Shown piece by piece: positions 1 to 64,000 of a stretch of 64,000 nucleotides of DNA. A program made the translations under genes and the position numbers. This DNA comes from Sphingomonas glaciei (GTDB lineage Bacteria > Pseudomonadota > Alphaproteobacteria > Sphingomonadales > Sphingomonadaceae): the NCBI RefSeq assembly GCF_023380025.1, contig NZ_CP097253.1:2265001-2329000 (forward strand), read 5' to 3'. The notes beneath the pieces are model-generated. The model was not told the origin of the DNA. It saw nothing but the letters and a program-made list of their open reading frames with translations, and did no database searches. The stretch's first letter is position 1, and every line of letters begins with the position of its first letter.

Positions 1-1
1 T

Positions 2-1249
2 TGGCTCACGCTGGAGGCGCGCAACGCGCTGCTGGAAAGCATGACCGACGAGGTCGGCGAACTGGTGCTCGACGACAATCGCCGCCAGACGCTGGCGCTG
101 TCGGTGGCAGAGCGCAGCGGGGCAGCCGGACTTCCGGTGCAGGTCCGCACGCTTGAACTGCTGGAAGCGGCCGGGCGGCTCGACCGCCGAGTCGAGGGGC
201 TGGAAAGCAGCGACGAATTGCTTCGCCGCGTCGGCGACAATCGCGGGCTGACCCGGCCCGAGCTTTCGGTCCTGCTCAGCCTGGCCAAGCTCAGCCTGCA
301 GGACGCGGCCGAGGAACTGCGCCTGGCCGAAGACCCGTTGATGCACGAGCAATTGCTGGCGGCCTTTCCCAAGCCGCTTCGCGAGGCGCATCGCGAGGCG
401 TTGTTGCGCCACAGGCTCGGTAACGAGATCATCGCCACCAAGGTCGCGAACCGCTTCGTCAACCGGCTGGGGCCGAGCGTTGCGCTCGACCTGACGGAAG
501 AGGAAGGAAGCTCGCTGGCGCAGGTCGTCGCGGCCTTCCTGACTGCCGAGCGCCTGCTCAAGCTCGACCTGCTGTGGCAGCGGATCGAGGACGCACCGGT
601 CAGCGAGGCGGTCCGGCTCGACCTGTTCGCGATGGCCGCGCAGAGCGTACGCAGCCACATGAGCGACATCCTCCGCGCCGCAGGCGGGGAGACGGGCGTG
701 TCCGATCTGGTCGCTCTGCTGGAGCCGGGCCTGACCGAGATCGACGCCGCCGCGCGCTCGATCATCCGCGACGAGGTCAAGGCACAGGCGGTCGCGCTTC
801 ACGGCTCGCTCGAGGCGCTTGGCGCGGGCGAGGCGATCGTCAGCGGGCTGGTCAAGCTGTACGAGCTCGACGGCGTGTTCGGCATCGCCGCTCTGTCCCA
901 GCGCAAGGAAATGGACGCGCTCGAACTGACCCACGCTTACGTCCGGATCGGCGAGGCGCTGGGCATTGACTGGGCGCAAAGCCAGGCGCTGCGCCTTCAT
1001 CCGGTCGACCAGTGGGAACGTCTCCTTGTCGCCGGCCTGCTCAAGGAGTTCGAGCAGCTGCGCATCGACTGGCTGTCACGCACCCGCGGTGACGACCCGG
1101 TCCAGGCGGTCGAACGCTGGGCCGAGCGGCAGGGCAAGCGGATCGATCAATTCCGCCGGCTGGTCACCCGCGCGCGGAGCGGAGGGTCGGTGAGCGTTCC
1201 GATGCTGGCGCAGATCGCCAGCCAGGCCCGCATCCTGTTGTCGCGCTAG
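2..1249 (+). CDS. NAD-specific glutamate dehydrogenase, large bacterial type (C-terminal part, 5' truncated by window)
   Basis: The reading frame is open from base 2, so the gene begins upstream of the window; about 415 C-terminal residues are present. The mainly helical sequence, with phrases such as NRGLTRPELSVLLSLAKL and LGNEIIATKVANRFVNRLG, matches the C-terminal region of the about 1,600-residue bacterial NAD-GDH family, which deaminates glutamate to 2-oxoglutarate in the cytoplasm. The catalytic Rossmann region lies outside the window. It ends 8 bases before the next gene on the same strand. Confidence 0.93.
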   Translation, partial: WLTLEARNALLESMTDEVGELVLDDNRRQTLALSVAERSGAAGLPVQVRTLELLEAAGRLDRRVEGLESSDELLRRVGDNRGLTRPELSVLLSLAKLSLQDAAEELRLAEDPLMHEQLLAAFPKPLREAHREALLRHRLGNEIIATKVANRFVNRLGPSVALDLTEEEGSSLAQVVAAFLTAERLLKLDLLWQRIEDAPVSEAVRLDLFAMAAQSVRSHMSDILRAAGGETGVSDLVALLEPGLTEIDAAARSIIRDEVKAQAVALHGSLEALGAGEAIVSGLVKLYELDGVFGIAALSQRKEMDALELTHAYVRIGEALGIDWAQSQALRLHPVDQWERLLVAGLLKEFEQLRIDWLSRTRGDDPVQAVERWAERQGKRIDQFRRLVTRARSGGSVSVPMLAQIASQARILLSR

Positions 1250-1257
1250 GGTCCGCC

Positions 1258-2109
1258 ATGCGCATCGCGATGCTGACCCCGGCACCCGACTATGGGGCGG
1301 ACTTCGACTGGGCCTTCGACAATCAGGCCGACGCGCTCAAGGCAGCGGGCGCCGAGGTGAGGGGCGTGCCTTGGACCGCGTTCGACAGTCCAAGCGATTT
1401 CGACCTGGTGTTGCCGCTGGTCGCCTGGGGCTACCACCTGCGTCACGCCGAGTGGCTCGCGTTCCTCGATCGCGCGGAGGCCGAAGGCTGGCCGATGATC
1501 AACCCGCCGGCCCTGCTGCGCTGGAACAGCGACAAGGCCTATCTCCGCGAGCTGGAGGCCAAGGGAATCGCCGCGGTGCCGACGCTGGAGGTCGATCACC
1601 TCAACGAGGCGGCGCTGGCGGCGGCGCACGGGGTGCTGGGCGCGGCGGAAGTGGTGATCAAGCCGCCGGTCTCGGCCGGGGCGTGGGGGACCTATCGGCT
1701 GAAACCGGGTGAGCCGCTTCCGCAAGAGGTGCACGGCCAGCGGATGCTGGTGCAGCCATGGCTGGGCGCGGTGGTCGAGGAGGGCGAGTATAGCCTGATC
1801 CTGCTCGGCGGGCGCTTGTCGCATTGCGTCGCCAAACGGCCCAAAGCGGGTGACTTCCGGGTCCAGCCCTATCATGGCGGGACGACCGAAGCGGCCGAAC
1901 TGCCGGAAGGCGCGCTGGCCTTGGCCGAAGCGGCATTGGCGGAAGCGCCAGCCAAGGCCACCTACGCCCGCGTCGACCTCATCCGCGGCACTACCGGCGA
2001 GTTGCAGTTGATGGAACTCGAGCTGATCGAACCGGCGCTGTTCCTGGAGTGCGAACCGACCGCCGCCGCCAATTTCGCAGCCGCGATCCTCAGCGAAGGC
2101 CTCGCCTAG
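1258..2109 (+). CDS. ATP-grasp domain protein
   Basis: A 283-residue cytoplasmic protein with the layout of RimK/glutathione-synthetase-like ATP-grasp enzymes. There is an N-terminal alpha/beta lobe, then a nucleotide-binding lysine region (EVVIKPPVSAGAWGTYRL, about residues 133-150) and a C-terminal metal-binding acidic stretch (LQLMELELIEPALFLE). Such enzymes form amide or peptide-like bonds through an acyl-phosphate; the substrates here cannot be told. It follows the glutamate dehydrogenase gene by 8 bases and may be cotranscribed with it. Confidence 0.8.
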   Translation: MRIAMLTPAPDYGADFDWAFDNQADALKAAGAEVRGVPWTAFDSPSDFDLVLPLVAWGYHLRHAEWLAFLDRAEAEGWPMINPPALLRWNSDKAYLRELEAKGIAAVPTLEVDHLNEAALAAAHGVLGAAEVVIKPPVSAGAWGTYRLKPGEPLPQEVHGQRMLVQPWLGAVVEEGEYSLILLGGRLSHCVAKRPKAGDFRVQPYHGGTTEAAELPEGALALAEAALAEAPAKATYARVDLIRGTTGELQLMELELIEPALFLECEPTAAANFAAAILSEGLA

Positions 2110-2110
2110 C

Positions 2111-2356
2111 TCACCCGCCCAGCGCGCGCCCGAACAGCCATTGCCGCAGCGCGCTGGTGAGGTTGGGCGGGTCTAAGACCTTGAGCCTCGCTTCGTCGAT
2201 CTCGGCGACCAGCGCGTTCACCGGCATCTCGGCATCGCGAGCCGCGATCTCCAGCGCACGCCAGAACAAGGGTTCCAGGCTGATGCTGGTCTGGTGACCG
2301 CGGATCAGGACGCTTCGCTTTACGGGCGGCGAATAGGTGACGGTCTCCACCGTCAA
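2111..2356 (-). CDS. Ribbon-helix-helix domain protein
   Basis: An 81-residue protein. The core (KRSVLIRGHQTSISLEPLFW, then a helix and NALVAEID) matches the short ribbon-helix-helix family found across alphaproteobacteria, usually taken as DNA-binding. The chosen TTG start at 2356 overlaps the TGA of the upstream reductase gene as TTGA, which suggests translational coupling; a GTG two codons later is the alternative. It is convergent with, and 1 base from, the ATP-grasp gene. Confidence 0.75.
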   Translation of the reverse strand: MTVETVTYSPPVKRSVLIRGHQTSISLEPLFWRALEIAARDAEMPVNALVAEIDEARLKVLDPPNLTSALRQWLFGRALGG

Positions 2357-3075
2357 TACATGTGCTGCCCGCCGTTGATGGACAAGGTCGACCCCGTTAC
2401 GAACCCGGCGTTTTCATCGACCAGGAAGGCCACTCCCCGCGCGATCTCGTCGGCCCGTCCCAGCCGGTTGACCGGAATCCGGGCGACGATCTTGCCGAGC
2501 ACGTCCTCGGGAACGGCGGCGACCATGTCGGTGTCGATGTAGCCCGGGGCGATGGCGTTGACGGTGATCCCGGCCCGCGCGCCTTCCTGAGCAAGCGCCT
2601 TGGTGAAGCCGTGGATGCCCGACTTGGCGGCGGCATAATTGACCTGGCCATATTGGCCGGCCTGGCCGTTGATCGAGCCGATGTTGACGATCCGGCCATA
2701 TCCGCGACCGACCATTCCGTCCCACACCGCCTTGGCCATGTTGAAGCAACCGCCGAGGTTGGTGTCGATGACTTCCTGCCACTTGGCATGGTCCATCCGC
2801 TTCATGGTGGTGTCGCGAGTGATACCGGCATTGTTGACCAGCACGTCGACCGGCCCGAGTGCTCCCTCGACCTCGCGCACGCCTGCGAGGCAGGCGTCAT
2901 GGTCGCTGACGTCCCACCGGAACGCCTTGATCCCGGTTCGTTCGGTGAACGCCTTCGCGCGCTCCTCATTGCCGGCATAATTGGCGGCGACGGTCATTCC
3001 CGCCTCCTGAAGCGCGACGCTGATCGCCTCGCCGATGCCGCGCGTGCCGCCGGTCACGATTGCCACTCTAGCCAT
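2353..3075 (-). CDS. phbB: Acetoacetyl-CoA reductase (SDR family)
   Basis: A 240-residue short-chain dehydrogenase/reductase. It has the cofactor loop TGGTRGIG at residues 8-15, NNAG in the middle, an S...YAAAKSG active-site motif and C-terminal GGQHMY. These match NADPH-dependent acetoacetyl-CoA reductases, which make (R)-3-hydroxybutyryl-CoA for polyhydroxyalkanoate. Start at MARVAIVTGG because a strong GAGGAG ribosome site lies just upstream; a longer frame to 3129 would overlap ferrochelatase. No PHA synthase is in the window, so a role in another 3-ketoacyl reduction is possible. Confidence 0.9.
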   Translation of the reverse strand: MARVAIVTGGTRGIGEAISVALQEAGMTVAANYAGNEERAKAFTERTGIKAFRWDVSDHDACLAGVREVEGALGPVDVLVNNAGITRDTTMKRMDHAKWQEVIDTNLGGCFNMAKAVWDGMVGRGYGRIVNIGSINGQAGQYGQVNYAAAKSGIHGFTKALAQEGARAGITVNAIAPGYIDTDMVAAVPEDVLGKIVARIPVNRLGRADEIARGVAFLVDENAGFVTGSTLSINGGQHMY

Positions 3076-3103
3076 CAAACTCTCCTCCTCAGGAGAAGTG
3101 AGC

Positions 3104-4111
3104 CTAGGCAGCCGCAATCCACCCGGCAAGCTCGCGGCGGATCAGGGCTTCCAGCATCGCCATGCCTTCGTCGCGGTCGTTGAGGCAGTCGAGCCGGGCG
3201 AAGTGGGTTCCGCCCGCACCCTCGAACTCCTCCTTGCCTCGAATGCCCAGCTCTTCGATCGTCTCCAGGCAATCGGCGGAAAAGCCCGGTGCGGCGATGG
3301 CGATCCGGGTCACGCCCTGCGGAGGATAGGCCTTGAGGACATCGTCGGTGGCAGGCTCGAGCCACTTGTCGCGGCCGAAGCGCGACTGGAAGCTGGTGTC
3401 GACCGGAAGGCTGAGCCGCTCGGCGAGCAGGCGCGCGGTCTTGCGGCAGTGGCAATGATAGGGGTCGCCCTTGCGCAGCGTCCGCTCGGGCATGCCGTGA
3501 TAGGACAGCAGCAGGCGCTGCGGCGTGAAGTCGAGCGTCGCCAGCTGCGCCTCGATGTCGCGCTGCAGCGCGCCGATATAGTCGGGGTTGTCGTGGTAGG
3601 GCGGAAGCGTGCGCAGCGCCGGCTGCCAGCGCATCCCGGCCAGCGTCAGAAACGCATAATCGTTGGCAGTGGCCGTCGTCGCCGCGCAATATTGCGGATA
3701 AAGAGGCGCCAGCAGGATGCGGTCACAACCGGCATCCTTGAGTGCGGTCAGCCGGTCCGGGATCGACGGATTGCCGTAGCGCATCGCCCAGTCGACCATC
3801 ACCGCCTCGCCCAGCCGCGGAGCCAGCTTTTGCGCCTGGCGGCGAGTGATGGCGGCGAGCGGCGACCCTTCCTCGGTCCACACCTGCGAATAGGCATGCG
3901 CCGACTTGGCCGGGCGCGTGCGCAGGACGAGGCCGTGGAGGATCGGTTTCCAGATCGCGCGCGGGATCTCGACCACGCGCGGATCGGACAGGAATTCGGC
4001 CAAGTAGCGGCGGACGGAGGGCACGTCGGCGCCATCGGGGGTGCCGAGATTGGTCAGCAGGACACCGATCTTGCGCGGCGGGATGACGGGATGGTCGGAA
4101 GGAGGAAGCAT
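3104..4111 (-). CDS. hemH: Ferrochelatase
   Basis: A 335-residue protein that inserts ferrous iron into protoporphyrin IX, the last step of haem synthesis. Diagnostic segments are VLLTNLGTPDGAD near the N-terminus, the YPQYCAATT region, LLSYHGMPERT with the metal-binding histidine, and the C-terminal APGFSADCLETIEEL segment. The length is normal for the family. It starts 5 bases after the stop of the molybdopterin oxidoreductase-like gene, so it is probably in the same - strand transcript. Confidence 0.97.
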   Translation of the reverse strand: MLPPSDHPVIPPRKIGVLLTNLGTPDGADVPSVRRYLAEFLSDPRVVEIPRAIWKPILHGLVLRTRPAKSAHAYSQVWTEEGSPLAAITRRQAQKLAPRLGEAVMVDWAMRYGNPSIPDRLTALKDAGCDRILLAPLYPQYCAATTATANDYAFLTLAGMRWQPALRTLPPYHDNPDYIGALQRDIEAQLATLDFTPQRLLLSYHGMPERTLRKGDPYHCHCRKTARLLAERLSLPVDTSFQSRFGRDKWLEPATDDVLKAYPPQGVTRIAIAAPGFSADCLETIEELGIRGKEEFEGAGGTHFARLDCLNDRDEGMAMLEALIRRELAGWIAAA

Positions 4112-4116
4112 GAGCC

Positions 4117-6254
4117 TCAGGACATCGGATCGAAAGGAAGGCTGCGCAAGCGACGTCCGGTTGCAGCCGCCAGGGCGTTGCCGACAGCCGCGGGGGCAGC
4201 TGCCGACCCGAGGCCGCTTGCACCGCCGGGCGCGGCGTCACTAGCCAGCACTTCGACCAGTATCTCGGGCGCGGCGGCAAGCGTCGGCACCTGCGGCTCC
4301 AGCGGACCGAGCACCCGGCCGTGGCGGAAGGAGGGCGCGCGGGCGAGCGCCTGGCCGATGGCCGCCAGCATGGCGCCCTCAACCTCGGCCTTGACCAGGG
4401 CCGGGTTGACCACCCGCCCGCAATCGACCGCCGCCACCAGCCGGCTTACCACCACGTCGCCCCCCGTTCCCAATTGCGCCTGTCCAACCACCGCAATGTG
4501 GCTGCCATAGCCGCTGAACGCGCAAAGTCCCATTTGGCTACCGGGGCCGCCGCCGTCCCATCCGCCAAGCGCCGTCGCGCGGACCAGGCAGCGGGCGAGG
4601 CGGGGGTTCCCAGCCAGCAGCGTCATTCGCTGGCTGAGCGGATCACGGCCCCCGATCCGTGCCAGTTCGTCGAGGAAATTCTCGGTGAAGAAGGTCAGTG
4701 CCGGGTGGAGCTCGCCGCGATGGTAGCCGAGACGGAGCGGCAGGTCGGCCGGCGCGACGTCGAACGCGACATTGGGAATGCCGTAGGGAAGCGGCTCGAG
4801 CGCGGCGGCGCGAAGGGCGCCGCTGCCGCCGCCAAGCAGGCGGGAAAAGGCCTGCGCGGTCCCGTCGCCGCCGGCCAGTCGCATCCGCCAGCCGGCGATG
4901 CTGCCGTCGGGCAGGGTCCGTGCGAACAGCCGAGCCTTGAGCGGGGAGCGGAGCGCATCGCCGCGCACCTGCTCGGTCCTGCTGGCGATCACCTGCACCG
5001 GGCGCCCGGTGCGGCGGGCGAGGGTGGCGGCAACCGGCACCATCTCGGCCTCCAGCGCGGCGCCGCCCTGCCCGCCGACCGGCATCGGATAGAGCAGGGT
5101 CTGGCCGAGCGGCACCCCGGCCGCCTCGGCCGCCGCGCGCCGAGCAACTTCGGGCGCCTGGGTCGCGGCCCAGACCTCGAGCAGGCCGCCTTCCAGCCGA
5201 GCGGTGGCGCCGGGCGGCTCGAGGTCGGGGTGGAGCTGTGCCGCGGCGGAGTAAGTAGCGGCGAGCGGGCGGATCCCGGCAAAGGCTTCGTCGACGTCGC
5301 CGAGCGCGTAGAGCTGCTGATGATCATCGCCAGCCAGAGCGAGGTCGAGCGCGGCGTCGATCGCCGCATCGTCTCCCCCGGCGGGGCCAAGGACCCGGAC
5401 CTGCGCCGCCGCCAGCGCGCGCTCGGCCGACCACCAGTCATCGGCCAGCGCGGCGACCCAGCCGTCGGCGGTTTCGAAGCGGATGCCGCGGGGCGGAGCG
5501 GAGTTGATCGACACGCTTCCTCGCCCGGGGCGGCGGACGGAAGCATGGAGCATGCCGGGCAGGCGTACGTCCCCGGCGAACCGCAGGCGGCCCTCGGCCT
5601 TGGGCTGCGCGTCGAGGCGGGCGACGGGCTTGCCGGCAAGCTCGCCGGGGGTTTCGCGCAGCGGGATGTCGCCGCCGGGCAACGACCGGGCCGCGGCGCC
5701 GTCGGCCAGCGCGGCAAACGGCACCGCCTTGCCTTCGTGGCGGACGAAGCCGCCGCCGGTGTCGCATTCGGCGGCGCGCACCTTCCAGCGGTCGGCGGCC
5801 TCGGTGATCAGCAGCACGCGCGCGGCGGCGGCGGCCTGGCGCATCGGTATTTCCAGCGCGCGGATCGAGGTGGCGCCGGCGGTAATTCGCAGCAGACCGG
5901 GATCGGGCGCCGATGGCCAGGCGCGGGCCCCCTCCAGCCAGCCCGATTGCTCGGCAAGCTCATTGTCCCAGCGGCTGCCCGAGCGGGCGGGAGCGACGCC
6001 GACAGTTTCCCACGCCGCGCCCAGTTCATCGGCGGCGATCTGGGCGAGGCCGGTCCAGATGCCCTGACCGGTCTCAACCTGAGGGACGGCGACCGTCAAG
6101 CGGCCGTCGCGGCCGATCAGTACCCCGGGGCCGAGCGCGAGGCTGTCCTTGCCTAGGGCGAGACTGGCCGGGTCGGCGCGCGGCCACAGGCTCCAGGCGA
6201 CCGCCAGCCCGGCAGCCGCTCCGGTGCCGACCAGCAGGGTACGGCGGCTGAGCT

Positions 6255-6258
<4 letters not shown>
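4117..6258 (-). CDS. Tat-exported molybdopterin oxidoreductase-like protein (xanthine dehydrogenase/IorB family), active site atypical
   Basis: A 713-residue protein resembling the large molybdenum-cofactor subunit of isoquinoline 1-oxidoreductase/aldehyde oxidase enzymes. The N-terminus LSRRTLLVGTGAAAGLAVAW is a twin-arginine signal. The family-typical C-terminus (NALAAATGRRLRSLPF) is present. The usual GVGEP-type motif with the catalytic glutamate reads SGLGSAAAP here, and the expected GGGFGRR-type loop reads GGQGGAAL. No 2Fe-2S small subunit lies next to it. The TTG start overlaps the TGA of the upstream synthetase (TTGA), with no separate ribosome site. It could be a specialised or inactive paralogue. 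Confidence 0.8.
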
Positions 6259-7922
<1,664 letters not shown>

Positions 7923-7994
7923 GGTGTTTGCGTCTCCTTGGCCTTTGCGTGGCTCCTCCTTATGAGACCTCGGGTCCAAGAGGAAAGACCAGTA

Positions 7995-8867
7995 ATGAAC
8001 TTGATGGTGGCAGCGATCGACTTCACCAAGCTCGGGCTCAGCCCGGTCGCGCTCGACCTTGGGGTGTTCGAACTGCGGTGGTACAGCCTGGCCTATCTGG
8101 CCGGCATCTTCCTTGGCTATTGGTACCTGCTGAAGCTGATCAAGCAGGCCGGCGCCCCGATGGCCCGGCGGCACGCCGACGATCTGGTCTTCTATGCCTC
8201 GCTCGGCGTGATCCTCGGCGGCCGGCTCGGCTACGTCCTGTTCTATCGCCCTGGCTATTACCTCGAGAGCCCGCTGGAGATCATCAAGCTGTGGGATGGA
8301 GGAATGAGCTTCCATGGCGGTGTGATCGGGACCAGCGTCGCGATCATCTACCTCGCCTGGAAAGAGAAGCTGCAGTGGCTTCGGATCCACGACTACGTTG
8401 CCTGCGTGGTGCCGATCGGGCTGTTCACCGGGCGGCTGGCGAATTTCGTCAACGCCGAACTGTGGGGCGCCCCGACCAACGTGCCCTGGGCGGTTCGCTT
8501 TCCCGAGGTGATCGCGGGCGTGGTCACGCTTGGTCCGCCGCGGCATCCCAGCCAGCTGTACGAAGCGGCGCTGGAAGGGCTGCTGCTGTTCGCGATCCTG
8601 GCGGTGATGTTCTGGCGCACCCGCGCGCGCTACCAGCCGGGCATGCTGGTGGGGGCCTTCCTGTTCTTCTACGGCGTGTTCCGGTTCGGCGTGGAATTCA
8701 TCCGCGAGCCCGACAACCACCTGCGCGGCTTTGCGGAAACGACCGGCCTGCACATGGGGCAGTGGCTGTGCGTCCCGATGATCCTCGGCGGACTGTATCT
8801 CATGGCCACCGCCAAGGGCCGGCGCCAGCGGGTGGAAAGCTTCGCCGGGCAGGAGAGCATCGCCTGA
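7995..8867 (+). CDS. lgt: Prolipoprotein diacylglyceryl transferase
   Basis: A 290-residue polytopic inner-membrane enzyme that transfers diacylglycerol from phosphatidylglycerol to the lipobox cysteine of prolipoproteins. The signature [12 protein letters not shown], the [12 protein letters not shown] motif and the [13 protein letters not shown] segment are clear, with about seven hydrophobic spans. Start at ATG 7995 behind GAGGAAAG; length fits the family. It heads a + strand operon with the next three genes, joined by overlapping stops and starts. Several lipoproteins in this window would be its substrates. Confidence 0.97.
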
Positions 8868-9841
8868 CGCCCTTCGCCCGCGCGTTGCACGAGCGGCTCC
8901 GCAGCGACGGACCGCTCAGCGTCGAGGCCTATATGGAGGCCTGCAACGCTTATTATTACGCGACCCGCGACCCGCTGGGCGCGGGCGGCGACTTCACCAC
9001 CGCGCCCGAGATCAGCCAGATGTTCGGCGAACTGGTCGGAGCGGCGCTGGCCGATGTCTGGCGCCGCGCGGGTTCGCCCGCCAACGTCCGCTATGTCGAA
9101 CTAGGCCCGGGGCGCGGCACGCTGGCCAGCGACGCGCTGCGGGTGATGCGCTCGATCGGGCTCACCCCGCCGGTACACCTGGTGGAAGCCAGCCCGACCC
9201 TGCGCGAGGCGCAGGCGGCGCTGCTGGGTGCGGTCACGCATCACGAGGCGATCGGGGACCTGCCGGGCGATGCGCCGCTGCTGGTGGTCGCCAACGAGTT
9301 CCTCGATGCGCTGCCGATCCGCCAGCATGTTGCGGGCGTCGAGCGGCACGTGGAGTGGATCGGCAGTGGCCTCGCCTTCGACCGCGACGGCGAGGTGCTG
9401 GAGACGTCGCCCGCACGAGACGAAGCGGTGGCGGCCCTTGCCGAAGGTTTGGTGGCGATCGGCGGCGCAGCGCTGGTGATCGACTATGGCCATGAGCGCA
9501 GCGCAGCGGGCGATACGCTGCAGGCGGTGCGCGAGCATCGCTTCGCCCCGGTGCTCGACAATCCGGGCGAGCATGACCTGACCAGCCATGTCGACTTCCA
9601 GCGGGCGGCGGAAGTCGCGCGGGAGGCGGGGGCGTTCGTCGCCGGACCCGCCGAGCAGGGTGCGTGGCTCGAACGGCTCGGCATCCAGGCCCGCGCCCGT
9701 GCGCTGGCCAACGCCGCTCCGCACCGCGCCGGCGAGATCGAGGCGGCGCGCGCGCGGCTGTGCCGGCCCGACCAGATGGGCAGCCTGTTCAAGGTGCTTG
9801 CCATCCACTCGCCGGAATGGCCAAGCCCGGCGGGACTATGA
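8864..9841 (+). CDS. SAM-dependent methyltransferase, MidA/NDUFAF7-like
   Basis: A protein of about 325 residues of the DUF185/MidA family; the mitochondrial relative NDUFAF7 methylates an arginine of a respiratory complex I subunit. The family landmarks are [18 protein letters not shown], the SAM-binding [17 protein letters not shown] and [13 protein letters not shown]. No ATG fits the expected N-terminus. A CTG at 8864 overlaps the lgt stop (CTGA) and has AGGAG 8 bases upstream; TTG at 8885 is the alternative. The protein substrate is unknown. Confidence 0.88.
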
Positions 9842-10341
9842 CCACCCGCCCCGCCACCGTCGCCGACCTGCCCGCCATCGACCAGGTCTTCCGCACCAGT
9901 TTCTGCGACACCTTCGCGCACCTCTATGACCCGCGCGACCTGGCGGCCTTCCTGGCCGGGTTCACGCCGGAGGGCTGGGCGGCGGAGTTCGCTGATCCGG
10001 CCTATGCCTTCCAGGTCGGCGAGGCGGAGGGCGCGGTGGTCGGCTATGCCAAGCTCGGCCCCAACAAGCTGCCCCATGTCGCGCCGGGCGACGTCATCGA
10101 GTTGAAGCAACTCTACCTGCTCAAGGAAGCGCATGGGACCGGGATCGCCCGCGCGCTGATCGATTGGGTGCAGGCCGAGGCGCGGCGGCGGGGCGCGTCG
10201 CGGATGGCGCTGTCGGTGTGGAGCGAGAATTGGCGGGCGCAGGCTTTTTACAAGCGCTACGGCTTCGTCGATCGCGGGCCGGTCACCTTCATGGTCGGCA
10301 ACCATCCCGACGAAGACCGCGTGTGGGAGGCGGCGCTGTGA
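9838..10341 (+). CDS. GNAT family N-acetyltransferase
   Basis: A 167-residue protein with the GNAT fold: acetyl-CoA binding core around LKQLYLLKEAHGTGIARALIDW (motif Q/RxxGxG/A variant HGTGIA) and the C-terminal NWRAQAFYKRYGFVDRG. It starts with ATGA overlapping the methyltransferase stop and ends in GTGA with the next gene, so it is the third gene of the lgt operon. The acceptor substrate cannot be inferred from sequence. Confidence 0.9.
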   Translation: MTTRPATVADLPAIDQVFRTSFCDTFAHLYDPRDLAAFLAGFTPEGWAAEFADPAYAFQVGEAEGAVVGYAKLGPNKLPHVAPGDVIELKQLYLLKEAHGTGIARALIDWVQAEARRRGASRMALSVWSENWRAQAFYKRYGFVDRGPVTFMVGNHPDEDRVWEAAL

Positions 10342-11105
10342 GCGTTCCGGTGTGGCGCGCGCGCAGCCTGTCCGACTTGCCGCACGGCTTCCTCGGACGC
10401 GCGGGCGGGGTCAGCGAAGGGGCGATGGCCAGCCTCAACTGCGGGTGGGGCAGCGGCGACGATCGCGCTTTGATCGTCGAAAACCGCCGTCGCGCGGCCG
10501 ACGCGGTGCTGCCGGGCGCGCCCATCGTCTCGCCCTATCAGGTGCATGGGATCGAGGTGCTGGAGGCGGGCCACTGGTCCGACGATGAGCGGCCGCATGC
10601 CGATGCGCTGGTGACCGACCGGCCGGGCATCTTGCTTGGCATCCTCACCGCCGATTGCGCGCCGTTGCTGTTCGCCGACCGCGAGGCAGGCGTCGTCGGC
10701 GCCGCGCATGCCGGTTGGCGCGGGGCGCTGGGCGGAGTGGCCGAGGCGACGATCGCGGCGATGGAGCGGCTGGGTGCTGAGCGGAGCCGGATCGCGGCGG
10801 CGATCGGGCCGACCATCGCGCGGGCGAGCTACGAAGTCGATCCCGCCTTTCCCGAGCCGTTCCTGGCGGCAGACCCGCAAAGCGAGCGGTTCTTCGCCGA
10901 TGGACCCGCGGGCAAGCCGCATTTCGACCTGCCCGCCTACCTCCTTCACCGGCTGGGCGAAGCGGGGCTTCGGCAGGTCGAGGCGCTGGGGCTCGATACC
11001 TATGGGCGGGAGGCGGACTTCTATTCCTTCCGCCGCGCGACGCACCGCGGCGAGCCGAGCTATGGGCGGCAGATCAGCCTGATCGGGTTGCCGGCCCCGC
11101 GCTAA
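10338..11105 (+). CDS. pgeF: Purine nucleoside phosphorylase/laccase-domain protein (YfiH/PgeF family)
   Basis: A 255-residue member of the YfiH (DUF152) family, with HGFLGRAGGVSEG, the metal-ligand segments QVHGIEV and LTADCAPLLFAD, and AHAGWRGALGGV with the conserved histidine/cysteine zinc ligands. Relatives are annotated as multicopper polyphenol oxidase, purine nucleoside phosphorylase or peptidoglycan-editing factor; the exact role is not settled from sequence. Start GTG 10338 overlaps the GNAT stop (GTGA). It ends the lgt operon. Confidence 0.9.
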   Translation: MSVPVWRARSLSDLPHGFLGRAGGVSEGAMASLNCGWGSGDDRALIVENRRRAADAVLPGAPIVSPYQVHGIEVLEAGHWSDDERPHADALVTDRPGILLGILTADCAPLLFADREAGVVGAAHAGWRGALGGVAEATIAAMERLGAERSRIAAAIGPTIARASYEVDPAFPEPFLAADPQSERFFADGPAGKPHFDLPAYLLHRLGEAGLRQVEALGLDTYGREADFYSFRRATHRGEPSYGRQISLIGLPAPR

Positions 11106-11140
11106 CTTCTCGGCAAGGGCTTGGCCTTATGCTCGGGCAC

Positions 11141-11404
11141 ATGGCGCAACCTTTGCCGAGCAGGAAACAGGCGGTCGACCTGGCAGGCGGACCTCGCAAG
11201 CTGGGCTCGCGGATCCTCCGTGCGCCGCCGCCCAAGCCTGAAAAGCCGCTCAGCAAAGCGGAGCTTCGCGAGCGTGAGGCATGGGTGATGACCACCGGCA
11301 TGCTGGCGGTCGCGGTGGCGCTGATGGTGATCCTGCTCGCCGTCGCCCGGTGGGGCGGGTGGACCCCGGCCAACTACCAGGTGGAGATCAACGAGCAGGC
11401 CTGA
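11141..11404 (+). CDS. Small single-pass membrane protein, uncharacterised
   Basis: An 87-residue protein (ATG 11141; an upstream ATG at 11129 is possible) with a proline- and charge-rich cytoplasmic N-terminus. One hydrophobic span (TTGMLAVAVALMVILLAVA) is followed by a short outer tail. No family is recognised. It lies 35 bases after the lgt operon on the same strand and has the GC-rich codon usage of its neighbours, so it is probably a real lineage-specific gene. Confidence 0.65.
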   Translation: MAQPLPSRKQAVDLAGGPRKLGSRILRAPPPKPEKPLSKAELREREAWVMTTGMLAVAVALMVILLAVARWGGWTPANYQVEINEQA

Positions 11405-11422
11405 GGGCCGGGGCCCCGGGCG

Positions 11423-11647
11423 TCAGCTGCGCGAATGCAGCGGACGGAACGGGGCGCGCTTCGACGTGTCCGAGATCAGACTGGTCTTGAGCTTGCGGGT
11501 CATGGTCGCCGCGCCGTCGTTGCTCATGCAGACCAGGCGGGTCCCGCCGGCCGGGAGGGTTTCGAGGGCGGAGATGCCGACCTTGGCACTGTCGCACTTG
11601 GCGATCACTTCGGCTTCGGTCAGTTTCAGGAAAAGGGCACGGCTCAT
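11423..11647 (-). CDS. Small conserved-looking protein, uncharacterised
   Basis: A 74-residue protein (start ATG 11647) with two cysteines (AKCDSAKVG and RLVCMSNDG) and no signal or membrane segment. No function is recognised. Its ATG overlaps the TGA of the 54-codon gene upstream (ATGA), which supports both being translated. The longer frame running to 11902 is not used, because it would run through that coupled gene. Confidence 0.6.
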   Translation of the reverse strand: MSRALFLKLTEAEVIAKCDSAKVGISALETLPAGGTRLVCMSNDGAATMTRKLKTSLISDTSKRAPFRPLHSRS

Positions 11648-11808
11648 GCGGTCACCGCCTTGATCGAGAGGAGGGGGCGGCGAGCGGCGATGCGCTGGCC
11701 GTAGGCTTCGTACAGGCCGAGGTGGGCAGTGCGCGAGGCTTCGCAGCGGGCTTCGCCGGCACGGGCCAGCGACACGCCGCGTCGCAGGTACAGATAGTTG
11801 AGGTCCAT
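11644..11808 (-). CDS. Small 54-residue protein, uncharacterised
   Basis: A 54-codon frame, from ATG 11808 (MDLNYLYLRRGVSLARAGEA) to TGA 11644. It overlaps the next gene by ATGA, which is the main argument that it is coding. The sequence is rich in Arg and Ala with predicted helix (SRTAHLGLYEAYGQRIAARR). No domain is recognised. The pair 11808-11423 probably forms a two-gene operon. Confidence 0.55.
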   Translation of the reverse strand: MDLNYLYLRRGVSLARAGEARCEASRTAHLGLYEAYGQRIAARRPLLSIKAVTA

Positions 11809-11923
11809 GGGGTGGCTCCGGGGCTGGTAAGCGGGAGCGCAACAGGTCTCTCAGTCGCCCGGGCTTACGATTGCGGTCCGGGCGATGCGCCAGCCCTAGC
11901 ACGGGGGCCCTGGGAAAGATACC

Positions 11924-12493
11924 TCAGCCGCCCGGCATGGTCCCAGGCCGCAGGTAGCCGAACATGTGCGGCACGTAATCGCGCTTGCCGAGCGGGACCC
12001 CGGCGCTGCGCAGCAGGGCATAGGCCATGTCGACGTGGAACCCGACCTGCGGCAGCGCCCAGTCGCGGACGTAGGTGAAGCCGGTCATGTCGAACACCAT
12101 GCCCATCGGCAGGGCGTGGCTGAGCTGGCGATCGGCGGCGGCGTCGAGCTCGTCCGGCCCGACCGCGCGAACGAAAGCCAGCGCGCCGGCCAGGATCGCG
12201 CGGACCTCGGCGAGGGTGCCCGGATCGTCCTGCCCGGCCGCGGCGCGGGTGCGCAGCGCGACGGTCTCGGCCGGGGTCTCCTCCCCGCGCAGCCGCCACA
12301 CCGCCTCCTGCGCCTGGAAGGCGATCACCCGCAGCTGCGAGTGGAGCGGGAACATGTCCACCGCCAGCCGCACCGCAAGCAGGTCGGCGGGATCGTTGTC
12401 ATGGGCGAGGGCATGCGCCTCCCCCTTGTCGAGCCATTGCGGCAGGGCGGTCAAGTGGTTGACGAGGCTGGGGACGAGGAGCTGGGTAAGCAT
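11924..12493 (-). CDS. DUF1993 family protein (DinB-like fold)
   Basis: A 189-residue protein matching the DUF1993 family: N-terminal LVPSLVNHLTALPQWLDKGEAHA, middle FPLHSQLRVIAFQAQEAVWRLRG, and C-terminal NPxVGFHVDMAYALLRSAGVPLGKRDYVPHM-type region. The family has a four-helix DinB-like fold and may bind metal; its activity is unknown. Start at ATG 12493; it stands alone on the - strand with about 270 bases upstream. Confidence 0.82.
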   Translation of the reverse strand: MLTQLLVPSLVNHLTALPQWLDKGEAHALAHDNDPADLLAVRLAVDMFPLHSQLRVIAFQAQEAVWRLRGEETPAETVALRTRAAAGQDDPGTLAEVRAILAGALAFVRAVGPDELDAAADRQLSHALPMGMVFDMTGFTYVRDWALPQVGFHVDMAYALLRSAGVPLGKRDYVPHMFGYLRPGTMPGG

Positions 12494-12761
12494 GGGGCCT
12501 CAGGCGCTGGGGGAGGAAGTCGCGGCGCCTAGCAGCTGGCCGGGCAAAGAGGGAGCGGGCAGCGGGCGAAAATGAACAAGGTCACAAAAGTCACTGGTGG
12601 CGACGGTCCGACTAGGGCCGCGGCAGGATCGCACTGAGCGAACTGTAACAGCGCGACAATCCTGCCAAAAACGTGCCACATGGGTTAGGTATCCTGCCCA
12701 ATCCTACACTGCAAGTTGGAACCGTGGTAAGCAGCCGCGACCGCCAGCGAGGAGCCAAGCG

Positions 12762-13154
12762 ATGACGCACCGCGTGTTCACCACCAGCGTCGCGAGCGTG
12801 CACGTCCATTATGTCGCCAAGGCCGAGAAGAAGGGCCGCAGCAGGGCCGAGGTCGATGCGATCCTGCGCTGGCTGACCGGCTATTCGCAGGAAGAGCTGG
12901 AGGCAGCGCTGGCGGCCGGCACCGACTTCCAGACGTTTTTCGGGGCGGCGCCGGCGATGAATCCGGCGCGCACGGCGGTCACCGGCAAGGTGTGCGGGGT
13001 GCAGGTGGAAGCGGTCGCCGACCCGCTGATGCGCGAGATAAGGCGGCTGGACAAGATGATCGACGAACTGGCGCGGGGGCGGGCGATGGAGAAGATATTG
13101 CGGAGCGAACCGGCGCTGCCTGCGGCCGACGCCTCCTGCCTCCGGCGGGCCTAG
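12762..13154 (+). CDS. DUF2200 family protein
   Basis: A 130-residue protein beginning [20 protein letters not shown], followed by [21 protein letters not shown]. This is the characteristic start of DUF2200 proteins, a small cytoplasmic family of unknown function. ATG 12762 follows GAGGAG by 7 bases. The last about 20 residues are lower complexity. Its end overlaps the convergent calcium-binding gene by 4 bases. Confidence 0.82.
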
Positions 13155-13417
13155 CGACGCACCGGCTCGCAGGCGAAGCCGTCGTTGTCGCCGTCCATCC
13201 ACGGGCGATAGCCGGGCTGCCCGCGGCGCAGCGGAGCGATGCCGAGCGCGCGGATTTCGCGGCAGCCGGAATACGTGACGCTCTTCTCCCGCGCGCTCAG
13301 CGAGCGCAGCTGCTGTTCCTGCCGCGCGGCGTCATAGGGGCGCGCGTTCTGGGCGGCGTGGGCGAGGCTCGCCAGCGAGGGCAACAGGACGAGGGCGGGA
13401 ATGACCAGGTTGCGCAT
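13151..13417 (-). CDS. Secreted excalibur calcium-binding domain protein
   Basis: An 88-residue protein with a cleavable signal peptide ([21 protein letters not shown]) and a C-terminal excalibur-type motif: the loop [10 protein letters not shown] with preceding [11 protein letters not shown]. The two cysteines and Asp-rich loop resemble the extracellular calcium-binding excalibur domain often attached to nucleases. No nuclease domain is present. The start at 13417 is chosen because it begins the signal peptide directly. Confidence 0.75.
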
Positions 13418-13467
13418 GGCCGCAACCTGCGCCGGCAATGGTTGACGAAAGGTTGCGGCGGATCGCC

Positions 13468-13875
13468 TCAGGGGGCGAGGGTGAAGCCGGGGACCGCCCG
13501 CGTCTCGCGGTGCTGGTGGTACATGTCGAAGATGATCTTGTGGCTGGTCGGCGCCGCGCCGTTGCAGCGCAGCGAATAGATGTCGGTGATCCCGCCGAAC
13601 GGGCTGCGCATGCTCGACCCGCGGCCGAGCACTTCGGGCGCCTGCCCGTCGGCGCAGCGCAGCCGCGCCAGATAATCGCGTTCCCCGGCGACCCCCTGCG
13701 CGCGGACCGGATTGGCGACGCTGCCGAGCGGGGAAGAGGCGGCCTTGGCCACCGCCGCATCGAGCGCCGCCCCGCGCAGCCCCGGCTCCGCGATGCCGAG
13801 CGCGTTGTACAGCGATTGCGGCTGCTGGGCGGCGGGCTGGTGGGCGGAAAGGGCGATAGCCAGAGCGAGAATCAT
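13468..13875 (-). CDS. Secreted protein, uncharacterised
   Basis: A 135-residue protein with an N-terminal signal peptide (MILALAIALSAHQPAAQ). It has two cysteines in the mature part (LRCADGQAPEVLG and SLRCNGAAPTSHK), probably a disulphide in the periplasm, and an FDMYHQHRETRAV tail. No family is recognised. It is 50 bases upstream of the excalibur protein gene on the same strand and may share its transcript. Confidence 0.65.
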   Translation of the reverse strand: MILALAIALSAHQPAAQQPQSLYNALGIAEPGLRGAALDAAVAKAASSPLGSVANPVRAQGVAGERDYLARLRCADGQAPEVLGRGSSMRSPFGGITDIYSLRCNGAAPTSHKIIFDMYHQHRETRAVPGFTLAP

Positions 13876-14017
13876 GAACGCGGTCCTCCTGTCATGCGAA
13901 GGTTGCGGGAGGGGGCGGCGAAAGGCAAGCGGCGGGCCGAGCGATGGCACCACCTTGGAATTGAACGATTTCGCGCGTCATCGATTCTTGCGTTTAGCTC
14001 AACCAAGGAGGGATGCC

Positions 14018-14188
14018 ATGTCGAGCGAACGCGAACTGATCGATACCGGAACGGACAAGCGCTACGTCCGCCGCGACGAAGGCGGGCGCTTCAAGGACAG
14101 CGTCGATGTCTCGAAGTCGCTTAGCCAGGACGCCCGGCGCCACGCCGAGACGAAGAAGCCCAGGAACCAGGGCGACAAGGGGGACTGA
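14018..14188 (+). CDS. Small hydrophilic protein, uncharacterised
   Basis: A 56-residue, highly charged protein (MSSERELIDTGTDKRYVRRD and then KDSVDVSKSLSQD) with a basic tail and no hydrophobic segment, so it is probably a disordered cytoplasmic protein. ATG 14018 follows the strong ribosome site AAGGAGGG by 6 bases, which decides the start and argues that the gene is real. Similar short RELIDTGTDKRYVRRD proteins are, to my knowledge, common in sphingomonads; the function is unknown. Confidence 0.7.
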   Translation: MSSERELIDTGTDKRYVRRDEGGRFKDSVDVSKSLSQDARRHAETKKPRNQGDKGD

Positions 14189-14197
14189 GGCTTCGGC

Positions 14198-14803
14198 CTA
14201 AGGCTTCGATTTCGCACCGCGAAGCGCTTCGACCACCTGCGGGCGCAACGTCCATTCGAAATGCGCGTCGTCCTCGCGCCGCTCCATCGTGCGGTGCAGG
14301 GACGCGGCGTCCAGGTCGTCGCTCAAGTAGCCAGCCGCATCGGCCAGAGCGGTCGTCCAGATGGTGCTGCCGTCACCACGCCGGCGGGGATTGAAATTCA
14401 GGTCCTGGGCGACGGCCTGGCCGAGCAGCCCGTACTGGAGATTGGCCGCGCTCCAGTTCGCATAGCCCGCGGCAGCGGCAAGTTCGGTGGCGGTCAGGCA
14501 GTGATCGGGTGCATCGAGATGCGCCTTGAGCATCGCCTCCTGCCCGGCCGACATCTTCACCCGGCCAAAGGCCTCGGCATATTCGAGGGCGGACGGGCAT
14601 CCGTCCTGCCCTTTGCCGCCGGCAATGGTGTCGTCGCGGGCGTCGAGGCTCGCCTTCTTGTCCTTGATCGCGCTCTCAGCGTCGTCTGCAATGGCGCGGT
14701 CGCCTACTTCACGCCCATTGAGGTCGGCGCGACACTGCCAGAGGTGACCTCGCGGCCAGGTTCTGAGAACATACTGGCGATAGGCTTCTTCCTGCATGGC
14801 CAT
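14198..14803 (-). CDS. Uncharacterised protein with a possible helix-turn-helix segment
   Basis: A 201-residue soluble protein. The N-terminal half is charged. The middle (LKAHLDAPDHCLTATELAAA, AGYANWSAANLQYGLLGQAV) resembles a helix-turn-helix-like module seen in some alphaproteobacterial nuclease or regulator proteins. The C-terminal segment is acidic and then basic. No catalytic motif is visible and the overall function is not recognised. It is convergent with the 56-residue gene and divergent from the M15-like gene. Confidence 0.6.
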   Translation of the reverse strand: MAMQEEAYRQYVLRTWPRGHLWQCRADLNGREVGDRAIADDAESAIKDKKASLDARDDTIAGGKGQDGCPSALEYAEAFGRVKMSAGQEAMLKAHLDAPDHCLTATELAAAAGYANWSAANLQYGLLGQAVAQDLNFNPRRRGDGSTIWTTALADAAGYLSDDLDAASLHRTMERREDDAHFEWTLRPQVVEALRGAKSKP

Positions 14804-14876
14804 TCTCCGATCGAGCCAGCGGAGTAGAAGACAAGGCGGACCCCCGGATCAAGCCCGGGTGACGGAGGCTGGAGCG

Positions 14877-15467
14877 ATGGCGCGAACCTGGTCGGTGCAG
14901 CAGTTGAACGAGCTTGGCCGGGTGCGGCTGAGCCGGTCGTTCTTCATGCGCGACATGCTGCACAGCGAGATTGCGCAGGTGCATGGGCTGACCAATGCGC
15001 CCGACGATCCGGAGCTGGCGATCGCGGCAGGGACGCGGCTGTGCGAGGAATTGCTGGAGCCGCTGCAGGAGCGCTGGGGCCGGCTGGCGATCCGCTCGGC
15101 CTATCGCTCACCTGCAGTCAATGCGCTCGGCAGCGAGCAGATGCGGGCGGGCAAGAAGGGCTATAATTGCGCGTCGAACGAGCGGAACGCGGCGCACCAT
15201 ATCTGGGATATGCGCGACAAGGATGGCTGCATGGGCGCGACCGCCTGCGTGGTGGTGCCGGGGTTCTGGGATGCGCATCAGAAGCCGGGCGACTGGCAGA
15301 TCCTGGCGCGGTGGATCGACAACAATCTGCCTTATTCGAGCCTGTTCTTCTTCCCGACATTATGGGCGGTGAACATCAACTGGCACGAACGCCCGCTGCG
15401 GCGGGTAGATAGCTATGCGGAGCCTAAGGGGCGGTTATACAGGAACGACAAGGGCTCCAACGCATAA
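14877..15467 (+). CDS. M15-like peptidase-fold protein (tentative)
   Basis: A 196-residue protein without an obvious signal peptide. The run LCEELLEPLQERWGRLAIRS with AYRSPAVN, followed by a histidine cluster and Asp (NAAHHIWDMRDKDGCMGA), recalls the hedgehog/DD-peptidase fold of M15 peptidases. The exact HxxxxxxD spacing is not canonical, so the assignment is tentative. ATG 14877 follows GGAGGCTGGAG. A perfect 8-bp stem flanks its stop codon. Confidence 0.6.
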   Translation: MARTWSVQQLNELGRVRLSRSFFMRDMLHSEIAQVHGLTNAPDDPELAIAAGTRLCEELLEPLQERWGRLAIRSAYRSPAVNALGSEQMRAGKKGYNCASNERNAAHHIWDMRDKDGCMGATACVVVPGFWDAHQKPGDWQILARWIDNNLPYSSLFFFPTLWAVNINWHERPLRRVDSYAEPKGRLYRNDKGSNA

Positions 15468-15480
15468 GCGCAGGAGCCCT
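15451..15480 (+). terminator. Hairpin around the stop codon of the M15-like gene
   Basis: A perfect 8-bp inverted repeat (AGGGCTCC at 15451-15458, GGAGCCCT at 15473-15480) with a 14-base loop that contains the TAA stop codon, followed by AAATC rather than a T run. It may act as a terminator or 3'-end stabiliser. Confidence 0.4.
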
Positions 15481-15591
15481 AAATCGACACCGTGCCAAGC
15501 TTGTTATCGCCGCGGCACGGCCGCCTCTTACGAGGTCTTGAGGCTCAACGGCAAGCCGCGAGCGATCGATCGGGAAGTGGCGAGCGATGTC

Positions 15592-16014
15592 CTACTTGTC
15601 AAGTGTCAAGCCGAGAGCGTGCCCTACGGCAACCTTGATTGTAGCAAAGTGTTCTTCGGAGACACGTAGATCGTTCAGATACTTACGCCTGCCATGTTGA
15701 TCTCGTCCGGTTCGGAACAGATCGAGGCGTTCTAGGCTGACTGTGGCAATCATGTCGGCTTTCACCCACCACGTCGTCTCTGCGAAGGGCTCCGGCAATG
15801 GAGCAGTTAGTTCAATCTTACAGTGGTAGAGATTTCGCTCATCTGAAGGAGTGCCGCTAAGCGGAACGACGGTGTGTAAGTTGTTCCGACGTGGCAGACG
15901 ACCTGTAATCACCACCGCTGGCCGACGCTTCACCATTTCGGGGGGACGAAAGCCGCCCATGGAGTAGTCGCAAAGAAGAATGGTCCGCGGCGCGGCCGGA
16001 AAGGTCAGTGGCAT
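15592..16014 (-). CDS. PemK/MazF-like toxin-family protein (orphan)
   Basis: A 140-residue protein of the alphaproteobacterial PemK/MazF-like family: RTILLCDYSMGGFRPPEMVK, then RRPAVVITGR, TVVPLSGTP and WWVKADMIATVSLERLD. MazF relatives are mRNA endonucleases acting as toxins; this long subgroup is less well characterised. No MazE- or AbrB-like antitoxin is recognisable. A 77-codon frame upstream (16238-16005) overlaps its start by 10 bases but looks like no antitoxin. No clear ribosome site precedes ATG 16014. Base composition is visibly less GC-rich than neighbours, suggesting acquisition. Confidence 0.72.
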   Translation of the reverse strand: MPLTFPAAPRTILLCDYSMGGFRPPEMVKRRPAVVITGRLPRRNNLHTVVPLSGTPSDERNLYHCKIELTAPLPEPFAETTWWVKADMIATVSLERLDLFRTGRDQHGRRKYLNDLRVSEEHFATIKVAVGHALGLTLDK

Positions 16015-16254
16015 GCACGTTTGTTATGCATACTTGCGACCAGACACCAGCGCAGAGATAGCCCAAGGAAGTACTCCGCACGAAGCGGCCAAGTTCGCAA
16101 TTTAACCTTATTCGTTTCTGAAGATCTCAGCGGATGACCGTCCACTGCAAACCAGCAAACTCTGCGGGCTGGATAACTCATGACTGCGTCCTTCGCAGGC
16201 ATCTTATCGCCACGCCACGCGAGCGAAGATATTGCCAATGTTCTCGTTTTGTAC
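16015..16254. other. Intergenic stretch, no supported gene
   Basis: About 240 bases of less GC-rich sequence between the PemK-like gene and the promoter at 16255. The only sizeable frame (16238-16005, - strand) lacks a ribosome site and any recognisable domain. I see no structured RNA or repeat in it. Confidence 0.5.
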
Positions 16255-16282
16255 TTGACAGCTTTCTAAGCGACGCTACAAT
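16255..16282 (+). promoter_or_regulatory. Near-consensus sigma-70 promoter
   Basis: TTGACA at 16255-16260 and TACAAT at 16277-16282 are separated by 16 bases and point to the + strand. The expected transcription start is about 16289, immediately before two inverted repeats. No open reading frame with a ribosome site follows on the + strand, so the product would be an RNA. Confidence 0.6.
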
Positions 16283-16298
16283 CGGAGCTTAGCGACGC
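16267..16298 (+). repeat. Direct repeats straddling the -10 element (operator-like)
   Basis: TAAGCGACGC at 16267-16276, inside the promoter spacer, and TTAGCGACGC at 16289-16298 differ by one base and are 22 bases (about two helical turns) apart. An inverted copy of the core (CGTCGCT) follows at 16301-16307. This placement is what one expects of a repressor site controlling the promoter, but no binding protein is known. Confidence 0.45.
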
Positions 16299-16400
16299 AT
16301 CGTCGCTGAGGACCACGGCCAAGGCAGCCAAGTCGTTAGACGATCCGCGAAGCGGTGGCTGCCTTGGCCGTGGTCCTCAGCCTCGTTTGCATTTTCTTTG
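16289..16400 (+). ncRNA. Candidate structured RNA with a perfect 26-bp stem
   Basis: The predicted transcript from the promoter at 16255 begins with a 7-bp hairpin (16291-16307, CAT loop) and then a perfect 26-bp inverted repeat: left arm 16305-16330, right arm 16356-16381. The 25-base apical region can itself fold into two small perfect hairpins (TCGT/ACGA at 16333-16343 and CCGC/GCGG at 16345-16355), giving a three-way junction. A T-rich stretch (TTTGCATTTTCTTTG) follows and could terminate it. It is antisense to the 41-codon gene at 16461-16336. Expression is inferred, not shown. Confidence 0.45.
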
Positions 16401-16461
16401 ACGATGATTTCATCCGAGTAGGATGGCGGGTGCGGTTCGCAGCCTTGCGCATCTTACTCAT
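16336..16461 (-). CDS. Very basic 41-residue protein, uncharacterised
   Basis: A 41-codon frame with ATG at 16461 and a strong ribosome site (GGAGGAG, 7 bases upstream), ending TAA at 16336. The sequence (MSKMRKAANRTRHPTRMKSS and then SKKMQTRLRTTAKAATASRI) has 13 Lys/Arg and no Asp or Glu, like small histone-H1-like or nucleic-acid-binding peptides. Its last 15 codons lie in and around the right arm and apical loop of the 26-bp inverted repeat. It is 86 bases downstream of nrdB on the same strand, so it could be cotranscribed. No family is recognised. Confidence 0.5.
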   Translation of the reverse strand: MSKMRKAANRTRHPTRMKSSSKKMQTRLRTTAKAATASRIV

Positions 16462-16547
16462 CGCCTTGCTCCTCCTTCGAGACTTTTACCTGACAGAGGT
16501 AATTCTCACTGTCATTGAGCCGAAATTGCGCTGAAAACGGCGGAAAT

Positions 16548-17621
16548 TTACTCCGCCGCCACCCCAGCATTCGCGAACAGCCCGCCCTCGCCGTCAACCT
16601 GAACCGCTGACTCGGCTTCCGCCGCGCCGTCGTTGGCGACCTTGGCCTTTTGCCGACGGTCGAAGCTGTCCCACACCTGGTTCCAGTCGCCCTTGGTCGC
16701 GGCCTTGGAATATTCGGTCGCGCGCTGCTCGAAGAAGTTGGCGTGCTCGACGCCGTTCAAGAGCGGGGCGAGCCAGGGGAGGGGGTGCTCGTCGACCATG
16801 TAGATCGGCTGGAACCCCAACTGGCCGAGGCGCCAGTCGGCGATGTAGCGGATGTACTTCTTGATCTGCTTGGGGGTCATGCCCTCGACCGGGCCCTGCT
16901 CGAAAGCGAGGTCGATGAAGGCGTCCTCCAGGCGGACGGTCTTCTGGCACTGGTCGATGATGCTCTCGCGCACGTCGGCGGTGAGGCAGTCGCGCTCCTT
17001 CACGAAGGCGTGGAACAGCTTGATGATCCCCTCACAGTGGAGGCTTTCGTCGCGCACCGACCAGCTGACGATCTGGCCCATGCCCTTCATCTTGTTGAAC
17101 CGCGGGAAGTTCATCAGCATCGCGAAGCTGGCGAACAGCTGCAGCCCCTCGGTGAAGGCGCCGAACATCGCCAGCGTCTTGGCGATGTCGGCATCTGTGT
17201 CGACGCCGAAGCTGTTCAGATAGTCGTGCTTGTCCTTCATCTCCTTGTACTGGAGGAAGGCGCTATACTCGCTCTCGGGCATGCCGATGGTGTCGAGCAG
17301 GTGGCTGTAGGCCGCGATGTGCACCGTCTCCATGTTGGAGAAGGCGGTCAGCATCATCTTGATCTCGGTCGGCTTGAACACCGAGCCGTATTTGTCGTGG
17401 TAGCAGTCCTGCACCTCGACGTCGGCTTGCGTAAAGAAGCGGAAGATCTGCGTGAGCAGATTGCGCTCGTGCGGAGTCAGCTTCTGCGCCCAGTCGCGGC
17501 AATCCTCGCCCAGCGGCACTTCCTCCGGCATCCAGTGGATCTGCTGCTGGCGCTTCCAGAATTCGAACGCCCACGGATATTCGAAGGGCTTGTAGGCCTT
17601 GTTGGCTTGGAGAAGGGGCAT
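16548..17621 (-). CDS. nrdB: Ribonucleoside-diphosphate reductase class Ia, beta subunit
   Basis: A 357-residue radical-generating subunit. It carries the diiron/tyrosyl motif METVHIAAYSHLL (Glu-x2-His-x3-Tyr), the DESLHCEG motif with the later Glu/His ligands, and a C-terminus that should dock with the alpha subunit. It has no N-terminal ATP-cone. With NrdA it reduces ribonucleotides to deoxyribonucleotides. ATG 17621 follows AAGGGAG. nrdA lies about 1.7 kb upstream on the same strand, with several small genes between, an unusual separation. Confidence 0.96.
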   Translation of the reverse strand: MPLLQANKAYKPFEYPWAFEFWKRQQQIHWMPEEVPLGEDCRDWAQKLTPHERNLLTQIFRFFTQADVEVQDCYHDKYGSVFKPTEIKMMLTAFSNMETVHIAAYSHLLDTIGMPESEYSAFLQYKEMKDKHDYLNSFGVDTDADIAKTLAMFGAFTEGLQLFASFAMLMNFPRFNKMKGMGQIVSWSVRDESLHCEGIIKLFHAFVKERDCLTADVRESIIDQCQKTVRLEDAFIDLAFEQGPVEGMTPKQIKKYIRYIADWRLGQLGFQPIYMVDEHPLPWLAPLLNGVEHANFFEQRATEYSKAATKGDWNQVWDSFDRRQKAKVANDGAAEAESAVQVDGEGGLFANAGVAAE

Positions 17622-17640
17622 CGAGGAACTCCCTTGAGGA

Positions 17641-17769
17641 TCAGGTGAAGAGGGCGGCGCGGCGGCCGGAAAGGGTAATGGTGGCGGCGACGCGAGCGCT
17701 GCGGGTGGGCCGGGCGGCAGGCCGCGGCGCAGCGGGCTGCGCGGAACGGGCGATGACGACTCGGTTCAC
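17641..17769 (-). CDS. Small basic protein upstream of nrdB (tentative)
   Basis: A 42-codon frame from GTG 17769 to TGA 17641, preceded by AGGAG at 9 bases and ending 19 bases before nrdB. It is rich in Arg, Ala and Pro (RSAQPAAPRPAARPTRSARV) and may be disordered. The frame stays open further upstream to 17868, but without a better ribosome site. It is supported only by the ribosome site and position; it could be a leader peptide of nrdB. Confidence 0.4.
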   Translation of the reverse strand: MNRVVIARSAQPAAPRPAARPTRSARVAATITLSGRRAALFT

Positions 17770-17920
17770 CAGAAGAATCTCCTGCCCCGGTGCGGGTATG
17801 CGCAAGATATAGCGTATGGCGGGCACGGATGCATCAATCTCTTGCGAGTTGCGCACCATTTTATCCACAACAAAAGGGCCGTACTGGCAGCTCCCTTCGG
17901 CGCGCGCGGCGGGCGGCGGT

Positions 17921-18247
17921 TTAGCCCAGGAACGCCAGCGGCAGCAGCGCGAAGCCGAGCAGAATGATCAGCAGCTGCCACTTGCGCTCGCCCAGCATGT
18001 TGGCAGGCAACTCGGGGTCGCGGCGGAGCAAGAAGCTGCCTCCGAGCATGAAGGGCATGATGAAGACGACGCTGTCGAACCCGGTGCGCCAGATATGCGC
18101 TCGGTCGGCGAGGAACAGCAGCAGCAGGACCACCGCGACGACCTCGGCGAAGACCCCGAACCATTGCCAGCGATCGAACGGACGGGCGATCGGGTGGATC
18201 GTGGTCGTGGTGGCCAGGGGGTCGAAGTTGGACTGGCGGTAGCCCAT
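17921..18247 (-). CDS. Small polytopic membrane protein, uncharacterised
   Basis: A 108-residue protein with about three hydrophobic spans: VFAEVVAVVLLLLFLADRA, SVVFIMPFMLGGSFLL and WQLLIILLGFALLPLAFLG. The charged N-terminus is about 30 residues. Start at ATG 18247 (MGYRQSNFDP) rather than the longer frame to 18304, which would add an unlikely Pro-rich extension. No family is recognised. Confidence 0.65.
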   Translation of the reverse strand: MGYRQSNFDPLATTTTIHPIARPFDRWQWFGVFAEVVAVVLLLLFLADRAHIWRTGFDSVVFIMPFMLGGSFLLRRDPELPANMLGERKWQLLIILLGFALLPLAFLG

Positions 18248-18430
18248 CGGGCGAGTCTCCGGGGGTGGTGTCAGCGAGGGTGAACGGTCGGGCCGGGCGG
18301 CCAAGCGGCTTGCTGCGAGCGGCCTTTCAGCGGCGACGGACGACCGGATGCGGCAGACCGGAACGGTAGTGCATCGAAACCGGGAATAGGGCGTTCAGCG
18401 ACCATCGACCTTCTCACAGGAGCTAAAACC

Positions 18431-18688
18431 ATGGCCGACACCAGCAACATCCGCGAGCATATGGAAGTGATCGGCGCCGACGGCGTCCATGTCGGCACCG
18501 TCGACAAGGTCGAGGGCGACCGCATCAAGTTGACCAAGAAGGACAGCGGTGCCGAGATCGAGGGCGCCGAGGGTGCCCACGCCGGCCACCACCACTTCAT
18601 CTCGACCGGCCTCGTCGCCGAAGTCGAAGGCGATCAGGTGCGGCTGTCGGCAACCGCCGCCAACGCCGCGACCTTTATCGAAGAATAA
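18431..18688 (+). CDS. DUF2171 family protein
   Basis: An 85-residue protein of the DUF2171 family, a PRC-barrel-like small beta protein: NIREHMEVIGADGVHVGTVD, KVEGDRIKLTKKDS and a histidine cluster AGHHHFIST. Members are common in bacteria that meet desiccation or oxidative stress; the molecular role is unknown. ATG 18431 follows AGGAG by 8 bases. It stands alone on the + strand with about 180 bases upstream. Confidence 0.85.
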   Translation: MADTSNIREHMEVIGADGVHVGTVDKVEGDRIKLTKKDSGAEIEGAEGAHAGHHHFISTGLVAEVEGDQVRLSATAANAATFIEE

Positions 18689-18755
18689 GCGCGGGGCGTT
18701 CCCGTCCGGGTGACGGGACGCACGATCGACGACACGGGGGCGGATGGGCGAAGGC

Positions 18756-18980
18756 TCATGCCGCCCCCGTCTGGTTGGCGAATTCGGGGTAGGGCTTGGT
18801 GGTGGCGTAGGCGACCGCGAAGCCGCCGAGGACCAGCCCGAAGGCGAGCAGCATCATGCCGGCGATCAGCTGGGCGGTGGATTTGCGCGATTCGCCGACC
18901 CGGCCGCGCAGGGCGGCGATCAGGGTGAACAGGCCGAGCAACGCGCTGAGGCCGCCGAGTATCAGGAAGAAGATGTTCAT
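18756..18980 (-). CDS. Small two-TM membrane protein, uncharacterised
   Basis: A 74-residue protein with two hydrophobic spans (FFLILGGLSALLGLFTLIAAL and LIAGMMLLAFGLVLGGFAVAYA) joined by a basic loop. It is the last of three small - strand membrane genes (19161-18756) lying between nrdA and nrdB. No family is recognised; codon usage is like its neighbours. Confidence 0.6.
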   Translation of the reverse strand: MNIFFLILGGLSALLGLFTLIAALRGRVGESRKSTAQLIAGMMLLAFGLVLGGFAVAYATTKPYPEFANQTGAA

Positions 18981-18987
18981 GCCCGGC

Positions 18988-19080
18988 TCAACGCCTGGGC
19001 GTGCGCTTGGCCCCGACCCATGCGCCGAGCGCGATGGTGGCGACGGCGAGGATCAGCAGGATGAGCGGGTCGGTCAGCAC
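18988..19080 (-). CDS. 30-residue membrane micropeptide (tentative)
   Basis: GTG 19080 to TGA 18988, translating as one hydrophobic span (DPLILLILAVATIALGAWVG) with a basic tail KRTPRR, so an N-out/C-in topology is expected. Its GTG directly follows the stop codon of the 26-residue frame upstream, which would allow reinitiation. No independent ribosome site is visible. Confidence 0.35.
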   Translation of the reverse strand: MLTDPLILLILAVATIALGAWVGAKRTPRR

Positions 19081-19161
19081 CTAGGGGAGCCGGCGGTTGC
19101 GGCCGCACAGGATGAAATAAACGGTCGCGGCCAGCGCGACGAGGATGATGATCTTGATCAT
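19081..19161 (-). CDS. 26-residue membrane micropeptide (tentative)
   Basis: ATG 19161 to TAG 19081; one hydrophobic span (KIIILVALAATVYFILC) and a basic C-terminus GRNRRLP, typical of membrane micropeptides. It is the first in a head-to-tail series with the 30- and 74-residue proteins. It is supported by composition and arrangement only. Confidence 0.4.
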   Translation of the reverse strand: MIKIIILVALAATVYFILCGRNRRLP

Positions 19162-19214
19162 GGGGCTTCATCTTCGTTCGCTGAGTGGGGCAAGCTGCCC
19201 TCACCCTTCCCCCT

Positions 19215-19238
19215 CCCTCTCCCGCTCGCGGGAGAGGG
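19215..19238 (-). terminator. Palindrome downstream of nrdA
   Basis: CCCTCTCCCGC at 19215-19225 and GCGGGAGAGGG at 19228-19238 form a perfect 11-bp stem with a 2-base loop, in a pyrimidine-rich context (CCCTTCCCCCTCCCTCTCCC). This wording is a widespread repeated palindrome in high-GC proteobacteria; here it sits 54 bases after the nrdA stop and may end that transcript. Confidence 0.5.
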
Positions 19239-19291
19239 TTCAGGCGATCACTGGCAGGCTAAAGTGCCGAGACTGCCAATGATGCGGGGCA

Positions 19292-21172
19292 TCATTGGCA
19301 CGCAAGGCACTCGTCATAGTCGGTGGTGGCGAGCTCATACTTGGGCGCTTCGGCGGTGTTGTCCGCCTCGACCCCGCCGGCGAAGCCCGCGCGCTGCACC
19401 GACTTGGAGCGCAGGTAATAGAGCGACTTGATGCCGAGCTCCCAGGCGCGGAAGTGGAGCATCATCAGGTCCCACTTGTCGACGTCGGCCGGGATGAACA
19501 GGTTCAGCGAGGTGGCCTGGTCGATGTAGGGCGTGCGATCGGCGGCAAGCTCGATCAGCCAGCGCTGGTCGATCTCGAAGCTAGTCTTGTAGGTCGCCTT
19601 CTCGTCGTCCGACAGGAAGTCGAGATGCTGGACGCTGCCGCCCTGCTCGAGGATCGAATTCCAGACATTGTCGGAATTCTTCGACTTCTCGGCGAGCAGC
19701 TTCTCCAGATACGGATTGCGGATCGAGAAGGAGCCCGACAGCGTCTTGTGGGTATAGACGTTGGCCGGGATCGGCTCGATACAGGCCGAGGTGCCGCCGC
19801 AGATGATCGAGATAGACGCGGTCGGCGCGATCGCCATCTTGCAACTGAACCGCTCCATCACGCCCATGTCGGCGGCGTCGGGGCACGGCCCGCGCTCAGT
19901 CGCCAGGTGAAGCGAGGCTTCGTCGACCTGGCTCTTGACGTGCTTGAAGATCTTCAGGTTCCAGCTCTTGGCCATCGCCCCTTCGAACGGCAGGCCGCGG
20001 GCCTGGAGGAAGGAATGGAAGCCCATCACGCCGAGCCCGACCGAGCGTTCGCGCATGGCGCTATACTTGGCCCGCGCCATCTCTTCCGGAGCGCGGTCGA
20101 TATAGTCGGTCAGGACGTTGTCGAGGAAGCGCATGACGTCCTCGATGAACTGCTTGTCGCCGTTCCACTGGTCCCAGGTTTCGAGGTTGAGCGAGGACAG
20201 GCAGCAGACCGCGGTACGGTCGGCGCCAAGATGGTCCTTGCCGGTCGGAAGGGTGATTTCCGAGCACAGGTTCGAGGTCGACACCTTGAGCCCGAGGTCA
20301 CGGTGATGCTTGGGCATCGACCGGTTCACTTGGTCGATGAAGATGATGTAGGGCTCGCCCGTCGCAAGGCGGGTCTCGACCAGCTTCTGGAACAGCGAGC
20401 GAGCATCGACCTTGCCGCGCTCGGACTGGTCCTTGGGGCTGCGCAGGGTGAACTCGCTGCCTTCACGAACGCATTCCATGAATTCGTCGGTGATCAGCAC
20501 GCCGTGGTGGAGGTTCAAGGCCTTGCGGTTGAAGTCGCCAGACGGCTTGCGGATCTCGAGGAACTCCTCGATCTCGGGGTGCGAGACGTCGAGGTAGCAG
20601 GCTGCCGACCCACGACGCAGCGAGCCCTGACTGATCGCGAGGGTCAGCGAGTCCATCACCCGCACAAAGGGAATGATGCCGCTGGTCTTGCCGTTGAGGC
20701 CGACCGGCTCACCGATGCCGCGGACGTTGCCCCAATAGGTGCCGATGCCGCCGCCCTTGGAGGCGAGCCAAACATTCTCGTTCCAGGTGTCGACGATGCC
20801 GTTGAGGCTGTCGGACACGCTGTTCAAGTAGCAACTGATCGGCAGGCCGCGGCCGGTGCCGCCGTTGGACAGCACGGGCGTCGCCGGCATGAACCACAGT
20901 CGCGAGATATAGTCGTAGACGCGCTGGGCGTGGGCCTCGTCGTCGGCATAAGCCGAGGCGACGCGGGCGAACAGGTCCTGATAGCCTTCGCCGGGGAGGA
21001 GATAGCGGTCGTTCAGCGTTTCCTTGCCGAAGTCGGTGAGGAGCGCGTCACGCGACGTGTCGGTGGTCACCGAAAAACGGCGCGCGTCGACCGTCTTGCT
21101 GTCCTTCTTCGCCATTGCCGGCGCAGTGGTGGTGTCGGTGTTGCCGACCTCGCTGCCGCTTGAGAAGTCCAT
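19292..21172 (-). CDS. nrdA: Ribonucleoside-diphosphate reductase class Ia, alpha subunit
   Basis: A 626-residue catalytic subunit. It has the substrate-site region MPATPVLSNGG, ISCYLNSVSDS, the NLCSEITLPT active-site cysteine motif, SIRNPYLEKLL, and the C-terminal thiol pair ECLACQ that re-reduces the active site. It is about 130 residues shorter than E. coli NrdA because the N-terminal ATP-cone is absent, so overall-activity control by dATP is not expected from this subunit. Start at ATG 21172 (MDFSSGSEVG) rather than the longer frame to 21226. NrdR-like palindromes lie upstream. Confidence 0.96.
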   Translation of the reverse strand: MDFSSGSEVGNTDTTTAPAMAKKDSKTVDARRFSVTTDTSRDALLTDFGKETLNDRYLLPGEGYQDLFARVASAYADDEAHAQRVYDYISRLWFMPATPVLSNGGTGRGLPISCYLNSVSDSLNGIVDTWNENVWLASKGGGIGTYWGNVRGIGEPVGLNGKTSGIIPFVRVMDSLTLAISQGSLRRGSAACYLDVSHPEIEEFLEIRKPSGDFNRKALNLHHGVLITDEFMECVREGSEFTLRSPKDQSERGKVDARSLFQKLVETRLATGEPYIIFIDQVNRSMPKHHRDLGLKVSTSNLCSEITLPTGKDHLGADRTAVCCLSSLNLETWDQWNGDKQFIEDVMRFLDNVLTDYIDRAPEEMARAKYSAMRERSVGLGVMGFHSFLQARGLPFEGAMAKSWNLKIFKHVKSQVDEASLHLATERGPCPDAADMGVMERFSCKMAIAPTASISIICGGTSACIEPIPANVYTHKTLSGSFSIRNPYLEKLLAEKSKNSDNVWNSILEQGGSVQHLDFLSDDEKATYKTSFEIDQRWLIELAADRTPYIDQATSLNLFIPADVDKWDLMMLHFRAWELGIKSLYYLRSKSVQRAGFAGGVEADNTAEAPKYELATTDYDECLACQ

Positions 21173-21497
21173 GCCGATATTCCTCCTGGCGATCCCTATG
21201 ACCGCGCTTGTTCCCGTTCCGTTCACGGGAGACGGATACGCCCGTCGGCCGTGATTCGCTAGAGCCTGGAGGGGCGCGGGAAGTATCTGTCCCCGCTTTC
21301 CACAGAGACAACTTCCCCCTCACCGGGAAGATAGTTATCCCCAGCGTCAACCACAAGTTTGTGCGTTGAAACCCCAAGTCCGCTACAACATCTTGTGCTT
21401 TGAGCCGGGCCCGGGCGCAAGAAGGAAAATGCGGAGCGGGTATAATTTGCGGTGGATAACGTGGCTGGAAAGACGCAGGTGACGGCGTCGGCGAGCG
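21173..21497. other. nrdA upstream region
   Basis: About 325 bases between nrdA and the convergent-side membrane gene ending at 21498. It contains the NrdR-box-like palindromes (21349-21398) and a sequence rich in short A/T runs. I see no gene in it. Confidence 0.6.
21349..21398 (-). promoter_or_regulatory. Tandem NrdR-box-like palindromes upstream of nrdA
   Basis: Two interrupted palindromes, CACAAGTTTGTG at 21352-21363 and TACAACATCTTGTG at 21384-21397, have centres 33 bases apart, about three helical turns. Pairs of such CACAA/TTGTG palindromes spaced by whole turns are the usual binding sites of NrdR, the ATP-cone repressor of ribonucleotide reductase genes. They lie about 180-225 bases before the nrdA start. 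Confidence 0.6.
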
Positions 21498-21965
21498 TCA
21501 AGCGTAGGCGATCCAGCGACCGAGGCCGATCGCCGCCAGCCACAGCAGCAAAGAGGCGGCACCGGCGGCGGCGAGACGGCGGCCAGACAGGCGCGGGGCG
21601 TGCCAATTCACCCGTCGTAACAGCCCGGCATTGAGCAGTGCCGCAGCGATCACCGCCAGCTTGGCCTGGAAGAAGGGCGACGCCGCATAGGCCCGGGCAT
21701 CTGCCGCGAACAGCAGGGATCCAGTCAGCGCGGCGAGGACGAAGCCAAACTTGCACACCGGCAGCAGCAGGCGTGAGAGCGCGGCGAGGCTGGCATCTCC
21801 GCGCCGCCAGCCGCCCAGGTGAAGGTCGAGCGGGACGATTGCCCCGAACAACAGGGCGATGCCGACCACGTGCAGCGTGTTGACGGCGGCATAGCCCCAG
21901 CTCGACAGGCGCAGCCATTCGACCGCGGGCGCCGCCTCGAGCGCGGCCAGCCAGCCCTCCAGCAT
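21498..21965 (-). CDS. Polytopic inner-membrane protein, uncharacterised
   Basis: A 155-residue protein with four predicted spans, beginning MLEGWLAALEAAPAVEWLRL. It contains histidines in the first span (NTLHVVGIALLFGAIVPLDLHLGGW), an arrangement reminiscent of copper-resistance or haem-binding membrane families (DUF2214/DUF6644-like). Start at ATG 21965, 8 bases after the stop of the DUF6152-like gene, so the two form an operon. A metal or haem role is a guess. Confidence 0.65.
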   Translation of the reverse strand: MLEGWLAALEAAPAVEWLRLSSWGYAAVNTLHVVGIALLFGAIVPLDLHLGGWRRGDASLAALSRLLLPVCKFGFVLAALTGSLLFAADARAYAASPFFQAKLAVIAAALLNAGLLRRVNWHAPRLSGRRLAAAGAASLLLWLAAIGLGRWIAYA

Positions 21966-21973
21966 GGGAGGGC

Positions 21974-22348
21974 TCAGCTCGGCCGGTCCGGATACAGGTT
22001 GTAGCTCTTGCCGCCGATCACCAGGCGTTCGGCCTTCATCAGCCGTTGGTTCGGCCGGGCCGAGCGATGGCCGTGAACCATCAGCCGCGTACCGGGCTTG
22101 AGGATGGCGTCGGTCAGGCCGGCCTGCTCCATCCGCCACGGCTGGCCGATCTCTACCGTCCATACGCCCCGCGCGGTGGCGAGCATCATGGTGCCATGGG
22201 GATTGCCGTTGCGGACCTGGCGGGCGACCCCGGCCAGGCGGAATTCCTCATTGGTCGCCCAGGCCCACCCGTGATGGGCGATGGCGGGGGCGAACGGCGC
22301 CAGCCCGAGCAGGGTGGCGGTGAGGGCGAAACGGTGCAACAGGGACAT
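21974..22348 (-). CDS. DUF6152-like secreted protein
   Basis: A 124-residue protein with a signal peptide ending AIAHHGWAW. The mature protein begins with the HHGW motif and contains NPHGTMM, the pattern of the DUF6152 family of periplasmic beta-barrel-like proteins of unknown function. Histidines at the mature N-terminus could bind metal. ATG 22348; its ribosome site is inside a perfect hairpin (22353-22377). It is followed by the four-TM gene 21965-21498. Confidence 0.75.
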   Translation of the reverse strand: MSLLHRFALTATLLGLAPFAPAIAHHGWAWATNEEFRLAGVARQVRNGNPHGTMMLATARGVWTVEIGQPWRMEQAGLTDAILKPGTRLMVHGHRSARPNQRLMKAERLVIGGKSYNLYPDRPS

Positions 22349-22352
22349 GACG

Positions 22353-22377
22353 CTTCTCCGGCTGATCTGCGGAGAAG
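22353..22377 (-). promoter_or_regulatory. Hairpin sequestering the ribosome site of the DUF6152-like gene
   Basis: CTTCTCCG (22353-22360) and CGGAGAAG (22370-22377) are a perfect 8-bp inverted repeat with a 9-base loop. In the - strand mRNA the 3' arm reads CGGAGAAG and contains the Shine-Dalgarno sequence GGAGAAG, 4 bases before AUG 22348, while the 5' arm is its exact complement. Such a fold would block translation until melted or bound. Confidence 0.5.
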
Positions 22378-22831
22378 TTAACGCTGCCAAGGCCGTGACG
22401 ATAGGGGGCTTGGGCCTGCCTGGACGCCCCGCCTTCGTGGTACGGTTTTGGGTCCATGCTGTCCCGCATGGCTTGAAAAAGGCGGAATGCCGCCGTATCT
22501 GACCCTCGCGGACCGGGCCCCTCTGGCGCCCCCTGCTTGCCCCCGTGGCAATGCAGGAGCGTGATGTCGGACCGCATCGGACACTTCCGATGTGACTGGC
22601 CCGGCGCACTTCCTCTCAGCGTCTCCATGGCCTGCCGCGCGGCGGATGCTCCGATCGACCGTCACCGTCGACACGAGGAGGATCGCGCCATGGCCGAGCA
22701 TTTGGGGATCCGAGCGAGCCCGCGCGGGCGCATCGCTGGCCCGGCATTGTCATCAGGCTGCAACATTTCGGTAACAAAGGCGCCGTCAGCGGCGTCGGGC
22801 GGGCGCCACTTTGTCCAAGGGTGCAACCGCA
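22378..22831. other. Intergenic stretch between divergent genes
   Basis: About 450 bases with no supported gene. An ATG at 22690 has a strong GAGGAGG site, but its frame runs without a stop through the following gene in another frame. A small CCATGC/GCATGG hairpin lies at 22454-22471. Promoters for both flanking genes must be here, but none is clear. Confidence 0.4.
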
Positions 22832-23482
22832 ATGATCCATCGTTTGCTTGGCGCGGCGCTCGCCGTCGGCCTGTCCAGCCCCGCACTGGCGGAGGAGAAC
22901 CGGCTGGAAGCCTGGTTCGACGCCACGGTAGCGATGGATCTGGGCGGGGACAGCTTTGCCGAATTCCAGACCCAGCAGCGGGCGCGCGGCAACAGCAACC
23001 CGACCGGCGACAACCAGACCTATCGCCTGTGGCTGGGGCACAAGTTCGGGGGCATCAAAGCCAGCGCGGGCATCCATCGCAGCAAGGAAGGTCTGCAAAA
23101 GGAAACCCGGCTGATGCAGCAGGCGAGCTACAATTTCGGCTCGACCGGCATCAAGGGCCGCACCCGGCTGGAGCAGCGCTTTATCGACTACGCGGCGCAG
23201 ACCGGATGGCGGGTCCGCCAGCGGGTCGGTTATGCGATCCCGCTGTCGAGCGAGAAGGGCGGCTGGAAGCTGGCAGCCAATGCCGAGGGCTTCTGGACGC
23301 TGCGCGCGAGCAGCCGGACCGGCGACACCGGCCTGACCGGACTGCGCAGCTTTGCCGGGTTCGAGCGGAGCCTGGGCAAGCTCGACCTGTCGCTCGGCTA
23401 CACCCGCCAGCAGAGCATCCGCAAGAACCGCCCCGACCTGGTCGGGCATGCGCCGACGCTGTCGATCAACCTCAACCTCTGA
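22832..23482 (+). CDS. DUF2490 family outer-membrane-type protein
   Basis: A 216-residue protein with a signal peptide (MIHRLLGAALAVGLSSPALA), then alternating beta-rich sequence with many aromatic and charged residues (RLWLGHKFGGIKASAGIHRS, GRTRLEQRFIDYAAQTGWRV). This is typical of DUF2490, a predicted small outer-membrane beta-barrel family of unknown function. It ends LSINLNL, with an aliphatic rather than the usual aromatic terminus. ATG 22832 is chosen because it begins the signal peptide. Confidence 0.78.
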   Translation: MIHRLLGAALAVGLSSPALAEENRLEAWFDATVAMDLGGDSFAEFQTQQRARGNSNPTGDNQTYRLWLGHKFGGIKASAGIHRSKEGLQKETRLMQQASYNFGSTGIKGRTRLEQRFIDYAAQTGWRVRQRVGYAIPLSSEKGGWKLAANAEGFWTLRASSRTGDTGLTGLRSFAGFERSLGKLDLSLGYTRQQSIRKNRPDLVGHAPTLSINLNL

Positions 23483-23526
23483 GCCGCCCCGATGGCGCGG
23501 CTCACGCGCTTTAGGAGCCGCCCATC

Positions 23527-24600
23527 ATGGAATTCCTGTTCACCGTCTGGCTCGGGACCCCCGTGTGGTTCTGGCTGGCATTCGTCGGTATCGTCGCCGG
23601 CCTGACCGCCTTCGATCTCGGCTTCCTCCACAAGGAGGACAAGGAGATGGGAATTGCGGAGAGCCTAAAGCTCTCCGCCTTCTACATCTCGATCGCGCTG
23701 GCGTTCGGCATCTGGGTCTACTTCCAGAAGACCGCGGCGCTGGGCGATGCGGCCGGGACCGAGCTAACGGTTGCTTACTACACCGCCTTCTTCATCGAAA
23801 AGGCGCTGTCGATCGACAACGTGTTCGTGATCAGCCTGATCTTCACCTATTTCGCGGTGCCGCCGAAGTACCAGTATCGCGCCCTTCTGTGGGGCATCAT
23901 CGGCGTGATCGTGCTGCGCGGGATCATGATCGGGGTCGGCGCGGCGGTGGTCCAGCAATATGCCTGGGTGCTGTATTTCTTCGCGGCCTTCCTGGTGTTC
24001 ACGGGCATCAAGATGCTGTTCGCCGGCGACAAGCCGATGGACATCGAGCATAATCCGGTGATCCGCTGGATCAGCCGCCACATGCGGGTGACCAAGGAAC
24101 TGCACGACGAGAAGTTCTTCGTCGAGATCGCTGATCAGAAGACCGGCAAGATCGTCCGCGCGGCGACCCCTTTGTTCTTGGCACTGGTCGTCATCAACCT
24201 TGCCGACCTGGTGTTCGCCGTCGACAGCGTGCCGGCGGTGTTCGCGATCACCACCGACACCTTCATCGTCTACACCAGCAACATCATGGCGATCCTCGGC
24301 CTGCGCGCGCTCTACTTCGCGCTGGCGGCGATGGTGCACCGCTTCCACTATCTGAAGTATGCGCTGGCACTGGTGCTGGTGTTCATCGGCGCCAAGATCT
24401 TCATTGCCGACTTCCTGCTGGGCGGGGACAAGTTCCCGCCGCTGCTGAGCCTCGGGGTGACCGCGGGGCTGATCGCGGGCGGCGTGGTCTATTCGCTCTA
24501 CAAGACCAAGGGCGCGGAAGAGCCGCAGTGGCCCGCCGGGGAGGGCCCGGACGCGGCCCGCCGCCACCTCGACGAACTGACCGATGGCAAGGCGCTGTAG
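23527..24600 (+). CDS. TerC family integral membrane protein
   Basis: A 357-residue protein with about nine hydrophobic spans and the TerC/Alx landmarks: FFIEKALSIDNVFVISLIF with the acidic residues in a membrane helix, GIKMLFAGDKPMD and DLVFAVDSVPAVFAIT. The family is linked to tellurite resistance, and in Alx/MntP-like members to manganese export. It lies 44 bases after the DUF2490 gene and could be cotranscribed with it. ATG 23527 follows AGGAG. Confidence 0.93.
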   Translation: MEFLFTVWLGTPVWFWLAFVGIVAGLTAFDLGFLHKEDKEMGIAESLKLSAFYISIALAFGIWVYFQKTAALGDAAGTELTVAYYTAFFIEKALSIDNVFVISLIFTYFAVPPKYQYRALLWGIIGVIVLRGIMIGVGAAVVQQYAWVLYFFAAFLVFTGIKMLFAGDKPMDIEHNPVIRWISRHMRVTKELHDEKFFVEIADQKTGKIVRAATPLFLALVVINLADLVFAVDSVPAVFAITTDTFIVYTSNIMAILGLRALYFALAAMVHRFHYLKYALALVLVFIGAKIFIADFLLGGDKFPPLLSLGVTAGLIAGGVVYSLYKTKGAEEPQWPAGEGPDAARRHLDELTDGKAL

Positions 24601-24606
24601 GCAGAG

Positions 24607-24640
24607 AACCAGGGCCGCTGCGCGAGCAGCGGCCCTGGTT
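24607..24640 (+). terminator. Bidirectional hairpin between terC and the DUF3617 gene
   Basis: A perfect 15-bp stem (AACCAGGGCCGCTGC at 24607-24621 and its complement at 24626-24640) closed by a GCGA tetraloop, placed between two convergent genes. No strong T run follows on either side, but position and stability argue for a shared terminator. Confidence 0.65.
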
Positions 24641-24660
24641 CGAGCTTGCTGAACGGGTGG

Positions 24661-25173
24661 TTACGCCTTGGGTGCGCCGCCAGCCGCGGGGGCCGCGGTG
24701 CACTGGTCGGCGACCTTGCGGGCGACGACGTCCTGGACCAGCTTGTAGTCGCCCGACCCGGGGAAGCTGCTGCTGGCGTTGACGGTGCCGGTGAAGCCTT
24801 CGGCGTCATATTTGCCGTCGACCATGGTCATGATCTGGCCCTGCCCCTTGCGGTTGCAGTCGAGCGTCAGATTCATCCGGCCGCTGCGGATATAAGGGTT
24901 CTGGACCTGGCAGCTGTCGCCCTTGGCGGCGAGCAGTTCGGGCGCGGGAAGGCCATCGGCGCCGACGCAGCCTTGCGTTTTGATGACGTCGCCGACCTTG
25001 GCAAAGGTCGGCAGTGGCGACTTGTCGGTCGATACCAGCGACTTGACGGTGGCGGTCACCTCATAGGTGCCGGGCACCAGGGTTGCGGGCGGCGCGGCCT
25101 TGGCCGCTTCCTTGGGTGCTTCCTGGCTGCAGGCCGCAAGCAGGACGGTGCCGGCCAGCACGATATGTCGCAT
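24661..25173 (-). CDS. DUF3617 family lipoprotein
   Basis: A 170-residue protein with a lipoprotein signal: LAGTVLLAAC places the lipid-bearing cysteine at residue 15. The mature part matches the DUF3617 pattern, with TYEVTATV near the N-terminus and conserved cysteine pairs (QGCVGADG, DSCQVQNPYIRSGRMNLTLDC). Function is unknown; it is expected in the outer membrane or periplasm, processed by Lgt. ATG 25173. Confidence 0.82.
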   Translation of the reverse strand: MRHIVLAGTVLLAACSQEAPKEAAKAAPPATLVPGTYEVTATVKSLVSTDKSPLPTFAKVGDVIKTQGCVGADGLPAPELLAAKGDSCQVQNPYIRSGRMNLTLDCNRKGQGQIMTMVDGKYDAEGFTGTVNASSSFPGSGDYKLVQDVVARKVADQCTAAPAAGGAPKA

Positions 25174-25321
25174 GAAACTTGAACTCCCCCGAAATGAGAC
25201 GCCAGTCTAGCCGCACGGGGGCCGGACGCAACCGAGGGAGGAACAAGCCGGGCGAACAGGAGTCTGGCAATGACCGGTAAAAACGGTATCCCGCCGTGAC
25301 CTTCTCTCTCTGCGAGTTAGC

Positions 25322-27094
25322 GTGAACGACGATATCCGGCAGACCAAGGCCGATCCCAGCACGGCGACCGACGTGGAAGGCGACGGCCAGAGCCGCGGAA
25401 GGCCCGCAGCCGGGGACCTCGACCGACCCGGCAGCGACGAGACCTTCGGCAGTAGCCCCGGCATGAATCACTGGCGCGAAAGCGTCATCAGCCATCCCGG
25501 CCTGAACGAACGCGGCAACGTGTTCTTCGCCGCGATCGAGATGACCCGGATGCCGATGATCCTGACCGACCCCAATCTCGACGACAATCCGATCGTCTTC
25601 GCCAACAAGGCGTTCCTCGACCTCACCGGCTATGAGGAAAGCGAGATCCTCGGGCGCAACTGCCGCTTCCTGCAGGGCGCCAACACCGACCGTGAAGCGG
25701 TCGCGGCATTGCGCGATACGGTCAGCAGCGGTGGTTCGATCGCGCTCGAAATCCTGAACTACAAGCGCGACGGCACCCCGTTCTGGAACGCGGTGTTCAT
25801 CGGCCCGGTGTTCGACCAGCAGGGCAAGCTCGCCTACCAGTTCGCCAGCCAGCTCGACGTCACCCGCCGCCGTAATTCCGAGCAGAGCTTCCGCCAGGCG
25901 CAGAAGATGGAATCGATCGGCCAACTGACCGCGGGCCTGGCGCACGATTTCAACAACCTGCTGCAGGTGGTGAACGGCAATCTCGAATTGCTGTCGTCGA
26001 ACGTCGATGGCGACCGGGCCAAGCGCTACATCGACAATGCCCGCTCGGCCGCCGATCGGGGCGCCAAGCTGACCCGCCAGCTCCTGGCTTTCGCGCGCAA
26101 GACCCGGCTGACGCCCAAGCCGACCGATCTCAGCCACCTGGTGTCGAGCTTCGTCGATGTGATCGAAAGCTCGCTCGGCAGCCAGGTGCACCTGCAGCTC
26201 AACCTGCGCCGGCGCTTGCCGCGCGTCATGGTCGATGCCGAGCAACTGGAAATGGCGCTGCTCAACGTACTGATGAACGCGCGCGACGCCATGCCCAGTG
26301 GCGGATTGGTCACGCTGTCGACCAGCGCGGTCCATCTCAACGGTGATTCCGCCGCGCGCCACCTGCCCGAGGGCGATTATGTCGCGCTTGAAGTGCGCGA
26401 CGAGGGCACCGGGATGACTCCTGAGGTGATCGAGCGCGCGACCGAGCCGTTCTTCACCACCAAGACGCAGGGCAAGGGCACCGGCCTCGGCCTCGCCATG
26501 GCGTCGGGATTCGTCCAGCAATCGCGTGGGCGGCTCGAGATCGAGAGCATGCCGGGTGAAGGTGCCACGTTGCGCTTCCTGTTCCCGGTCACTCGCGACA
26601 TCGAGGAAGAGGATGCCGAACGCGTACCCGACCGCCACGTGGCGGTGCCGGAAAGCCGGACGAGCAAGTCCGAGCATGTGCTGGTGGTCGAGGACAGCGC
26701 CGAGGTGCTGGAACTGGCGGTCGAAATCCTCGGCAGCGCGGGATATCGCGTGACCACCGCCGAAAGCGGCGAGATCGCGCTTCGCCTGTTTGAGAAGGTC
26801 GAGCCGGGCACCTTCGACCTGCTGTTCACCGACCTCGTCATGCCGGGCGGGATCAACGGGCTGCTGCTGGCCGACAAGGTCCGCGAGCATGATCCCGACA
26901 TCGGCATCCTGCTGACCACCGGCTACAATGAGGAATTGGTGATCGCAGGCCCCGAGCGGCCGCACAAGGACGTGCTGGGCAAGCCCTATCGCCGGTCCGA
27001 ACTGCTCGACCGGGTGCGCCAGGCGCTCAACAACCGCGCGCACCAGGCCGATGCCCGGCGGATGACCTCCGACTACGGCGCGATCGAAGCCTAG
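25322..27094 (+). CDS. LOV-domain hybrid histidine kinase (blue-light sensor)
   Basis: A 590-residue soluble sensor. The N-terminal about 60 residues are charged. A PAS/LOV domain (about 65-180) contains [14 protein letters not shown] with the flavin-adduct cysteine at about residue 114. The dimerisation domain holds [11 protein letters not shown] with phospho-acceptor His at about 208. The ATPase domain has the LNARDAMP-type N box, [10 protein letters not shown] and [12 protein letters not shown]-terminal receiver domain has LVVEDSAEV and Asp at about 504 in [11 protein letters not shown]. The start is GTG 25322; ATG 25463 is an alternative. No separate response regulator is adjacent. Confidence 0.93.
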
Positions 27095-27369
27095 GGCCGG
27101 CGCGGCCTTCGGGTCGGCGCATGGAAGTCGGGCGGTTTGCCGGCGATCCAGGCGAGGAACCGGGCGAGATCGGGGTTGCGGGCCAGTGCCTGCGGGTTGT
27201 CGCCGGCTTTCTCCAGATCCTTGTTGGTGAAGGTGGCGTGCAGCGCTCGGTGGCAGATCGGGTGGACCGGCCGCGTCTCCCGCCCGCCGCGCGACTTGGG
27301 AACAGGATGGTGCTGTTCGACCCGGCGCCCGAGCCGACGGGCGCATAGCCAGCAGGTCGGTTCGTCCAT
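27091..27369 (-). CDS. HNH endonuclease-like small protein
   Basis: A 92-residue protein with a CWLCARRLG zinc pair near the N-terminus, the EQHHPVPKSRGG motif (metal-binding His of the HNH fold) and a second site HPICHRALHATFTNKDLEK. This is the compact stand-alone HNH family, likely a metal-dependent nuclease or nicking enzyme. It overlaps the end of the kinase gene by 4 bases, converging. No restriction partner is adjacent. Confidence 0.82.
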   Translation of the reverse strand: MDEPTCWLCARRLGRRVEQHHPVPKSRGGRETRPVHPICHRALHATFTNKDLEKAGDNPQALARNPDLARFLAWIAGKPPDFHAPTRRPRRP

Positions 27370-27417
27370 CGCCGGGTCAACGCCGGTTCGTGCGGCCGGA
27401 TCCCCGGGCGGGTTGCG

Positions 27418-27819
27418 TCAGGCGCTTGCCTCCCACGCCTTGCGGACCATCGTTTCGAGCCGGGCTTGGTCCACGTCGGCGAGCTTGCCGATGTACAGGC
27501 AGCCCTTGCCCGGCTTGTGCTTGCCGAGGGTCGCGAGGTCTGCGTCATAGCCGTCATAATGGTGAAGGTAGAAGACCAGGCTGGCTTTGCGCGGGGAAAA
27601 GGCGATGCGCGGTGTGTCGCCCTCGCGCCCGCTCTCGTAGCGATAGTGGCGGCTGCCAAAGCCGACGATAGAGGGCCCCCATAGGCAGGCCGGTTCGCTC
27701 GACACCCGCTCGAACAGCGTACGCAGGGCATGGCCGTCGGCGCGCCGTGTCGGGTGTTCGACCGTATCAAGGAAGGCGCTGACGTCGGCGCCGGTGGGTT
27801 TGGTTTTGGTCTCGGACAT
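27418..27819 (-). CDS. DUF1801 family protein
   Basis: A 133-residue cytoplasmic protein with the DUF1801 layout: [20 protein letters not shown], a middle [20 protein letters not shown] segment, SLVFYLHHY, and a C-terminal [19 protein letters not shown] helix. The family has a YdhG-like fold with unknown activity. ATG 27819; the HNH gene lies 48 bases downstream on the same strand. Confidence 0.85.
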
Positions 27820-27925
27820 GCTGCATCACCTCCGATCGCAAGCTTCTCACCGGAGGCGCTGCGAGACAATCGGACGTGGTTCCGGCCGATTGCGAGGACG
27901 GCCCCCGGCCCCCATATGTTCACGC

Positions 27926-30127
<2,202 letters not shown>

Positions 30128-30154
30128 TTGCGCTGGCGAGCCCTTCGCCCCGAG

Positions 30155-30683
30155 CTAGCCGGCGATCCGGGTGAGCTTGGCGAGCGGAAGCGCGACCCCG
30201 CCGAGACCGGCCCACAATTCGCCCTCGCGGCTGACGACTTCGCCTACCTTGCCGATGCTGGTGAGGGTGGCCGGGATGGCCGAGCCGTCGGCAGCTTTCG
30301 CGGTCAGGCGGAGGACGTAGGCGCCCTCCCTGGCCTTGCCGCCGGCCGTCAGTGCGCCGTCCCAGCTGAAGGTCGCGCTGGCGTCCTGCGGGACTGTCGG
30401 ACGGGCCACCACCGCGCCGCTGCTGTCGAGGATTTCGGCCTCGATCGAAGCCGGCTTGGCGCCGAAGGTCCAGCGCCACTGCGCGGGATTATCGGTGCTG
30501 AAGCCTGCCACCGAACTGTCGAACTCGACGGTCTTGCCGATCAGCTGGCCGGCGCTGGTGAGGTCGTCGGACGACAGCTTGTCGAGCATGTTGCGCAGCA
30601 CGCCGGTCTGCTGGATCGATTGTTCGACCTGCGAATATTGCACCAGTTGCTGGGTGGTCGAAGGCGGCTGGAGTGTCGCTCAT
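30155..30683 (-). pseudogene. flgD: flgD, 5'-truncated (hook-capping protein remnant)
   Basis: The frame from about 30680 down to 30155 encodes the C-terminal two thirds of a hook-capping protein: TTQQLVQYSQVEQ, LIGKTVEFDSSVAGF, and the Ig-like FSWDGALTAGG domain. The conserved N-terminal half (the FLxLLxxQLxxQDP region, about 55-60 residues) is missing. The ATG at 30683, which overlaps the fliL stop (ATGA), is in a different frame and reads MSDTPAAFDHPATG for only a few codons before the flgD-like frame. No ribosome site precedes the in-frame GTG at 30643. A deletion with frame change, or an assembly error, is likely. Confidence 0.6.
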
Positions 30684-31186
30684 GCCTGCATCAGGTCCTG
30701 GATGAGGACGTCGCGCACGGCGCGGGCCCCGAGCGCCTGGTTGGCGCGGATCAGCAGTTCCTCCTTGATCCGGAAGGTCGCGGCGGAGCCCGCCATGTCC
30801 TCGGGCCGAAGCTCGCGCAGGAAGGACTGGTAGCGGTCGACCAGCAGCGGCAGCCGCGGCTCGATCTCTTCCGGCGTCTTCTCGCCCGGGACCAGCATGA
30901 CGTGGAGCTTGAGCATCCGGCTGCTGCCGTCCGACCCGCGCAGGGAGACCTGCATGGCGGGGACATCGACGAACTCCTCGGGGGTCTCGGCCGCCTCCGC
31001 GGCGATCTTGTCTTCCTCGGCCGGGCTGGAGAGAAAATACCACGCTCCGCCACCCCCGCCGCCCAGCACCAGCAGTGCGGCGAGGGCGATGATCACCAGC
31101 TTCTTGCGGTTCTTCTTGGGAAGGGCAGGCGCCTCGGCGCCCTCGGCGGGCTCTTCGGCTTCCTCGACTGCGGCGTCCTTGCTCAC
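30680..31186 (-). CDS. fliL: Flagellar basal-body-associated protein FliL
   Basis: A 168-residue single-pass inner-membrane protein. The acidic cytoplasmic N-terminus and KKNRKKLVIIALAALLVLGG span are followed by the periplasmic FliL domain (LKLHVMLVPGEKTPEEIEPR and RIKEELLIRANQALG). FliL surrounds the stator and tunes torque. GTG start at 31186. The usual downstream partner fliM is absent; the truncated flgD follows instead. It is divergent from flgF. Confidence 0.85.
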   Translation of the reverse strand: MSKDAAVEEAEEPAEGAEAPALPKKNRKKLVIIALAALLVLGGGGGGAWYFLSSPAEEDKIAAEAAETPEEFVDVPAMQVSLRGSDGSSRMLKLHVMLVPGEKTPEEIEPRLPLLVDRYQSFLRELRPEDMAGSAATFRIKEELLIRANQALGARAVRDVLIQDLMQA

Positions 31187-31299
31187 TGGCTCAACTGCTC
31201 CCCGGTGCTTTGCCCTGTCTGGCGACCGCGGTCACGGCCTCCCGCCTATCATAGACGGACAGGGGAGCGGCCGGTCGCGACCCGGACGAGACAAAACCG

Positions 31300-32046
31300 A
31301 TGGTGGACATCCCCGCTTACGTATTGCTGAGCCACGAGACCGCACTGCGCCGGAAGATGGACGTGGTGGCGAACAACCTCGCCAACCTGTCGACCAGCGG
31401 CTTCAAGCGCGAACAGCCGGTATTCCAGGAAGCCCTGCGGCGCAGCGACAGCGACGAGCCGGCCGCGCGGGCGGTGTCGTTCGTGCTCGATTTTGGCCGG
31501 GTCCACGACCAGGCCGAGGGCGCCTTCAACGCCACCGGCAATCCGCTCGACGTGGCGGTGGAAGGGGCGGGGTTCCTGTCGGTCGCGCTGCCCGACGGGA
31601 CCACGGGATACACCCGCGCCGGCGGGTTGCAGATCCTCGCCGACGGAAAGCTGGGCAGTGCCGGCGGACTGCCGCTGTTATCCGACAACGGCCAGCCGAT
31701 CGCGATTCCGGCCGAAGCGCAGGGAGGGCTCAGGATCGCCGGCGACGGGACGGTCGAGGGACCCGACGGACCGCTTGGCCGGATCGGAGTCACCCGTTTC
31801 GCCGACGAAGGCACGCTGGCGCAGCGCGGCGACGGGGTGATGGTCGGCGAGGGCGGGACGCCGCTGGCGGCGGCCGACACTCGGCTGCGCAGCGGCGGGC
31901 TGGAAGCCAGCAACGTCCAGCCGATCGCCGAAACCACCGCGATGATCGAGATCCTGCGCGCCTACCAGACCAGCCAGCGGATGGGCGAAGCCCTCGGCGA
32001 CCTGCGCAGATCAGCCATCGGGCGCCTCGGCGCCTTCCGCAACTGA
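31300..32046 (+). CDS. flgF: Flagellar basal-body rod protein FlgF
   Basis: A 248-residue rod protein with the N-terminal rod motif KMDVVANNLANLSTSGFKRE. The middle (AEGAFNATGNPLDVAVEGAG and YTRAGGLQILADG) and the C-terminal GGLEASNVQPIAETTAMIEI with LRAYQTSQRM are also conserved. It builds the proximal rod in the periplasm and is exported by the flagellar type III system. ATG 31300; flgG follows 15 bases later. Confidence 0.95.
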   Translation: MVDIPAYVLLSHETALRRKMDVVANNLANLSTSGFKREQPVFQEALRRSDSDEPAARAVSFVLDFGRVHDQAEGAFNATGNPLDVAVEGAGFLSVALPDGTTGYTRAGGLQILADGKLGSAGGLPLLSDNGQPIAIPAEAQGGLRIAGDGTVEGPDGPLGRIGVTRFADEGTLAQRGDGVMVGEGGTPLAAADTRLRSGGLEASNVQPIAETTAMIEILRAYQTSQRMGEALGDLRRSAIGRLGAFRN

Positions 32047-32061
32047 CGGAGAACCAGACCC

Positions 32062-32844
32062 ATGCGATCCTTGTCCATTGCCGCGACCGGCATGTTGGCC
32101 CAGCAGACCAACGTCGACGTCATCTCCAACAACATCGCCAACATGAACACCACCGCCTTCAAGCGGCAGCGCGCCGAGTTCCAGGACCTGCTCTACCAAC
32201 AGGTCGAGCGGCCTGGCGCGGGGGCGGGCGGCGACGCCAAGGCCCCGTCGGGCATCCAGATCGGCGCCGGAGTGCGCACCGCGGGGGTGTACCGCATCTC
32301 CCAGCAGGGTGCCTTCACCACCACCGACAACAAATATGACCTGGCGATCGAGGGCGCGGGCTATTTCCAGGTGACCCTGCCGTCGGGCGAGACCGCCTAC
32401 ACCCGCGCCGGCTCGTTCCAGGTCAGCGCGGAGGGCGAGCTGGTGACCTCCGACGGCTATCGGCTGGAGCCCGGGATCAGCATTCCGGCCGAAGCGGTCG
32501 ACGTCACGATCGGCCGCACCGGCATGGTCCAGGTCAAGCTCGACGGGCAGGCCGAAATGCAGGACGTCGGCCAGCTCCAGCTCGCGAGCTTCGTCAACGA
32601 AGCGGGTCTGGAGGCGCGCGGCGGCAACCTGTTCCTCGCAACGTCGGCCAGCGGGCAGCCCAACGTCGCCTCGCCCGGCGATCCCGGTTTCGGCTCGCTT
32701 CGCCAGGGCTATCTCGAAGCAAGCAACGTCAATCCGGTGAGCGAGATCACTGCGCTGATCACCGCCCAGCGGGCCTATGAGATGAACAGCAGGGTGGTGA
32801 AGACGGTCGACGAGATGCTCGCGACCTCGAGCCAGCTGCGATGA
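32062..32844 (+). CDS. flgG: Flagellar distal rod protein FlgG
   Basis: A 260-residue distal-rod protein with MRSLSIAATGMLAQQTNVDV, ISNNIANMNTTAFKRQRAEF and the FlgG-characteristic LYQQ. The C-terminus has LEASNVNPVSEITALITAQR followed by AYEMNSRVVKTVDEM. The length is typical. It overlaps flgA by ATGA, so translation is coupled. Confidence 0.96.
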   Translation: MRSLSIAATGMLAQQTNVDVISNNIANMNTTAFKRQRAEFQDLLYQQVERPGAGAGGDAKAPSGIQIGAGVRTAGVYRISQQGAFTTTDNKYDLAIEGAGYFQVTLPSGETAYTRAGSFQVSAEGELVTSDGYRLEPGISIPAEAVDVTIGRTGMVQVKLDGQAEMQDVGQLQLASFVNEAGLEARGGNLFLATSASGQPNVASPGDPGFGSLRQGYLEASNVNPVSEITALITAQRAYEMNSRVVKTVDEMLATSSQLR

Positions 32845-33116
32845 GCGCGCTGCTGCTGTTCCTCGCGGCGCAGGCGGTCGATCCGCTCGCCCCGCTCGGT
32901 CCGGCCGTGCCACGGGTCAAGGCCGAGCGGGTGGTCCGGCGCGGCGAGACCGTCACGTTGCGGGTGCGCCAGGGCGCGCTCACCATCAGTACCCCGGCCC
33001 GCGCGCTCGGCGATGCCGCGGCGGGCGAGCGGGTGCGATTGGTCGTCACCGCCACCCGGCGGACGCTCGACGCGGTGGCCGAAGCGCCCGGCATCGCTCG
33101 CCTTACCGAGCGCTGA
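32841..33116 (+). CDS. flgA: FlgA-like P-ring chaperone, short form
   Basis: A 91-residue secreted protein in the position of flgA, with a short signal-like N-terminus. Its conserved C-terminal part (RRGETVTLRVRQGALTISTP, ALGDAAAGERVRLVV) matches FlgA, the periplasmic chaperone for P-ring assembly. It lacks the N-terminal domain of classical FlgA (over 200 residues). The P-ring gene flgI it should serve is not in this window. Confidence 0.72.
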   Translation: MSALLLFLAAQAVDPLAPLGPAVPRVKAERVVRRGETVTLRVRQGALTISTPARALGDAAAGERVRLVVTATRRTLDAVAEAPGIARLTER

Positions 33117-33146
33117 TCCCTCCTTCCTACCCGAAAGGCCGAACGC

Positions 33147-33878
33147 ATGCGCTCCACCCTGTACTGCGCCGCCCTCCTTTTCGCCCTCGGCGGCTGCTCG
33201 GTCGTCAACGATGTCGGCAATGTCGGAAGGGCTCCGCGGCTGTCCGCACCGGGCGACATTCCCGCTCCCCCGACCGAACGCTCGATCGCCACCGCCTCCT
33301 TGCTGCCGCAAGCGCCGCTGCAAAGCGCCTCGCTATTTCGCGAAGGGTCGGCGGGATTGCTCAGCGATCAGCGCGCTCGCGGCAAGGGCGACCTGCTGAC
33401 CATCCGGATCAAGGTCGGCGACAATGCGTCCTTCAACAATCACAGCGAGCGGCGCCGGGGCGGAACCGAAAGCGCCGGCATCGCGGGCCTGCTAGGAATC
33501 GACAAGCTGATCGACCGCATCCTGCCCGGCAAGACTCCGGCGGCAAGTGTCGACGGGAGCAGCGACAGCCGAACCTCGGGCGACGGCAAGATCGAGCGCG
33601 GCGAGACGATCAACCTGACGCTCGCCGCAGTGGTCACCGACGTCCTCCCCAACGGCAATCTCCTTGTCCGCGGGCGGCAGGAGATGCGGGTCAACAACGA
33701 GCTTCGCGAGCTGGTCGTCACCGGCATCGTGCGCCCGGCCGACATCGCCCGCGACAACAGCGTGCCGCACGACCGGATCGCCGAGGCGCGGGTGCTCTAT
33801 GGCGGGCGCGGGCAGCTCACCAGCGCCCAGTCGGCGCGCTGGGGCCAGCAGCTTTACGATGCGCTTTTTCCGTTCTGA
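33147..33878 (+). CDS. flgH: Flagellar L-ring lipoprotein FlgH
   Basis: A 243-residue outer-membrane L-ring protein. The lipoprotein signal ends LFALGGC (lipid-bearing Cys 17). The conserved core ARGKGDLLTIRIKVGDNASF, the long low-complexity loop, and the C-terminal NGNLLVRGRQEMRVNNELRE with SARWGQQLYDALFPF are all present. It starts 30 bases after flgA. flgI, which normally follows, is replaced by the flagellin gene. Confidence 0.95.
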   Translation: MRSTLYCAALLFALGGCSVVNDVGNVGRAPRLSAPGDIPAPPTERSIATASLLPQAPLQSASLFREGSAGLLSDQRARGKGDLLTIRIKVGDNASFNNHSERRRGGTESAGIAGLLGIDKLIDRILPGKTPAASVDGSSDSRTSGDGKIERGETINLTLAAVVTDVLPNGNLLVRGRQEMRVNNELRELVVTGIVRPADIARDNSVPHDRIAEARVLYGGRGQLTSAQSARWGQQLYDALFPF

Positions 33879-33950
33879 TTCAGCAGGCTGCCCCGCGCTA
33901 ACCCGCAGGTAACCATCAAAATAACGCTGTCCCGACCGAAGCCGGCGCGG

Positions 33951-34015
33951 CCCTCCCATGATGAGGGGGCAGGCAGGAAACCTCCTGCATGACAACCCGG
34001 GCCGCAGAAGCGGCC
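33951..34015 (+). promoter_or_regulatory. Structured leader upstream of flagellin
   Basis: Three short perfect hairpins occur within 65 bases before the flagellin start: CCCTC/GAGGG (33951-33967), GCAGG/CCTGC (33973-33988) and GGCCGC/GCGGCC with an AGAA tetraloop (34000-34015). The ribosome site AAGGAAA follows. In alphaproteobacteria flagellin mRNA leaders are known targets of post-transcriptional control (FlbT). No flbT or flaF is in the window. Confidence 0.4.
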
Positions 34016-34039
34016 GTCACTTCCAGAAGGAAACGTACC

Positions 34040-34891
34040 ATGTCCTTTACCGTCAACACCAATGTCGGCGCGATGGCCGCGCTGCAGAGTCTGTCGAGCA
34101 CCAACAAGTCGCTCGCGCAGACCCAGAGCCGCATCAACTCGGGCTACAATGTCGCTTCCACCAAGGACGACAGCGCAGCCTTCGCCATTGCCCAGACCCT
34201 CCGCTCCGACATGGGCGGGATGAAGGCCGTGTCGAGCAGCCTCAACCGTGCCAAGTCGGTCACCGACGTCGCGGTCGCGGGTGCCGAGCAGATCTCGGAC
34301 ATCCTGATCGAAATGAAGAAGAAGGCCTTCGAAGCCTCCGACACTATCGATCAGCCGAGCCGCGATGCGATCAACGCCGACTTTGTCGCCCTGCGCGACC
34401 GCATCACCACCGTGATCAATTCGTCGGACTTCAACGGCACCAACATCCTGAAGGGCGGCGGCGGAACCGTTGCCTCGCTTCAGTCGGTCGGTGACAGCGA
34501 CAGTGCGACCGCCGGCTGGCAGCCCGATACGCTGGGTGTCGCCAACCAGGGTCTCGACCTTGGTGGTTCGGTGATCACCGTGGCCGCGGCCGGTGACGTG
34601 TCGAGCCAGGCCAATGCCCAGGCGATGGTGCAGACCATCGCCGACAGCCAGAGCAACCTCAAGACGTCGCTGTCGTCGCTCGGTTCGGCCTCGCGCCGCA
34701 TCGACTCGCAGCTGGCCTTCACGAGCAAGCTCAGCGATGTGGTCGAGGCTTCGGTCGGCAACCTGGTCGACGCCGACCTCGCCAAGGAAAGCGCCAAGCT
34801 GCAGGCCCTCCAGGTCAAGCAGCAGCTCGGCGTGCAGGCGCTGTCGATCGCCAACCAGGCGCCGCAGGCGATCATGTCGCTGTTCCGTTAA
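34040..34891 (+). CDS. fliC: Flagellin
   Basis: A 283-residue flagellin. The N-terminal D0/D1 region (VNTNVGAMAALQSLSSTNKS, then SRINSGYNVASTKDDSAAFA) and the C-terminal D1/D0 region (LAKESAKLQALQVKQQLGVQ, ALSIANQAPQAIMSLFR) are intact. The variable centre is short, about 60 residues. It is secreted and polymerises into the filament. ATG 34040 follows AAGGAAA. A stem at 34910-34932 ends the unit. Confidence 0.96.
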   Translation: MSFTVNTNVGAMAALQSLSSTNKSLAQTQSRINSGYNVASTKDDSAAFAIAQTLRSDMGGMKAVSSSLNRAKSVTDVAVAGAEQISDILIEMKKKAFEASDTIDQPSRDAINADFVALRDRITTVINSSDFNGTNILKGGGGTVASLQSVGDSDSATAGWQPDTLGVANQGLDLGGSVITVAAAGDVSSQANAQAMVQTIADSQSNLKTSLSSLGSASRRIDSQLAFTSKLSDVVEASVGNLVDADLAKESAKLQALQVKQQLGVQALSIANQAPQAIMSLFR

Positions 34892-34909
34892 TCCGGAAAC
34901 AGGAGGACG

Positions 34910-34932
34910 GCCGGCCTCCCCCGGAGGCCGGC
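34910..34932 (+). terminator. Hairpin downstream of flagellin
   Basis: GCCGGCCTCC (34910-34919) and GGAGGCCGGC (34923-34932) form a perfect 10-bp stem with a CCC loop, 19 bases after the flagellin stop. The T run of a classic terminator is missing, as is common in high-GC genomes. Confidence 0.55.
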
Positions 34933-35016
34933 AGGCGAGGGCCGGGGTGATTATCGTGTCGCCCCGGCCCTTTGCACTCCCCCTTCCCGAGCCCGACGGC
35001 GGCGAGGACAATCTTC

Positions 35017-35448
35017 ATGCGTATTCGCGACATCATTCACCGGGACGGGGCGCGGCTGCGGCTCAGCCTGGCGGCGGGCGACAGCGGCGACGGGCCGCTG
35101 CTGCGCCTCACCGAACCCGAAGCGCTGTTCCCGGCGAGCGTCATGCTCGACCTCTACGGTATCGAATTGCTGGCCGGATTCCTGATGAGTGCGCGGCTGT
35201 CGGCCGTCGGCGAATTGGCGGACGAAAGCTGCACCGGCGATACCCCGCTGCGGATGCGCCTGTGCGCCCAGGGGGGTGCTAACTGGGTCGAGATCGAGCA
35301 GTCGGGAACGCGGCTGCTGCTGCACCGCAAGCTGTGGGATCGGCTCTACGCCGAACTGCAGCTGGCGCTGGCGCATGGCCGCCACCTGCGCGACGTGGCG
35401 CCGGCGATCGAGCTCGCCCTCCGTGAGGCGCGGCGACTGCTGCATTAA
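35017..35448 (+). CDS. Uncharacterised cytoplasmic protein after flagellin
   Basis: A 143-residue soluble protein starting MRIRDIIHRDGARLRLSLAA, with a beta-rich N-terminal half and C-terminal helices (HRKLWDRLYAELQLALAHGR). No signal peptide, membrane segment or known family is seen; it is not FlbT or FlaF. Its place after the flagellin terminator may be coincidental. Confidence 0.6.
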   Translation: MRIRDIIHRDGARLRLSLAAGDSGDGPLLRLTEPEALFPASVMLDLYGIELLAGFLMSARLSAVGELADESCTGDTPLRMRLCAQGGANWVEIEQSGTRLLLHRKLWDRLYAELQLALAHGRHLRDVAPAIELALREARRLLH

Positions 35449-35540
35449 GGCCACGGGCCGCGCGGAAAGTGCGACCGGCACCCGGTCTTTGCGCCGGATT
35501 GCGAAGCCATGACGCCAGTGGTGCGTTTGCCCTTCCAGCC

Positions 35541-35867
35541 ATGCCGATTCCCGACGAAAAGTCCCGGGCCTGGACCCGCCCGGAGGATTACTGGCCGCCC
35601 CGCCGACTCCGGCGCAGCGGGAGGACGACGATCGGTCGCTTCCGGCCGCCGGTCGAACCCGAACGGGAGTCGCGCCCCTTGCTCGACATCATTCCCTATG
35701 CCGCGCTTATGGTTGCGCTGGCAGTGATGGCGGTAGCGATCATCGTGCTGGCCTGGCCGGGCCGGACCACCCAGCCGGTTCCTGCCAGGACCGAACCGGT
35801 CGAGGTCGAGATCGGGACCGCGCCCAAGGGCTGGATAGACCGCGACGAACCAACTCCTCGCCGCTGA
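35541..35867 (+). CDS. Single-pass membrane protein, uncharacterised
   Basis: A 108-residue protein with a basic, Arg/Pro-rich cytoplasmic N-terminus (WPPRRLRRSGRTTIGRF). One transmembrane helix (YAALMVALAVMAVAIIVLAW) and a Pro/Glu-rich outer tail follow. No family is recognised. ATG 35541 is the first to give the membrane protein a compact N-terminus. It ends 27 bases before the alpha/beta hydrolase gene. Confidence 0.65.
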   Translation: MPIPDEKSRAWTRPEDYWPPRRLRRSGRTTIGRFRPPVEPERESRPLLDIIPYAALMVALAVMAVAIIVLAWPGRTTQPVPARTEPVEVEIGTAPKGWIDRDEPTPRR

Positions 35868-35894
35868 CGCCGCCCTCGGCTAGGCTCGTCGGCG

Positions 35895-36656
35895 ATGACC
35901 TTTCAGCTTTCCGACCGCCCCGGCGGGCATGCCGTCGCCGTCCGCCACCGCCCCGCGACGGGCACCGCGCCGACGATCCTGTTCCTGCCCGGCTATGCCT
36001 CCGACATGATGGGGTCGAAGGCGATAGCGCTCGACGCCGTTGCGCGGCGAGAGGGGCTTGGGATGCTCCGCTTCGACTATCGCGGAACGGGTGAATCGCA
36101 GGGCCGGTTTGCCGACTTCACGCTGGGGGACTGGCTTGAGGATGCGTCTGCGGTCGCGGCGCAGGCAGAGGGGCCGTTGCTGCTCGTCGGATCGTCGATG
36201 GGCGGCTGGCTGATGCTGCACCTTGCCGAGCGGCTGGGCGACAGGGTCGCGGCGCTAGTCGGGATCGCCGCCGCGCCCGACTTCACCGACTGGGGGTATA
36301 GCGGACAGGACAAGGCGACGCTTGCCGCCGAAGGCGAACTACGCCGCGACAATCCCTATGGCGGCGAGGCGGAACTGACGACACTGGCGCTGTGGCAGTC
36401 GGGCGAGCGGATGCGGCTGCTCGACCGGCCGATCGGCTTCGGCGGGCCGGTCCGTTTGCTGCACGGCGATTGCGATGCCGAGGTGCCGGTCGAGGTCGCC
36501 CTTCGCCTCAAGGACGCGCTCGCCTCGACCGACGTGCAGCTGACGATCGTCAAGGGCGGCACCCATCGCCTGTCCGCCCCGCGCGAACTGGCCCTGCTCG
36601 AACGCACCGTGCTGGACTTGGCAGCGAGCATCCGAAGGCCCATTTCCCCCGCATGA
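35895..36656 (+). CDS. Alpha/beta hydrolase
   Basis: A 253-residue serine hydrolase. The nucleophile elbow is GSSMGGW (Ser about residue 99), the oxyanion region ILFLPGYASDMMGSKA and DYRGTGES near the N-terminus, Asp in LLHGDCDAEVPVEVA and His in VKGGTHRLSAPREL complete the triad. It resembles the ABHD10/carboxylesterase group acting on acyl-thioesters or glucuronides. It overlaps gloA by ATGA, so the three genes form an operon. Confidence 0.88.
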   Translation: MTFQLSDRPGGHAVAVRHRPATGTAPTILFLPGYASDMMGSKAIALDAVARREGLGMLRFDYRGTGESQGRFADFTLGDWLEDASAVAAQAEGPLLLVGSSMGGWLMLHLAERLGDRVAALVGIAAAPDFTDWGYSGQDKATLAAEGELRRDNPYGGEAELTTLALWQSGERMRLLDRPIGFGGPVRLLHGDCDAEVPVEVALRLKDALASTDVQLTIVKGGTHRLSAPRELALLERTVLDLAASIRRPISPA

Positions 36657-37069
36657 AGTTCCTCCACACCATGATCCGGGTCAGCGACCCCGACGCCACC
36701 ATCCGCTTCTTCAACCTCCTCGGCCTCGAGGAGCGGCGACGGATGGAGAATGAAGCCGGGCGCTTCACCCTCATCTTCCTGGGCGTGCCCGGCGACGAGG
36801 GCGGCGAGGTCGAACTGACCCATAATTGGGACCCTGAAGACTATTCCGGCGGGCGCAATTTCGGTCACCTCGCCTACCAGGTCGATGACGTCTACGCGAC
36901 CTGCCAGCGGCTGATGGACGCTGGCGTGACCATCAACCGCCCGCCGCGCGACGGCCGCATGGCCTTCGTCCGCACCCCCGACAACATCTCCATCGAACTG
37001 CTCAACAAGGGCGGCGCGCAGGCTCCGGCCGAGCCCTGGTCCTCGATGCCGAATACCGGCGAATGGTGA
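36653..37069 (+). CDS. gloA: Lactoylglutathione lyase (glyoxalase I)
   Basis: A 138-residue VOC-fold metalloenzyme: MKFLHTMIRVSDPDATIRFF with the first metal ligand, VELTHNWDPEDYSGGRNFGHLAY with His and Glu ligands, and the C-terminal IELLNKG glutamate. It isomerises the methylglyoxal-glutathione adduct to S-lactoylglutathione. It overlaps the hydrolase gene upstream and abuts gloB downstream. Confidence 0.95.
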   Translation: MKFLHTMIRVSDPDATIRFFNLLGLEERRRMENEAGRFTLIFLGVPGDEGGEVELTHNWDPEDYSGGRNFGHLAYQVDDVYATCQRLMDAGVTINRPPRDGRMAFVRTPDNISIELLNKGGAQAPAEPWSSMPNTGEW

Positions 37070-37785
37070 TGCGCGCGGTCGCGGTCCCCGCGCTCAGCGA
37101 CAATTACATCTGGCTGCTCCATGACGAGGACAGCGGCCACACCGCGGTGGTCGATCCGGGCGATGGCGAGGCGGCGCTGAAAGGCGCGGCGGCGCAGGGC
37201 TGGACGATCGACCAGGTTCTGATCACCCATTGGCACCCCGACCATACCGCCGGCATTCCGGCAGTGGTCGCGGCGACCGGAGCGAAAGTATGGGGCCCCG
37301 AGGCCGAGCGCGCCAAGTTGGCCGGGCTCGACCATGGGCTGGTGGACGGCGACCGGGTGCAGGTCGGCAGTGCCGAGGCCGAGGTGTGGCACGTGCCCGG
37401 CCATACGCTTGGCCACATCGCCTTCATCCTGCCCGGCCATGCCCTGGTCGGCGACACGCTGTTCGCGGGTGGCTGCGGCCGTTTGTTCGAAGGCACGCCC
37501 GAGCAGATGCACGGGTCGCTGCAGCGGTTGAGAACGCTGCCGGACGAGACGATCGTCTATCCGGCGCACGAATATACCCTGTCCAACTACCGCTTCCTGG
37601 CCGCCGAAGCGCCAGATGATCCCGCGATCGAGCGCCGGCTGGCCGAGGTCACCGCAATGCGCGACGCGGGCCAGCCGACCGTCCCGACCAGCCTCGCCGA
37701 AGAGAAACGCAGCAACCTGTTCCTGCGCGCTCCCGACGCTGCCGAATTCGCCAGGCTTCGGGCGGCCAAGGACAGCTTCCGTTAA
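37069..37785 (+). CDS. gloB: Hydroxyacylglutathione hydrolase (glyoxalase II)
   Basis: A 238-residue metallo-beta-lactamase-fold thioesterase with PALSDNYIWLLHDE, the binuclear metal motif THWHPDHTAG, VPGHTLGHIAF, the Asp in VGDTLFAGGCGRLFEGTPEQM, and EYTLSNYRFLA. It hydrolyses S-lactoylglutathione to D-lactate and glutathione, completing detoxification with gloA. The start at 37069 overlaps the gloA stop (TGATG); ATG 37063 is possible. Confidence 0.96.
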   Translation: MRAVAVPALSDNYIWLLHDEDSGHTAVVDPGDGEAALKGAAAQGWTIDQVLITHWHPDHTAGIPAVVAATGAKVWGPEAERAKLAGLDHGLVDGDRVQVGSAEAEVWHVPGHTLGHIAFILPGHALVGDTLFAGGCGRLFEGTPEQMHGSLQRLRTLPDETIVYPAHEYTLSNYRFLAAEAPDDPAIERRLAEVTAMRDAGQPTVPTSLAEEKRSNLFLRAPDAAEFARLRAAKDSFR

Positions 37786-37848
37786 GCGGGGAGAGAGCAG
37801 CCTGTTCGGGCGTTCTTCACGGACCCGCTTCTTCAAGGATACGCCCGC

Positions 37849-38280
37849 ATGCGCCGCCTGACCCTTGCTTCGCTCACCGTCCTCGCCTCCGCCGGCGTGC
37901 TCGCTTCCTGTGCCACCACCGGCATGCCCACCCCGCGCTCGCCGCAGGCGCAGGCGGAACTGTCGCGCTGGCTTACCGGACGGGTCGCGGGCCGCGCCCA
38001 GTCCTGCCTGCCGACCTATCGCAGCCAGGACATGGTGGTGATCGACGAGAACACCATCCTGTTCCGCGACGGCGGCAACCGGGTCTGGCGGACCGACCTG
38101 CGCGGGTCGTGCAATGGCCTCGGCCGCCCCGGCACCGCGCTGCTGACCAAGCAATATGGCGGCACCGGCCTGTGCAGCGGGGAGATCGCGCAGGTGGTCG
38201 ACACCAGCCAGGGCTTCACCGTCGGCACCTGCGCGCTGGGCGACTTCGTGCCCTACACCGGCCCGGGCGTGCGCCGCTGA
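37849..38280 (+). CDS. DUF6491-like lipoprotein
   Basis: A 143-residue protein with a lipoprotein signal (VLASAGVLASC, Cys about 21). Mature cysteines (QSCLPTYRSQDMVVIDENTI, GSCNGLG, GLCSGE, GTCALGDF) fit the DUF6491 pattern of periplasmic or outer-membrane lipoproteins of unknown role. ATG 37849, 63 bases after gloB. It is convergent with the acyl-CoA ligase gene. Confidence 0.75.
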   Translation: MRRLTLASLTVLASAGVLASCATTGMPTPRSPQAQAELSRWLTGRVAGRAQSCLPTYRSQDMVVIDENTILFRDGGNRVWRTDLRGSCNGLGRPGTALLTKQYGGTGLCSGEIAQVVDTSQGFTVGTCALGDFVPYTGPGVRR

Positions 38281-38292
38281 GGCCGCGCCGGC

Positions 38293-40050
38293 CTACTTGC
38301 CGTAGAGGGCGTCCAGCCGCGCGCCATAAGCCTGCTTCAGCACATGGCGGCGGATCTTGAGGCTGGGCGTCATCTGCTCGTTGTCGACGCTGAACGCCTC
38401 GTCGGCCAGCGTGAAGCGCCGGACCTTTTCGATCACGCTCAGCTCGGCATTGACCCGGTCGACCGCCTTCTGAAGCTTGGCGCGGACCGCCGCCTCGTCG
38501 CCCTTCACGTCGGGCTCGGGCACCAATAGCGCGACGAGGTGCGGGCGGCGGTCGCCATAGACCATCGCCTGCGCGATCTCCGGCTGAAGCGTCAGCATCC
38601 CCTCGACCCGCTGGGGCGAAACATTGTCGCCCTTGTCGTTGACGATCAGGTCCTTCTTGCGGTCGGTGATGACGATCCGCCCGGCATCGTCGAAATGGCC
38701 GACGTCCCCGGTGTGGAGCCAGCCATCCTGCAGGACGCGCGCCGTCTCCTCCGCATTGTTCCAATAGCCGTGCATCACCAGCTCGCCGCGCACCAGCAGT
38801 TCGCCATCCTCGGCGAAGCGGACCTCGGTGTTGAGCAGCGGCGGGCCGACGGTGTCCATGCGGATGCCGTTCTTGGGACGGTTGCAGCTGATCACCGGCC
38901 CGGCCTCGGTCTGGCCATAGCCCTGCAGCATGGTGATCCCGAGCGAATGGAAGAACAGCCCGACATCGGGGTTGAGCGGCGCGCCGCCCGAGACCATCGC
39001 CTTGATCCGGCCGCCGAACTTCTGGCTGACCTTGCGTTTGAGCAGCAGCCTGACCGCCAGGTCGGCAGGCCAGTCCTTGATCGGAATGGAACCCTTGTCG
39101 TAGCGCTCCTTGCCGATCTCCAGCCCGCGGGCGAGCAGCCGGGCGGCCAGGCCACCCTGCTTCTCGATCGTCTTGAGCATCCGCTGGCGCAGCATCTCGA
39201 ACAATCGCGGCACCACCACCATCAGCGTCGGGCGCACTTCCTCGATATTGGCGGCGAGCTTCTCGAGGCTTTCGGCGAAGTAGATCTGGGCGCCGAGCGC
39301 GATCGGGAACATCTGCCCGCCGCTATGCTCATAGGCGTGGCTGGCGGGGAGGAAGGAGAGGAAGATTTCGTCGTCCCAGCCGAAGTCGTTGGCGATGACG
39401 TCGATGCAGGCGGCGGTGTTGTGAAGGATCGCGCCATGGTGCTGGCGAACCCCGCGCGGGGCGCCGCCGGTACCGCTGGTGTAGATGATGCAGGCAAGGT
39501 CGTCGCGGCCGATCGCGGCGACGCGGTTGCGGACGGCGGCGAGGCTTGTCTCGCCCGCGACCAGGTCGGACCAGACGTGGAACTTCGCCCCGTTGACCGG
39601 CTGGCCGGTGCGGATGTCCTCCATCCCGATGACGTCATGGCAGTCGGACGAGAACAGCACCGCCGGGATCAGCGCCGTGGCCAATTTCTGGCTCGACACA
39701 ATCACCGCCCGCGCGCCGGAGTTGGTGAGGATGTGGGTGTGATCGCGGGTGGTGTTGGTGGTGTAGGTTGGGACCGTGATGCACCCCGCGGCCATGATCG
39801 CAAGGTCGGCGATCAGCCATTCAGGGCGGTTCTCGCTGACCAGCATGACCCGGTCGCCGGGTTTGAGGCCGAGACGGATCAGGCTTTCGGACAGCGCCGC
39901 GACCTGGCGCGCGGCCTCGGTGTAGCTGGTCGGTTGCCACGTGCCGTCGCGCTTGGCCCACAGGAACGACGTGTCGCCGCGCTGGCCGACGCGGTCGAGG
40001 AACATCGCCACTAGGTTGGGGAAATGTTCCAGGCTCTTGCCCTTGCGCAC
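38293..40050 (-). CDS. Long-chain fatty-acid--CoA ligase (AMP-forming)
   Basis: A 585-residue enzyme of the FAA1/FadD15 group. It has LACIIYTSGTGGAPRGVRQHH for ATP binding, GYGQTEAGPVISCNR, GWLHTGDVGHFDDAGRIVIT with DRKKDLIVNDKGDNVSPQ, and the C-terminal TPSLKIRR lysine. It makes long-chain acyl-CoA at the membrane. GTG start at 40050 behind GGAGGAGG about 10 bases upstream. It stands apart from the other synthetase at 6255-7922 in sequence and group. Confidence 0.93.
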   Translation of the reverse strand: MRKGKSLEHFPNLVAMFLDRVGQRGDTSFLWAKRDGTWQPTSYTEAARQVAALSESLIRLGLKPGDRVMLVSENRPEWLIADLAIMAAGCITVPTYTTNTTRDHTHILTNSGARAVIVSSQKLATALIPAVLFSSDCHDVIGMEDIRTGQPVNGAKFHVWSDLVAGETSLAAVRNRVAAIGRDDLACIIYTSGTGGAPRGVRQHHGAILHNTAACIDVIANDFGWDDEIFLSFLPASHAYEHSGGQMFPIALGAQIYFAESLEKLAANIEEVRPTLMVVVPRLFEMLRQRMLKTIEKQGGLAARLLARGLEIGKERYDKGSIPIKDWPADLAVRLLLKRKVSQKFGGRIKAMVSGGAPLNPDVGLFFHSLGITMLQGYGQTEAGPVISCNRPKNGIRMDTVGPPLLNTEVRFAEDGELLVRGELVMHGYWNNAEETARVLQDGWLHTGDVGHFDDAGRIVITDRKKDLIVNDKGDNVSPQRVEGMLTLQPEIAQAMVYGDRRPHLVALLVPEPDVKGDEAAVRAKLQKAVDRVNAELSVIEKVRRFTLADEAFSVDNEQMTPSLKIRRHVLKQAYGARLDALYGK

Positions 40051-40137
40051 GTGCCTTCTGCCTCCTCCGACGTCTCTCCGCCTGCGCCTCTAGAACAGTG
40101 CGGCGCGGGGCGCAAAAGGGGCGAAGGGCCGGGCGCG

Positions 40138-41466
40138 TCAGAAGCCGGCGGCGAGGGTCAGCGCGGGCCCGCTGCGCGGATCGGCCTTGCCGGTCAGGCG
40201 GAAGCGATAGTCGACATGCGCGCGCAGCCCGGGGCGAAGCTGGTAGCTGAGCCGCGGGCCCGCATCGAACCGGCTCAACCCCGGTTGAATCCCGCCCCAC
40301 ATCCCGGCGCCGATCGCGAACCGGCGCATGAAGGGGTAGGTGGCGGTCAGCGCCCCGTCGGCGAACAGGTCGCGGCGGCTGGCCCCGACCACCCCGGCCT
40401 GGCCATAGCCGTCGAGTAGCAGGCCATAGGGCAATGGCTGCTCGTACAGCCCGCCCTCGGCCAGCAGCGCGAACGCATCGCGGCCGCCGCCGAGCGCCGA
40501 TCCCAGCCGCTGGCGGCGTTCGGCCAGCACCCGCACCGGAAGAGCCTTGAGCGGCTGCCAGCTGACCCCGACCGCCCCTTCGCCGCCGACCATCTGCTGG
40601 CTCCGCGCGCTTCGGCCCTGCGGCATCAGCGCGGTCGAAGCCCGCAGGTGCACGCCGACCGTCGAAAGCGGCCGCCAACTGACCCGCATCCCGGCCTGGC
40701 TTCCGCCCAGCGACCCCGCCGGAGCGAGCCCGGGATTAAGCGGGTCGCCCGTACCGTCGAGCTGGCCCGTACCGTCTAGCTGGTAGGTGGTTTCGCGCGG
40801 AGGGCGGAGCAGGGCCCAGCCATCAACCGACCAGCGATCGGGCCGCGCCGCCTCGAGCGGGGTGCGTGCCCGGCGCGAACCTTTTTCCCATCGCGGTGTG
40901 ACCTGCGTCCCGCCGCCGAGCGAGAACGGGCCCGATGCACCAATCGTCGGCCATTGGTCGAGCGGCGCCACCGCGCCCCCATAGCCCTCGCTGCCGCCGC
41001 CATCGAAGCTTGCCGCCATTGCCGGTACCGCCTCGCCGCGTGGAGCGGGCCCCGCCGCGTAGGCCGGCGGCGCGGGCATGGGATAGGGCGCCGGATAATA
41101 GACGATGCGGCTGACACGCGGCGCGGTCTGGGAGGCCGCCATCATCGAATAGGGCATCGCCGCCGGCATATAGGGATAGGGCATCGGCCCGTAGGCCTGC
41201 GCGTAGGGATTGCCATAGGCGGCGGGCACCGGCGGGTAGGGGCCCTGCGCATAGGGATAGGGGCCCTGCGAGTAAGAACCCGCCGCGGGAGCATCCATGT
41301 CGGCCGGCACACCCGGCGGCAGGGTGGCGGCGGCGAGGGCGTCCGGTTTCGGCGCCGCCTCGCCGGCCGGGACGGCGACGGCTTCGAGTGCCAGCGCGCT
41401 GCTGGCGGTGCGCAGGCCGACATAGGCGATGATCGCCAGCCCCAAGAAGCGGATCGGGGCGCTCAT
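40138..41466 (-). CDS. NfrA-like outer-membrane protein, C-terminal beta-barrel type
   Basis: A 442-residue secreted protein. After the signal peptide comes a Pro/Tyr/Gly-rich stretch (PYPYAQGPYPPVPAAYGNPY, about residues 66-110). The C-terminal half resembles the NfrA C-terminal barrel (GVSWQPLKALPVRVLAERRQ, LTATYPFMRRFAIGAGMWGG) and ends in Phe, as outer-membrane barrels do. The TPR region of E. coli NfrA is missing. It overlaps the NfrB-like glycosyltransferase gene by ATGA. An outer-membrane exit for the glycan made by that enzyme is inferred. Confidence 0.7.
   Translation of the reverse strand: MSAPIRFLGLAIIAYVGLRTASSALALEAVAVPAGEAAPKPDALAAATLPPGVPADMDAPAAGSYSQGPYPYAQGPYPPVPAAYGNPYAQAYGPMPYPYMPAAMPYSMMAASQTAPRVSRIVYYPAPYPMPAPPAYAAGPAPRGEAVPAMAASFDGGGSEGYGGAVAPLDQWPTIGASGPFSLGGGTQVTPRWEKGSRRARTPLEAARPDRWSVDGWALLRPPRETTYQLDGTGQLDGTGDPLNPGLAPAGSLGGSQAGMRVSWRPLSTVGVHLRASTALMPQGRSARSQQMVGGEGAVGVSWQPLKALPVRVLAERRQRLGSALGGGRDAFALLAEGGLYEQPLPYGLLLDGYGQAGVVGASRRDLFADGALTATYPFMRRFAIGAGMWGGIQPGLSRFDAGPRLSYQLRPGLRAHVDYRFRLTGKADPRSGPALTLAAGF
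40748..40783 (-). repeat. 18-bp tandem duplication inside the NfrA-like gene
   Basis: Two adjacent 18-base units (40748-40765 and 40766-40783) differ at one base and encode QLDGTG twice in a row. It lies in a linker before the barrel and keeps the frame. Confidence 0.7.
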
Positions 41467-42854
41467 GGGCGCACCGGCTCGGGCGGGAGGAGGAGGTCGT
41501 CGGGGAAATGGTGGGTGGTCTTGTCCCACTGTTTGGGCCCGCCGCCGGCGTGCAGGAAGAGCGCCCGCGCCGAGGCAAGGATGGCGATAAGATTGGCGAT
41601 CGCGATCCGCGGCACCGCCGCCAGTCCCTCCCCGATGCCGTAAACGTGCGTGGTGAAGCCGACGCGCATGAACACTCTCCACAAAAGCAGGCCGAAATTG
41701 ATCTGAAGCAGGGCGGTGAGCAGCGCCGAAGGCTGTGGCGGAAGCGGCGCGCCGAGCTGGGCGGCGAGCCACAATTGCGCCCACAGCAAGCCCGAGGCGT
41801 AGCCGGCGAGCAGCAGCAGGGCGGCGAACGGCCCGCGCCGGTCACGCAGCCGGAACCAGCGCTCACCTAGCCCGCCGCGCCAGCCCAGCCGGTCCCATCC
41901 GGCGAACGCGATCCCGCCCAGCCAGCGCGCCTTCTGCCGCACCGCCGAGCCGAGATCGTTCGGGAAATAGCCGCGGCTGGCGACCACGCCCGGATCGCCG
42001 CGGCTGGCGGGCAGGCGAACGAAGATGGTGCGCTCGCCTAGCGCCCCGATCCTCAGCCCCATCTCATAATCCTCGGTCATCGATCCGCCGGCGAACGGCA
42101 GGCCGTCATGCGCCTCGGCCAGCCGCGCGATGGCCCGGCGCGAAATGGCGCAGCCGACCCCGGCGAGTGGGATCGCCGCGCCCACCGCCTCGCGCACCAC
42201 CATTTCCTTGCCATGGGATTCGGCGAACTCGTCGCAATAATGGCCGGCGATCCACTGGCTCGACCGGTCGGGCAGCGGAACCACCGGCAGCTGCACCACG
42301 CCCGCTCGGTCGGCGAGGCGGTCGAACAGCCTGAGTTCGAGCGGGTGGACCAGATCCTCGGCATCGTGGAGCACCACCGCCCGTGCCTTCCGCCCGGACG
42401 CGGCCTCCTCCCGCAGCAGGAAGGCGTAGAGATGATTGAGGCAATGCGCCTTGGTGGTCGGGCCGTCGGCGGGCACTTCGACCGCCATCACCCGCGGATC
42501 GGCCACTCCCTCGATCGCCAGGCGGGTGGCGGGATCGTTGCGGTAATAGCCGACCAGCAGGCTGTAGTCGGGATGGTCGAAGCTGCGCAACGTGGCACGC
42601 AGCATGTTGCCGATCACCGCGGATTCGTCCCACGCCGGGATCATCACCGCCATCCACCCGCTCGGCGCGCCGTCCACCAGGGTCAGCGCGTCGCCGCGGG
42701 GGTGGCGGCGATAGACGGTGATCGCCCGCCACAAGCGCCGGCCGAAATAGATGAAATCGACAAGAAGGTCGTCGAGCGAGAACAGCAGGAAGCCGAGCGC
42801 CGCGAATAGCGCCAGCTCGGCCGCCAGTTCGGCCATGGCGAGCTGCAGGCTCAT
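41463..42854 (-). CDS. NfrB-like membrane glycosyltransferase (GT2)
   Basis: A 463-residue processive-type GT2 in the inner membrane. It has an N-terminal membrane anchor, then the catalytic domain with VMIPAWDESAVIGNMLRATL, LHDAEDLVHPLELRLFD (metal-binding DAED) and GGSMTEDYEMGLRIGA (TED), a QKARWLGGIAFAGW motif (QxxRW) and C-terminal membrane spans. The organisation is that of NfrB/cellulose-synthase-like enzymes, but without the C-terminal MshEN c-di-GMP domain of E. coli NfrB. It is paired with the barrel gene downstream. Confidence 0.85.
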   Translation of the reverse strand: MSLQLAMAELAAELALFAALGFLLFSLDDLLVDFIYFGRRLWRAITVYRRHPRGDALTLVDGAPSGWMAVMIPAWDESAVIGNMLRATLRSFDHPDYSLLVGYYRNDPATRLAIEGVADPRVMAVEVPADGPTTKAHCLNHLYAFLLREEAASGRKARAVVLHDAEDLVHPLELRLFDRLADRAGVVQLPVVPLPDRSSQWIAGHYCDEFAESHGKEMVVREAVGAAIPLAGVGCAISRRAIARLAEAHDGLPFAGGSMTEDYEMGLRIGALGERTIFVRLPASRGDPGVVASRGYFPNDLGSAVRQKARWLGGIAFAGWDRLGWRGGLGERWFRLRDRRGPFAALLLLAGYASGLLWAQLWLAAQLGAPLPPQPSALLTALLQINFGLLLWRVFMRVGFTTHVYGIGEGLAAVPRIAIANLIAILASARALFLHAGGGPKQWDKTTHHFPDDLLLPPEPVRP

Positions 42855-43045
42855 TGCCCGTACCCCGTCCGGAGCCGCGTGACGTGTCGCTGTTGAATGT
42901 TATCCACCCGGTCCACGCACCCGCAGGCGCTGGTTGGTCCGAGCGCCGACCTTGTCTCATGACCTGCCCCGTGACGCAAGCCGCTTGCGAAACGACTCTT
43001 GCCGGGCCATCGCTGCGACGACGAAAAGCTTTGGGGGACAACGAC

Positions 43046-43546
43046 GTGAACCTGCCCACGCTGGTGCCGGAATGGCTGTTCTGGGCCTTGATCGTGTTGC
43101 TGGCGCTGGCCGCCGTGCAGGACGCGATGATGCTCAAGATCAGCAATTACATCTGCGGCGCGGTGCTGCTGCTGGGGATCGCGGGGGCGGTTATCGCCGG
43201 TCCGCAGACCGGGCTGTGGGAAAATGGCGTCGCATTCATGCTCGCGCTGGCGATCGGCACTTTCCTATTCGGTCGCGGGATTTTGGGCGGCGGGGACGTC
43301 AAGCTGTTCGCGGCGACGGTGCTGTGGTTCGACCTCGGCGCTTCGCTTCGGGTGCTGACCTGGACCGCGATCGCCGGGGGCGTGCTGGCGGTCTTGATCA
43401 TCCTTGCACGCACCTTGCCGTGGCCCGACGCGATCCGCTCGCGCATGCGGGTGCTACAGCCCAAGGCCGGCATCCCCTACGGGATCGCGATCGCTGCCGG
43501 TGCGATCATCACCAGCCTGCAGCTGATGGGATCACGCGGGGCGTGA
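43046..43546 (+). CDS. cpaA: Type IV prepilin peptidase, CpaA type (A24)
   Basis: A 166-residue polytopic inner-membrane aspartic protease. The catalytic aspartates lie in AVQDAMMLKISNY and GGGDVKLFAA (the GxGD motif). It lacks the N-terminal methylase domain of PilD, as CpaA proteins of Flp/Tad pilus systems do. GTG 43046 follows GGGGGA. No other tad/cpa gene is in the window. It overlaps the following gene by GTGA. Confidence 0.9.
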   Translation: MNLPTLVPEWLFWALIVLLALAAVQDAMMLKISNYICGAVLLLGIAGAVIAGPQTGLWENGVAFMLALAIGTFLFGRGILGGGDVKLFAATVLWFDLGASLRVLTWTAIAGGVLAVLIILARTLPWPDAIRSRMRVLQPKAGIPYGIAIAAGAIITSLQLMGSRGA

Positions 43547-44022
43547 CCCGCGCGGCGGTCCTCCGCGGACTGCTCGCGCTGGTTCCCGCGGCGGAGGGGC
43601 AGGCCCAGCGCCTGCTCCATGCCGGGGCCTATTGGGCAGCGATCGAGCGGTCGGGCGCGGTGTGCGAAGCGGTGTCTCGGAGCGAGATCGTCGCCTCTCC
43701 CGGCCGGCCGCAGGCGCGCGCCGTCTTTGCCTTTTCCCGCGACGGCAAGCGGCGGGGAGAACTGCACCTGATCTTCGCCCGCCCGGTCCGCCCGGGCGCC
43801 GCCGCGGTGCTGAGCGTCGGAGCCGAAAGCTTCCTGCTGGTCACTCGCGGGACGAGCGCGTGGAGCCGCGGCCCGGCGCAGGAAGCCGCGATCATCGCCG
43901 CGATCCGCCGCAGCGCCGAGATGCGGGTCCGCGCGCAGGGACAGGGCGGCCGAATCAGCGATCGCTACCTGCTCGGCGGCGCCCCCACCGCGATCGACGC
44001 CGCAGCGATCGCCTGCGCGTAG
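43543..44022 (+). CDS. Secreted protein, possibly IalB-like
   Basis: A 159-residue protein with a signal-like N-terminus. Its core ([40 protein letters not shown]) and C-terminal [20 protein letters not shown] resemble the invasion-associated locus B family as I recall it from sphingomonad relatives upstream of rlmN. Function is unknown. GTG 43543 overlaps the cpaA stop, so its translation is coupled. Confidence 0.65.
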
Positions 44023-44110
44023 GCGCGCCCGGGGTGGCGTCGGTCGGCCGGGCGCCAACAAAGACTCTTACTGGAAAAACCCGCAAAACTCGCTACATGA
44101 CCACTCTCCC

Positions 44111-45295
44111 ATGAGCGCCGACACCAACCTTATGCCGATCCCCGGAGCGGTGGATCCTGTCACCGTCCCTCGTCCCGCGACGGTCAGCGACGACCCGCGC
44201 GTCGAGCTGATCGGGCTCAGCCGCGACGCCATTCGCGCTGCGATGGAAGGCGCCGGCATGGACGCGCGCATGGCCAAGCTGCGCTCCAAGCAATTGTGGC
44301 ATTGGATCTATAATCGCGGGGTCACTGACTTCGGCCACATGACTGACATCGCCAAGGCCCAGCAGCCGTGGCTGGCCGAGCGGTTCCGGATCGACCGCCC
44401 GGCGGTGGTCGAGGCGCAGGTGTCGTCGGACGGCACCCGCAAGTGGCTGCTACGCACCCACGACAATCACGAATTCGAGATGGTGTTCATTCCCGACGCG
44501 GACCGCGGGACCTTGTGCGTGTCGAGCCAGGTCGGCTGCACCCTCAACTGCCGCTTCTGCCACACCGGCACCATGCGTCTGGTCCGCAATCTCGATATCC
44601 ACGAGATCGTCGGGCAAGTGATGCTCGCCCGCGATTCGCTGGGCGAATGGCCGAGCCAGCCCGAGGGCCGGATGCTCACCAACATCGTGATGATGGGCAT
44701 GGGTGAGCCGCTCTACAATTTCGACAATGTCCGCGACGCGCTTAAGATCGTGATGGACGGCGACGGGCTGGGGCTGTCGAAGCGCCGGATCACCCTGTCC
44801 ACCTCGGGCGTGGTTCCGATGATGGAGCGTTGCGGCGCGGAGATCGGAGTCAATCTCGCGGTTTCACTCCACGCGGTGACCAAGGAAATCCGCGACGAGA
44901 TCGTGCCGCTGAACCGCAAGTACGGCATCGAGGAACTGCTGCAGGCCTGCGCCGACTATCCCGGCGCCAACAATGCCCGCCGCATCACCTTCGAATATGT
45001 GATGCTCAAGGACAAGAACGACAGCGACGACCATGCCCGCGAACTGGTCCGGCTGATCCGCCACTATCGCCTGCCCGCCAAGGTCAATTTGATCCCGTTC
45101 AACCCGTGGCCGGGCGCGGTCTACGAATGCTCGACCCCCGAGCGCATCCGGTCGTTCTCGAACATCGTGTTCGAAGGCGGGATCAGCGCCCCGGTGCGCA
45201 CGCCGCGCGGACGCGACATCGATGCCGCCTGCGGCCAATTGAAGACGGCAGCAGAAAAGAAGCGCCGCTCCGAGCGGGACGCCGAGCCGGCGTGA
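44111..45295 (+). CDS. rlmN: 23S rRNA (adenine-2503-C2)-methyltransferase
   Basis: A 394-residue radical-SAM enzyme that methylates A2503 of 23S rRNA and A37 of some tRNAs. The 4Fe-4S motif is [11 protein letters not shown]. The SAM-binding [18 protein letters not shown], the conserved [29 protein letters not shown] and the C-terminal catalytic cysteine in DAACGQL are present. ATG 44111, 88 bases after the IalB-like gene. Confidence 0.97.
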
Positions 45296-45298
45296 CGA

Positions 45299-45460
45299 TC
45301 AGGTCCGGGCGGACCTCAGGTCCATCCGGCCGGTCGCCTGGATCCGGATCTTCAGCTTTTCGTGGGCATGCGCGCCGCAATAGAGCACGCCATCCATCAC
45401 TGCGCCGGCCGCATGGTCACATCCGGGAACCGAGCAGGGCGGCAGGATTTTGCGTGTCAA
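45299..45460 (-). CDS. Small zinc-ribbon-like protein
   Basis: A 53-residue frame from TTG 45460 to TGA 45299 with GAGGTG 5 bases upstream of the start. The spacing CSVPGCDH ... YCGAHAHEK gives a Cys-x4-Cys and Cys-x2-His pair, typical of small zinc-binding domains, followed by KLKIRIQATGRMDLR. It is convergent with rlmN, 3 bases apart. Function is not known; it could be missed by annotation because of its size and TTG start. Confidence 0.55.
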   Translation of the reverse strand: MTRKILPPCSVPGCDHAAGAVMDGVLYCGAHAHEKLKIRIQATGRMDLRSART

Positions 45461-45599
45461 TCACACCTCAGGGAATGGCGTTCAGAAGGCAGGAGGCTCT
45501 CCATCTAGGGGAGAAGTCGCGCGAGTTCCCCGGCTTGGTGCACAGACTGTGCGCCTGCCCATGGTTATGCTATGGATCCGGGCACGAGGCGTTGGACGG

Positions 45600-46076
45600 A
45601 TGATCCGAATTCAAGCGCAGCCACAGGCCGGCGGCGAAAGTCGCTTGGCAGGCATTCAGATGGCGATTCTGACGCTGCGCTGCATGGAACATTATCGCGA
45701 CATCGCGGGCGGTCATGAGAGCGCGCTGGTGCTGCTCGCGGTGGTCGCCATTTCGGCCGAGAAGTTTACCCGCGGCGAGCTTTCCGAGGACCTCCGAAGC
45801 CTCGAAACGCCCTTCCCGTCCGAGCAACTGGGAAGCTGCAACGTCAGTTCGATCGCCGTCGCTACCGGCTTCAACCGCGAAACCACCCGCCGCTACGTCA
45901 ATCGCCTGATCGAGCGCGACGTGCTCCAGCGCCGCCCCGACGGGACGATCCAGTTCATGCCGGGCTATCTGCAGAGCGGCCAGATCGCCGACCTGCTCCA
46001 GCTCCAGCTCGATACGCTTGGCCGGTCGGTCAGCGAGTTCCTGCGCATGGGCGCGATGGTGATCGTCGACGACTGA
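45600..46076 (+). CDS. Winged-helix-type protein, possible regulator
   Basis: A 158-residue protein. The N-terminal half is helical (IQMAILTLRCMEHYRDIAGG). The middle (SIAVATGFNRETTRRYVNRL then IERDVLQRRPDGTIQFMPGY) reads as a helix-turn-helix plus wing, so DNA binding is likely. ATG 45600; the frame is open further upstream with weaker support. It may regulate the neighbouring lipid genes, but that is conjecture. Confidence 0.65.
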   Translation: MIRIQAQPQAGGESRLAGIQMAILTLRCMEHYRDIAGGHESALVLLAVVAISAEKFTRGELSEDLRSLETPFPSEQLGSCNVSSIAVATGFNRETTRRYVNRLIERDVLQRRPDGTIQFMPGYLQSGQIADLLQLQLDTLGRSVSEFLRMGAMVIVDD

Positions 46077-46121
46077 CGGGCGGGGCGGGTCCGCCGCCGC
46101 CCCTCGCTCGTTCTCCCCGCC

Positions 46122-46988
46122 ATGGCCAGTCACGCACTTCCGACCATCGAAGGGTTCCGCCGCAGCCTTGCCGGGCAGGTCGGCGCCTTCTTCAACGATG
46201 CGGCCAAGGGCCAGCGGCCGATCACTCCATCGGAGGATGCCCTGTGCCCGCCGGGCGGGGTCGCCTGGAAGGTGCATGCCGACCTCGCCGGGATGATGGT
46301 CGGCGGGGTGGCGGCGCTCTTGTGGCAGATGCTCCACCCGCAGGCGCTGGCCGGGGTGTGGGACCATTCGGACTTCCGCCGCAACATGCACGGCCGCCTG
46401 CGCAACACCGCGCGGTTCATCGCGATCACCACCTATGGCGCGCGGGGCGAGGCGGAAGCGGCGATCGAGCGGGTGCGGGGGATCCATGGCTTCGTGCATG
46501 GCGAGCTTGCCGACGGCACCCCCTACGACGCCAACGATCCGCGGCTGCTGGCGTTCGTCCACCTCGCCGGCTCGGCCATGTTCCTCGCCGGCTATCGCCG
46601 CTTCGCCGACCCGTCGATGCCGCTGGCCGAGCGCGACGCCTACTGGCGCGAGGTTGCGATTATCGGCGAGAAGCTCGGCGCCGACCCGGTGCCGCGGAGC
46701 GAGGCCGAGGCCGAGGCGCTGGCCCGCGACTTCCTGCCCGAGCTTCGCCCCGACGAACGTAGCCGCGCAGTGCGCGACATCATCCTCAACGCCGCCCCCG
46801 ACCGGCTTCGGCTGTTCCCGGTCCAGCGCCTGCTGATGCGCTCCGCCACCGACCTCCTCCCGCGCGAGGTGCGGCGCCTGCACGGCCTGCGCGGATCGGG
46901 GCTGGCGATCCCGGCGGTCGGGGCCGCGACCTTCGGTCTCGCTTCGACGTTGCGTTGGGCGCTTGCTCCGCGCAAATTGGAGGCATGA
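46122..46988 (+). CDS. Oxygenase MpaB/latex-clearing-like family protein (DUF2236)
   Basis: A 288-residue protein of the DUF2236 family of haem- or metal-dependent oxygenases: MMVGGVAALLWQMLHPQALA, GVWDHSDFRRNMHGRLRNTA, ITTYGARGEAEAAIERVRGIHG (conserved His/Arg pattern) and VHLAGSAMFLAGYRR. Substrate unknown; it could be a lipid, since it overlaps the cyclopropane synthase gene (ATGA). No signal peptide. Confidence 0.85.
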   Translation: MASHALPTIEGFRRSLAGQVGAFFNDAAKGQRPITPSEDALCPPGGVAWKVHADLAGMMVGGVAALLWQMLHPQALAGVWDHSDFRRNMHGRLRNTARFIAITTYGARGEAEAAIERVRGIHGFVHGELADGTPYDANDPRLLAFVHLAGSAMFLAGYRRFADPSMPLAERDAYWREVAIIGEKLGADPVPRSEAEAEALARDFLPELRPDERSRAVRDIILNAAPDRLRLFPVQRLLMRSATDLLPREVRRLHGLRGSGLAIPAVGAATFGLASTLRWALAPRKLEA

Positions 46989-48202
46989 ACCTGCTCCAAC
47001 GCCTGCTGGGCGACCGCATCCGCAACGGCACCCTGACGGTGATCATGCCGGGCGGCGAGCGCTCCACGGTCGGCTCGGGCGAGCCGGTGGTGGTCGCCCG
47101 GATCCACGACAAGGCGGCGCTGGTCACCCTGCTCCGCAATCCGCGTCTGGCGTTCGGCGAGCTGTACATGGACGGCCGGCTGACGATCGAGCAGGGGCAG
47201 CTGATGGACCTACTGACGGTGGTGGTCGGCGCCAACCGGTTCGAGGACGGCGGCCACAAGGGCCGGCTCAAGAAGCAGGTGGGCTTCCTCAAGGGCTTGC
47301 TGCCGCGCCGCAACGACGCCGCCGCCGCGCGCCGCAATGTCGCCCATCACTACGACCTAGACGAGCGGCTCTACCGCCTCTTCCTCGACTCCGACCTGCA
47401 GTACAGCTGCGCCTACTTCCACGATCCGGCCAACAGCCTGGAGCAGGCCCAGGCCGACAAGAAGGCGCATATCGCCGCCAAACTCGACCTCCGGTCGGGC
47501 CAGCGGGTGCTCGACATCGGCTCGGGATGGGGCGGAATGGGGCTTTACCTCAACCGCGTGGCGGGGGTGGAAGTGCTCGGCGTCACACTCAGCGAGGAAC
47601 AGCTCCGCGTGTCGCGCCAGCGCGCCGAGGAGGCCGGGGTCGCCGACAAGGTCCGGTTCGAGCTGATCGACTATCGCGCCGTCACCGGCCGGTTCGACCG
47701 GATCATCTCGGTCGGGATGTTCGAGCATGTCGGCTTGGCTCACTATCGCGAATTCTTCGCTACCTGCCGCAACCTGCTGACCGAAGACGGCGTGATGCTG
47801 CTCCACACCATCGGCAAGTACGGCAAGTCAGGCAAACCAGACCCATTCACCGATAAGTGGATCTTCCCCGGCTACCACGTGCCCAGCCTCAGCCAGATGA
47901 TGGCGGCGAGCGAGGAGGTGCGGCTGATCGCGACCGACGTCGAAACGCTGCGGCTGCACTACGGCTATACGCTGCGCCACTGGCTGGCCAATTGCTATGC
48001 GCACCGGGCCGAGATCGTCGCGCTGTATGACGAGCGCTTCTTCCGGATGTGGGAATTCTATCTGGCCGCCGCGGCGATCGGGTTCGAACAGGGCGCGATG
48101 AACAATTTCCAGGTGCAATATGTCCGCGAGCGGCGCGCGCTGCCGATCACCCGCGATTACATGCACGAGGCCGAGCAGCGCTTCCGCCGCCCGGCCCCTT
48201 AG
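46985..48202 (+). CDS. cfa: Cyclopropane-fatty-acyl-phospholipid synthase
   Basis: A 405-residue SAM-dependent enzyme adding methylene across double bonds of membrane phospholipid acyl chains. Landmarks are NVAHHYDLDERLYRLFLDSD, LQYSCAYF, the SAM motif VLDIGSGWGGMGLYL, GVTLSEEQ, and IISVGMFEHVGLAHYREFF. The C-terminal segment FYLAAAAIGFEQGAMNNFQV is typical. It is coupled to the DUF2236 oxygenase gene by ATGA. Confidence 0.94.
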   Translation: MNLLQRLLGDRIRNGTLTVIMPGGERSTVGSGEPVVVARIHDKAALVTLLRNPRLAFGELYMDGRLTIEQGQLMDLLTVVVGANRFEDGGHKGRLKKQVGFLKGLLPRRNDAAAARRNVAHHYDLDERLYRLFLDSDLQYSCAYFHDPANSLEQAQADKKAHIAAKLDLRSGQRVLDIGSGWGGMGLYLNRVAGVEVLGVTLSEEQLRVSRQRAEEAGVADKVRFELIDYRAVTGRFDRIISVGMFEHVGLAHYREFFATCRNLLTEDGVMLLHTIGKYGKSGKPDPFTDKWIFPGYHVPSLSQMMAASEEVRLIATDVETLRLHYGYTLRHWLANCYAHRAEIVALYDERFFRMWEFYLAAAAIGFEQGAMNNFQVQYVRERRALPITRDYMHEAEQRFRRPAP

Positions 48203-48205
48203 GCA

Positions 48206-50257
48206 TTAGCGGCGGCGGCCGCGCAGTTCGGCGACCAGGTTGGGCGCCGGATAGATCTTCTCCAGCGCTTCCTGGACCGCGGCGGTCGACACCACGACGG
48301 TGCGGTTGAGCGTTCCGTCGTAGCCGTAATTGCCGCCCAGGCTGTGGATGTTGCCGTCGAACGCGGCACCGATCACCGTGCCCGCGCGGTCGATCACCGG
48401 CGATCCCGAATTGCCACCGATGATGTCGTTGGTGGTGACGAAATCATAGGTGACGTTCTTGTTGATGCGGGCCTGGTTGGCGGCGAATGCCGGGGGCAGG
48501 TCGAACGGTTCGGCACCGGTCGCGCGGTCGAAGGTGCCGCCCATCACCGTGCGGGTCGGGACCGGCGTGCCCCGCTCGTTCCAGCCTTGGACCTTGCCGT
48601 AGCTGATCCGCAGCGTGAAGGTGGCGTCGGGGTAGTTGCTGTCGCCGTAGACGGCGAAGCGGGCGTCGGCCAGCCGCGCACGGGCGGCCGTCAGCGGTGC
48701 GTCGACCTCGGCGTCATAGCGCTTCTGCAGCGCACGGGCGTTGGGGTCGAGGCTGCGGGCATAGACGATCATCGGATCGGTCGACGCCGCGATCGCCGCC
48801 GCGCCACCGTCCAGCAGCGCCTTGCGCGCCGCCGGATCGGCCAGCTTGGTCCCCGTCACCAGCCGCGCCGCCAGCGCTTCGGGCGACTCGCGGCCCAGCA
48901 GCAGCTTGGATTGCGGATGGTCGGCGCCGAGATATTCGCGCGCCTTGGACAGCGAGAATTCCATCTGCAGCTGGTCGAGCCACGGGGTCACCGGCCGCTC
49001 GTCGGTGAGGTTCTTCTCGAGCAGCGGTAGCGCCGAATCGGTGTAGCCCGGAAGGCGCTCGCCATTGGGCTTGCCGCGCTCGGCGGCGACCCGGACCAGC
49101 GCCAGCGCATAGTTGAACAGGTCGCCGCTGGGTAGCGCGTACAGCCGCTCGACGTAGATGGCGCGATTGGCCTCGACCGATCTGGCGATATCTCCCCAAG
49201 GAATACCAATCCCCGGCTTGCCCGCGCTGACCTGCTTGAGGCTTGCCTCAGCCGCGGCGAGCTTGCCGGTGAAGGCCGGATCGTTCAGCGCCTTCTGGCG
49301 GCCGATAAAGACCTTGAGGCTGTTCTCCAGCCCGCTCAGCGTTTCGGCGGCTTCGCGCTTGCGCTCGGGCGACTGCGCCATCGCCGCGATCATCCGGCCG
49401 CGCAGTTCGGACGTGGTAGTGACGATGATCGGCAGCGCCAGTTCGCGCTGGAAGGCGAGTTGGTCGCCGGTAAACAGGCGACTGGTCGAGCCCGGATTGC
49501 CGACCACGAAAGTCGCTTCGCCATCCTGCGGCGCGCGAGGGTTCCACTTGAGGAAGGCCGGCGTCGCGACCGGCTTGCCGTTTTCGTAGGCACGCAGGAA
49601 GCTCGCATCCATCGAGTAGCGCGGGAAGTTGAAATTGTCGGGATCGCCGCCGAATTGCGCGGCCTGCGCCTCGGGCGCCCAGGCCAACCGCACGTCGCTA
49701 TACTTGCGGTAGGTATAGAGCTTGTATTGGCCGCCGCCGTACAGGCTGACGACCTGGCAGCGGGTGGTCGCCTTGTCGGTGCAGCTGTCGCTTTCCAGCT
49801 TGGCAGTCGCGGCATTGCGGGCGCGCACCGCGTCGGCGCCGGTGGCCGATCCGATCGCCGCCTTGACCGTCGGGGTCACGTCGCGGATCGATGTCACCAC
49901 TTCGGCCTGCTGGCCGGCGCACTTCTTCTCCTCGGTCATGCTGCGGGCGGTGAAGCCCTTGACCAGGATGTTGTTGTCGGCGGTCGAATTCTCCTCGACG
50001 CAGGTCGCGACGCAATGGTGGTTGGTGAGGATGAGGCCGGTGTCGGACACGAAGCTGGCCGAACAGCCGCCGGTCAGCCGCACCGCCGCCGCACGGGTCT
50101 TGTCGAGCCAGGCCTGGTCGGGCGCCCAGCCATAGGCCGCCTTCATCCGCGCCGCCGGGAAGGCATCGAACGTCCACATTCCTTCGTCGGCCCGGGCCGT
50201 CCCCGGAAGCATGAAGGCGAGGGAAGCGCTGGCAAAGAGTGCGGACTTGAGACGCAT
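48206..50257 (-). CDS. S46 family dipeptidyl-peptidase (DPP7-type)
   Basis: A 683-residue periplasmic serine exopeptidase. The signal peptide is cleaved after TARA. The trypsin-like triad sits in LILTNHHCV (His), DPDNFNFPRYSMDASFLR (Asp) and GGNSGSPVIDRAGTVIG (Ser). The S1-specificity position 18 residues after Ser is Gly (FDGN), as in DPP7, which prefers hydrophobic P1 residues; DPP11 has Arg there. It is convergent with cfa, 3 bases apart. Confidence 0.93.
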   Translation of the reverse strand: MRLKSALFASASLAFMLPGTARADEGMWTFDAFPAARMKAAYGWAPDQAWLDKTRAAAVRLTGGCSASFVSDTGLILTNHHCVATCVEENSTADNNILVKGFTARSMTEEKKCAGQQAEVVTSIRDVTPTVKAAIGSATGADAVRARNAATAKLESDSCTDKATTRCQVVSLYGGGQYKLYTYRKYSDVRLAWAPEAQAAQFGGDPDNFNFPRYSMDASFLRAYENGKPVATPAFLKWNPRAPQDGEATFVVGNPGSTSRLFTGDQLAFQRELALPIIVTTTSELRGRMIAAMAQSPERKREAAETLSGLENSLKVFIGRQKALNDPAFTGKLAAAEASLKQVSAGKPGIGIPWGDIARSVEANRAIYVERLYALPSGDLFNYALALVRVAAERGKPNGERLPGYTDSALPLLEKNLTDERPVTPWLDQLQMEFSLSKAREYLGADHPQSKLLLGRESPEALAARLVTGTKLADPAARKALLDGGAAAIAASTDPMIVYARSLDPNARALQKRYDAEVDAPLTAARARLADARFAVYGDSNYPDATFTLRISYGKVQGWNERGTPVPTRTVMGGTFDRATGAEPFDLPPAFAANQARINKNVTYDFVTTNDIIGGNSGSPVIDRAGTVIGAAFDGNIHSLGGNYGYDGTLNRTVVVSTAAVQEALEKIYPAPNLVAELRGRRR

Positions 50258-50317
50258 GTATGGATGTCCTTGATCGGAATGGGTCGTGCACCGGATTAAC
50301 GCGCCCGCCGAAAAGGA

Positions 50318-50351
50318 AAAGGGGCCCGGCGATTGCCCGCCAAGCCCCTTT
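50318..50351 (-). terminator. Terminator downstream of the EF-hand gene
   Basis: AAAGGGGC (50318-50325) and GCCCCTTT (50344-50351) form a perfect 8-bp stem. On the - strand the 3' side continues as TTTCCTTTT-rich sequence, giving a reasonable intrinsic terminator 23 bases after the EF-hand gene stop. Confidence 0.6.
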
Positions 50352-50373
50352 CGCCTCGCAATCGCCCAGGCGA

Positions 50374-50952
50374 TCAGCCGCGCTGCATCGCTCCGCGCTG
50401 CTGGCGGGCCTGCTGCCGCTCTTCGCGAGTCACCCGGCCATCTCGGTTGAGGTCGACCCGGTCGAACCGCTGAAGCGCCGCGGTCTCAGCCTCGGCCAGC
50501 GAGATACGCTGGTCGCGGTTGGTGTCGGCCATGCGCAGCATCGCGCCGCCCATCCGCCCGCGCATCGCCATCCGCTGTCCGCCCATGCCACCGCGGCGAC
50601 CCTCGGCCCCGCGCTGGCCGCGCAGCGCTTCGGCGCGGGTCCATTCGTCGCGGCTGATCATGTTGTCGCGATTGGTATCGAGGCGCGCGAACATCTCGGC
50701 CCGGCGCGCGGGATCGGCGGCTCGCGTCATCCGCTGACGCATCTGACCGCGCACCGCCTGGCGCTCGGCCTGAGTGATGAAGCCGTCACGATTGGTGTCG
50801 ACCCGTGCAAACATAGTGCGAGCCCGCTGCACCACTTCAGCGCGGGTCTGGATTCCGTCACGGGCACTCGGCTGCGCGGCCAGCGGTGCCGCCTGCGCAC
50901 CAGCAGCGGTCGCGGCCAACAGCAAGCCAGCACCCAACAAGATCTTGGTCAT
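50374..50952 (-). CDS. Secreted EF-hand calcium-binding protein
   Basis: A 192-residue protein with signal peptide (TKILLGAGLLLAATAAGAQA). It has four EF-hand loops: DTNRDGFITQAE, DTNRDNMISRDE, DTNRDQRISLAE and DLNRDGRVTREE. A Gly/Arg/Met-rich linker (RGQRGAEGRRGGMGGQRMAM) separates the pairs. It probably binds calcium in the periplasm as a buffer or sensor. ATG 50952. Confidence 0.85.
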   Translation of the reverse strand: MTKILLGAGLLLAATAAGAQAAPLAAQPSARDGIQTRAEVVQRARTMFARVDTNRDGFITQAERQAVRGQMRQRMTRAADPARRAEMFARLDTNRDNMISRDEWTRAEALRGQRGAEGRRGGMGGQRMAMRGRMGGAMLRMADTNRDQRISLAEAETAALQRFDRVDLNRDGRVTREERQQARQQRGAMQRG

Positions 50953-51055
50953 AATGCCTCCATTCGCCCTGTTCTGATGAAGCCGCTGATAACCGCGGAT
51001 TACTGAACCGGGGGTGACAGGCGCGCGCCAAGCTGCAAGGGGCTGGACCATCGCC

Positions 51056-52630
51056 ATGATCCCGCCCGCCGCACCGCCGAACCCACCCGGAATGCCGCGC
51101 CCCTGGTGGGAAACGCGCGCCTTCGTGATGGTGATGGTGCTGCTCTCGGCGGTGCCCCTTCTGTATCCGCCGGTCCCGCCGCTGGTCGACCTGCTCGGCC
51201 ACATGGGCCGTTACCGCGTGATGCTCGACGGCGACGTGCCGAGCCTGGCCGCCGTCTACAGCTTCAAATGGGCGCTGATGGGCAATCTCGGGGTCGATCT
51301 CGCGGTCTATCCCTTGGCCAAATTGATTGGGCTCGAGGCGGCGGTGAAGCTGGTGATCATCTCGATCCCGATGATGACGACCGCGGGCATGCTGTGGGTC
51401 GCGCGCGAGGTGCATCACCGCCTGCCGCCGACCGTGATGTTCGCGCTTCCGTTCGTCTACGGCCACCATTTCCTGTTCGGCTTCGTCAATTATGCGCTAA
51501 GCGTCGCGCTGGCGATGCTCGCCTTCGCCCTGTGGCTGAGGCTCGGCCGCAAGCGCCTGTATCGCCTCCGCGCCGCGCTGTTCGTGCCGATCAGCATTCT
51601 CGTCTGGCTGTGCCACGCCTTCGGCTGGGGCTTCCTCGGCCTGCTCGCCTTCTCGGCCGAGGTGGTCCGCGCCCACGACGACGGCCGAAGCTGGTGGCGC
51701 TCGATCCTGCGCGCGGCCGGACAGAGCCTCAGCCTTGCACTGCCGCTGATGCTGATGATCCTGTGGCGCGAAGGTGGCGGCGGGGTCACCGCCGACTGGT
51801 TCAACTGGAAGAACAAGATGTTCTCGGTGAACACCGTTCTTCGCGACCGCTGGAGGGTGTGGGACCGGATCGGCTTCTTCACGTGCCTGGTCGTGTTCCT
51901 GTTCGCGGTCGTTCACCCGCGCCTGACCCTGTCGCGCATGCTGACCTTCACCGCGCTGGTGCTGGGCGCCGCCTTTGCGCTGCTGCCGCGGATCATCTTC
52001 GGTTCGGCCTATGCCGACATGCGGCTGATGCCCTTCGTCTTCGCGATCGCGCTGCTGGCGATCCGCTTCCGCCGCGACACGCCGCCGGTGATGGGCTGGG
52101 CGCTGGCGCTGCTGGCGCTCAGCTTCTTCCTCGCCCGCACCGCCAGCGTGACCTGGAGCCTGAAGCTCGCCAGCGACGAATATACGCGCCAGCTGACCGC
52201 GCTCGACCAGGTGCCGAACGGGGCCAGGGTGGTCAGCATGGTCGGACTCGGCTGCACCCGTGACAGCGGCTGGCCGATGTGGCGCAACGCCCATCTCGGC
52301 GGGATGGTGGTGGTGCGCCGCTACGGCTTCTCCAACGACCATTGGGATGTGCCGGGGGCCAAGCTGCTGACGGTCACCAACAAGGTCGCCGGCTACTGGC
52401 AGCACGATCCCTCCAACCTGATCGTTCAGGACGGCTGCCCGGCGCGGTTCGGCCGGCCGGTCAGCTGGATGCTGCGCCGCTTCCCGCGCGGGGCGTTCGA
52501 CTATCTGTGGCTGATCGATCCGCCGCCCTACGATCCGGCGCTAGTGTCGGATTTGCAAAAGGTGTGGGGGCTGCCCGACGGCTCGGCCCTCTACCGGATC
52601 GGCCCGGGACCGGCTAACCCGGCGCCATGA
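51056..52630 (+). CDS. Polytopic membrane protein, uncharacterised (glycan cluster)
   Basis: A 524-residue inner-membrane protein with about ten to eleven spans and a C-terminal periplasmic domain with two cysteines (GLGCTRDSG, QDGCPARFG). The layout resembles membrane GT-C-type sugar transferases, including an early acidic loop (VDLLGHMGRYRVMLDGD), but no certain catalytic motif is seen. It overlaps the following GT2 gene by ATGA. ATG 51056; an upstream frame to 51014 is weaker. Confidence 0.75.
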   Translation: MIPPAAPPNPPGMPRPWWETRAFVMVMVLLSAVPLLYPPVPPLVDLLGHMGRYRVMLDGDVPSLAAVYSFKWALMGNLGVDLAVYPLAKLIGLEAAVKLVIISIPMMTTAGMLWVAREVHHRLPPTVMFALPFVYGHHFLFGFVNYALSVALAMLAFALWLRLGRKRLYRLRAALFVPISILVWLCHAFGWGFLGLLAFSAEVVRAHDDGRSWWRSILRAAGQSLSLALPLMLMILWREGGGGVTADWFNWKNKMFSVNTVLRDRWRVWDRIGFFTCLVVFLFAVVHPRLTLSRMLTFTALVLGAAFALLPRIIFGSAYADMRLMPFVFAIALLAIRFRRDTPPVMGWALALLALSFFLARTASVTWSLKLASDEYTRQLTALDQVPNGARVVSMVGLGCTRDSGWPMWRNAHLGGMVVVRRYGFSNDHWDVPGAKLLTVTNKVAGYWQHDPSNLIVQDGCPARFGRPVSWMLRRFPRGAFDYLWLIDPPPYDPALVSDLQKVWGLPDGSALYRIGPGPANPAP

Positions 52631-53658
52631 CCGCGCTTTCGATCGTCGTTCCCTGCTTCAACGAAGAGGAATGCGTGCGCCTGCTGCACGGGCGGCTGAG
52701 CGGCGCGGCACGGACCACGTTCGGCGATAATTACGAGATCATCCTGGTCAACGACGGGTCCAAGGACCGGACCTGGTCGATCATGCAGGAAATGAGCGCG
52801 GCCGACCCGCACCTCACCTGCGTCAACCTGTCGCGCAATCACGGCCACCAGCTGGCGCTCACCGCCGGGCTCGACCTGGCGCGCGGCCATCGCATCCTGA
52901 TCGTCGACGCCGACCTGCAGGACCCGCCCGAACTGCTCGGGCCCATGCTGGAAGTGATGGAGCGCGAAGGCGCCGACGTCGTCTATGGCGTGCGCCGCAG
53001 CCGCGCCGGGGAAACTCGCTTCAAGCGCGCCACCGCCCACGCCTTCTACCGCCTGCTTTCCTCGGCGACCGAGATCGACATTCCGCTCGATGCTGGCGAC
53101 TTCCGGCTGATGAGTCGGCGCGCGCTGGACGTGCTCCTGGCAATGCCCGAACAGGCCCGCTTCGTGCGCGGAATGGTGGCGTGGATCGGGTTCAAGCAAT
53201 TGCCCTTCCCCTACGACCGGGCCGAGCGCGCGGCGGGGGAGAGCAAATATCCGCTGGGCAAGATGATTCGCTTTGCGCTCGACGCGCTGACCGGGTTCAG
53301 CTCGGCACCCCTGAAGCTCGCCAGCCACGCCGGCCTGCTGCTCAGCCTCAGCTCGCTGCTGATCATCGTCTATATCGGCTACGCCTTCCTCACCGGCCGC
53401 AACATCCAGGGCTGGACCAGCCTGATGCTGGTGGTGGTGGTGCTGGGCGCGGTGCAGATGTTCGTGCTCGCGATGATGGGCGAATATATCGGCCGGCTCT
53501 ACAGCCAGGCCAAGAACCGCCCGCTGTACATTGTCCAGGACATTGCCGGCGCCGCCCGCACTCCGCGCAAGATGCTGGGTCAGGTCCCGGTGGAAGCGAC
53601 CGCCCACAGCGACAGCCCCGGCGGCAGCGGGACCTTGCCGATCAACCGCGCCTCCTGA
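52627..53658 (+). CDS. Polyprenyl-phosphate glycosyltransferase (GT2, DPM1/ArnC-like)
   Basis: A 343-residue enzyme: LSIVVPCFNEEECVRLLHGR, VNDGSKDRT, DADLQDPPELLGPM (DXD-type metal site), and DAGDFRLMSRRALDVLLAMP. Two C-terminal transmembrane helices hold it in the inner membrane. Such enzymes transfer a sugar from a nucleotide donor to undecaprenyl phosphate for use by flippases and GT-C enzymes. It is coupled to the upstream membrane gene and overlaps the convergent methyltransferase gene by 79 bases. Confidence 0.93.
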   Translation: MTALSIVVPCFNEEECVRLLHGRLSGAARTTFGDNYEIILVNDGSKDRTWSIMQEMSAADPHLTCVNLSRNHGHQLALTAGLDLARGHRILIVDADLQDPPELLGPMLEVMEREGADVVYGVRRSRAGETRFKRATAHAFYRLLSSATEIDIPLDAGDFRLMSRRALDVLLAMPEQARFVRGMVAWIGFKQLPFPYDRAERAAGESKYPLGKMIRFALDALTGFSSAPLKLASHAGLLLSLSSLLIIVYIGYAFLTGRNIQGWTSLMLVVVVLGAVQMFVLAMMGEYIGRLYSQAKNRPLYIVQDIAGAARTPRKMLGQVPVEATAHSDSPGGSGTLPINRAS

Positions 53659-54311
53659 GCGAACACCACTTCCAGCGCGGCATTGAGCGGCGCCGGCGGA
53701 AGCGTGTCATCGCCATCGTCCTTGCCGGTCAGCTTGCCCGCGGCTCGCGCCGCGATCGCCACCGGAAGCAGGAAGCTGTTGAGGTAGCCCATCTTCTCCA
53801 GCTTGAGCGGGGAGCCGTCGACCAGCGCTTTCAGCGACGCCTTCGAATAGCGCCGCTGGTGGTGATTGACGACGTCGTGCGCCGACCACATCCACTGGTG
53901 GGCGGGGACGGTCATCACGAACTTGCCGCCCGGCTTCAGGCAGCGCGCGATCCCGGCCAGCGCGGCGCGGTCGTCCGCGATATGCTCGATCACGTCGAAC
54001 GATCCGATCATGTCGTACGAATTGTCCGCCACGCCCTCAAGCGCCGGAAGCGGGGACGAGCCGATCGGCCGGCCGAGCCGCATCTCGGCCATCGCCCGCG
54101 CCGCTGGATCGACCTCGATCGCATCGACCGAACCGAACAGGTCAAGCATCGCGAAATTGTGCCCGGTGCCGCAGCCGACCTCGAGGATCTTGCTGTTGGG
54201 ACGCGGCCGCACCACGCGGGCGATCAGCTGGGCCAGTACCCTGCGCCGGGCGCGGTACCACCAGTGGCGCTGGTCGAGTTCGGCCATGCGGTCATAGACT
54301 TGCCGCTCCAT
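53580..54311 (-). CDS. Class I SAM-dependent methyltransferase
   Basis: A 243-residue methyltransferase with an N-terminal YDRMAELDQRHWWYRARRR, SAM motif ILEVGCGTGHNFAML, DAIEVDPAARAMA, GSFDVIEHIADDRAALAGI and HHQRRYSKASLKALV. These features are like sugar- or lipid-directed methyltransferases found next to GtrA and GT2 genes. ATG 54311 overlaps the gtrA stop by one base (TGATG). The 3' end runs 79 bases into the convergent GT2 gene. Confidence 0.9.
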   Translation of the reverse strand: MERQVYDRMAELDQRHWWYRARRRVLAQLIARVVRPRPNSKILEVGCGTGHNFAMLDLFGSVDAIEVDPAARAMAEMRLGRPIGSSPLPALEGVADNSYDMIGSFDVIEHIADDRAALAGIARCLKPGGKFVMTVPAHQWMWSAHDVVNHHQRRYSKASLKALVDGSPLKLEKMGYLNSFLLPVAIAARAAGKLTGKDDGDDTLPPAPLNAALEVVFAQEARLIGKVPLPPGLSLWAVASTGT

Positions 54312-54724
54312 CAGCCGAACACCCACCAGCGATTGAGCGCGAAGGTCAGGAACGGCGTGATCAGAACAGCCGGGACCAGCGGCCACCAGGTCGGACCGTG
54401 CAGCCAGTCGACCGCGACCCAGGTGAAGCCCGCGTTCATCAACATGCCCGCGGTCTGCACCGCCAGGAATTGCGCCTTGGTCTTCTTGTCCTCGGTCCGC
54501 TCATGCCCCTTAAAGCTCCACCGGCTGTGAAGGAAAAAGCCGGCGGTCACCGCCACCGCATAGGCGATCACCACCGCCAGTACCGGCCACATCACATAGG
54601 TGGCGAGCGGCCAATAGACCGCGGCGTAGAGCAGGGTCGAGCCGAGACCGACCAGACCGAAGCGGATCAACTGGCCGATCAGCTCGCGGCGGTGGGAGGA
54701 TTGGGGCAGGCTTGCCTGGATCAT
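54311..54724 (-). CDS. GtrA family membrane protein
   Basis: A 137-residue protein with four predicted spans and the GtrA pattern (LIRFGLVGLGSTLLYAAVYW, ...NRWWVFG at the C-terminus and FFLHSRWSFKGHE in the loop). GtrA proteins are proposed flippases or accessories for undecaprenyl-linked sugars. ATG 54724 is the first compact start; the longer frame to 54835 overlaps the divergent gene. It is coupled to the methyltransferase gene. Confidence 0.9.
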   Translation of the reverse strand: MIQASLPQSSHRRELIGQLIRFGLVGLGSTLLYAAVYWPLATYVMWPVLAVVIAYAVAVTAGFFLHSRWSFKGHERTEDKKTKAQFLAVQTAGMLMNAGFTWVAVDWLHGPTWWPLVPAVLITPFLTFALNRWWVFG

Positions 54725-54799
54725 GGCCTTGCCTCCTAGGGTCAAGTGCCTAGAGCGGCAACCGATTGCCTGAGTGCGGGCAAGGGAGTGGAGAGCTGA

Positions 54800-56584
54800 G
54801 TGCCCGAACGGTTGCTGGGATGGATGGAACGGCACTGGCGGCTGGTGATCTTGGTCGTGTGGCTGCTCGCCTGCGCCTTATTCACCTGGCAGAAGTGGGG
54901 CGGGATCGTCGGCTTCGCGCTGGGTGACACCGACGACAATCTTCGCATGGCGCAGGTCCGCGCGCTGCTGAACGGGCAAGGCTGGTTCGACCTTCGCCAG
55001 TATCGTTTCGACCCTGCATTCGGCGGCGCTAACATCCACTGGAGCCGGATCGTCGACCTGCCGATCGCCGGGCTGATCCTGCTCGGCAAACTGTTCACCA
55101 CCGGCGCCGAAGCCGAGCGGATGGCGGTCGCGGTTGCCCCCATGCTGCCTTATGCCGTGCTGCTGACCGGGATCGCGCTGACCGCCCGGCGGCTGATCAG
55201 CCCGGCGGCGTTCGTCGCGGCCTTCATCGCGCTCTACTTCGGCGGGGCGACCAACGGCATGTTCATGCCGACCCGGATCGACCATCACGGCTGGCAATTG
55301 GCGATGCTCAGCCTGGTCATCGCCGGGCTGGCCGATCCCGATCGCCGCCGCGGCGGACTGACCGTCGGGATCGCCAGCGCGGTCAGCCTGGCGATCGGGC
55401 TCGAGATGTTGATCTACCTCGCGCTGGCCGCCGCCGCACAAGTGCTGATGTGGGTTTCGGACGAAGCCGAGCGCGATCGCATGCTGGCCTATGCCGTGAG
55501 CATCGCCGGAGGCACCGCGATCGGCTTCCTGCTATTCGCAAGCTATGCCAACCGCGCGGCGGTCTGCGATGCGCTGTCGCCTGTCTGGCTGTCCGACACC
55601 TTGCTCGGCGGCGCCTTGCTGACGCTCATCGTCTGGAAAAGCCCGGATCGCTGGACCACTCGCCTCGCGCTTGCTGCTGGGGCCGGTGTTGCCGTCGCCG
55701 CCTTTCATGCGCTGGCCTGGCCGCACTGCCTGTCGCGGCTCGAAGGGGTGTCGCCCGAAGTCGACCGCCTGTGGCTGAGCAACGTGCGCGAAGCCAAGCC
55801 GATCACCCAGCATAGCTGGCGCACGGTGGTGACCGTCATCTCGCTGCCGGTGGCCGGCCTGTTCGGCTGGGCCTGGCTCGCCTGGCTCCACCGCCGCGAG
55901 CCCGAGCTGCTGCGCCGCATCCTCGGCCCCGCAGCGATCGCCGCCGCCGCGCTCGCGCTCTTGTTCTGGCAGACCCGCGCCGGCCCCGCGAGCCAGCTGC
56001 TCGGCGTGGTCGGCTGCGCTGCCCTGACCGCCACCCTCCTGCCGCGGCTGTGGAATGCGAAGAACAGCCTGGTGGTGGTGCTCGGCTCCACCGCGCTGGT
56101 CCTGGCGGCCAGCGGCGGCGCCGCGCCTCTGTTCCTCAAGGCCTTTCCAGAAAAGCCGGAAAAGATCACCGAATCGCAGCGGCTCAACAATCGCGCCAAC
56201 CGCCTGTGCCCGACGCTGTGGGCGATGCGCCCGGTGGCCCGCCAGCCCAAGGGGATGGTGTTCACCTTCATCGACCTCGGCCCGCGGCTGATCGCGGTGA
56301 CCAAGCATGATGCGCTGGGCGGTCCTTATCACCGCAACGGCATGGCGATCGCCGACAGCATGAACGCGATGCGCGGCTCGCCCGAGCAGGCCCGCGCCCT
56401 GATCCTCAAGCACCGCTCGGACTATCTGCTGGTCTGCCCGCACATGAACCAGGCGACCATCTTCCGCGCCCAGGCGCCGCGCGGCTTCTATTCGCAGCTC
56501 GAGCGCGGGGCGCAATTCCCGTGGCTGCAGCCGATCGACCTCGGCAAGGACAGCCCGCTCAAGATGTGGCGGGTGATGCGCTAG
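54800..56584 (+). CDS. Large membrane protein, STT3/GT-C-like
   Basis: A 594-residue protein with about eleven spans. The first periplasmic loop contains GDTDDNLRMAQVRALLNGQG and FGGANIHWSRIVDLP, with the acidic DDN motif and conserved His/Trp that recall the STT3/AglB GT-C oligosaccharyltransferases or O-antigen-type transferases. The C-terminal domain is periplasmic (LVCPHMNQATIFRAQAPRGF). GTG 54800, divergent from gtrA (75 bases). Enzyme activity is inferred only from topology and context. Confidence 0.75.
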   Translation: MPERLLGWMERHWRLVILVVWLLACALFTWQKWGGIVGFALGDTDDNLRMAQVRALLNGQGWFDLRQYRFDPAFGGANIHWSRIVDLPIAGLILLGKLFTTGAEAERMAVAVAPMLPYAVLLTGIALTARRLISPAAFVAAFIALYFGGATNGMFMPTRIDHHGWQLAMLSLVIAGLADPDRRRGGLTVGIASAVSLAIGLEMLIYLALAAAAQVLMWVSDEAERDRMLAYAVSIAGGTAIGFLLFASYANRAAVCDALSPVWLSDTLLGGALLTLIVWKSPDRWTTRLALAAGAGVAVAAFHALAWPHCLSRLEGVSPEVDRLWLSNVREAKPITQHSWRTVVTVISLPVAGLFGWAWLAWLHRREPELLRRILGPAAIAAAALALLFWQTRAGPASQLLGVVGCAALTATLLPRLWNAKNSLVVVLGSTALVLAASGGAAPLFLKAFPEKPEKITESQRLNNRANRLCPTLWAMRPVARQPKGMVFTFIDLGPRLIAVTKHDALGGPYHRNGMAIADSMNAMRGSPEQARALILKHRSDYLLVCPHMNQATIFRAQAPRGFYSQLERGAQFPWLQPIDLGKDSPLKMWRVMR

Positions 56585-56585
56585 G

Positions 56586-57218
56586 TCAGCCCGCTAGGCC
56601 GGGCAGGCTGCGCTCCAGCCCGTCGAGCACGAACTGCACCGCCAGCGCGGCGAGGATGACGCCCAAGATTCGGGTGATCATCGCTTCGATCTTGGCCCCG
56701 ATCATCCGCATCAGCGGGCCGGCCAGCAGCAGGGCGAGCAGGGTCAATACGATCACTGCTGTCATAGCGCCAAGCACCACCACTTGTTCGGTGACACCCT
56801 CGGCACGCGCCGACAGCAGCATGATCGAGGCGATCGAGCCCGGGCCGGCGATCATCGGGATCGCCATCGGGAAGACCGAAATGTCGTCTGCCTCGGGCGT
56901 GCCCTCAATCTCCCGCGCGCGCTCCTCACGGCGTTCGGTGCGCTTCTCGAACACCATGTCGAGCGCGATCATGAACAACATGATCCCGCCCGCCAGCCGG
57001 AACGCCGAGAGGCTGATTCCGAGGGTGCTGAGCAACGGCTCGCCGAGCAGGGCGAAGAACAGGAGGATGCACCAGGCGACCGCTGCCGAGCGGATCGCCA
57101 TCGCCCGCCGGTGCGCGTCGGCGGTGCCCTTGGTCAGTCCGGCGAAGATCGGGGCGCAGCCGGGCGGATCGATGATGACGGCCAGCGTGATGAAGGCCGA
57201 GGTGAAGAGCTCGATCAT
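56586..57218 (-). CDS. marC: MarC family integral membrane protein
   Basis: A 210-residue protein with about six spans: [60 protein letters not shown]. This is the UPF0056/MarC pattern; family members were once linked to antibiotic resistance, but a general transport function is unknown. Start at ATG 57218, overlapping the end of the next gene upstream by 4 bases. Confidence 0.9.
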   Translation of the reverse strand: MIELFTSAFITLAVIIDPPGCAPIFAGLTKGTADAHRRAMAIRSAAVAWCILLFFALLGEPLLSTLGISLSAFRLAGGIMLFMIALDMVFEKRTERREERAREIEGTPEADDISVFPMAIPMIAGPGSIASIMLLSARAEGVTEQVVVLGAMTAVIVLTLLALLLAGPLMRMIGAKIEAMITRILGVILAALAVQFVLDGLERSLPGLAG

Positions 57219-57862
57219 GCCGGCGGCGGGGCCGCGACCTTCTGGTCGAGCACGGTGTCGAACCGGCGACCGGTCCACAGCTGAACCCGAGTGCGCCGGG
57301 CGCCGTCGGCGGTCACCGTCCAATTATACAGCAGCGTGCCATCGGCCGAGCGCGCATAACCGCTATCGCCCGGAGGCGCGGTGCGGTTCAGGCGATTGGC
57401 GTAGGACCGCTCGATCTGCCGCAGGCGAAGCGCGCGATTGCCGCAGCTCGCCTTGCGCACCGTGGGGCGGGCCGGGCGGGGCAGCGGCGCCTTCAGTGTG
57501 TCGCCGCCATCGACGGTCCAGCGCCAGACGCCGCTCGCCTGACGCATCCATAGGGTGGTGAAATAGCCGTCGGTCTTGTTGGCTGCGATATGCCACGGGC
57601 CGGTGTTCACCGCGGTGCGCGTGTCGCAAGACACCCAGCTTTGCGCGGGCCACCATTCGACCGAGCGAGGCGGATCCTTGCGGCCCTTGAGAAACTCCTG
57701 CGCCCACACCGCCTGCGGATTGAACATCACCGCGGTCGGATCGGCCCATTTGCGAAAGGCGGTCCACTGACCCTGCTTCTGCGCATCGGCGGCGAAAGCG
57801 CGCTCGGCGTCGACCGCCGTGACGGGAGCGGCAGCGGCGAGCAGTAGGGACGCGAGGATCAT
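57215..57862 (-). CDS. Secreted protein, uncharacterised
   Basis: A 215-residue protein with a signal peptide ([16 protein letters not shown]). The mature part contains [30 protein letters not shown] and many Trp residues ([20 protein letters not shown]), consistent with a cupin or NTF2-like fold, not assignable with certainty. ATGA overlap with folD upstream and with marC downstream places it in the folD-marC operon. Confidence 0.65.
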
Positions 57863-58752
57863 AGTCCCTCCGGAGGCGCGAGGCCGGCCCGGCGGTGCGC
57901 CGCGACGACGGTATTGCGAAGCAGCATGGCGATGGTCATCGGCCCTACGCCACCGGGCACTGGGGTGATCGCACCCGCCTGTGCCTCGGCTTCGGCAAAG
58001 GCGACGTCGCCGACCAGCCGGGTCTTGCCGGGCTCGGTTCCCGCAACGCGATTGATCCCGACGTCGATCACGGTCGCCCCGGGCTTGATCCATTCGCCGC
58101 GAACCATTTCGGGCCGGCCGACCGCGGCGACCACGATATCGGCCGCGCGGACCAGGGAGGGCAGGTCGCGGGTGCGGCTGTGGGCGATAGTGACGGTGCA
58201 GCTTTCGCCCAGCAACAGCATCGCCATCGGCTTGCCAACGATGTTCGAACGGCCGATCACCACCGCATGCTTGCCCGACAGGTCGCCCAGTTCGGCCCTG
58301 AGCAGGTGCAGACAACCGAGCGGCGTGCACGGCACCAGCGCGGCGGGATTGCCGACCGCCAGCCGTCCGGCGTTAACGACATGGAAGCCGTCGACGTCCT
58401 TGTCGGGATCGATCGCGTCGATCACCCGGCCGGCGTCCATGTGGCCGGGAAGCGGCAGCTGGACGAGGATGCCGTCGACAGCCGGATCCGCGTTTAGCCG
58501 CGCGATCAGTGCCAGCAGGTCGGCCTCGCTGGTCTCGGCAGGAAGCGCGTGGTGGATGCTCTCCATCGCCGCCTCGCCGCAGGCGGCCCGCTTGGAGCGG
58601 ATATAGACTTCGCTCGCCGGATCCTCGCCGACCAGCACGGTGGCCAGTCCGACCGGGCGGCCGGTGCTGGCGCGGAAGAAGGCGGCAACCCGCCCGACCT
58701 GTGCCCGAAGCTCGGCCGCTGCGGCCTTTCCGTCGATCCGCTTGCCCGTCAT
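57859..58752 (-). CDS. folD: Methylenetetrahydrofolate dehydrogenase/cyclohydrolase
   Basis: A 297-residue bifunctional enzyme converting methylene-THF to formyl-THF. It has [20 protein letters not shown] with the catalytic Lys/Tyr region, [55 protein letters not shown] and [18 protein letters not shown]. The length is slightly above the E. coli protein. ATG 58752; YggT gene ends 4 bases upstream. Confidence 0.97.
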
Positions 58753-58756
58753 CGCC

Positions 58757-59068
58757 TCACATCCCCGGCGCGGGGAGGGAGGCGAGGGCGTTGGAGATGA
58801 CCGGGTTGATCAGGATGCCGATCAGCAGCAGCACCACCACCGGCGACAGGTCAAGCCCGCCGAAATCGGGCAGGATCTTGCGGAACGGGCGGTAGAGCGG
58901 CTCGAGGAAGCGGTCGAGTCCGACCAGGAATCTCCGCATGCCCTCGCTCGAGGTGTTGATGACGTTGAAGGCGACCAGCCAACTCAGGATCACCTGAATG
59001 ATGATCAGCCACCACAGGACGTTGAGCAGGATGGCGGCGATCTCGAGAAGCGTGCGCAGGATGACCAT
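58757..59068 (-). CDS. YggT family membrane protein
   Basis: A 103-residue protein with two main hydrophobic regions ([20 protein letters not shown] and [17 protein letters not shown]) and the family motif [20 protein letters not shown] between them. YggT proteins are linked to osmotic tolerance and, in some bacteria, to division protein distribution. ATG 59068, followed by folD on the same strand. Confidence 0.9.
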
Positions 59069-59112
59069 GCGCCCCCTCTAGCGGTCCCGTATTGCAGCGG
59101 CAACACGGTCTA

Positions 59113-60105
59113 TCAGGGTGCCATCCGCTCCGGATCGGCACGGGCCAGCAGCAGGGCGAAGTCGCCGGCTGGATCGCTCCATTCGTTGAACGGCGTCCAC
59201 CCGCCCGCCAACAGCAGCAGGCGCGCGCTTTCGGCGGTGTATTTATGGCTGTTCTCGGTGTGGATGCTGTCCCCGCCGGCAAAGTGGAAGGTCCGCCCCT
59301 CGACCGTGAAGGAGACCTCCCGGCGGGCGACGAGATGCATCTCGATCCGCGCCATTGAGGCGTTCCAGCGCGCCTCGTGGGCAAAGGCATCGACCGGAAT
59401 GTCGCCGCCCAGCTCGCGGTTGATGCGGTGGAGGAGGTTGAGGTTGAAGCTGGCCGTGACACCTGCGGCATCGTCATAGGCCGCGATCAGCCGCCCCGGC
59501 GCCTTGACCCGGTCCATCCCGATCAGCAGCAGCGCGCCGGTGCCCAGCGTCCGGCGGAACGAGCGCAGCAGGTCGACCGCGCTGGCCGGGACCAGGTTGC
59601 CGATAGTGGAGCCGGGAAAGAAGCCCAGCCGGGGATGGTCGCCGACCTCGGCCGGCAGGTCGAAGGCGCGGGTGAAGTCGGCCTCAACCGGGAAGATTGG
59701 AAGCGAAGGGAAATCCTCCTGCAGGGCCTCGGCATTGGCGCGCAAATGCGCCCCGCTGATGTCGACCGGCGCGTAGAGGGCAGGGGCGATCCCGCGCAGC
59801 AGCAGCGGGGTCTTGGCAAGCGCGCCCGCGCCATAATCGACCACCGCCCGGCCGGTGCCCACCACCGCAGCGATCTCGGGCATGGCGGAACGCAGGATGC
59901 CGATCTCGGTCCGGGTCGGATAATATTCGGGCAGGTCGGTGATCTGCTCGAAAAGGACCGATCCTTCCTCGTCGTAGAACCAGCGGGCGGGGATCGCCGG
60001 CGGCTCCTGCGCCAGGCCCTCCAGCACGGCCCGGGCGAAGGCGGGATCGGGACGGGTGTCAACAGTCGCGAGCAAGGCGCACTCCGGTGAATTGCCAGCG
60101 GGCAT
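59113..60105 (-). CDS. egtD: L-histidine N(alpha)-methyltransferase EgtD
   Basis: A protein of up to 330 residues that trimethylates histidine to hercynine, the first step of ergothioneine synthesis. It has PARWFYDEEGSVLFEQITDL, PEYYPTRTE, VDYGAGALAKT (SAM site), FFPGSTIGNLVP, and YDDAAGVTASFNLNLLHRIN, then NSHKYTAE. The ATG at 60105 overlaps egtB by 47 bases; a TTG at 60075 would give 320 residues and also fits the family N-terminus. It is the last gene of the - strand unit with egtB. Confidence 0.93.
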   Translation of the reverse strand: MPAGNSPECALLATVDTRPDPAFARAVLEGLAQEPPAIPARWFYDEEGSVLFEQITDLPEYYPTRTEIGILRSAMPEIAAVVGTGRAVVDYGAGALAKTPLLLRGIAPALYAPVDISGAHLRANAEALQEDFPSLPIFPVEADFTRAFDLPAEVGDHPRLGFFPGSTIGNLVPASAVDLLRSFRRTLGTGALLLIGMDRVKAPGRLIAAYDDAAGVTASFNLNLLHRINRELGGDIPVDAFAHEARWNASMARIEMHLVARREVSFTVEGRTFHFAGGDSIHTENSHKYTAESARLLLLAGGWTPFNEWSDPAGDFALLLARADPERMAP

Positions 60106-61294
60106 GGGGCGGGAAGAAGTTGCGGACCGACGACCGCGAGGAACCGCGCGGGGTGGCGCAGCTGGCGCCCTTCAGCACCATCTGCCCGCTCATGAACTTG
60201 CCGTTATATTCACCGACGCTGCCCTCGGGCTGGCGAAAACCGGGGTGGGGCAGGAACGCCGATCCGGTCCAGCACCAGACGTCACCGAACCATTCGCCGC
60301 CGGCACGCGGCATGGCGGCACCGGCCTGGTCGAGCTGGTTGCCGCCGCGCGGATCATGCGCGGCCGCCATGTCCTCCCACTCCGCCTCGGTCGGAAGCCG
60401 GGCGCCGGCCCAGCGGGCATAGGCATCGGCCTCGTAGTGGCTGACGTGGGTGACAGGGGCCTGCGGGTCGAGCGGCCGCCGCCCGGCAAGGGTGAAGCTG
60501 GTCCCATCCTCGCCCCAGTAAAGCGGCGCGGTGATGCCTTCGCGCTTGACCCAAGCCCAGCCGTCACTCAGCCAGTGGCCGGGCTTCCGGTAGCCGCCGT
60601 CGGCGACGAACTGCTGCCACTCACCATTGGAGACGAAGCGGTCGGCGATGGCGTGGGGCTGGAGTAAAACCTGATGGCGCGGCCGTTCGCAGTCGAAGGC
60701 GAAGCCGTTGTCGCTCGTACCCATCTCGACGATGCCGCTGCGGCCCTCGATCCACCTGATGTCGTCGACCGCGGCACTGCCGGGCGATGGCTCGGCCGCG
60801 GCATAAGCCGGCTCTAGCGGATTGACGGCAAAGGTCGCCAGGATGTCGGTCAGGAACAGTTCCTGATGCTGCTGCTCATGCGCGATGCCGAGTGCGACCA
60901 GCTCGCGCGCCTCCTCGTCGAACGAGGGCATGGCTGCGGCCAGCGCCTCGTCGACATGAGCGCGATAGGCCCGCGCCTCATCCAGCGTCGGGCGCGACAG
61001 CATGCCGCGCCGATCGCGGGCCAGCCGTTCGCCCTCGCCCTCGTAATAGCTGTTGAACAGGAACGGCCAGCGCTCGTCATAGACCCGGTAGCCGGGCACC
61101 AGCTCGCGCAGCAGGAAGGTCTCGAAGAACCAGCTGGTGTGCGCCAGGTGCCACTTGGCCGGTGAGGCGTCGGGCATCGGCTGGACCGTGGCGTCGGCAT
61201 CGCTCAGCGGCTCGGCCAGCGCCAGGGTCAGGGCACGGGTCGCGCGGAGGCGCTCGGCCAGCGGCTCCGGGGCGAGGGTCGACGCGACGTTCAC
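60059..61294 (-). CDS. egtB: Hercynylcysteine S-oxide synthase EgtB
   Basis: A 411-residue iron enzyme coupling hercynine with a thiol co-substrate and oxygen. The N-terminal DinB-type domain supplies the three iron-binding histidines (KWHLAHTSWFFETF, HEQQHQEL). The C-terminal FGE-sulphatase domain has WGEDGTSFTLAGRRPLDPQA, RLPTEAEWEDMAA, WTGSAFLPHPGFRQPEGSVG and VRNFFPPHARWQFTGVRLA. GTG 61294 overlaps the stop of the upstream flavodoxin-like gene (GTGA). egtC and egtE are not in the window. Confidence 0.94.
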   Translation of the reverse strand: MNVASTLAPEPLAERLRATRALTLALAEPLSDADATVQPMPDASPAKWHLAHTSWFFETFLLRELVPGYRVYDERWPFLFNSYYEGEGERLARDRRGMLSRPTLDEARAYRAHVDEALAAAMPSFDEEARELVALGIAHEQQHQELFLTDILATFAVNPLEPAYAAAEPSPGSAAVDDIRWIEGRSGIVEMGTSDNGFAFDCERPRHQVLLQPHAIADRFVSNGEWQQFVADGGYRKPGHWLSDGWAWVKREGITAPLYWGEDGTSFTLAGRRPLDPQAPVTHVSHYEADAYARWAGARLPTEAEWEDMAAAHDPRGGNQLDQAGAAMPRAGGEWFGDVWCWTGSAFLPHPGFRQPEGSVGEYNGKFMSGQMVLKGASCATPRGSSRSSVRNFFPPHARWQFTGVRLARDC

Positions 61295-61911
61295 GCCGAT
61301 TGTTCTACTCCCGGATAGGGCTTGTCGGCCAGCAGGGTGGCGAGGTGGTGGCTGTTGGAGGCCAGCATCTCCACCGTCTCGATGACCTTGTCTGGCACCT
61401 CCGGGAGATCCTTGAAGTCGACATGGCCCATGGCTTCGCCGACCCAATAAGCGGGGCCGCCCGGCGGAACGGTCCAGCCAGTGTCGCTAAGTCCCTGAAA
61501 AAGCTCGGCCGAGACATGGTGCGCGCCGTCCTCGTTGCCGACGATGGCGACCGCAAGCACCTTGCCTGTGCTCGGCATCCGGCCCTGGTCGTCGGTCTCC
61601 GAAAGGAACGCGTCCATCCGCTCCAGCACTCTTTTGGCCGTGCTTGGCAGCTGGCCCATCCAGATCGGAGTGCCGAATACCAGGATGTCGGCCTCGAGGA
61701 TCTGCTTGCGCAGCGCGGGCCAGGCATCGCCTTCGCCCTCGTCCGAGGTGACCCCCGGCTTGATGTCATGATCGGCGAGGCGGATGGTGCCCAGCCACTC
61801 GGTCCCGCGCTTGGCCAAGGCGTCTTTGACCAGGTCGATCATCTTGTCGGTGGAGGAGGGTTCGCCGGACGAGGCCTTGAGCGTAGCGTTGATTGCGATT
61901 GCCTTGACCAT
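61291..61911 (-). CDS. NADPH-dependent FMN reductase-like/flavodoxin-family protein
   Basis: A 206-residue flavoprotein with a Rossmann-like flavodoxin fold. It begins MVKAIAINATLKASSGEPSS, typical of FMN reductases, followed by LEADILVFGTPIWMGQLPST (FMN-binding loop), AVAIVGNEDGAHHV and WVGEAMGH. It probably reduces quinones or flavins. It is coupled to egtB by GTGA, suggesting a link to thiol or redox protection. ATG 61911. Confidence 0.88.
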   Translation of the reverse strand: MVKAIAINATLKASSGEPSSTDKMIDLVKDALAKRGTEWLGTIRLADHDIKPGVTSDEGEGDAWPALRKQILEADILVFGTPIWMGQLPSTAKRVLERMDAFLSETDDQGRMPSTGKVLAVAIVGNEDGAHHVSAELFQGLSDTGWTVPPGGPAYWVGEAMGHVDFKDLPEVPDKVIETVEMLASNSHHLATLLADKPYPGVEQSA

Positions 61912-61977
61912 CCATCCACCCGATCGTTGATTTCGTCCAAGGCAAACCTGTGAAGGCGCAATTTGTGCCTGCTGCCC

Positions 61978-62535
61978 TTAAGTCCGGGTCGCGCCAGGCT
62001 GCCAGAGCACATCGCCGCCCGACGACGCGGCGACATGCCGGGCAAGCACGAAGAGATGATCGGAGAGGCGGTTGAGGTAGGCCAGCGCGAGCGGATTGAC
62101 CTGCTCCTCCTCGGCGAGGGCAACGATCCAGCGTTCGGCCCGGCGGGCGGTGGCGCGGGCGAGGTGAAGCGCCGACACCGCGCGGCTGCCGGCGGGCAGG
62201 ATGAAGCTGGTCAGCGGGGACAACGCCTCGTTCATCAAGTCGATCTCGGTCTCGAGCCGCTCGACCTGGGGGGCGACGATCCGCAGCGCCCCTTCCATCT
62301 CGCCGGGCGTGGCGATGTCGGCGCCAAGATCGAAGAGTTCGTTCTGGATGCGGCCGAGCGCGGCCTTGGCGTCACCCTCCACCTCGGCGACCGCAAGGCC
62401 GATCGCGCTATTGGCCTCGTCCACTTCGCCGATCGCATGCATCCGTGCCGAGGCCTTGCTGACCCGGCTGCCGTCGACCAGCCCCGACTGCCCGGCGTCG
62501 CCGGTGCGGGTGTAGATCTTGTTGAGTTTAACCAA
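61978..62535 (-). CDS. Cob(I)alamin adenosyltransferase (PduO type)
   Basis: A 185-residue ATP:corrinoid adenosyltransferase making adenosylcobalamin. Signature segments are KIYTRTGDAGQSGLVDGSRV, IGEVDEANSAIGLA and ILPAGSRAVSALHLARATAR with the conserved catalytic Arg, then AYLNRLSDHLFVLARH. TTG start at 62535, 3 bases after the stop of the twin-TM gene, suggesting reinitiation rather than an own ribosome site. Confidence 0.95.
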   Translation of the reverse strand: MVKLNKIYTRTGDAGQSGLVDGSRVSKASARMHAIGEVDEANSAIGLAVAEVEGDAKAALGRIQNELFDLGADIATPGEMEGALRIVAPQVERLETEIDLMNEALSPLTSFILPAGSRAVSALHLARATARRAERWIVALAEEEQVNPLALAYLNRLSDHLFVLARHVAASSGGDVLWQPGATRT

Positions 62536-62538
62536 GGA

Positions 62539-62742
62539 TCAGCTGCCCGCGCTGGCGAGCATCATGATCGCGGCGGCGATGAACACCGCAATGCCCTGGT
62601 ACAGCACGCGCTTGCGCATCCACTGCTGCTGCGCCTGCTGGTTGCCGACCTTGCCCGACGCCATGGCGAGCACGCCGCGAACCAGGACATAAGCGGTGGC
62701 CGCCATGGCGAGCACCAGCGCGATGATGAGGAGAGTGTTCAT
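62539..62742 (-). CDS. Twin transmembrane protein (HIG1-like)
   Basis: A 67-residue protein with two hydrophobic spans (LLIIALVLAMAATAYVLVRG and QGIAVFIAAAIMMLA) joined by the HIG1 motif QQQWMRKRVLYQG. Mitochondrial HIG1 relatives are cytochrome oxidase assembly factors; the bacterial role is unknown. It is in an operon with gluQRS upstream (12 bases) and the adenosyltransferase downstream. Confidence 0.85.
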   Translation of the reverse strand: MNTLLIIALVLAMAATAYVLVRGVLAMASGKVGNQQAQQQWMRKRVLYQGIAVFIAAAIMMLASAGS

Positions 62743-62754
62743 GATGCTCCCTAT

Positions 62755-63591
62755 CTAGGGCAGGGCGAAGCGATAACCAGTAGGCAGATTGTCCATGGCT
62801 AGTTGCGCGGCGAGCGCGCGGCCATCGACCCCCGCCTCACGCATCGCGGCCAGTGTCGGCGCCTGGTCGCGCTTGGCCAGCCGCCGCCCGTCCTCGTGGG
62901 TGACGAGGGAGTGGTGGAGATAGGTCGGCTCCGGCAGGCCGAGCAGCAGCTGCAACAGCCGCTGGACCGGGGTCGAGGGGCGAAGGTCAGCCCCGCGCAC
63001 GACCAGCGTGACGCCGCTGTCGGCATCGTCGACCACGCAGGCCAGGTGATAGGAGGAAGGCGCATCCTTGCGGGCGAGGATGGCGTCGCCGATCATCTCT
63101 GCCGTTCCCTCGTGCCGGCTGCCGTCCAGCTCGCGCCAGCCGGGCACGCCCCCAGCCTTGGCGATCGCCCCGGCCGAATCCAGGCGCCAGCTATGCGGCA
63201 CCGTCTCGCGCCGCTCCGAATCGTCGGGCAGCCCACGGCAGGTCCCGGCATAGGCGCTTCCCGCATCGCCATGCGGCGCGGTCAGCGAGGCGGCGATATC
63301 GGCGCGGGTGCAAAAGCAAGGATAGACCAGCCCCTCCGCCTTCAGCCGGTCGAGCGCGGTGGCGTAAAGCTGGGTGCGCCCCGACTGCACGATCGGCGCG
63401 CCGTCGAATTGCAGGCCGAGCCAGTCGAGGTCTTCCAATATGCCGTCGACGAACTCGGGCCGGGCTCGGCCGGGGTCGAGATCCTCGATCCGCAGCAGCC
63501 ACTTGCTCCCGTGGCGACGACCCAATCCCGCGCTATAGGCATGGCCGAGGTGCAGGCGGCCGGTCGGCGAGGGCGCGAACCTGGTGATCAC
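62755..63591 (-). CDS. gluQ: Glutamyl-Q tRNA(Asp) synthetase
   Basis: A 278-residue truncated class I synthetase that attaches glutamate to queuosine in tRNA(Asp). It has FAPSPTGRLHLGHAYSAGLG (HIGH-type motif), LLRIEDLDPGR, zinc ligands CFCTR and YAGTCRG, and the KRDQAP signature (in place of KMSKS). It lacks the anticodon-binding domain of GltX. GTG start at 63591. It is divergent from the HNH gene (about 175 bases). Confidence 0.95.
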   Translation of the reverse strand: MITRFAPSPTGRLHLGHAYSAGLGRRHGSKWLLRIEDLDPGRARPEFVDGILEDLDWLGLQFDGAPIVQSGRTQLYATALDRLKAEGLVYPCFCTRADIAASLTAPHGDAGSAYAGTCRGLPDDSERRETVPHSWRLDSAGAIAKAGGVPGWRELDGSRHEGTAEMIGDAILARKDAPSSYHLACVVDDADSGVTLVVRGADLRPSTPVQRLLQLLLGLPEPTYLHHSLVTHEDGRRLAKRDQAPTLAAMREAGVDGRALAAQLAMDNLPTGYRFALP

Positions 63592-63766
63592 TTCGCTCGA
63601 TTGGCCTCTTGACGGTGAATCGGCAAGTTGCGATTCATCAGGGCGTCACATCGGACTGGCAACCGGTGCGTCACAAGGGAAGCGACCGAAAACGGTCTCT
63701 CCTCCTTGCGTGCGACGAGGCCCGGAGAGGTGCGTTCGGCAGGATCGAACGGAGACCCGCGCGCTC

Positions 63767-64000
63767 GTGTATCATCCCGAACTCATCCGCCATCCGGACT
63801 CCTGTCCGGCACTCGTGCTCAACGCCGACTACACGCCTTTGTCCTATTATCCGCTGAGCCTCTGGCCGTGGCAGAATGCGGTCAAGGCGATGTTCCTCGA
63901 GCGGGTCGACGTGATCGCCCATTACGACCGCGAAGTGCACAGCCCAAGCCACACACTGAAGTTGCCGAGCGTGATCGCGCTGCGCCAGTTCGTGCGGCCG
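63767..64000 (+). CDS. HNH endonuclease family protein (3' truncated by window)
   Basis: The first 78 codons of a gene that runs out of the window, beginning GTG 63767. The segment CPALVLNADYTPLSYYPLSL, WPWQNAVKAMF and LERVDVIAHYDREVHSPSHT is, as I recall, the N-terminal signature of a widely conserved alphaproteobacterial HNH endonuclease of about 190 residues. The HNH motif itself would be beyond the end. The start is uncertain; GGAG lies about 13 bases upstream. Confidence 0.8.
   Translation, partial: MYHPELIRHPDSCPALVLNADYTPLSYYPLSLWPWQNAVKAMFLERVDVIAHYDREVHSPSHTLKLPSVIALRQFVRP

Follow-up and report, generated by a model that had tools for sequence, protein, structure and literature searches.

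In type I toxin mRNAs, hok and tisB among them, structured 5' leaders precede the coding frames of small hydrophobic peptides. In type III toxin-antitoxin systems, as far as they are laid out in the part of the source used here, RNA repeats are located upstream of the toxin gene and a terminator lies between the two (PMC5086642). We analyzed a window of 64,000 nucleotides from Sphingomonas glaciei, i.e. the whole stretch to which all coordinates refer, in which a locus behind nrdB holds a MazF-like toxin gene, a conserved RNA and a perfect 26-bp hairpin. The initial annotation had singled out the hairpin and proposed a new structured RNA or a mobile or recombination element. The locus matters more than the hairpin alone, and its more interesting outcome is a toxin-RNA module that is possibly, judged from sequence, a type III-like system with the RNA downstream.

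Results

The cassette lies behind the stop codon of nrdB (16548..17621, - strand), which encodes the small chain of ribonucleotide reductase, was identified by domain search and genus search, and serves as the chromosomal anchor. Its toxin gene (15592..16014, - strand, 140 aa) stands back-to-back with the promoter described below and belongs to the PemK/MazF family according to Pfam (PF02452). Three toxins of this family, among them that of the window, were without a match in NCBIfam, and a sequence profile of the family reached MazF entries of the PDB only at E 0.11 or worse, so the assignment of a MazF fold is based on the predicted structure, which has this fold. The toxin gene was detected in two of 71 genomes of the genus (E <=1e-5), the second being a relative termed G049, while the nrdB end was found in 63 of the 71; the cassette therefore looks acquired and mobile. 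On the IMG/VR contig L037, a toxin gene with 78% identity starts 14 bases past the stop of an apparent nrdB, with nothing between them. In G049 an extra frame of 249 aa (L050, 5764-6513, - strand) separates nrdB from the toxin cassette, so the site behind nrdB takes different inserts. The best relative by nrdB, G011, has many short repeats of the CCCAGAG type and a different, 14-bp hairpin at this site (L052, ~1261-1500). Beside the cassette, a gene on the + strand (14796-15467) gives a weak match to a phage endolysin (phrog_894, E 1.8e-5) and is a possible phage remnant.

Upstream of the toxin gene the content differs between the loci read. The list of open reading frames contains short - strand frames in 16015-16600 of the window, and by eye L040, L044, and L083 have short frames resembling helix-turn-helix or ribbon-helix-helix proteins in this position. 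Protein partners thus seem to vary across loci while the RNA behind the gene recurs. Five of six plasmid records annotate the gene as 'type II PemK/MazF toxin'.

The conserved structured RNA, ~90 nt with three hairpins, is located directly downstream of the toxin gene (15480..15567, - strand), at a distance of ~700 bases from the 26-bp hairpin, shows covariation, and has no match above gathering in Rfam 15. It recurs beside this toxin family in other Alphaproteobacteria and on chromosomes, plasmids, and viral contigs. We inspected the sequence that follows the toxin gene at 23 loci, each of them fetched for carrying a relative of this gene (the window, G049 as L086, L037-L047, L081-L085, and L087-L091). 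The alignment comprised 20 loci cut around a shared motif and omitted L045 and L046, which are similar by eye, and L047, which is not similar. In the consensus fold of these 20 loci, 12 of the 16 pairs show at least one change on both sides, and 92.1% of the cells are paired compared to a mean of 76.9% in shuffled alignments; on each measure none of 500 shuffles was as high. Only sequence was used to build the alignment, which in turn served to derive the structure, and relatedness is not preserved in the shuffles. When the partners were shifted by 1-3 columns, pairing fell to at most 53.5%. The RNA model gave at most one match in each of 25 sources, i.e. there was no sign of the tandem RNA repeats that are a feature of type III systems.

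In the 16 loci measured, the RNA was always downstream, 24-97 bases past the gene end used; in 8 of the 16 this end did not coincide with the stop codon, and the real distance is smaller there. Promoter-like boxes before the RNA were scored in 16 of the 20 aligned loci, without a shuffled control: the -35-like box reads TTGAC in 15 of the 16 and TTGCA in the remaining locus, in 12 of the 16 the distance from the end of the -10-like box to the start of the RNA model is 5-8 bases, and the best pairs reach 7-11 of 12 letters, the window's being the poorest with 7. In the window the -35-like box of the RNA overlaps the last codons of the toxin gene. From these boxes the RNA probably has its own promoter. 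As candidate Rfam relatives we considered ncS037, BjrC68, and naRNA4, and rejected them, with E 0.035-0.16 in a search of 181 bases and scores far below gathering. Among the papers listed for RNA linked to MazF or PemK, none described such an RNA in its title or opening abstract. The only Rfam match at gathering in the window is a terC RNA (RF03067) at 22505-22579 (+). L138 carries the conserved RNA (1501-1580, - strand) without a recognizable MazF-like neighbor and with a helix-turn-helix-like frame upstream.

On the + strand, facing away from the toxin gene, a sigma-70-like promoter spans 16255..16282, with TTGACA at 16255-16260, TACAAT at 16277-16282, a spacer of 16 bases, and 11 of 12 consensus letters. 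A consensus scan of a 5-kb region at a limit of 9/12 gave 2 sites against 0.9 expected, an expectation that applies to the 9/12 limit and not to 11/12. In G049 the counterpart reads TTGACA-16-TATAAT, i.e. the -35 box is identical, the -10 box differs at one base, and the spacer has 16 bases in both. Since the surrounding block of 58 bases (16240-16297) is 78% identical in G049 and boxes and spacer are kept, this is likely a functional promoter. The near-consensus promoter that the initial annotation saw pointing into the hairpin is correct in position, spacer, and letters; its activity is inferred. By eye, an operator-like repeat flanks the -10 box, with copies 22 bases apart at 16267-16276 (TAAGCGACGC) and 16289-16298 (TTAGCGACGC), of which G049 keeps only the second, in part.

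The hairpin downstream of the promoter has arms at 16305..16330 and 16356..16381 (+), which are 100% complementary over 26 bp and enclose an apex of 25 bases (16331..16355). A small palindrome, AGCGACG-CAT-CGTCGCT (16291..16307), reaches into the beginning of the long 5' arm. Both 4-bp mini-hairpins described for the loop, TCGT/ACGA at 16333-16343 and CCGC/GCGG at 16345-16355, are present in the sequence and form in the fold as single-stranded DNA, giving a forked tip (z -11.1); in the RNA fold CCGC/GCGG forms, and TCGT/ACGA is replaced by a shifted version of 3 pairs. The RNA fold reaches -72.9 kcal/mol with z -9.97, and none of 200 shuffles was as good. From base composition, ~1e-8 perfect 26-bp arms with loops of up to 60 bases are expected in 64 kb, and as a control, 400,000 bases sampled from this chromosome in 20 stretches contained 6 perfect hairpins with arms of at least 13 bp, the longest having 14. 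The 26-bp inverted repeat is thus far beyond chance, and the earlier statements on its positions, perfect pairing, and rarity in this chromosome hold.

The initial annotation had also denied that a + strand gene with a ribosome site lies downstream, which is contradicted by a short hydrophobic open frame at 16355..16534 (+). It comprises 59 codons from GTG 16355 and is open through the 3' arm; within the hairpin it is closed further upstream by TGA (16307) and TAG (16337). A second candidate start, GTG 16430, has AGGA (16420-16423) six bases ahead and gives 34 aa; it appears the likelier start. The frame ends at 16534, and its best conserved part, codons 16424-16504, is conserved as protein in G049 (WRVRFAALRILLIALLLLRDFYLTEVI in the window, WRIRFSVFRIILVCLLLLRDALLTDLL in G049). 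Over the 27 codons from 16424, the 28 differences to G049 fall 9/4/15 on codon positions 1/2/3, and the in-frame BLOSUM score is 87, compared to a mean of 39 under the null; none of 5000 simulations reached this score, and the remaining five frames gave 14-38. With 20 codons again 0 of 5000 simulations were as high, with 33 codons 1 of 5000. Since the similarity to G049 after the hairpin is coding, the + strand carries a gene-like unit there. In G049 the frame lacks an ATG, GTG, or TTG from the -10 box to the conserved codons. A model built from the two frames retrieved, among the 71 genomes of the genus, the window's own genome (G000) and G049 at E 4e-30 or better and seven others at E 0.0085-0.093, the best of these inside a frame of 565 aa. 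A large protein collection yielded four candidate homologues of the peptide, none at E <=1, and there was no PHROG or PADLOC match.

In the window the conserved promoter block, the hairpin, and the conserved frame follow each other in this order, and of the three only the hairpin is missing in G049. The hairpin region is a gap in the alignment with this relative, the one that shares the locus, and folding of the G049 leader together with its frame was at the level of shuffled sequence (z 0.13). These observations bear on the idea of a stand-alone small RNA, in which the product is the hairpin RNA itself, made from the promoter, short and highly stable, and terminating within the T-rich stretch or immediately behind it. 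The promoter points straight into the hairpin, and the fold is exceptionally stable, as given above; however, G049, the single relative that retains the promoter, lacks the stem, and the conserved feature downstream is a coding frame. The T-rich tail of the earlier description is present as CTCGTTTGCATTTTCTTTG, but no uninterrupted T-run follows the stem directly. Rfam contained no family for the hairpin at the gathering threshold; at a looser setting several microRNA-precursor models matched the stem, the best with 41.5 against a gathering score of 93, and a known RNA family was rejected. A second sequence carrying the stem was not found in our searches. We thus consider a small RNA unlikely, and a new structured RNA is not supported, given the missing stem and the ordinary fold in G049 and the lack of good homologues in the searches described below. 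As far as one relative can show, the stem is not conserved, as anticipated for the case that the RNA proposal is wrong. Because G049 is the only relative for comparison, a gain in the window's lineage and a loss in G049 cannot be separated.

A mobile or recombination element, such as an inserted MITE-like sequence or a T-ended hairpin recognized in single-stranded form, moved by an enzyme encoded elsewhere, would agree with the perfect arms, with an apex that also branches as DNA, and with the position in an acquired-looking cassette at an nrdB-side site of varying content. Against it, DNA search of the own genome returned the hairpin itself and its own reverse complement, and the next best of the 27 matches listed were short (E >=0.035), i.e. 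it is single copy. The initial annotation had suggested DNA searches for repetition in sphingomonad genomes; in 99 relatives only short pieces matched, the best over 33 bases (G035, E 4.9e-5), followed by G039 (E 0.0012) and weaker ones, in a search of 100 genomes including the own one that missed the 78% promoter block of G049, so that a diverged stem could escape it. Phage records gave no match to the hairpin, plasmid records gave two partial matches of 28 and 38 bases, and none of the IMG/VR contigs contained an exact match to a 22-base piece of the arm. By eye there is no clear target-site duplication at the hairpin ends, with the diverged G049 locus as the sole comparison. As single copy without good homologues in these searches, a repeat or mobile element was rejected as the best reading, and we regard it as improbable. 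A scan of IMG/VR with the promoter pattern gave one match, L116, which we take as chance since the best matches to the small peptide there are weak (E 0.034 and 0.040) and distant from it. The G049 block had no match at E <=0.001 in 296 genomes of the order, a search that also missed G000 and is too insensitive to count.

The hairpin could further block transcription in both directions, between nrdB and the + strand unit that converges on it, and so shield the toxin cassette from nrdB read-through. It is located between the nrdB 3' end and the toxin start, and a G+C-rich stem of 26 bp could stall polymerase. However, an intrinsic terminator would have a T-run at once after the stem, which is seen on neither strand, neither in the + flank (CTCGTTTGC) nor in the - flank (GACGATGCG), and G049 has no such hairpin. 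No terminator-like site was listed at the hairpin in a scan that covered loops of 3-8 bases and thus not the 25-base loop found here. We consider such a block quite unlikely. That the hairpin RNA acts on the adjacent, back-to-back toxin-RNA module, e.g. by pairing with the conserved RNA, with which it shares a short GGCCGTG string by eye, is very improbable, since the predicted pairing was not significant, 31 of 300 shuffles being as strong.

Discussion

For the hairpin we favor, with about an even chance of being right, an account in which a small + strand gene has acquired, by insertion or by origin in place, a palindrome in its 5' leader that is specific to this lineage. We prefer such a recent palindrome over both a family of conserved RNAs and a mobile element present in repeated copies. 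The promoter would make a short mRNA, whose leader in this strain would fold into the 26-bp stem and hide the upstream GTG 16355, leaving translation to the internal start at GTG 16430 with its AGGA. The stem would make the leader stable or turn it into an RNase III substrate. The perfect arms suggest that the hairpin is young rather than long selected, and template switching or insertion may have produced it. Promoter, hairpin, and frame would form one unit of the acquired cassette that also holds the MazF-like toxin gene and the conserved RNA. Translation of the frame and an effect of the stem on its expression are both inferred from sequence. The palindrome by itself would be a strain-level curiosity, indicating that a perfect palindrome can occupy the leader of a conserved promoter.

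For the module we tentatively propose a new kind of toxin-antitoxin system, a reading that we rate somewhat short of an even chance. It would consist of a MazF-fold RNase and a single-copy RNA of ~90 nt with three hairpins, transcribed from a promoter of its own with the -35 box on or close to the toxin stop codon; the RNA would bind and silence the toxin, and the system would be spread over chromosomes, plasmids, and phages. The RNA might instead regulate, guide, or be the target of the toxin protein. Genes annotated as type II PemK/MazF toxins may thus be paired with an RNA that is missing from those annotations, and such pairing would account for the control of orphan MazF-like genes in phages and plasmids.

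The hairpin unit shares with mRNAs of the hok/tisB type the order of promoter, structured leader, and short hydrophobic coding frame. It differs from them in a leader hairpin that is not conserved and a peptide that is unmatched in the libraries searched, and it is a candidate without a shown antisense RNA. The toxin of the module falls into PF02452, as do those of MazEF and PemIK, and its predicted model has the MazF fold. Unlike these type II systems, no constant protein partner was seen; by eye, the content upstream of the gene differs while the RNA behind it recurs.

AbiF of C. difficile with its RCd22 RNA is also a conserved non-coding RNA tied to a toxic phage-borne protein, but in the portion of the source considered the protein belongs to the Abi_2 family and two repeated RNA motifs precede the gene (PMC12373285). 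The type III systems ToxIN, CptIN, and TenpIN resemble the module in combining a toxin fold related to MazF/Kid, which the module's toxin shares according to its predicted structure, with an adjacent structured non-coding RNA (PMC5086642, as far as consulted). They have tandem repeats upstream and a terminator, whereas the module has a single RNA, downstream in the 16 loci measured and probably with its own promoter, and by the definition given in the consulted part of PMC5086642 the module is for this reason not type III. By analogy, it may work like a type III system.
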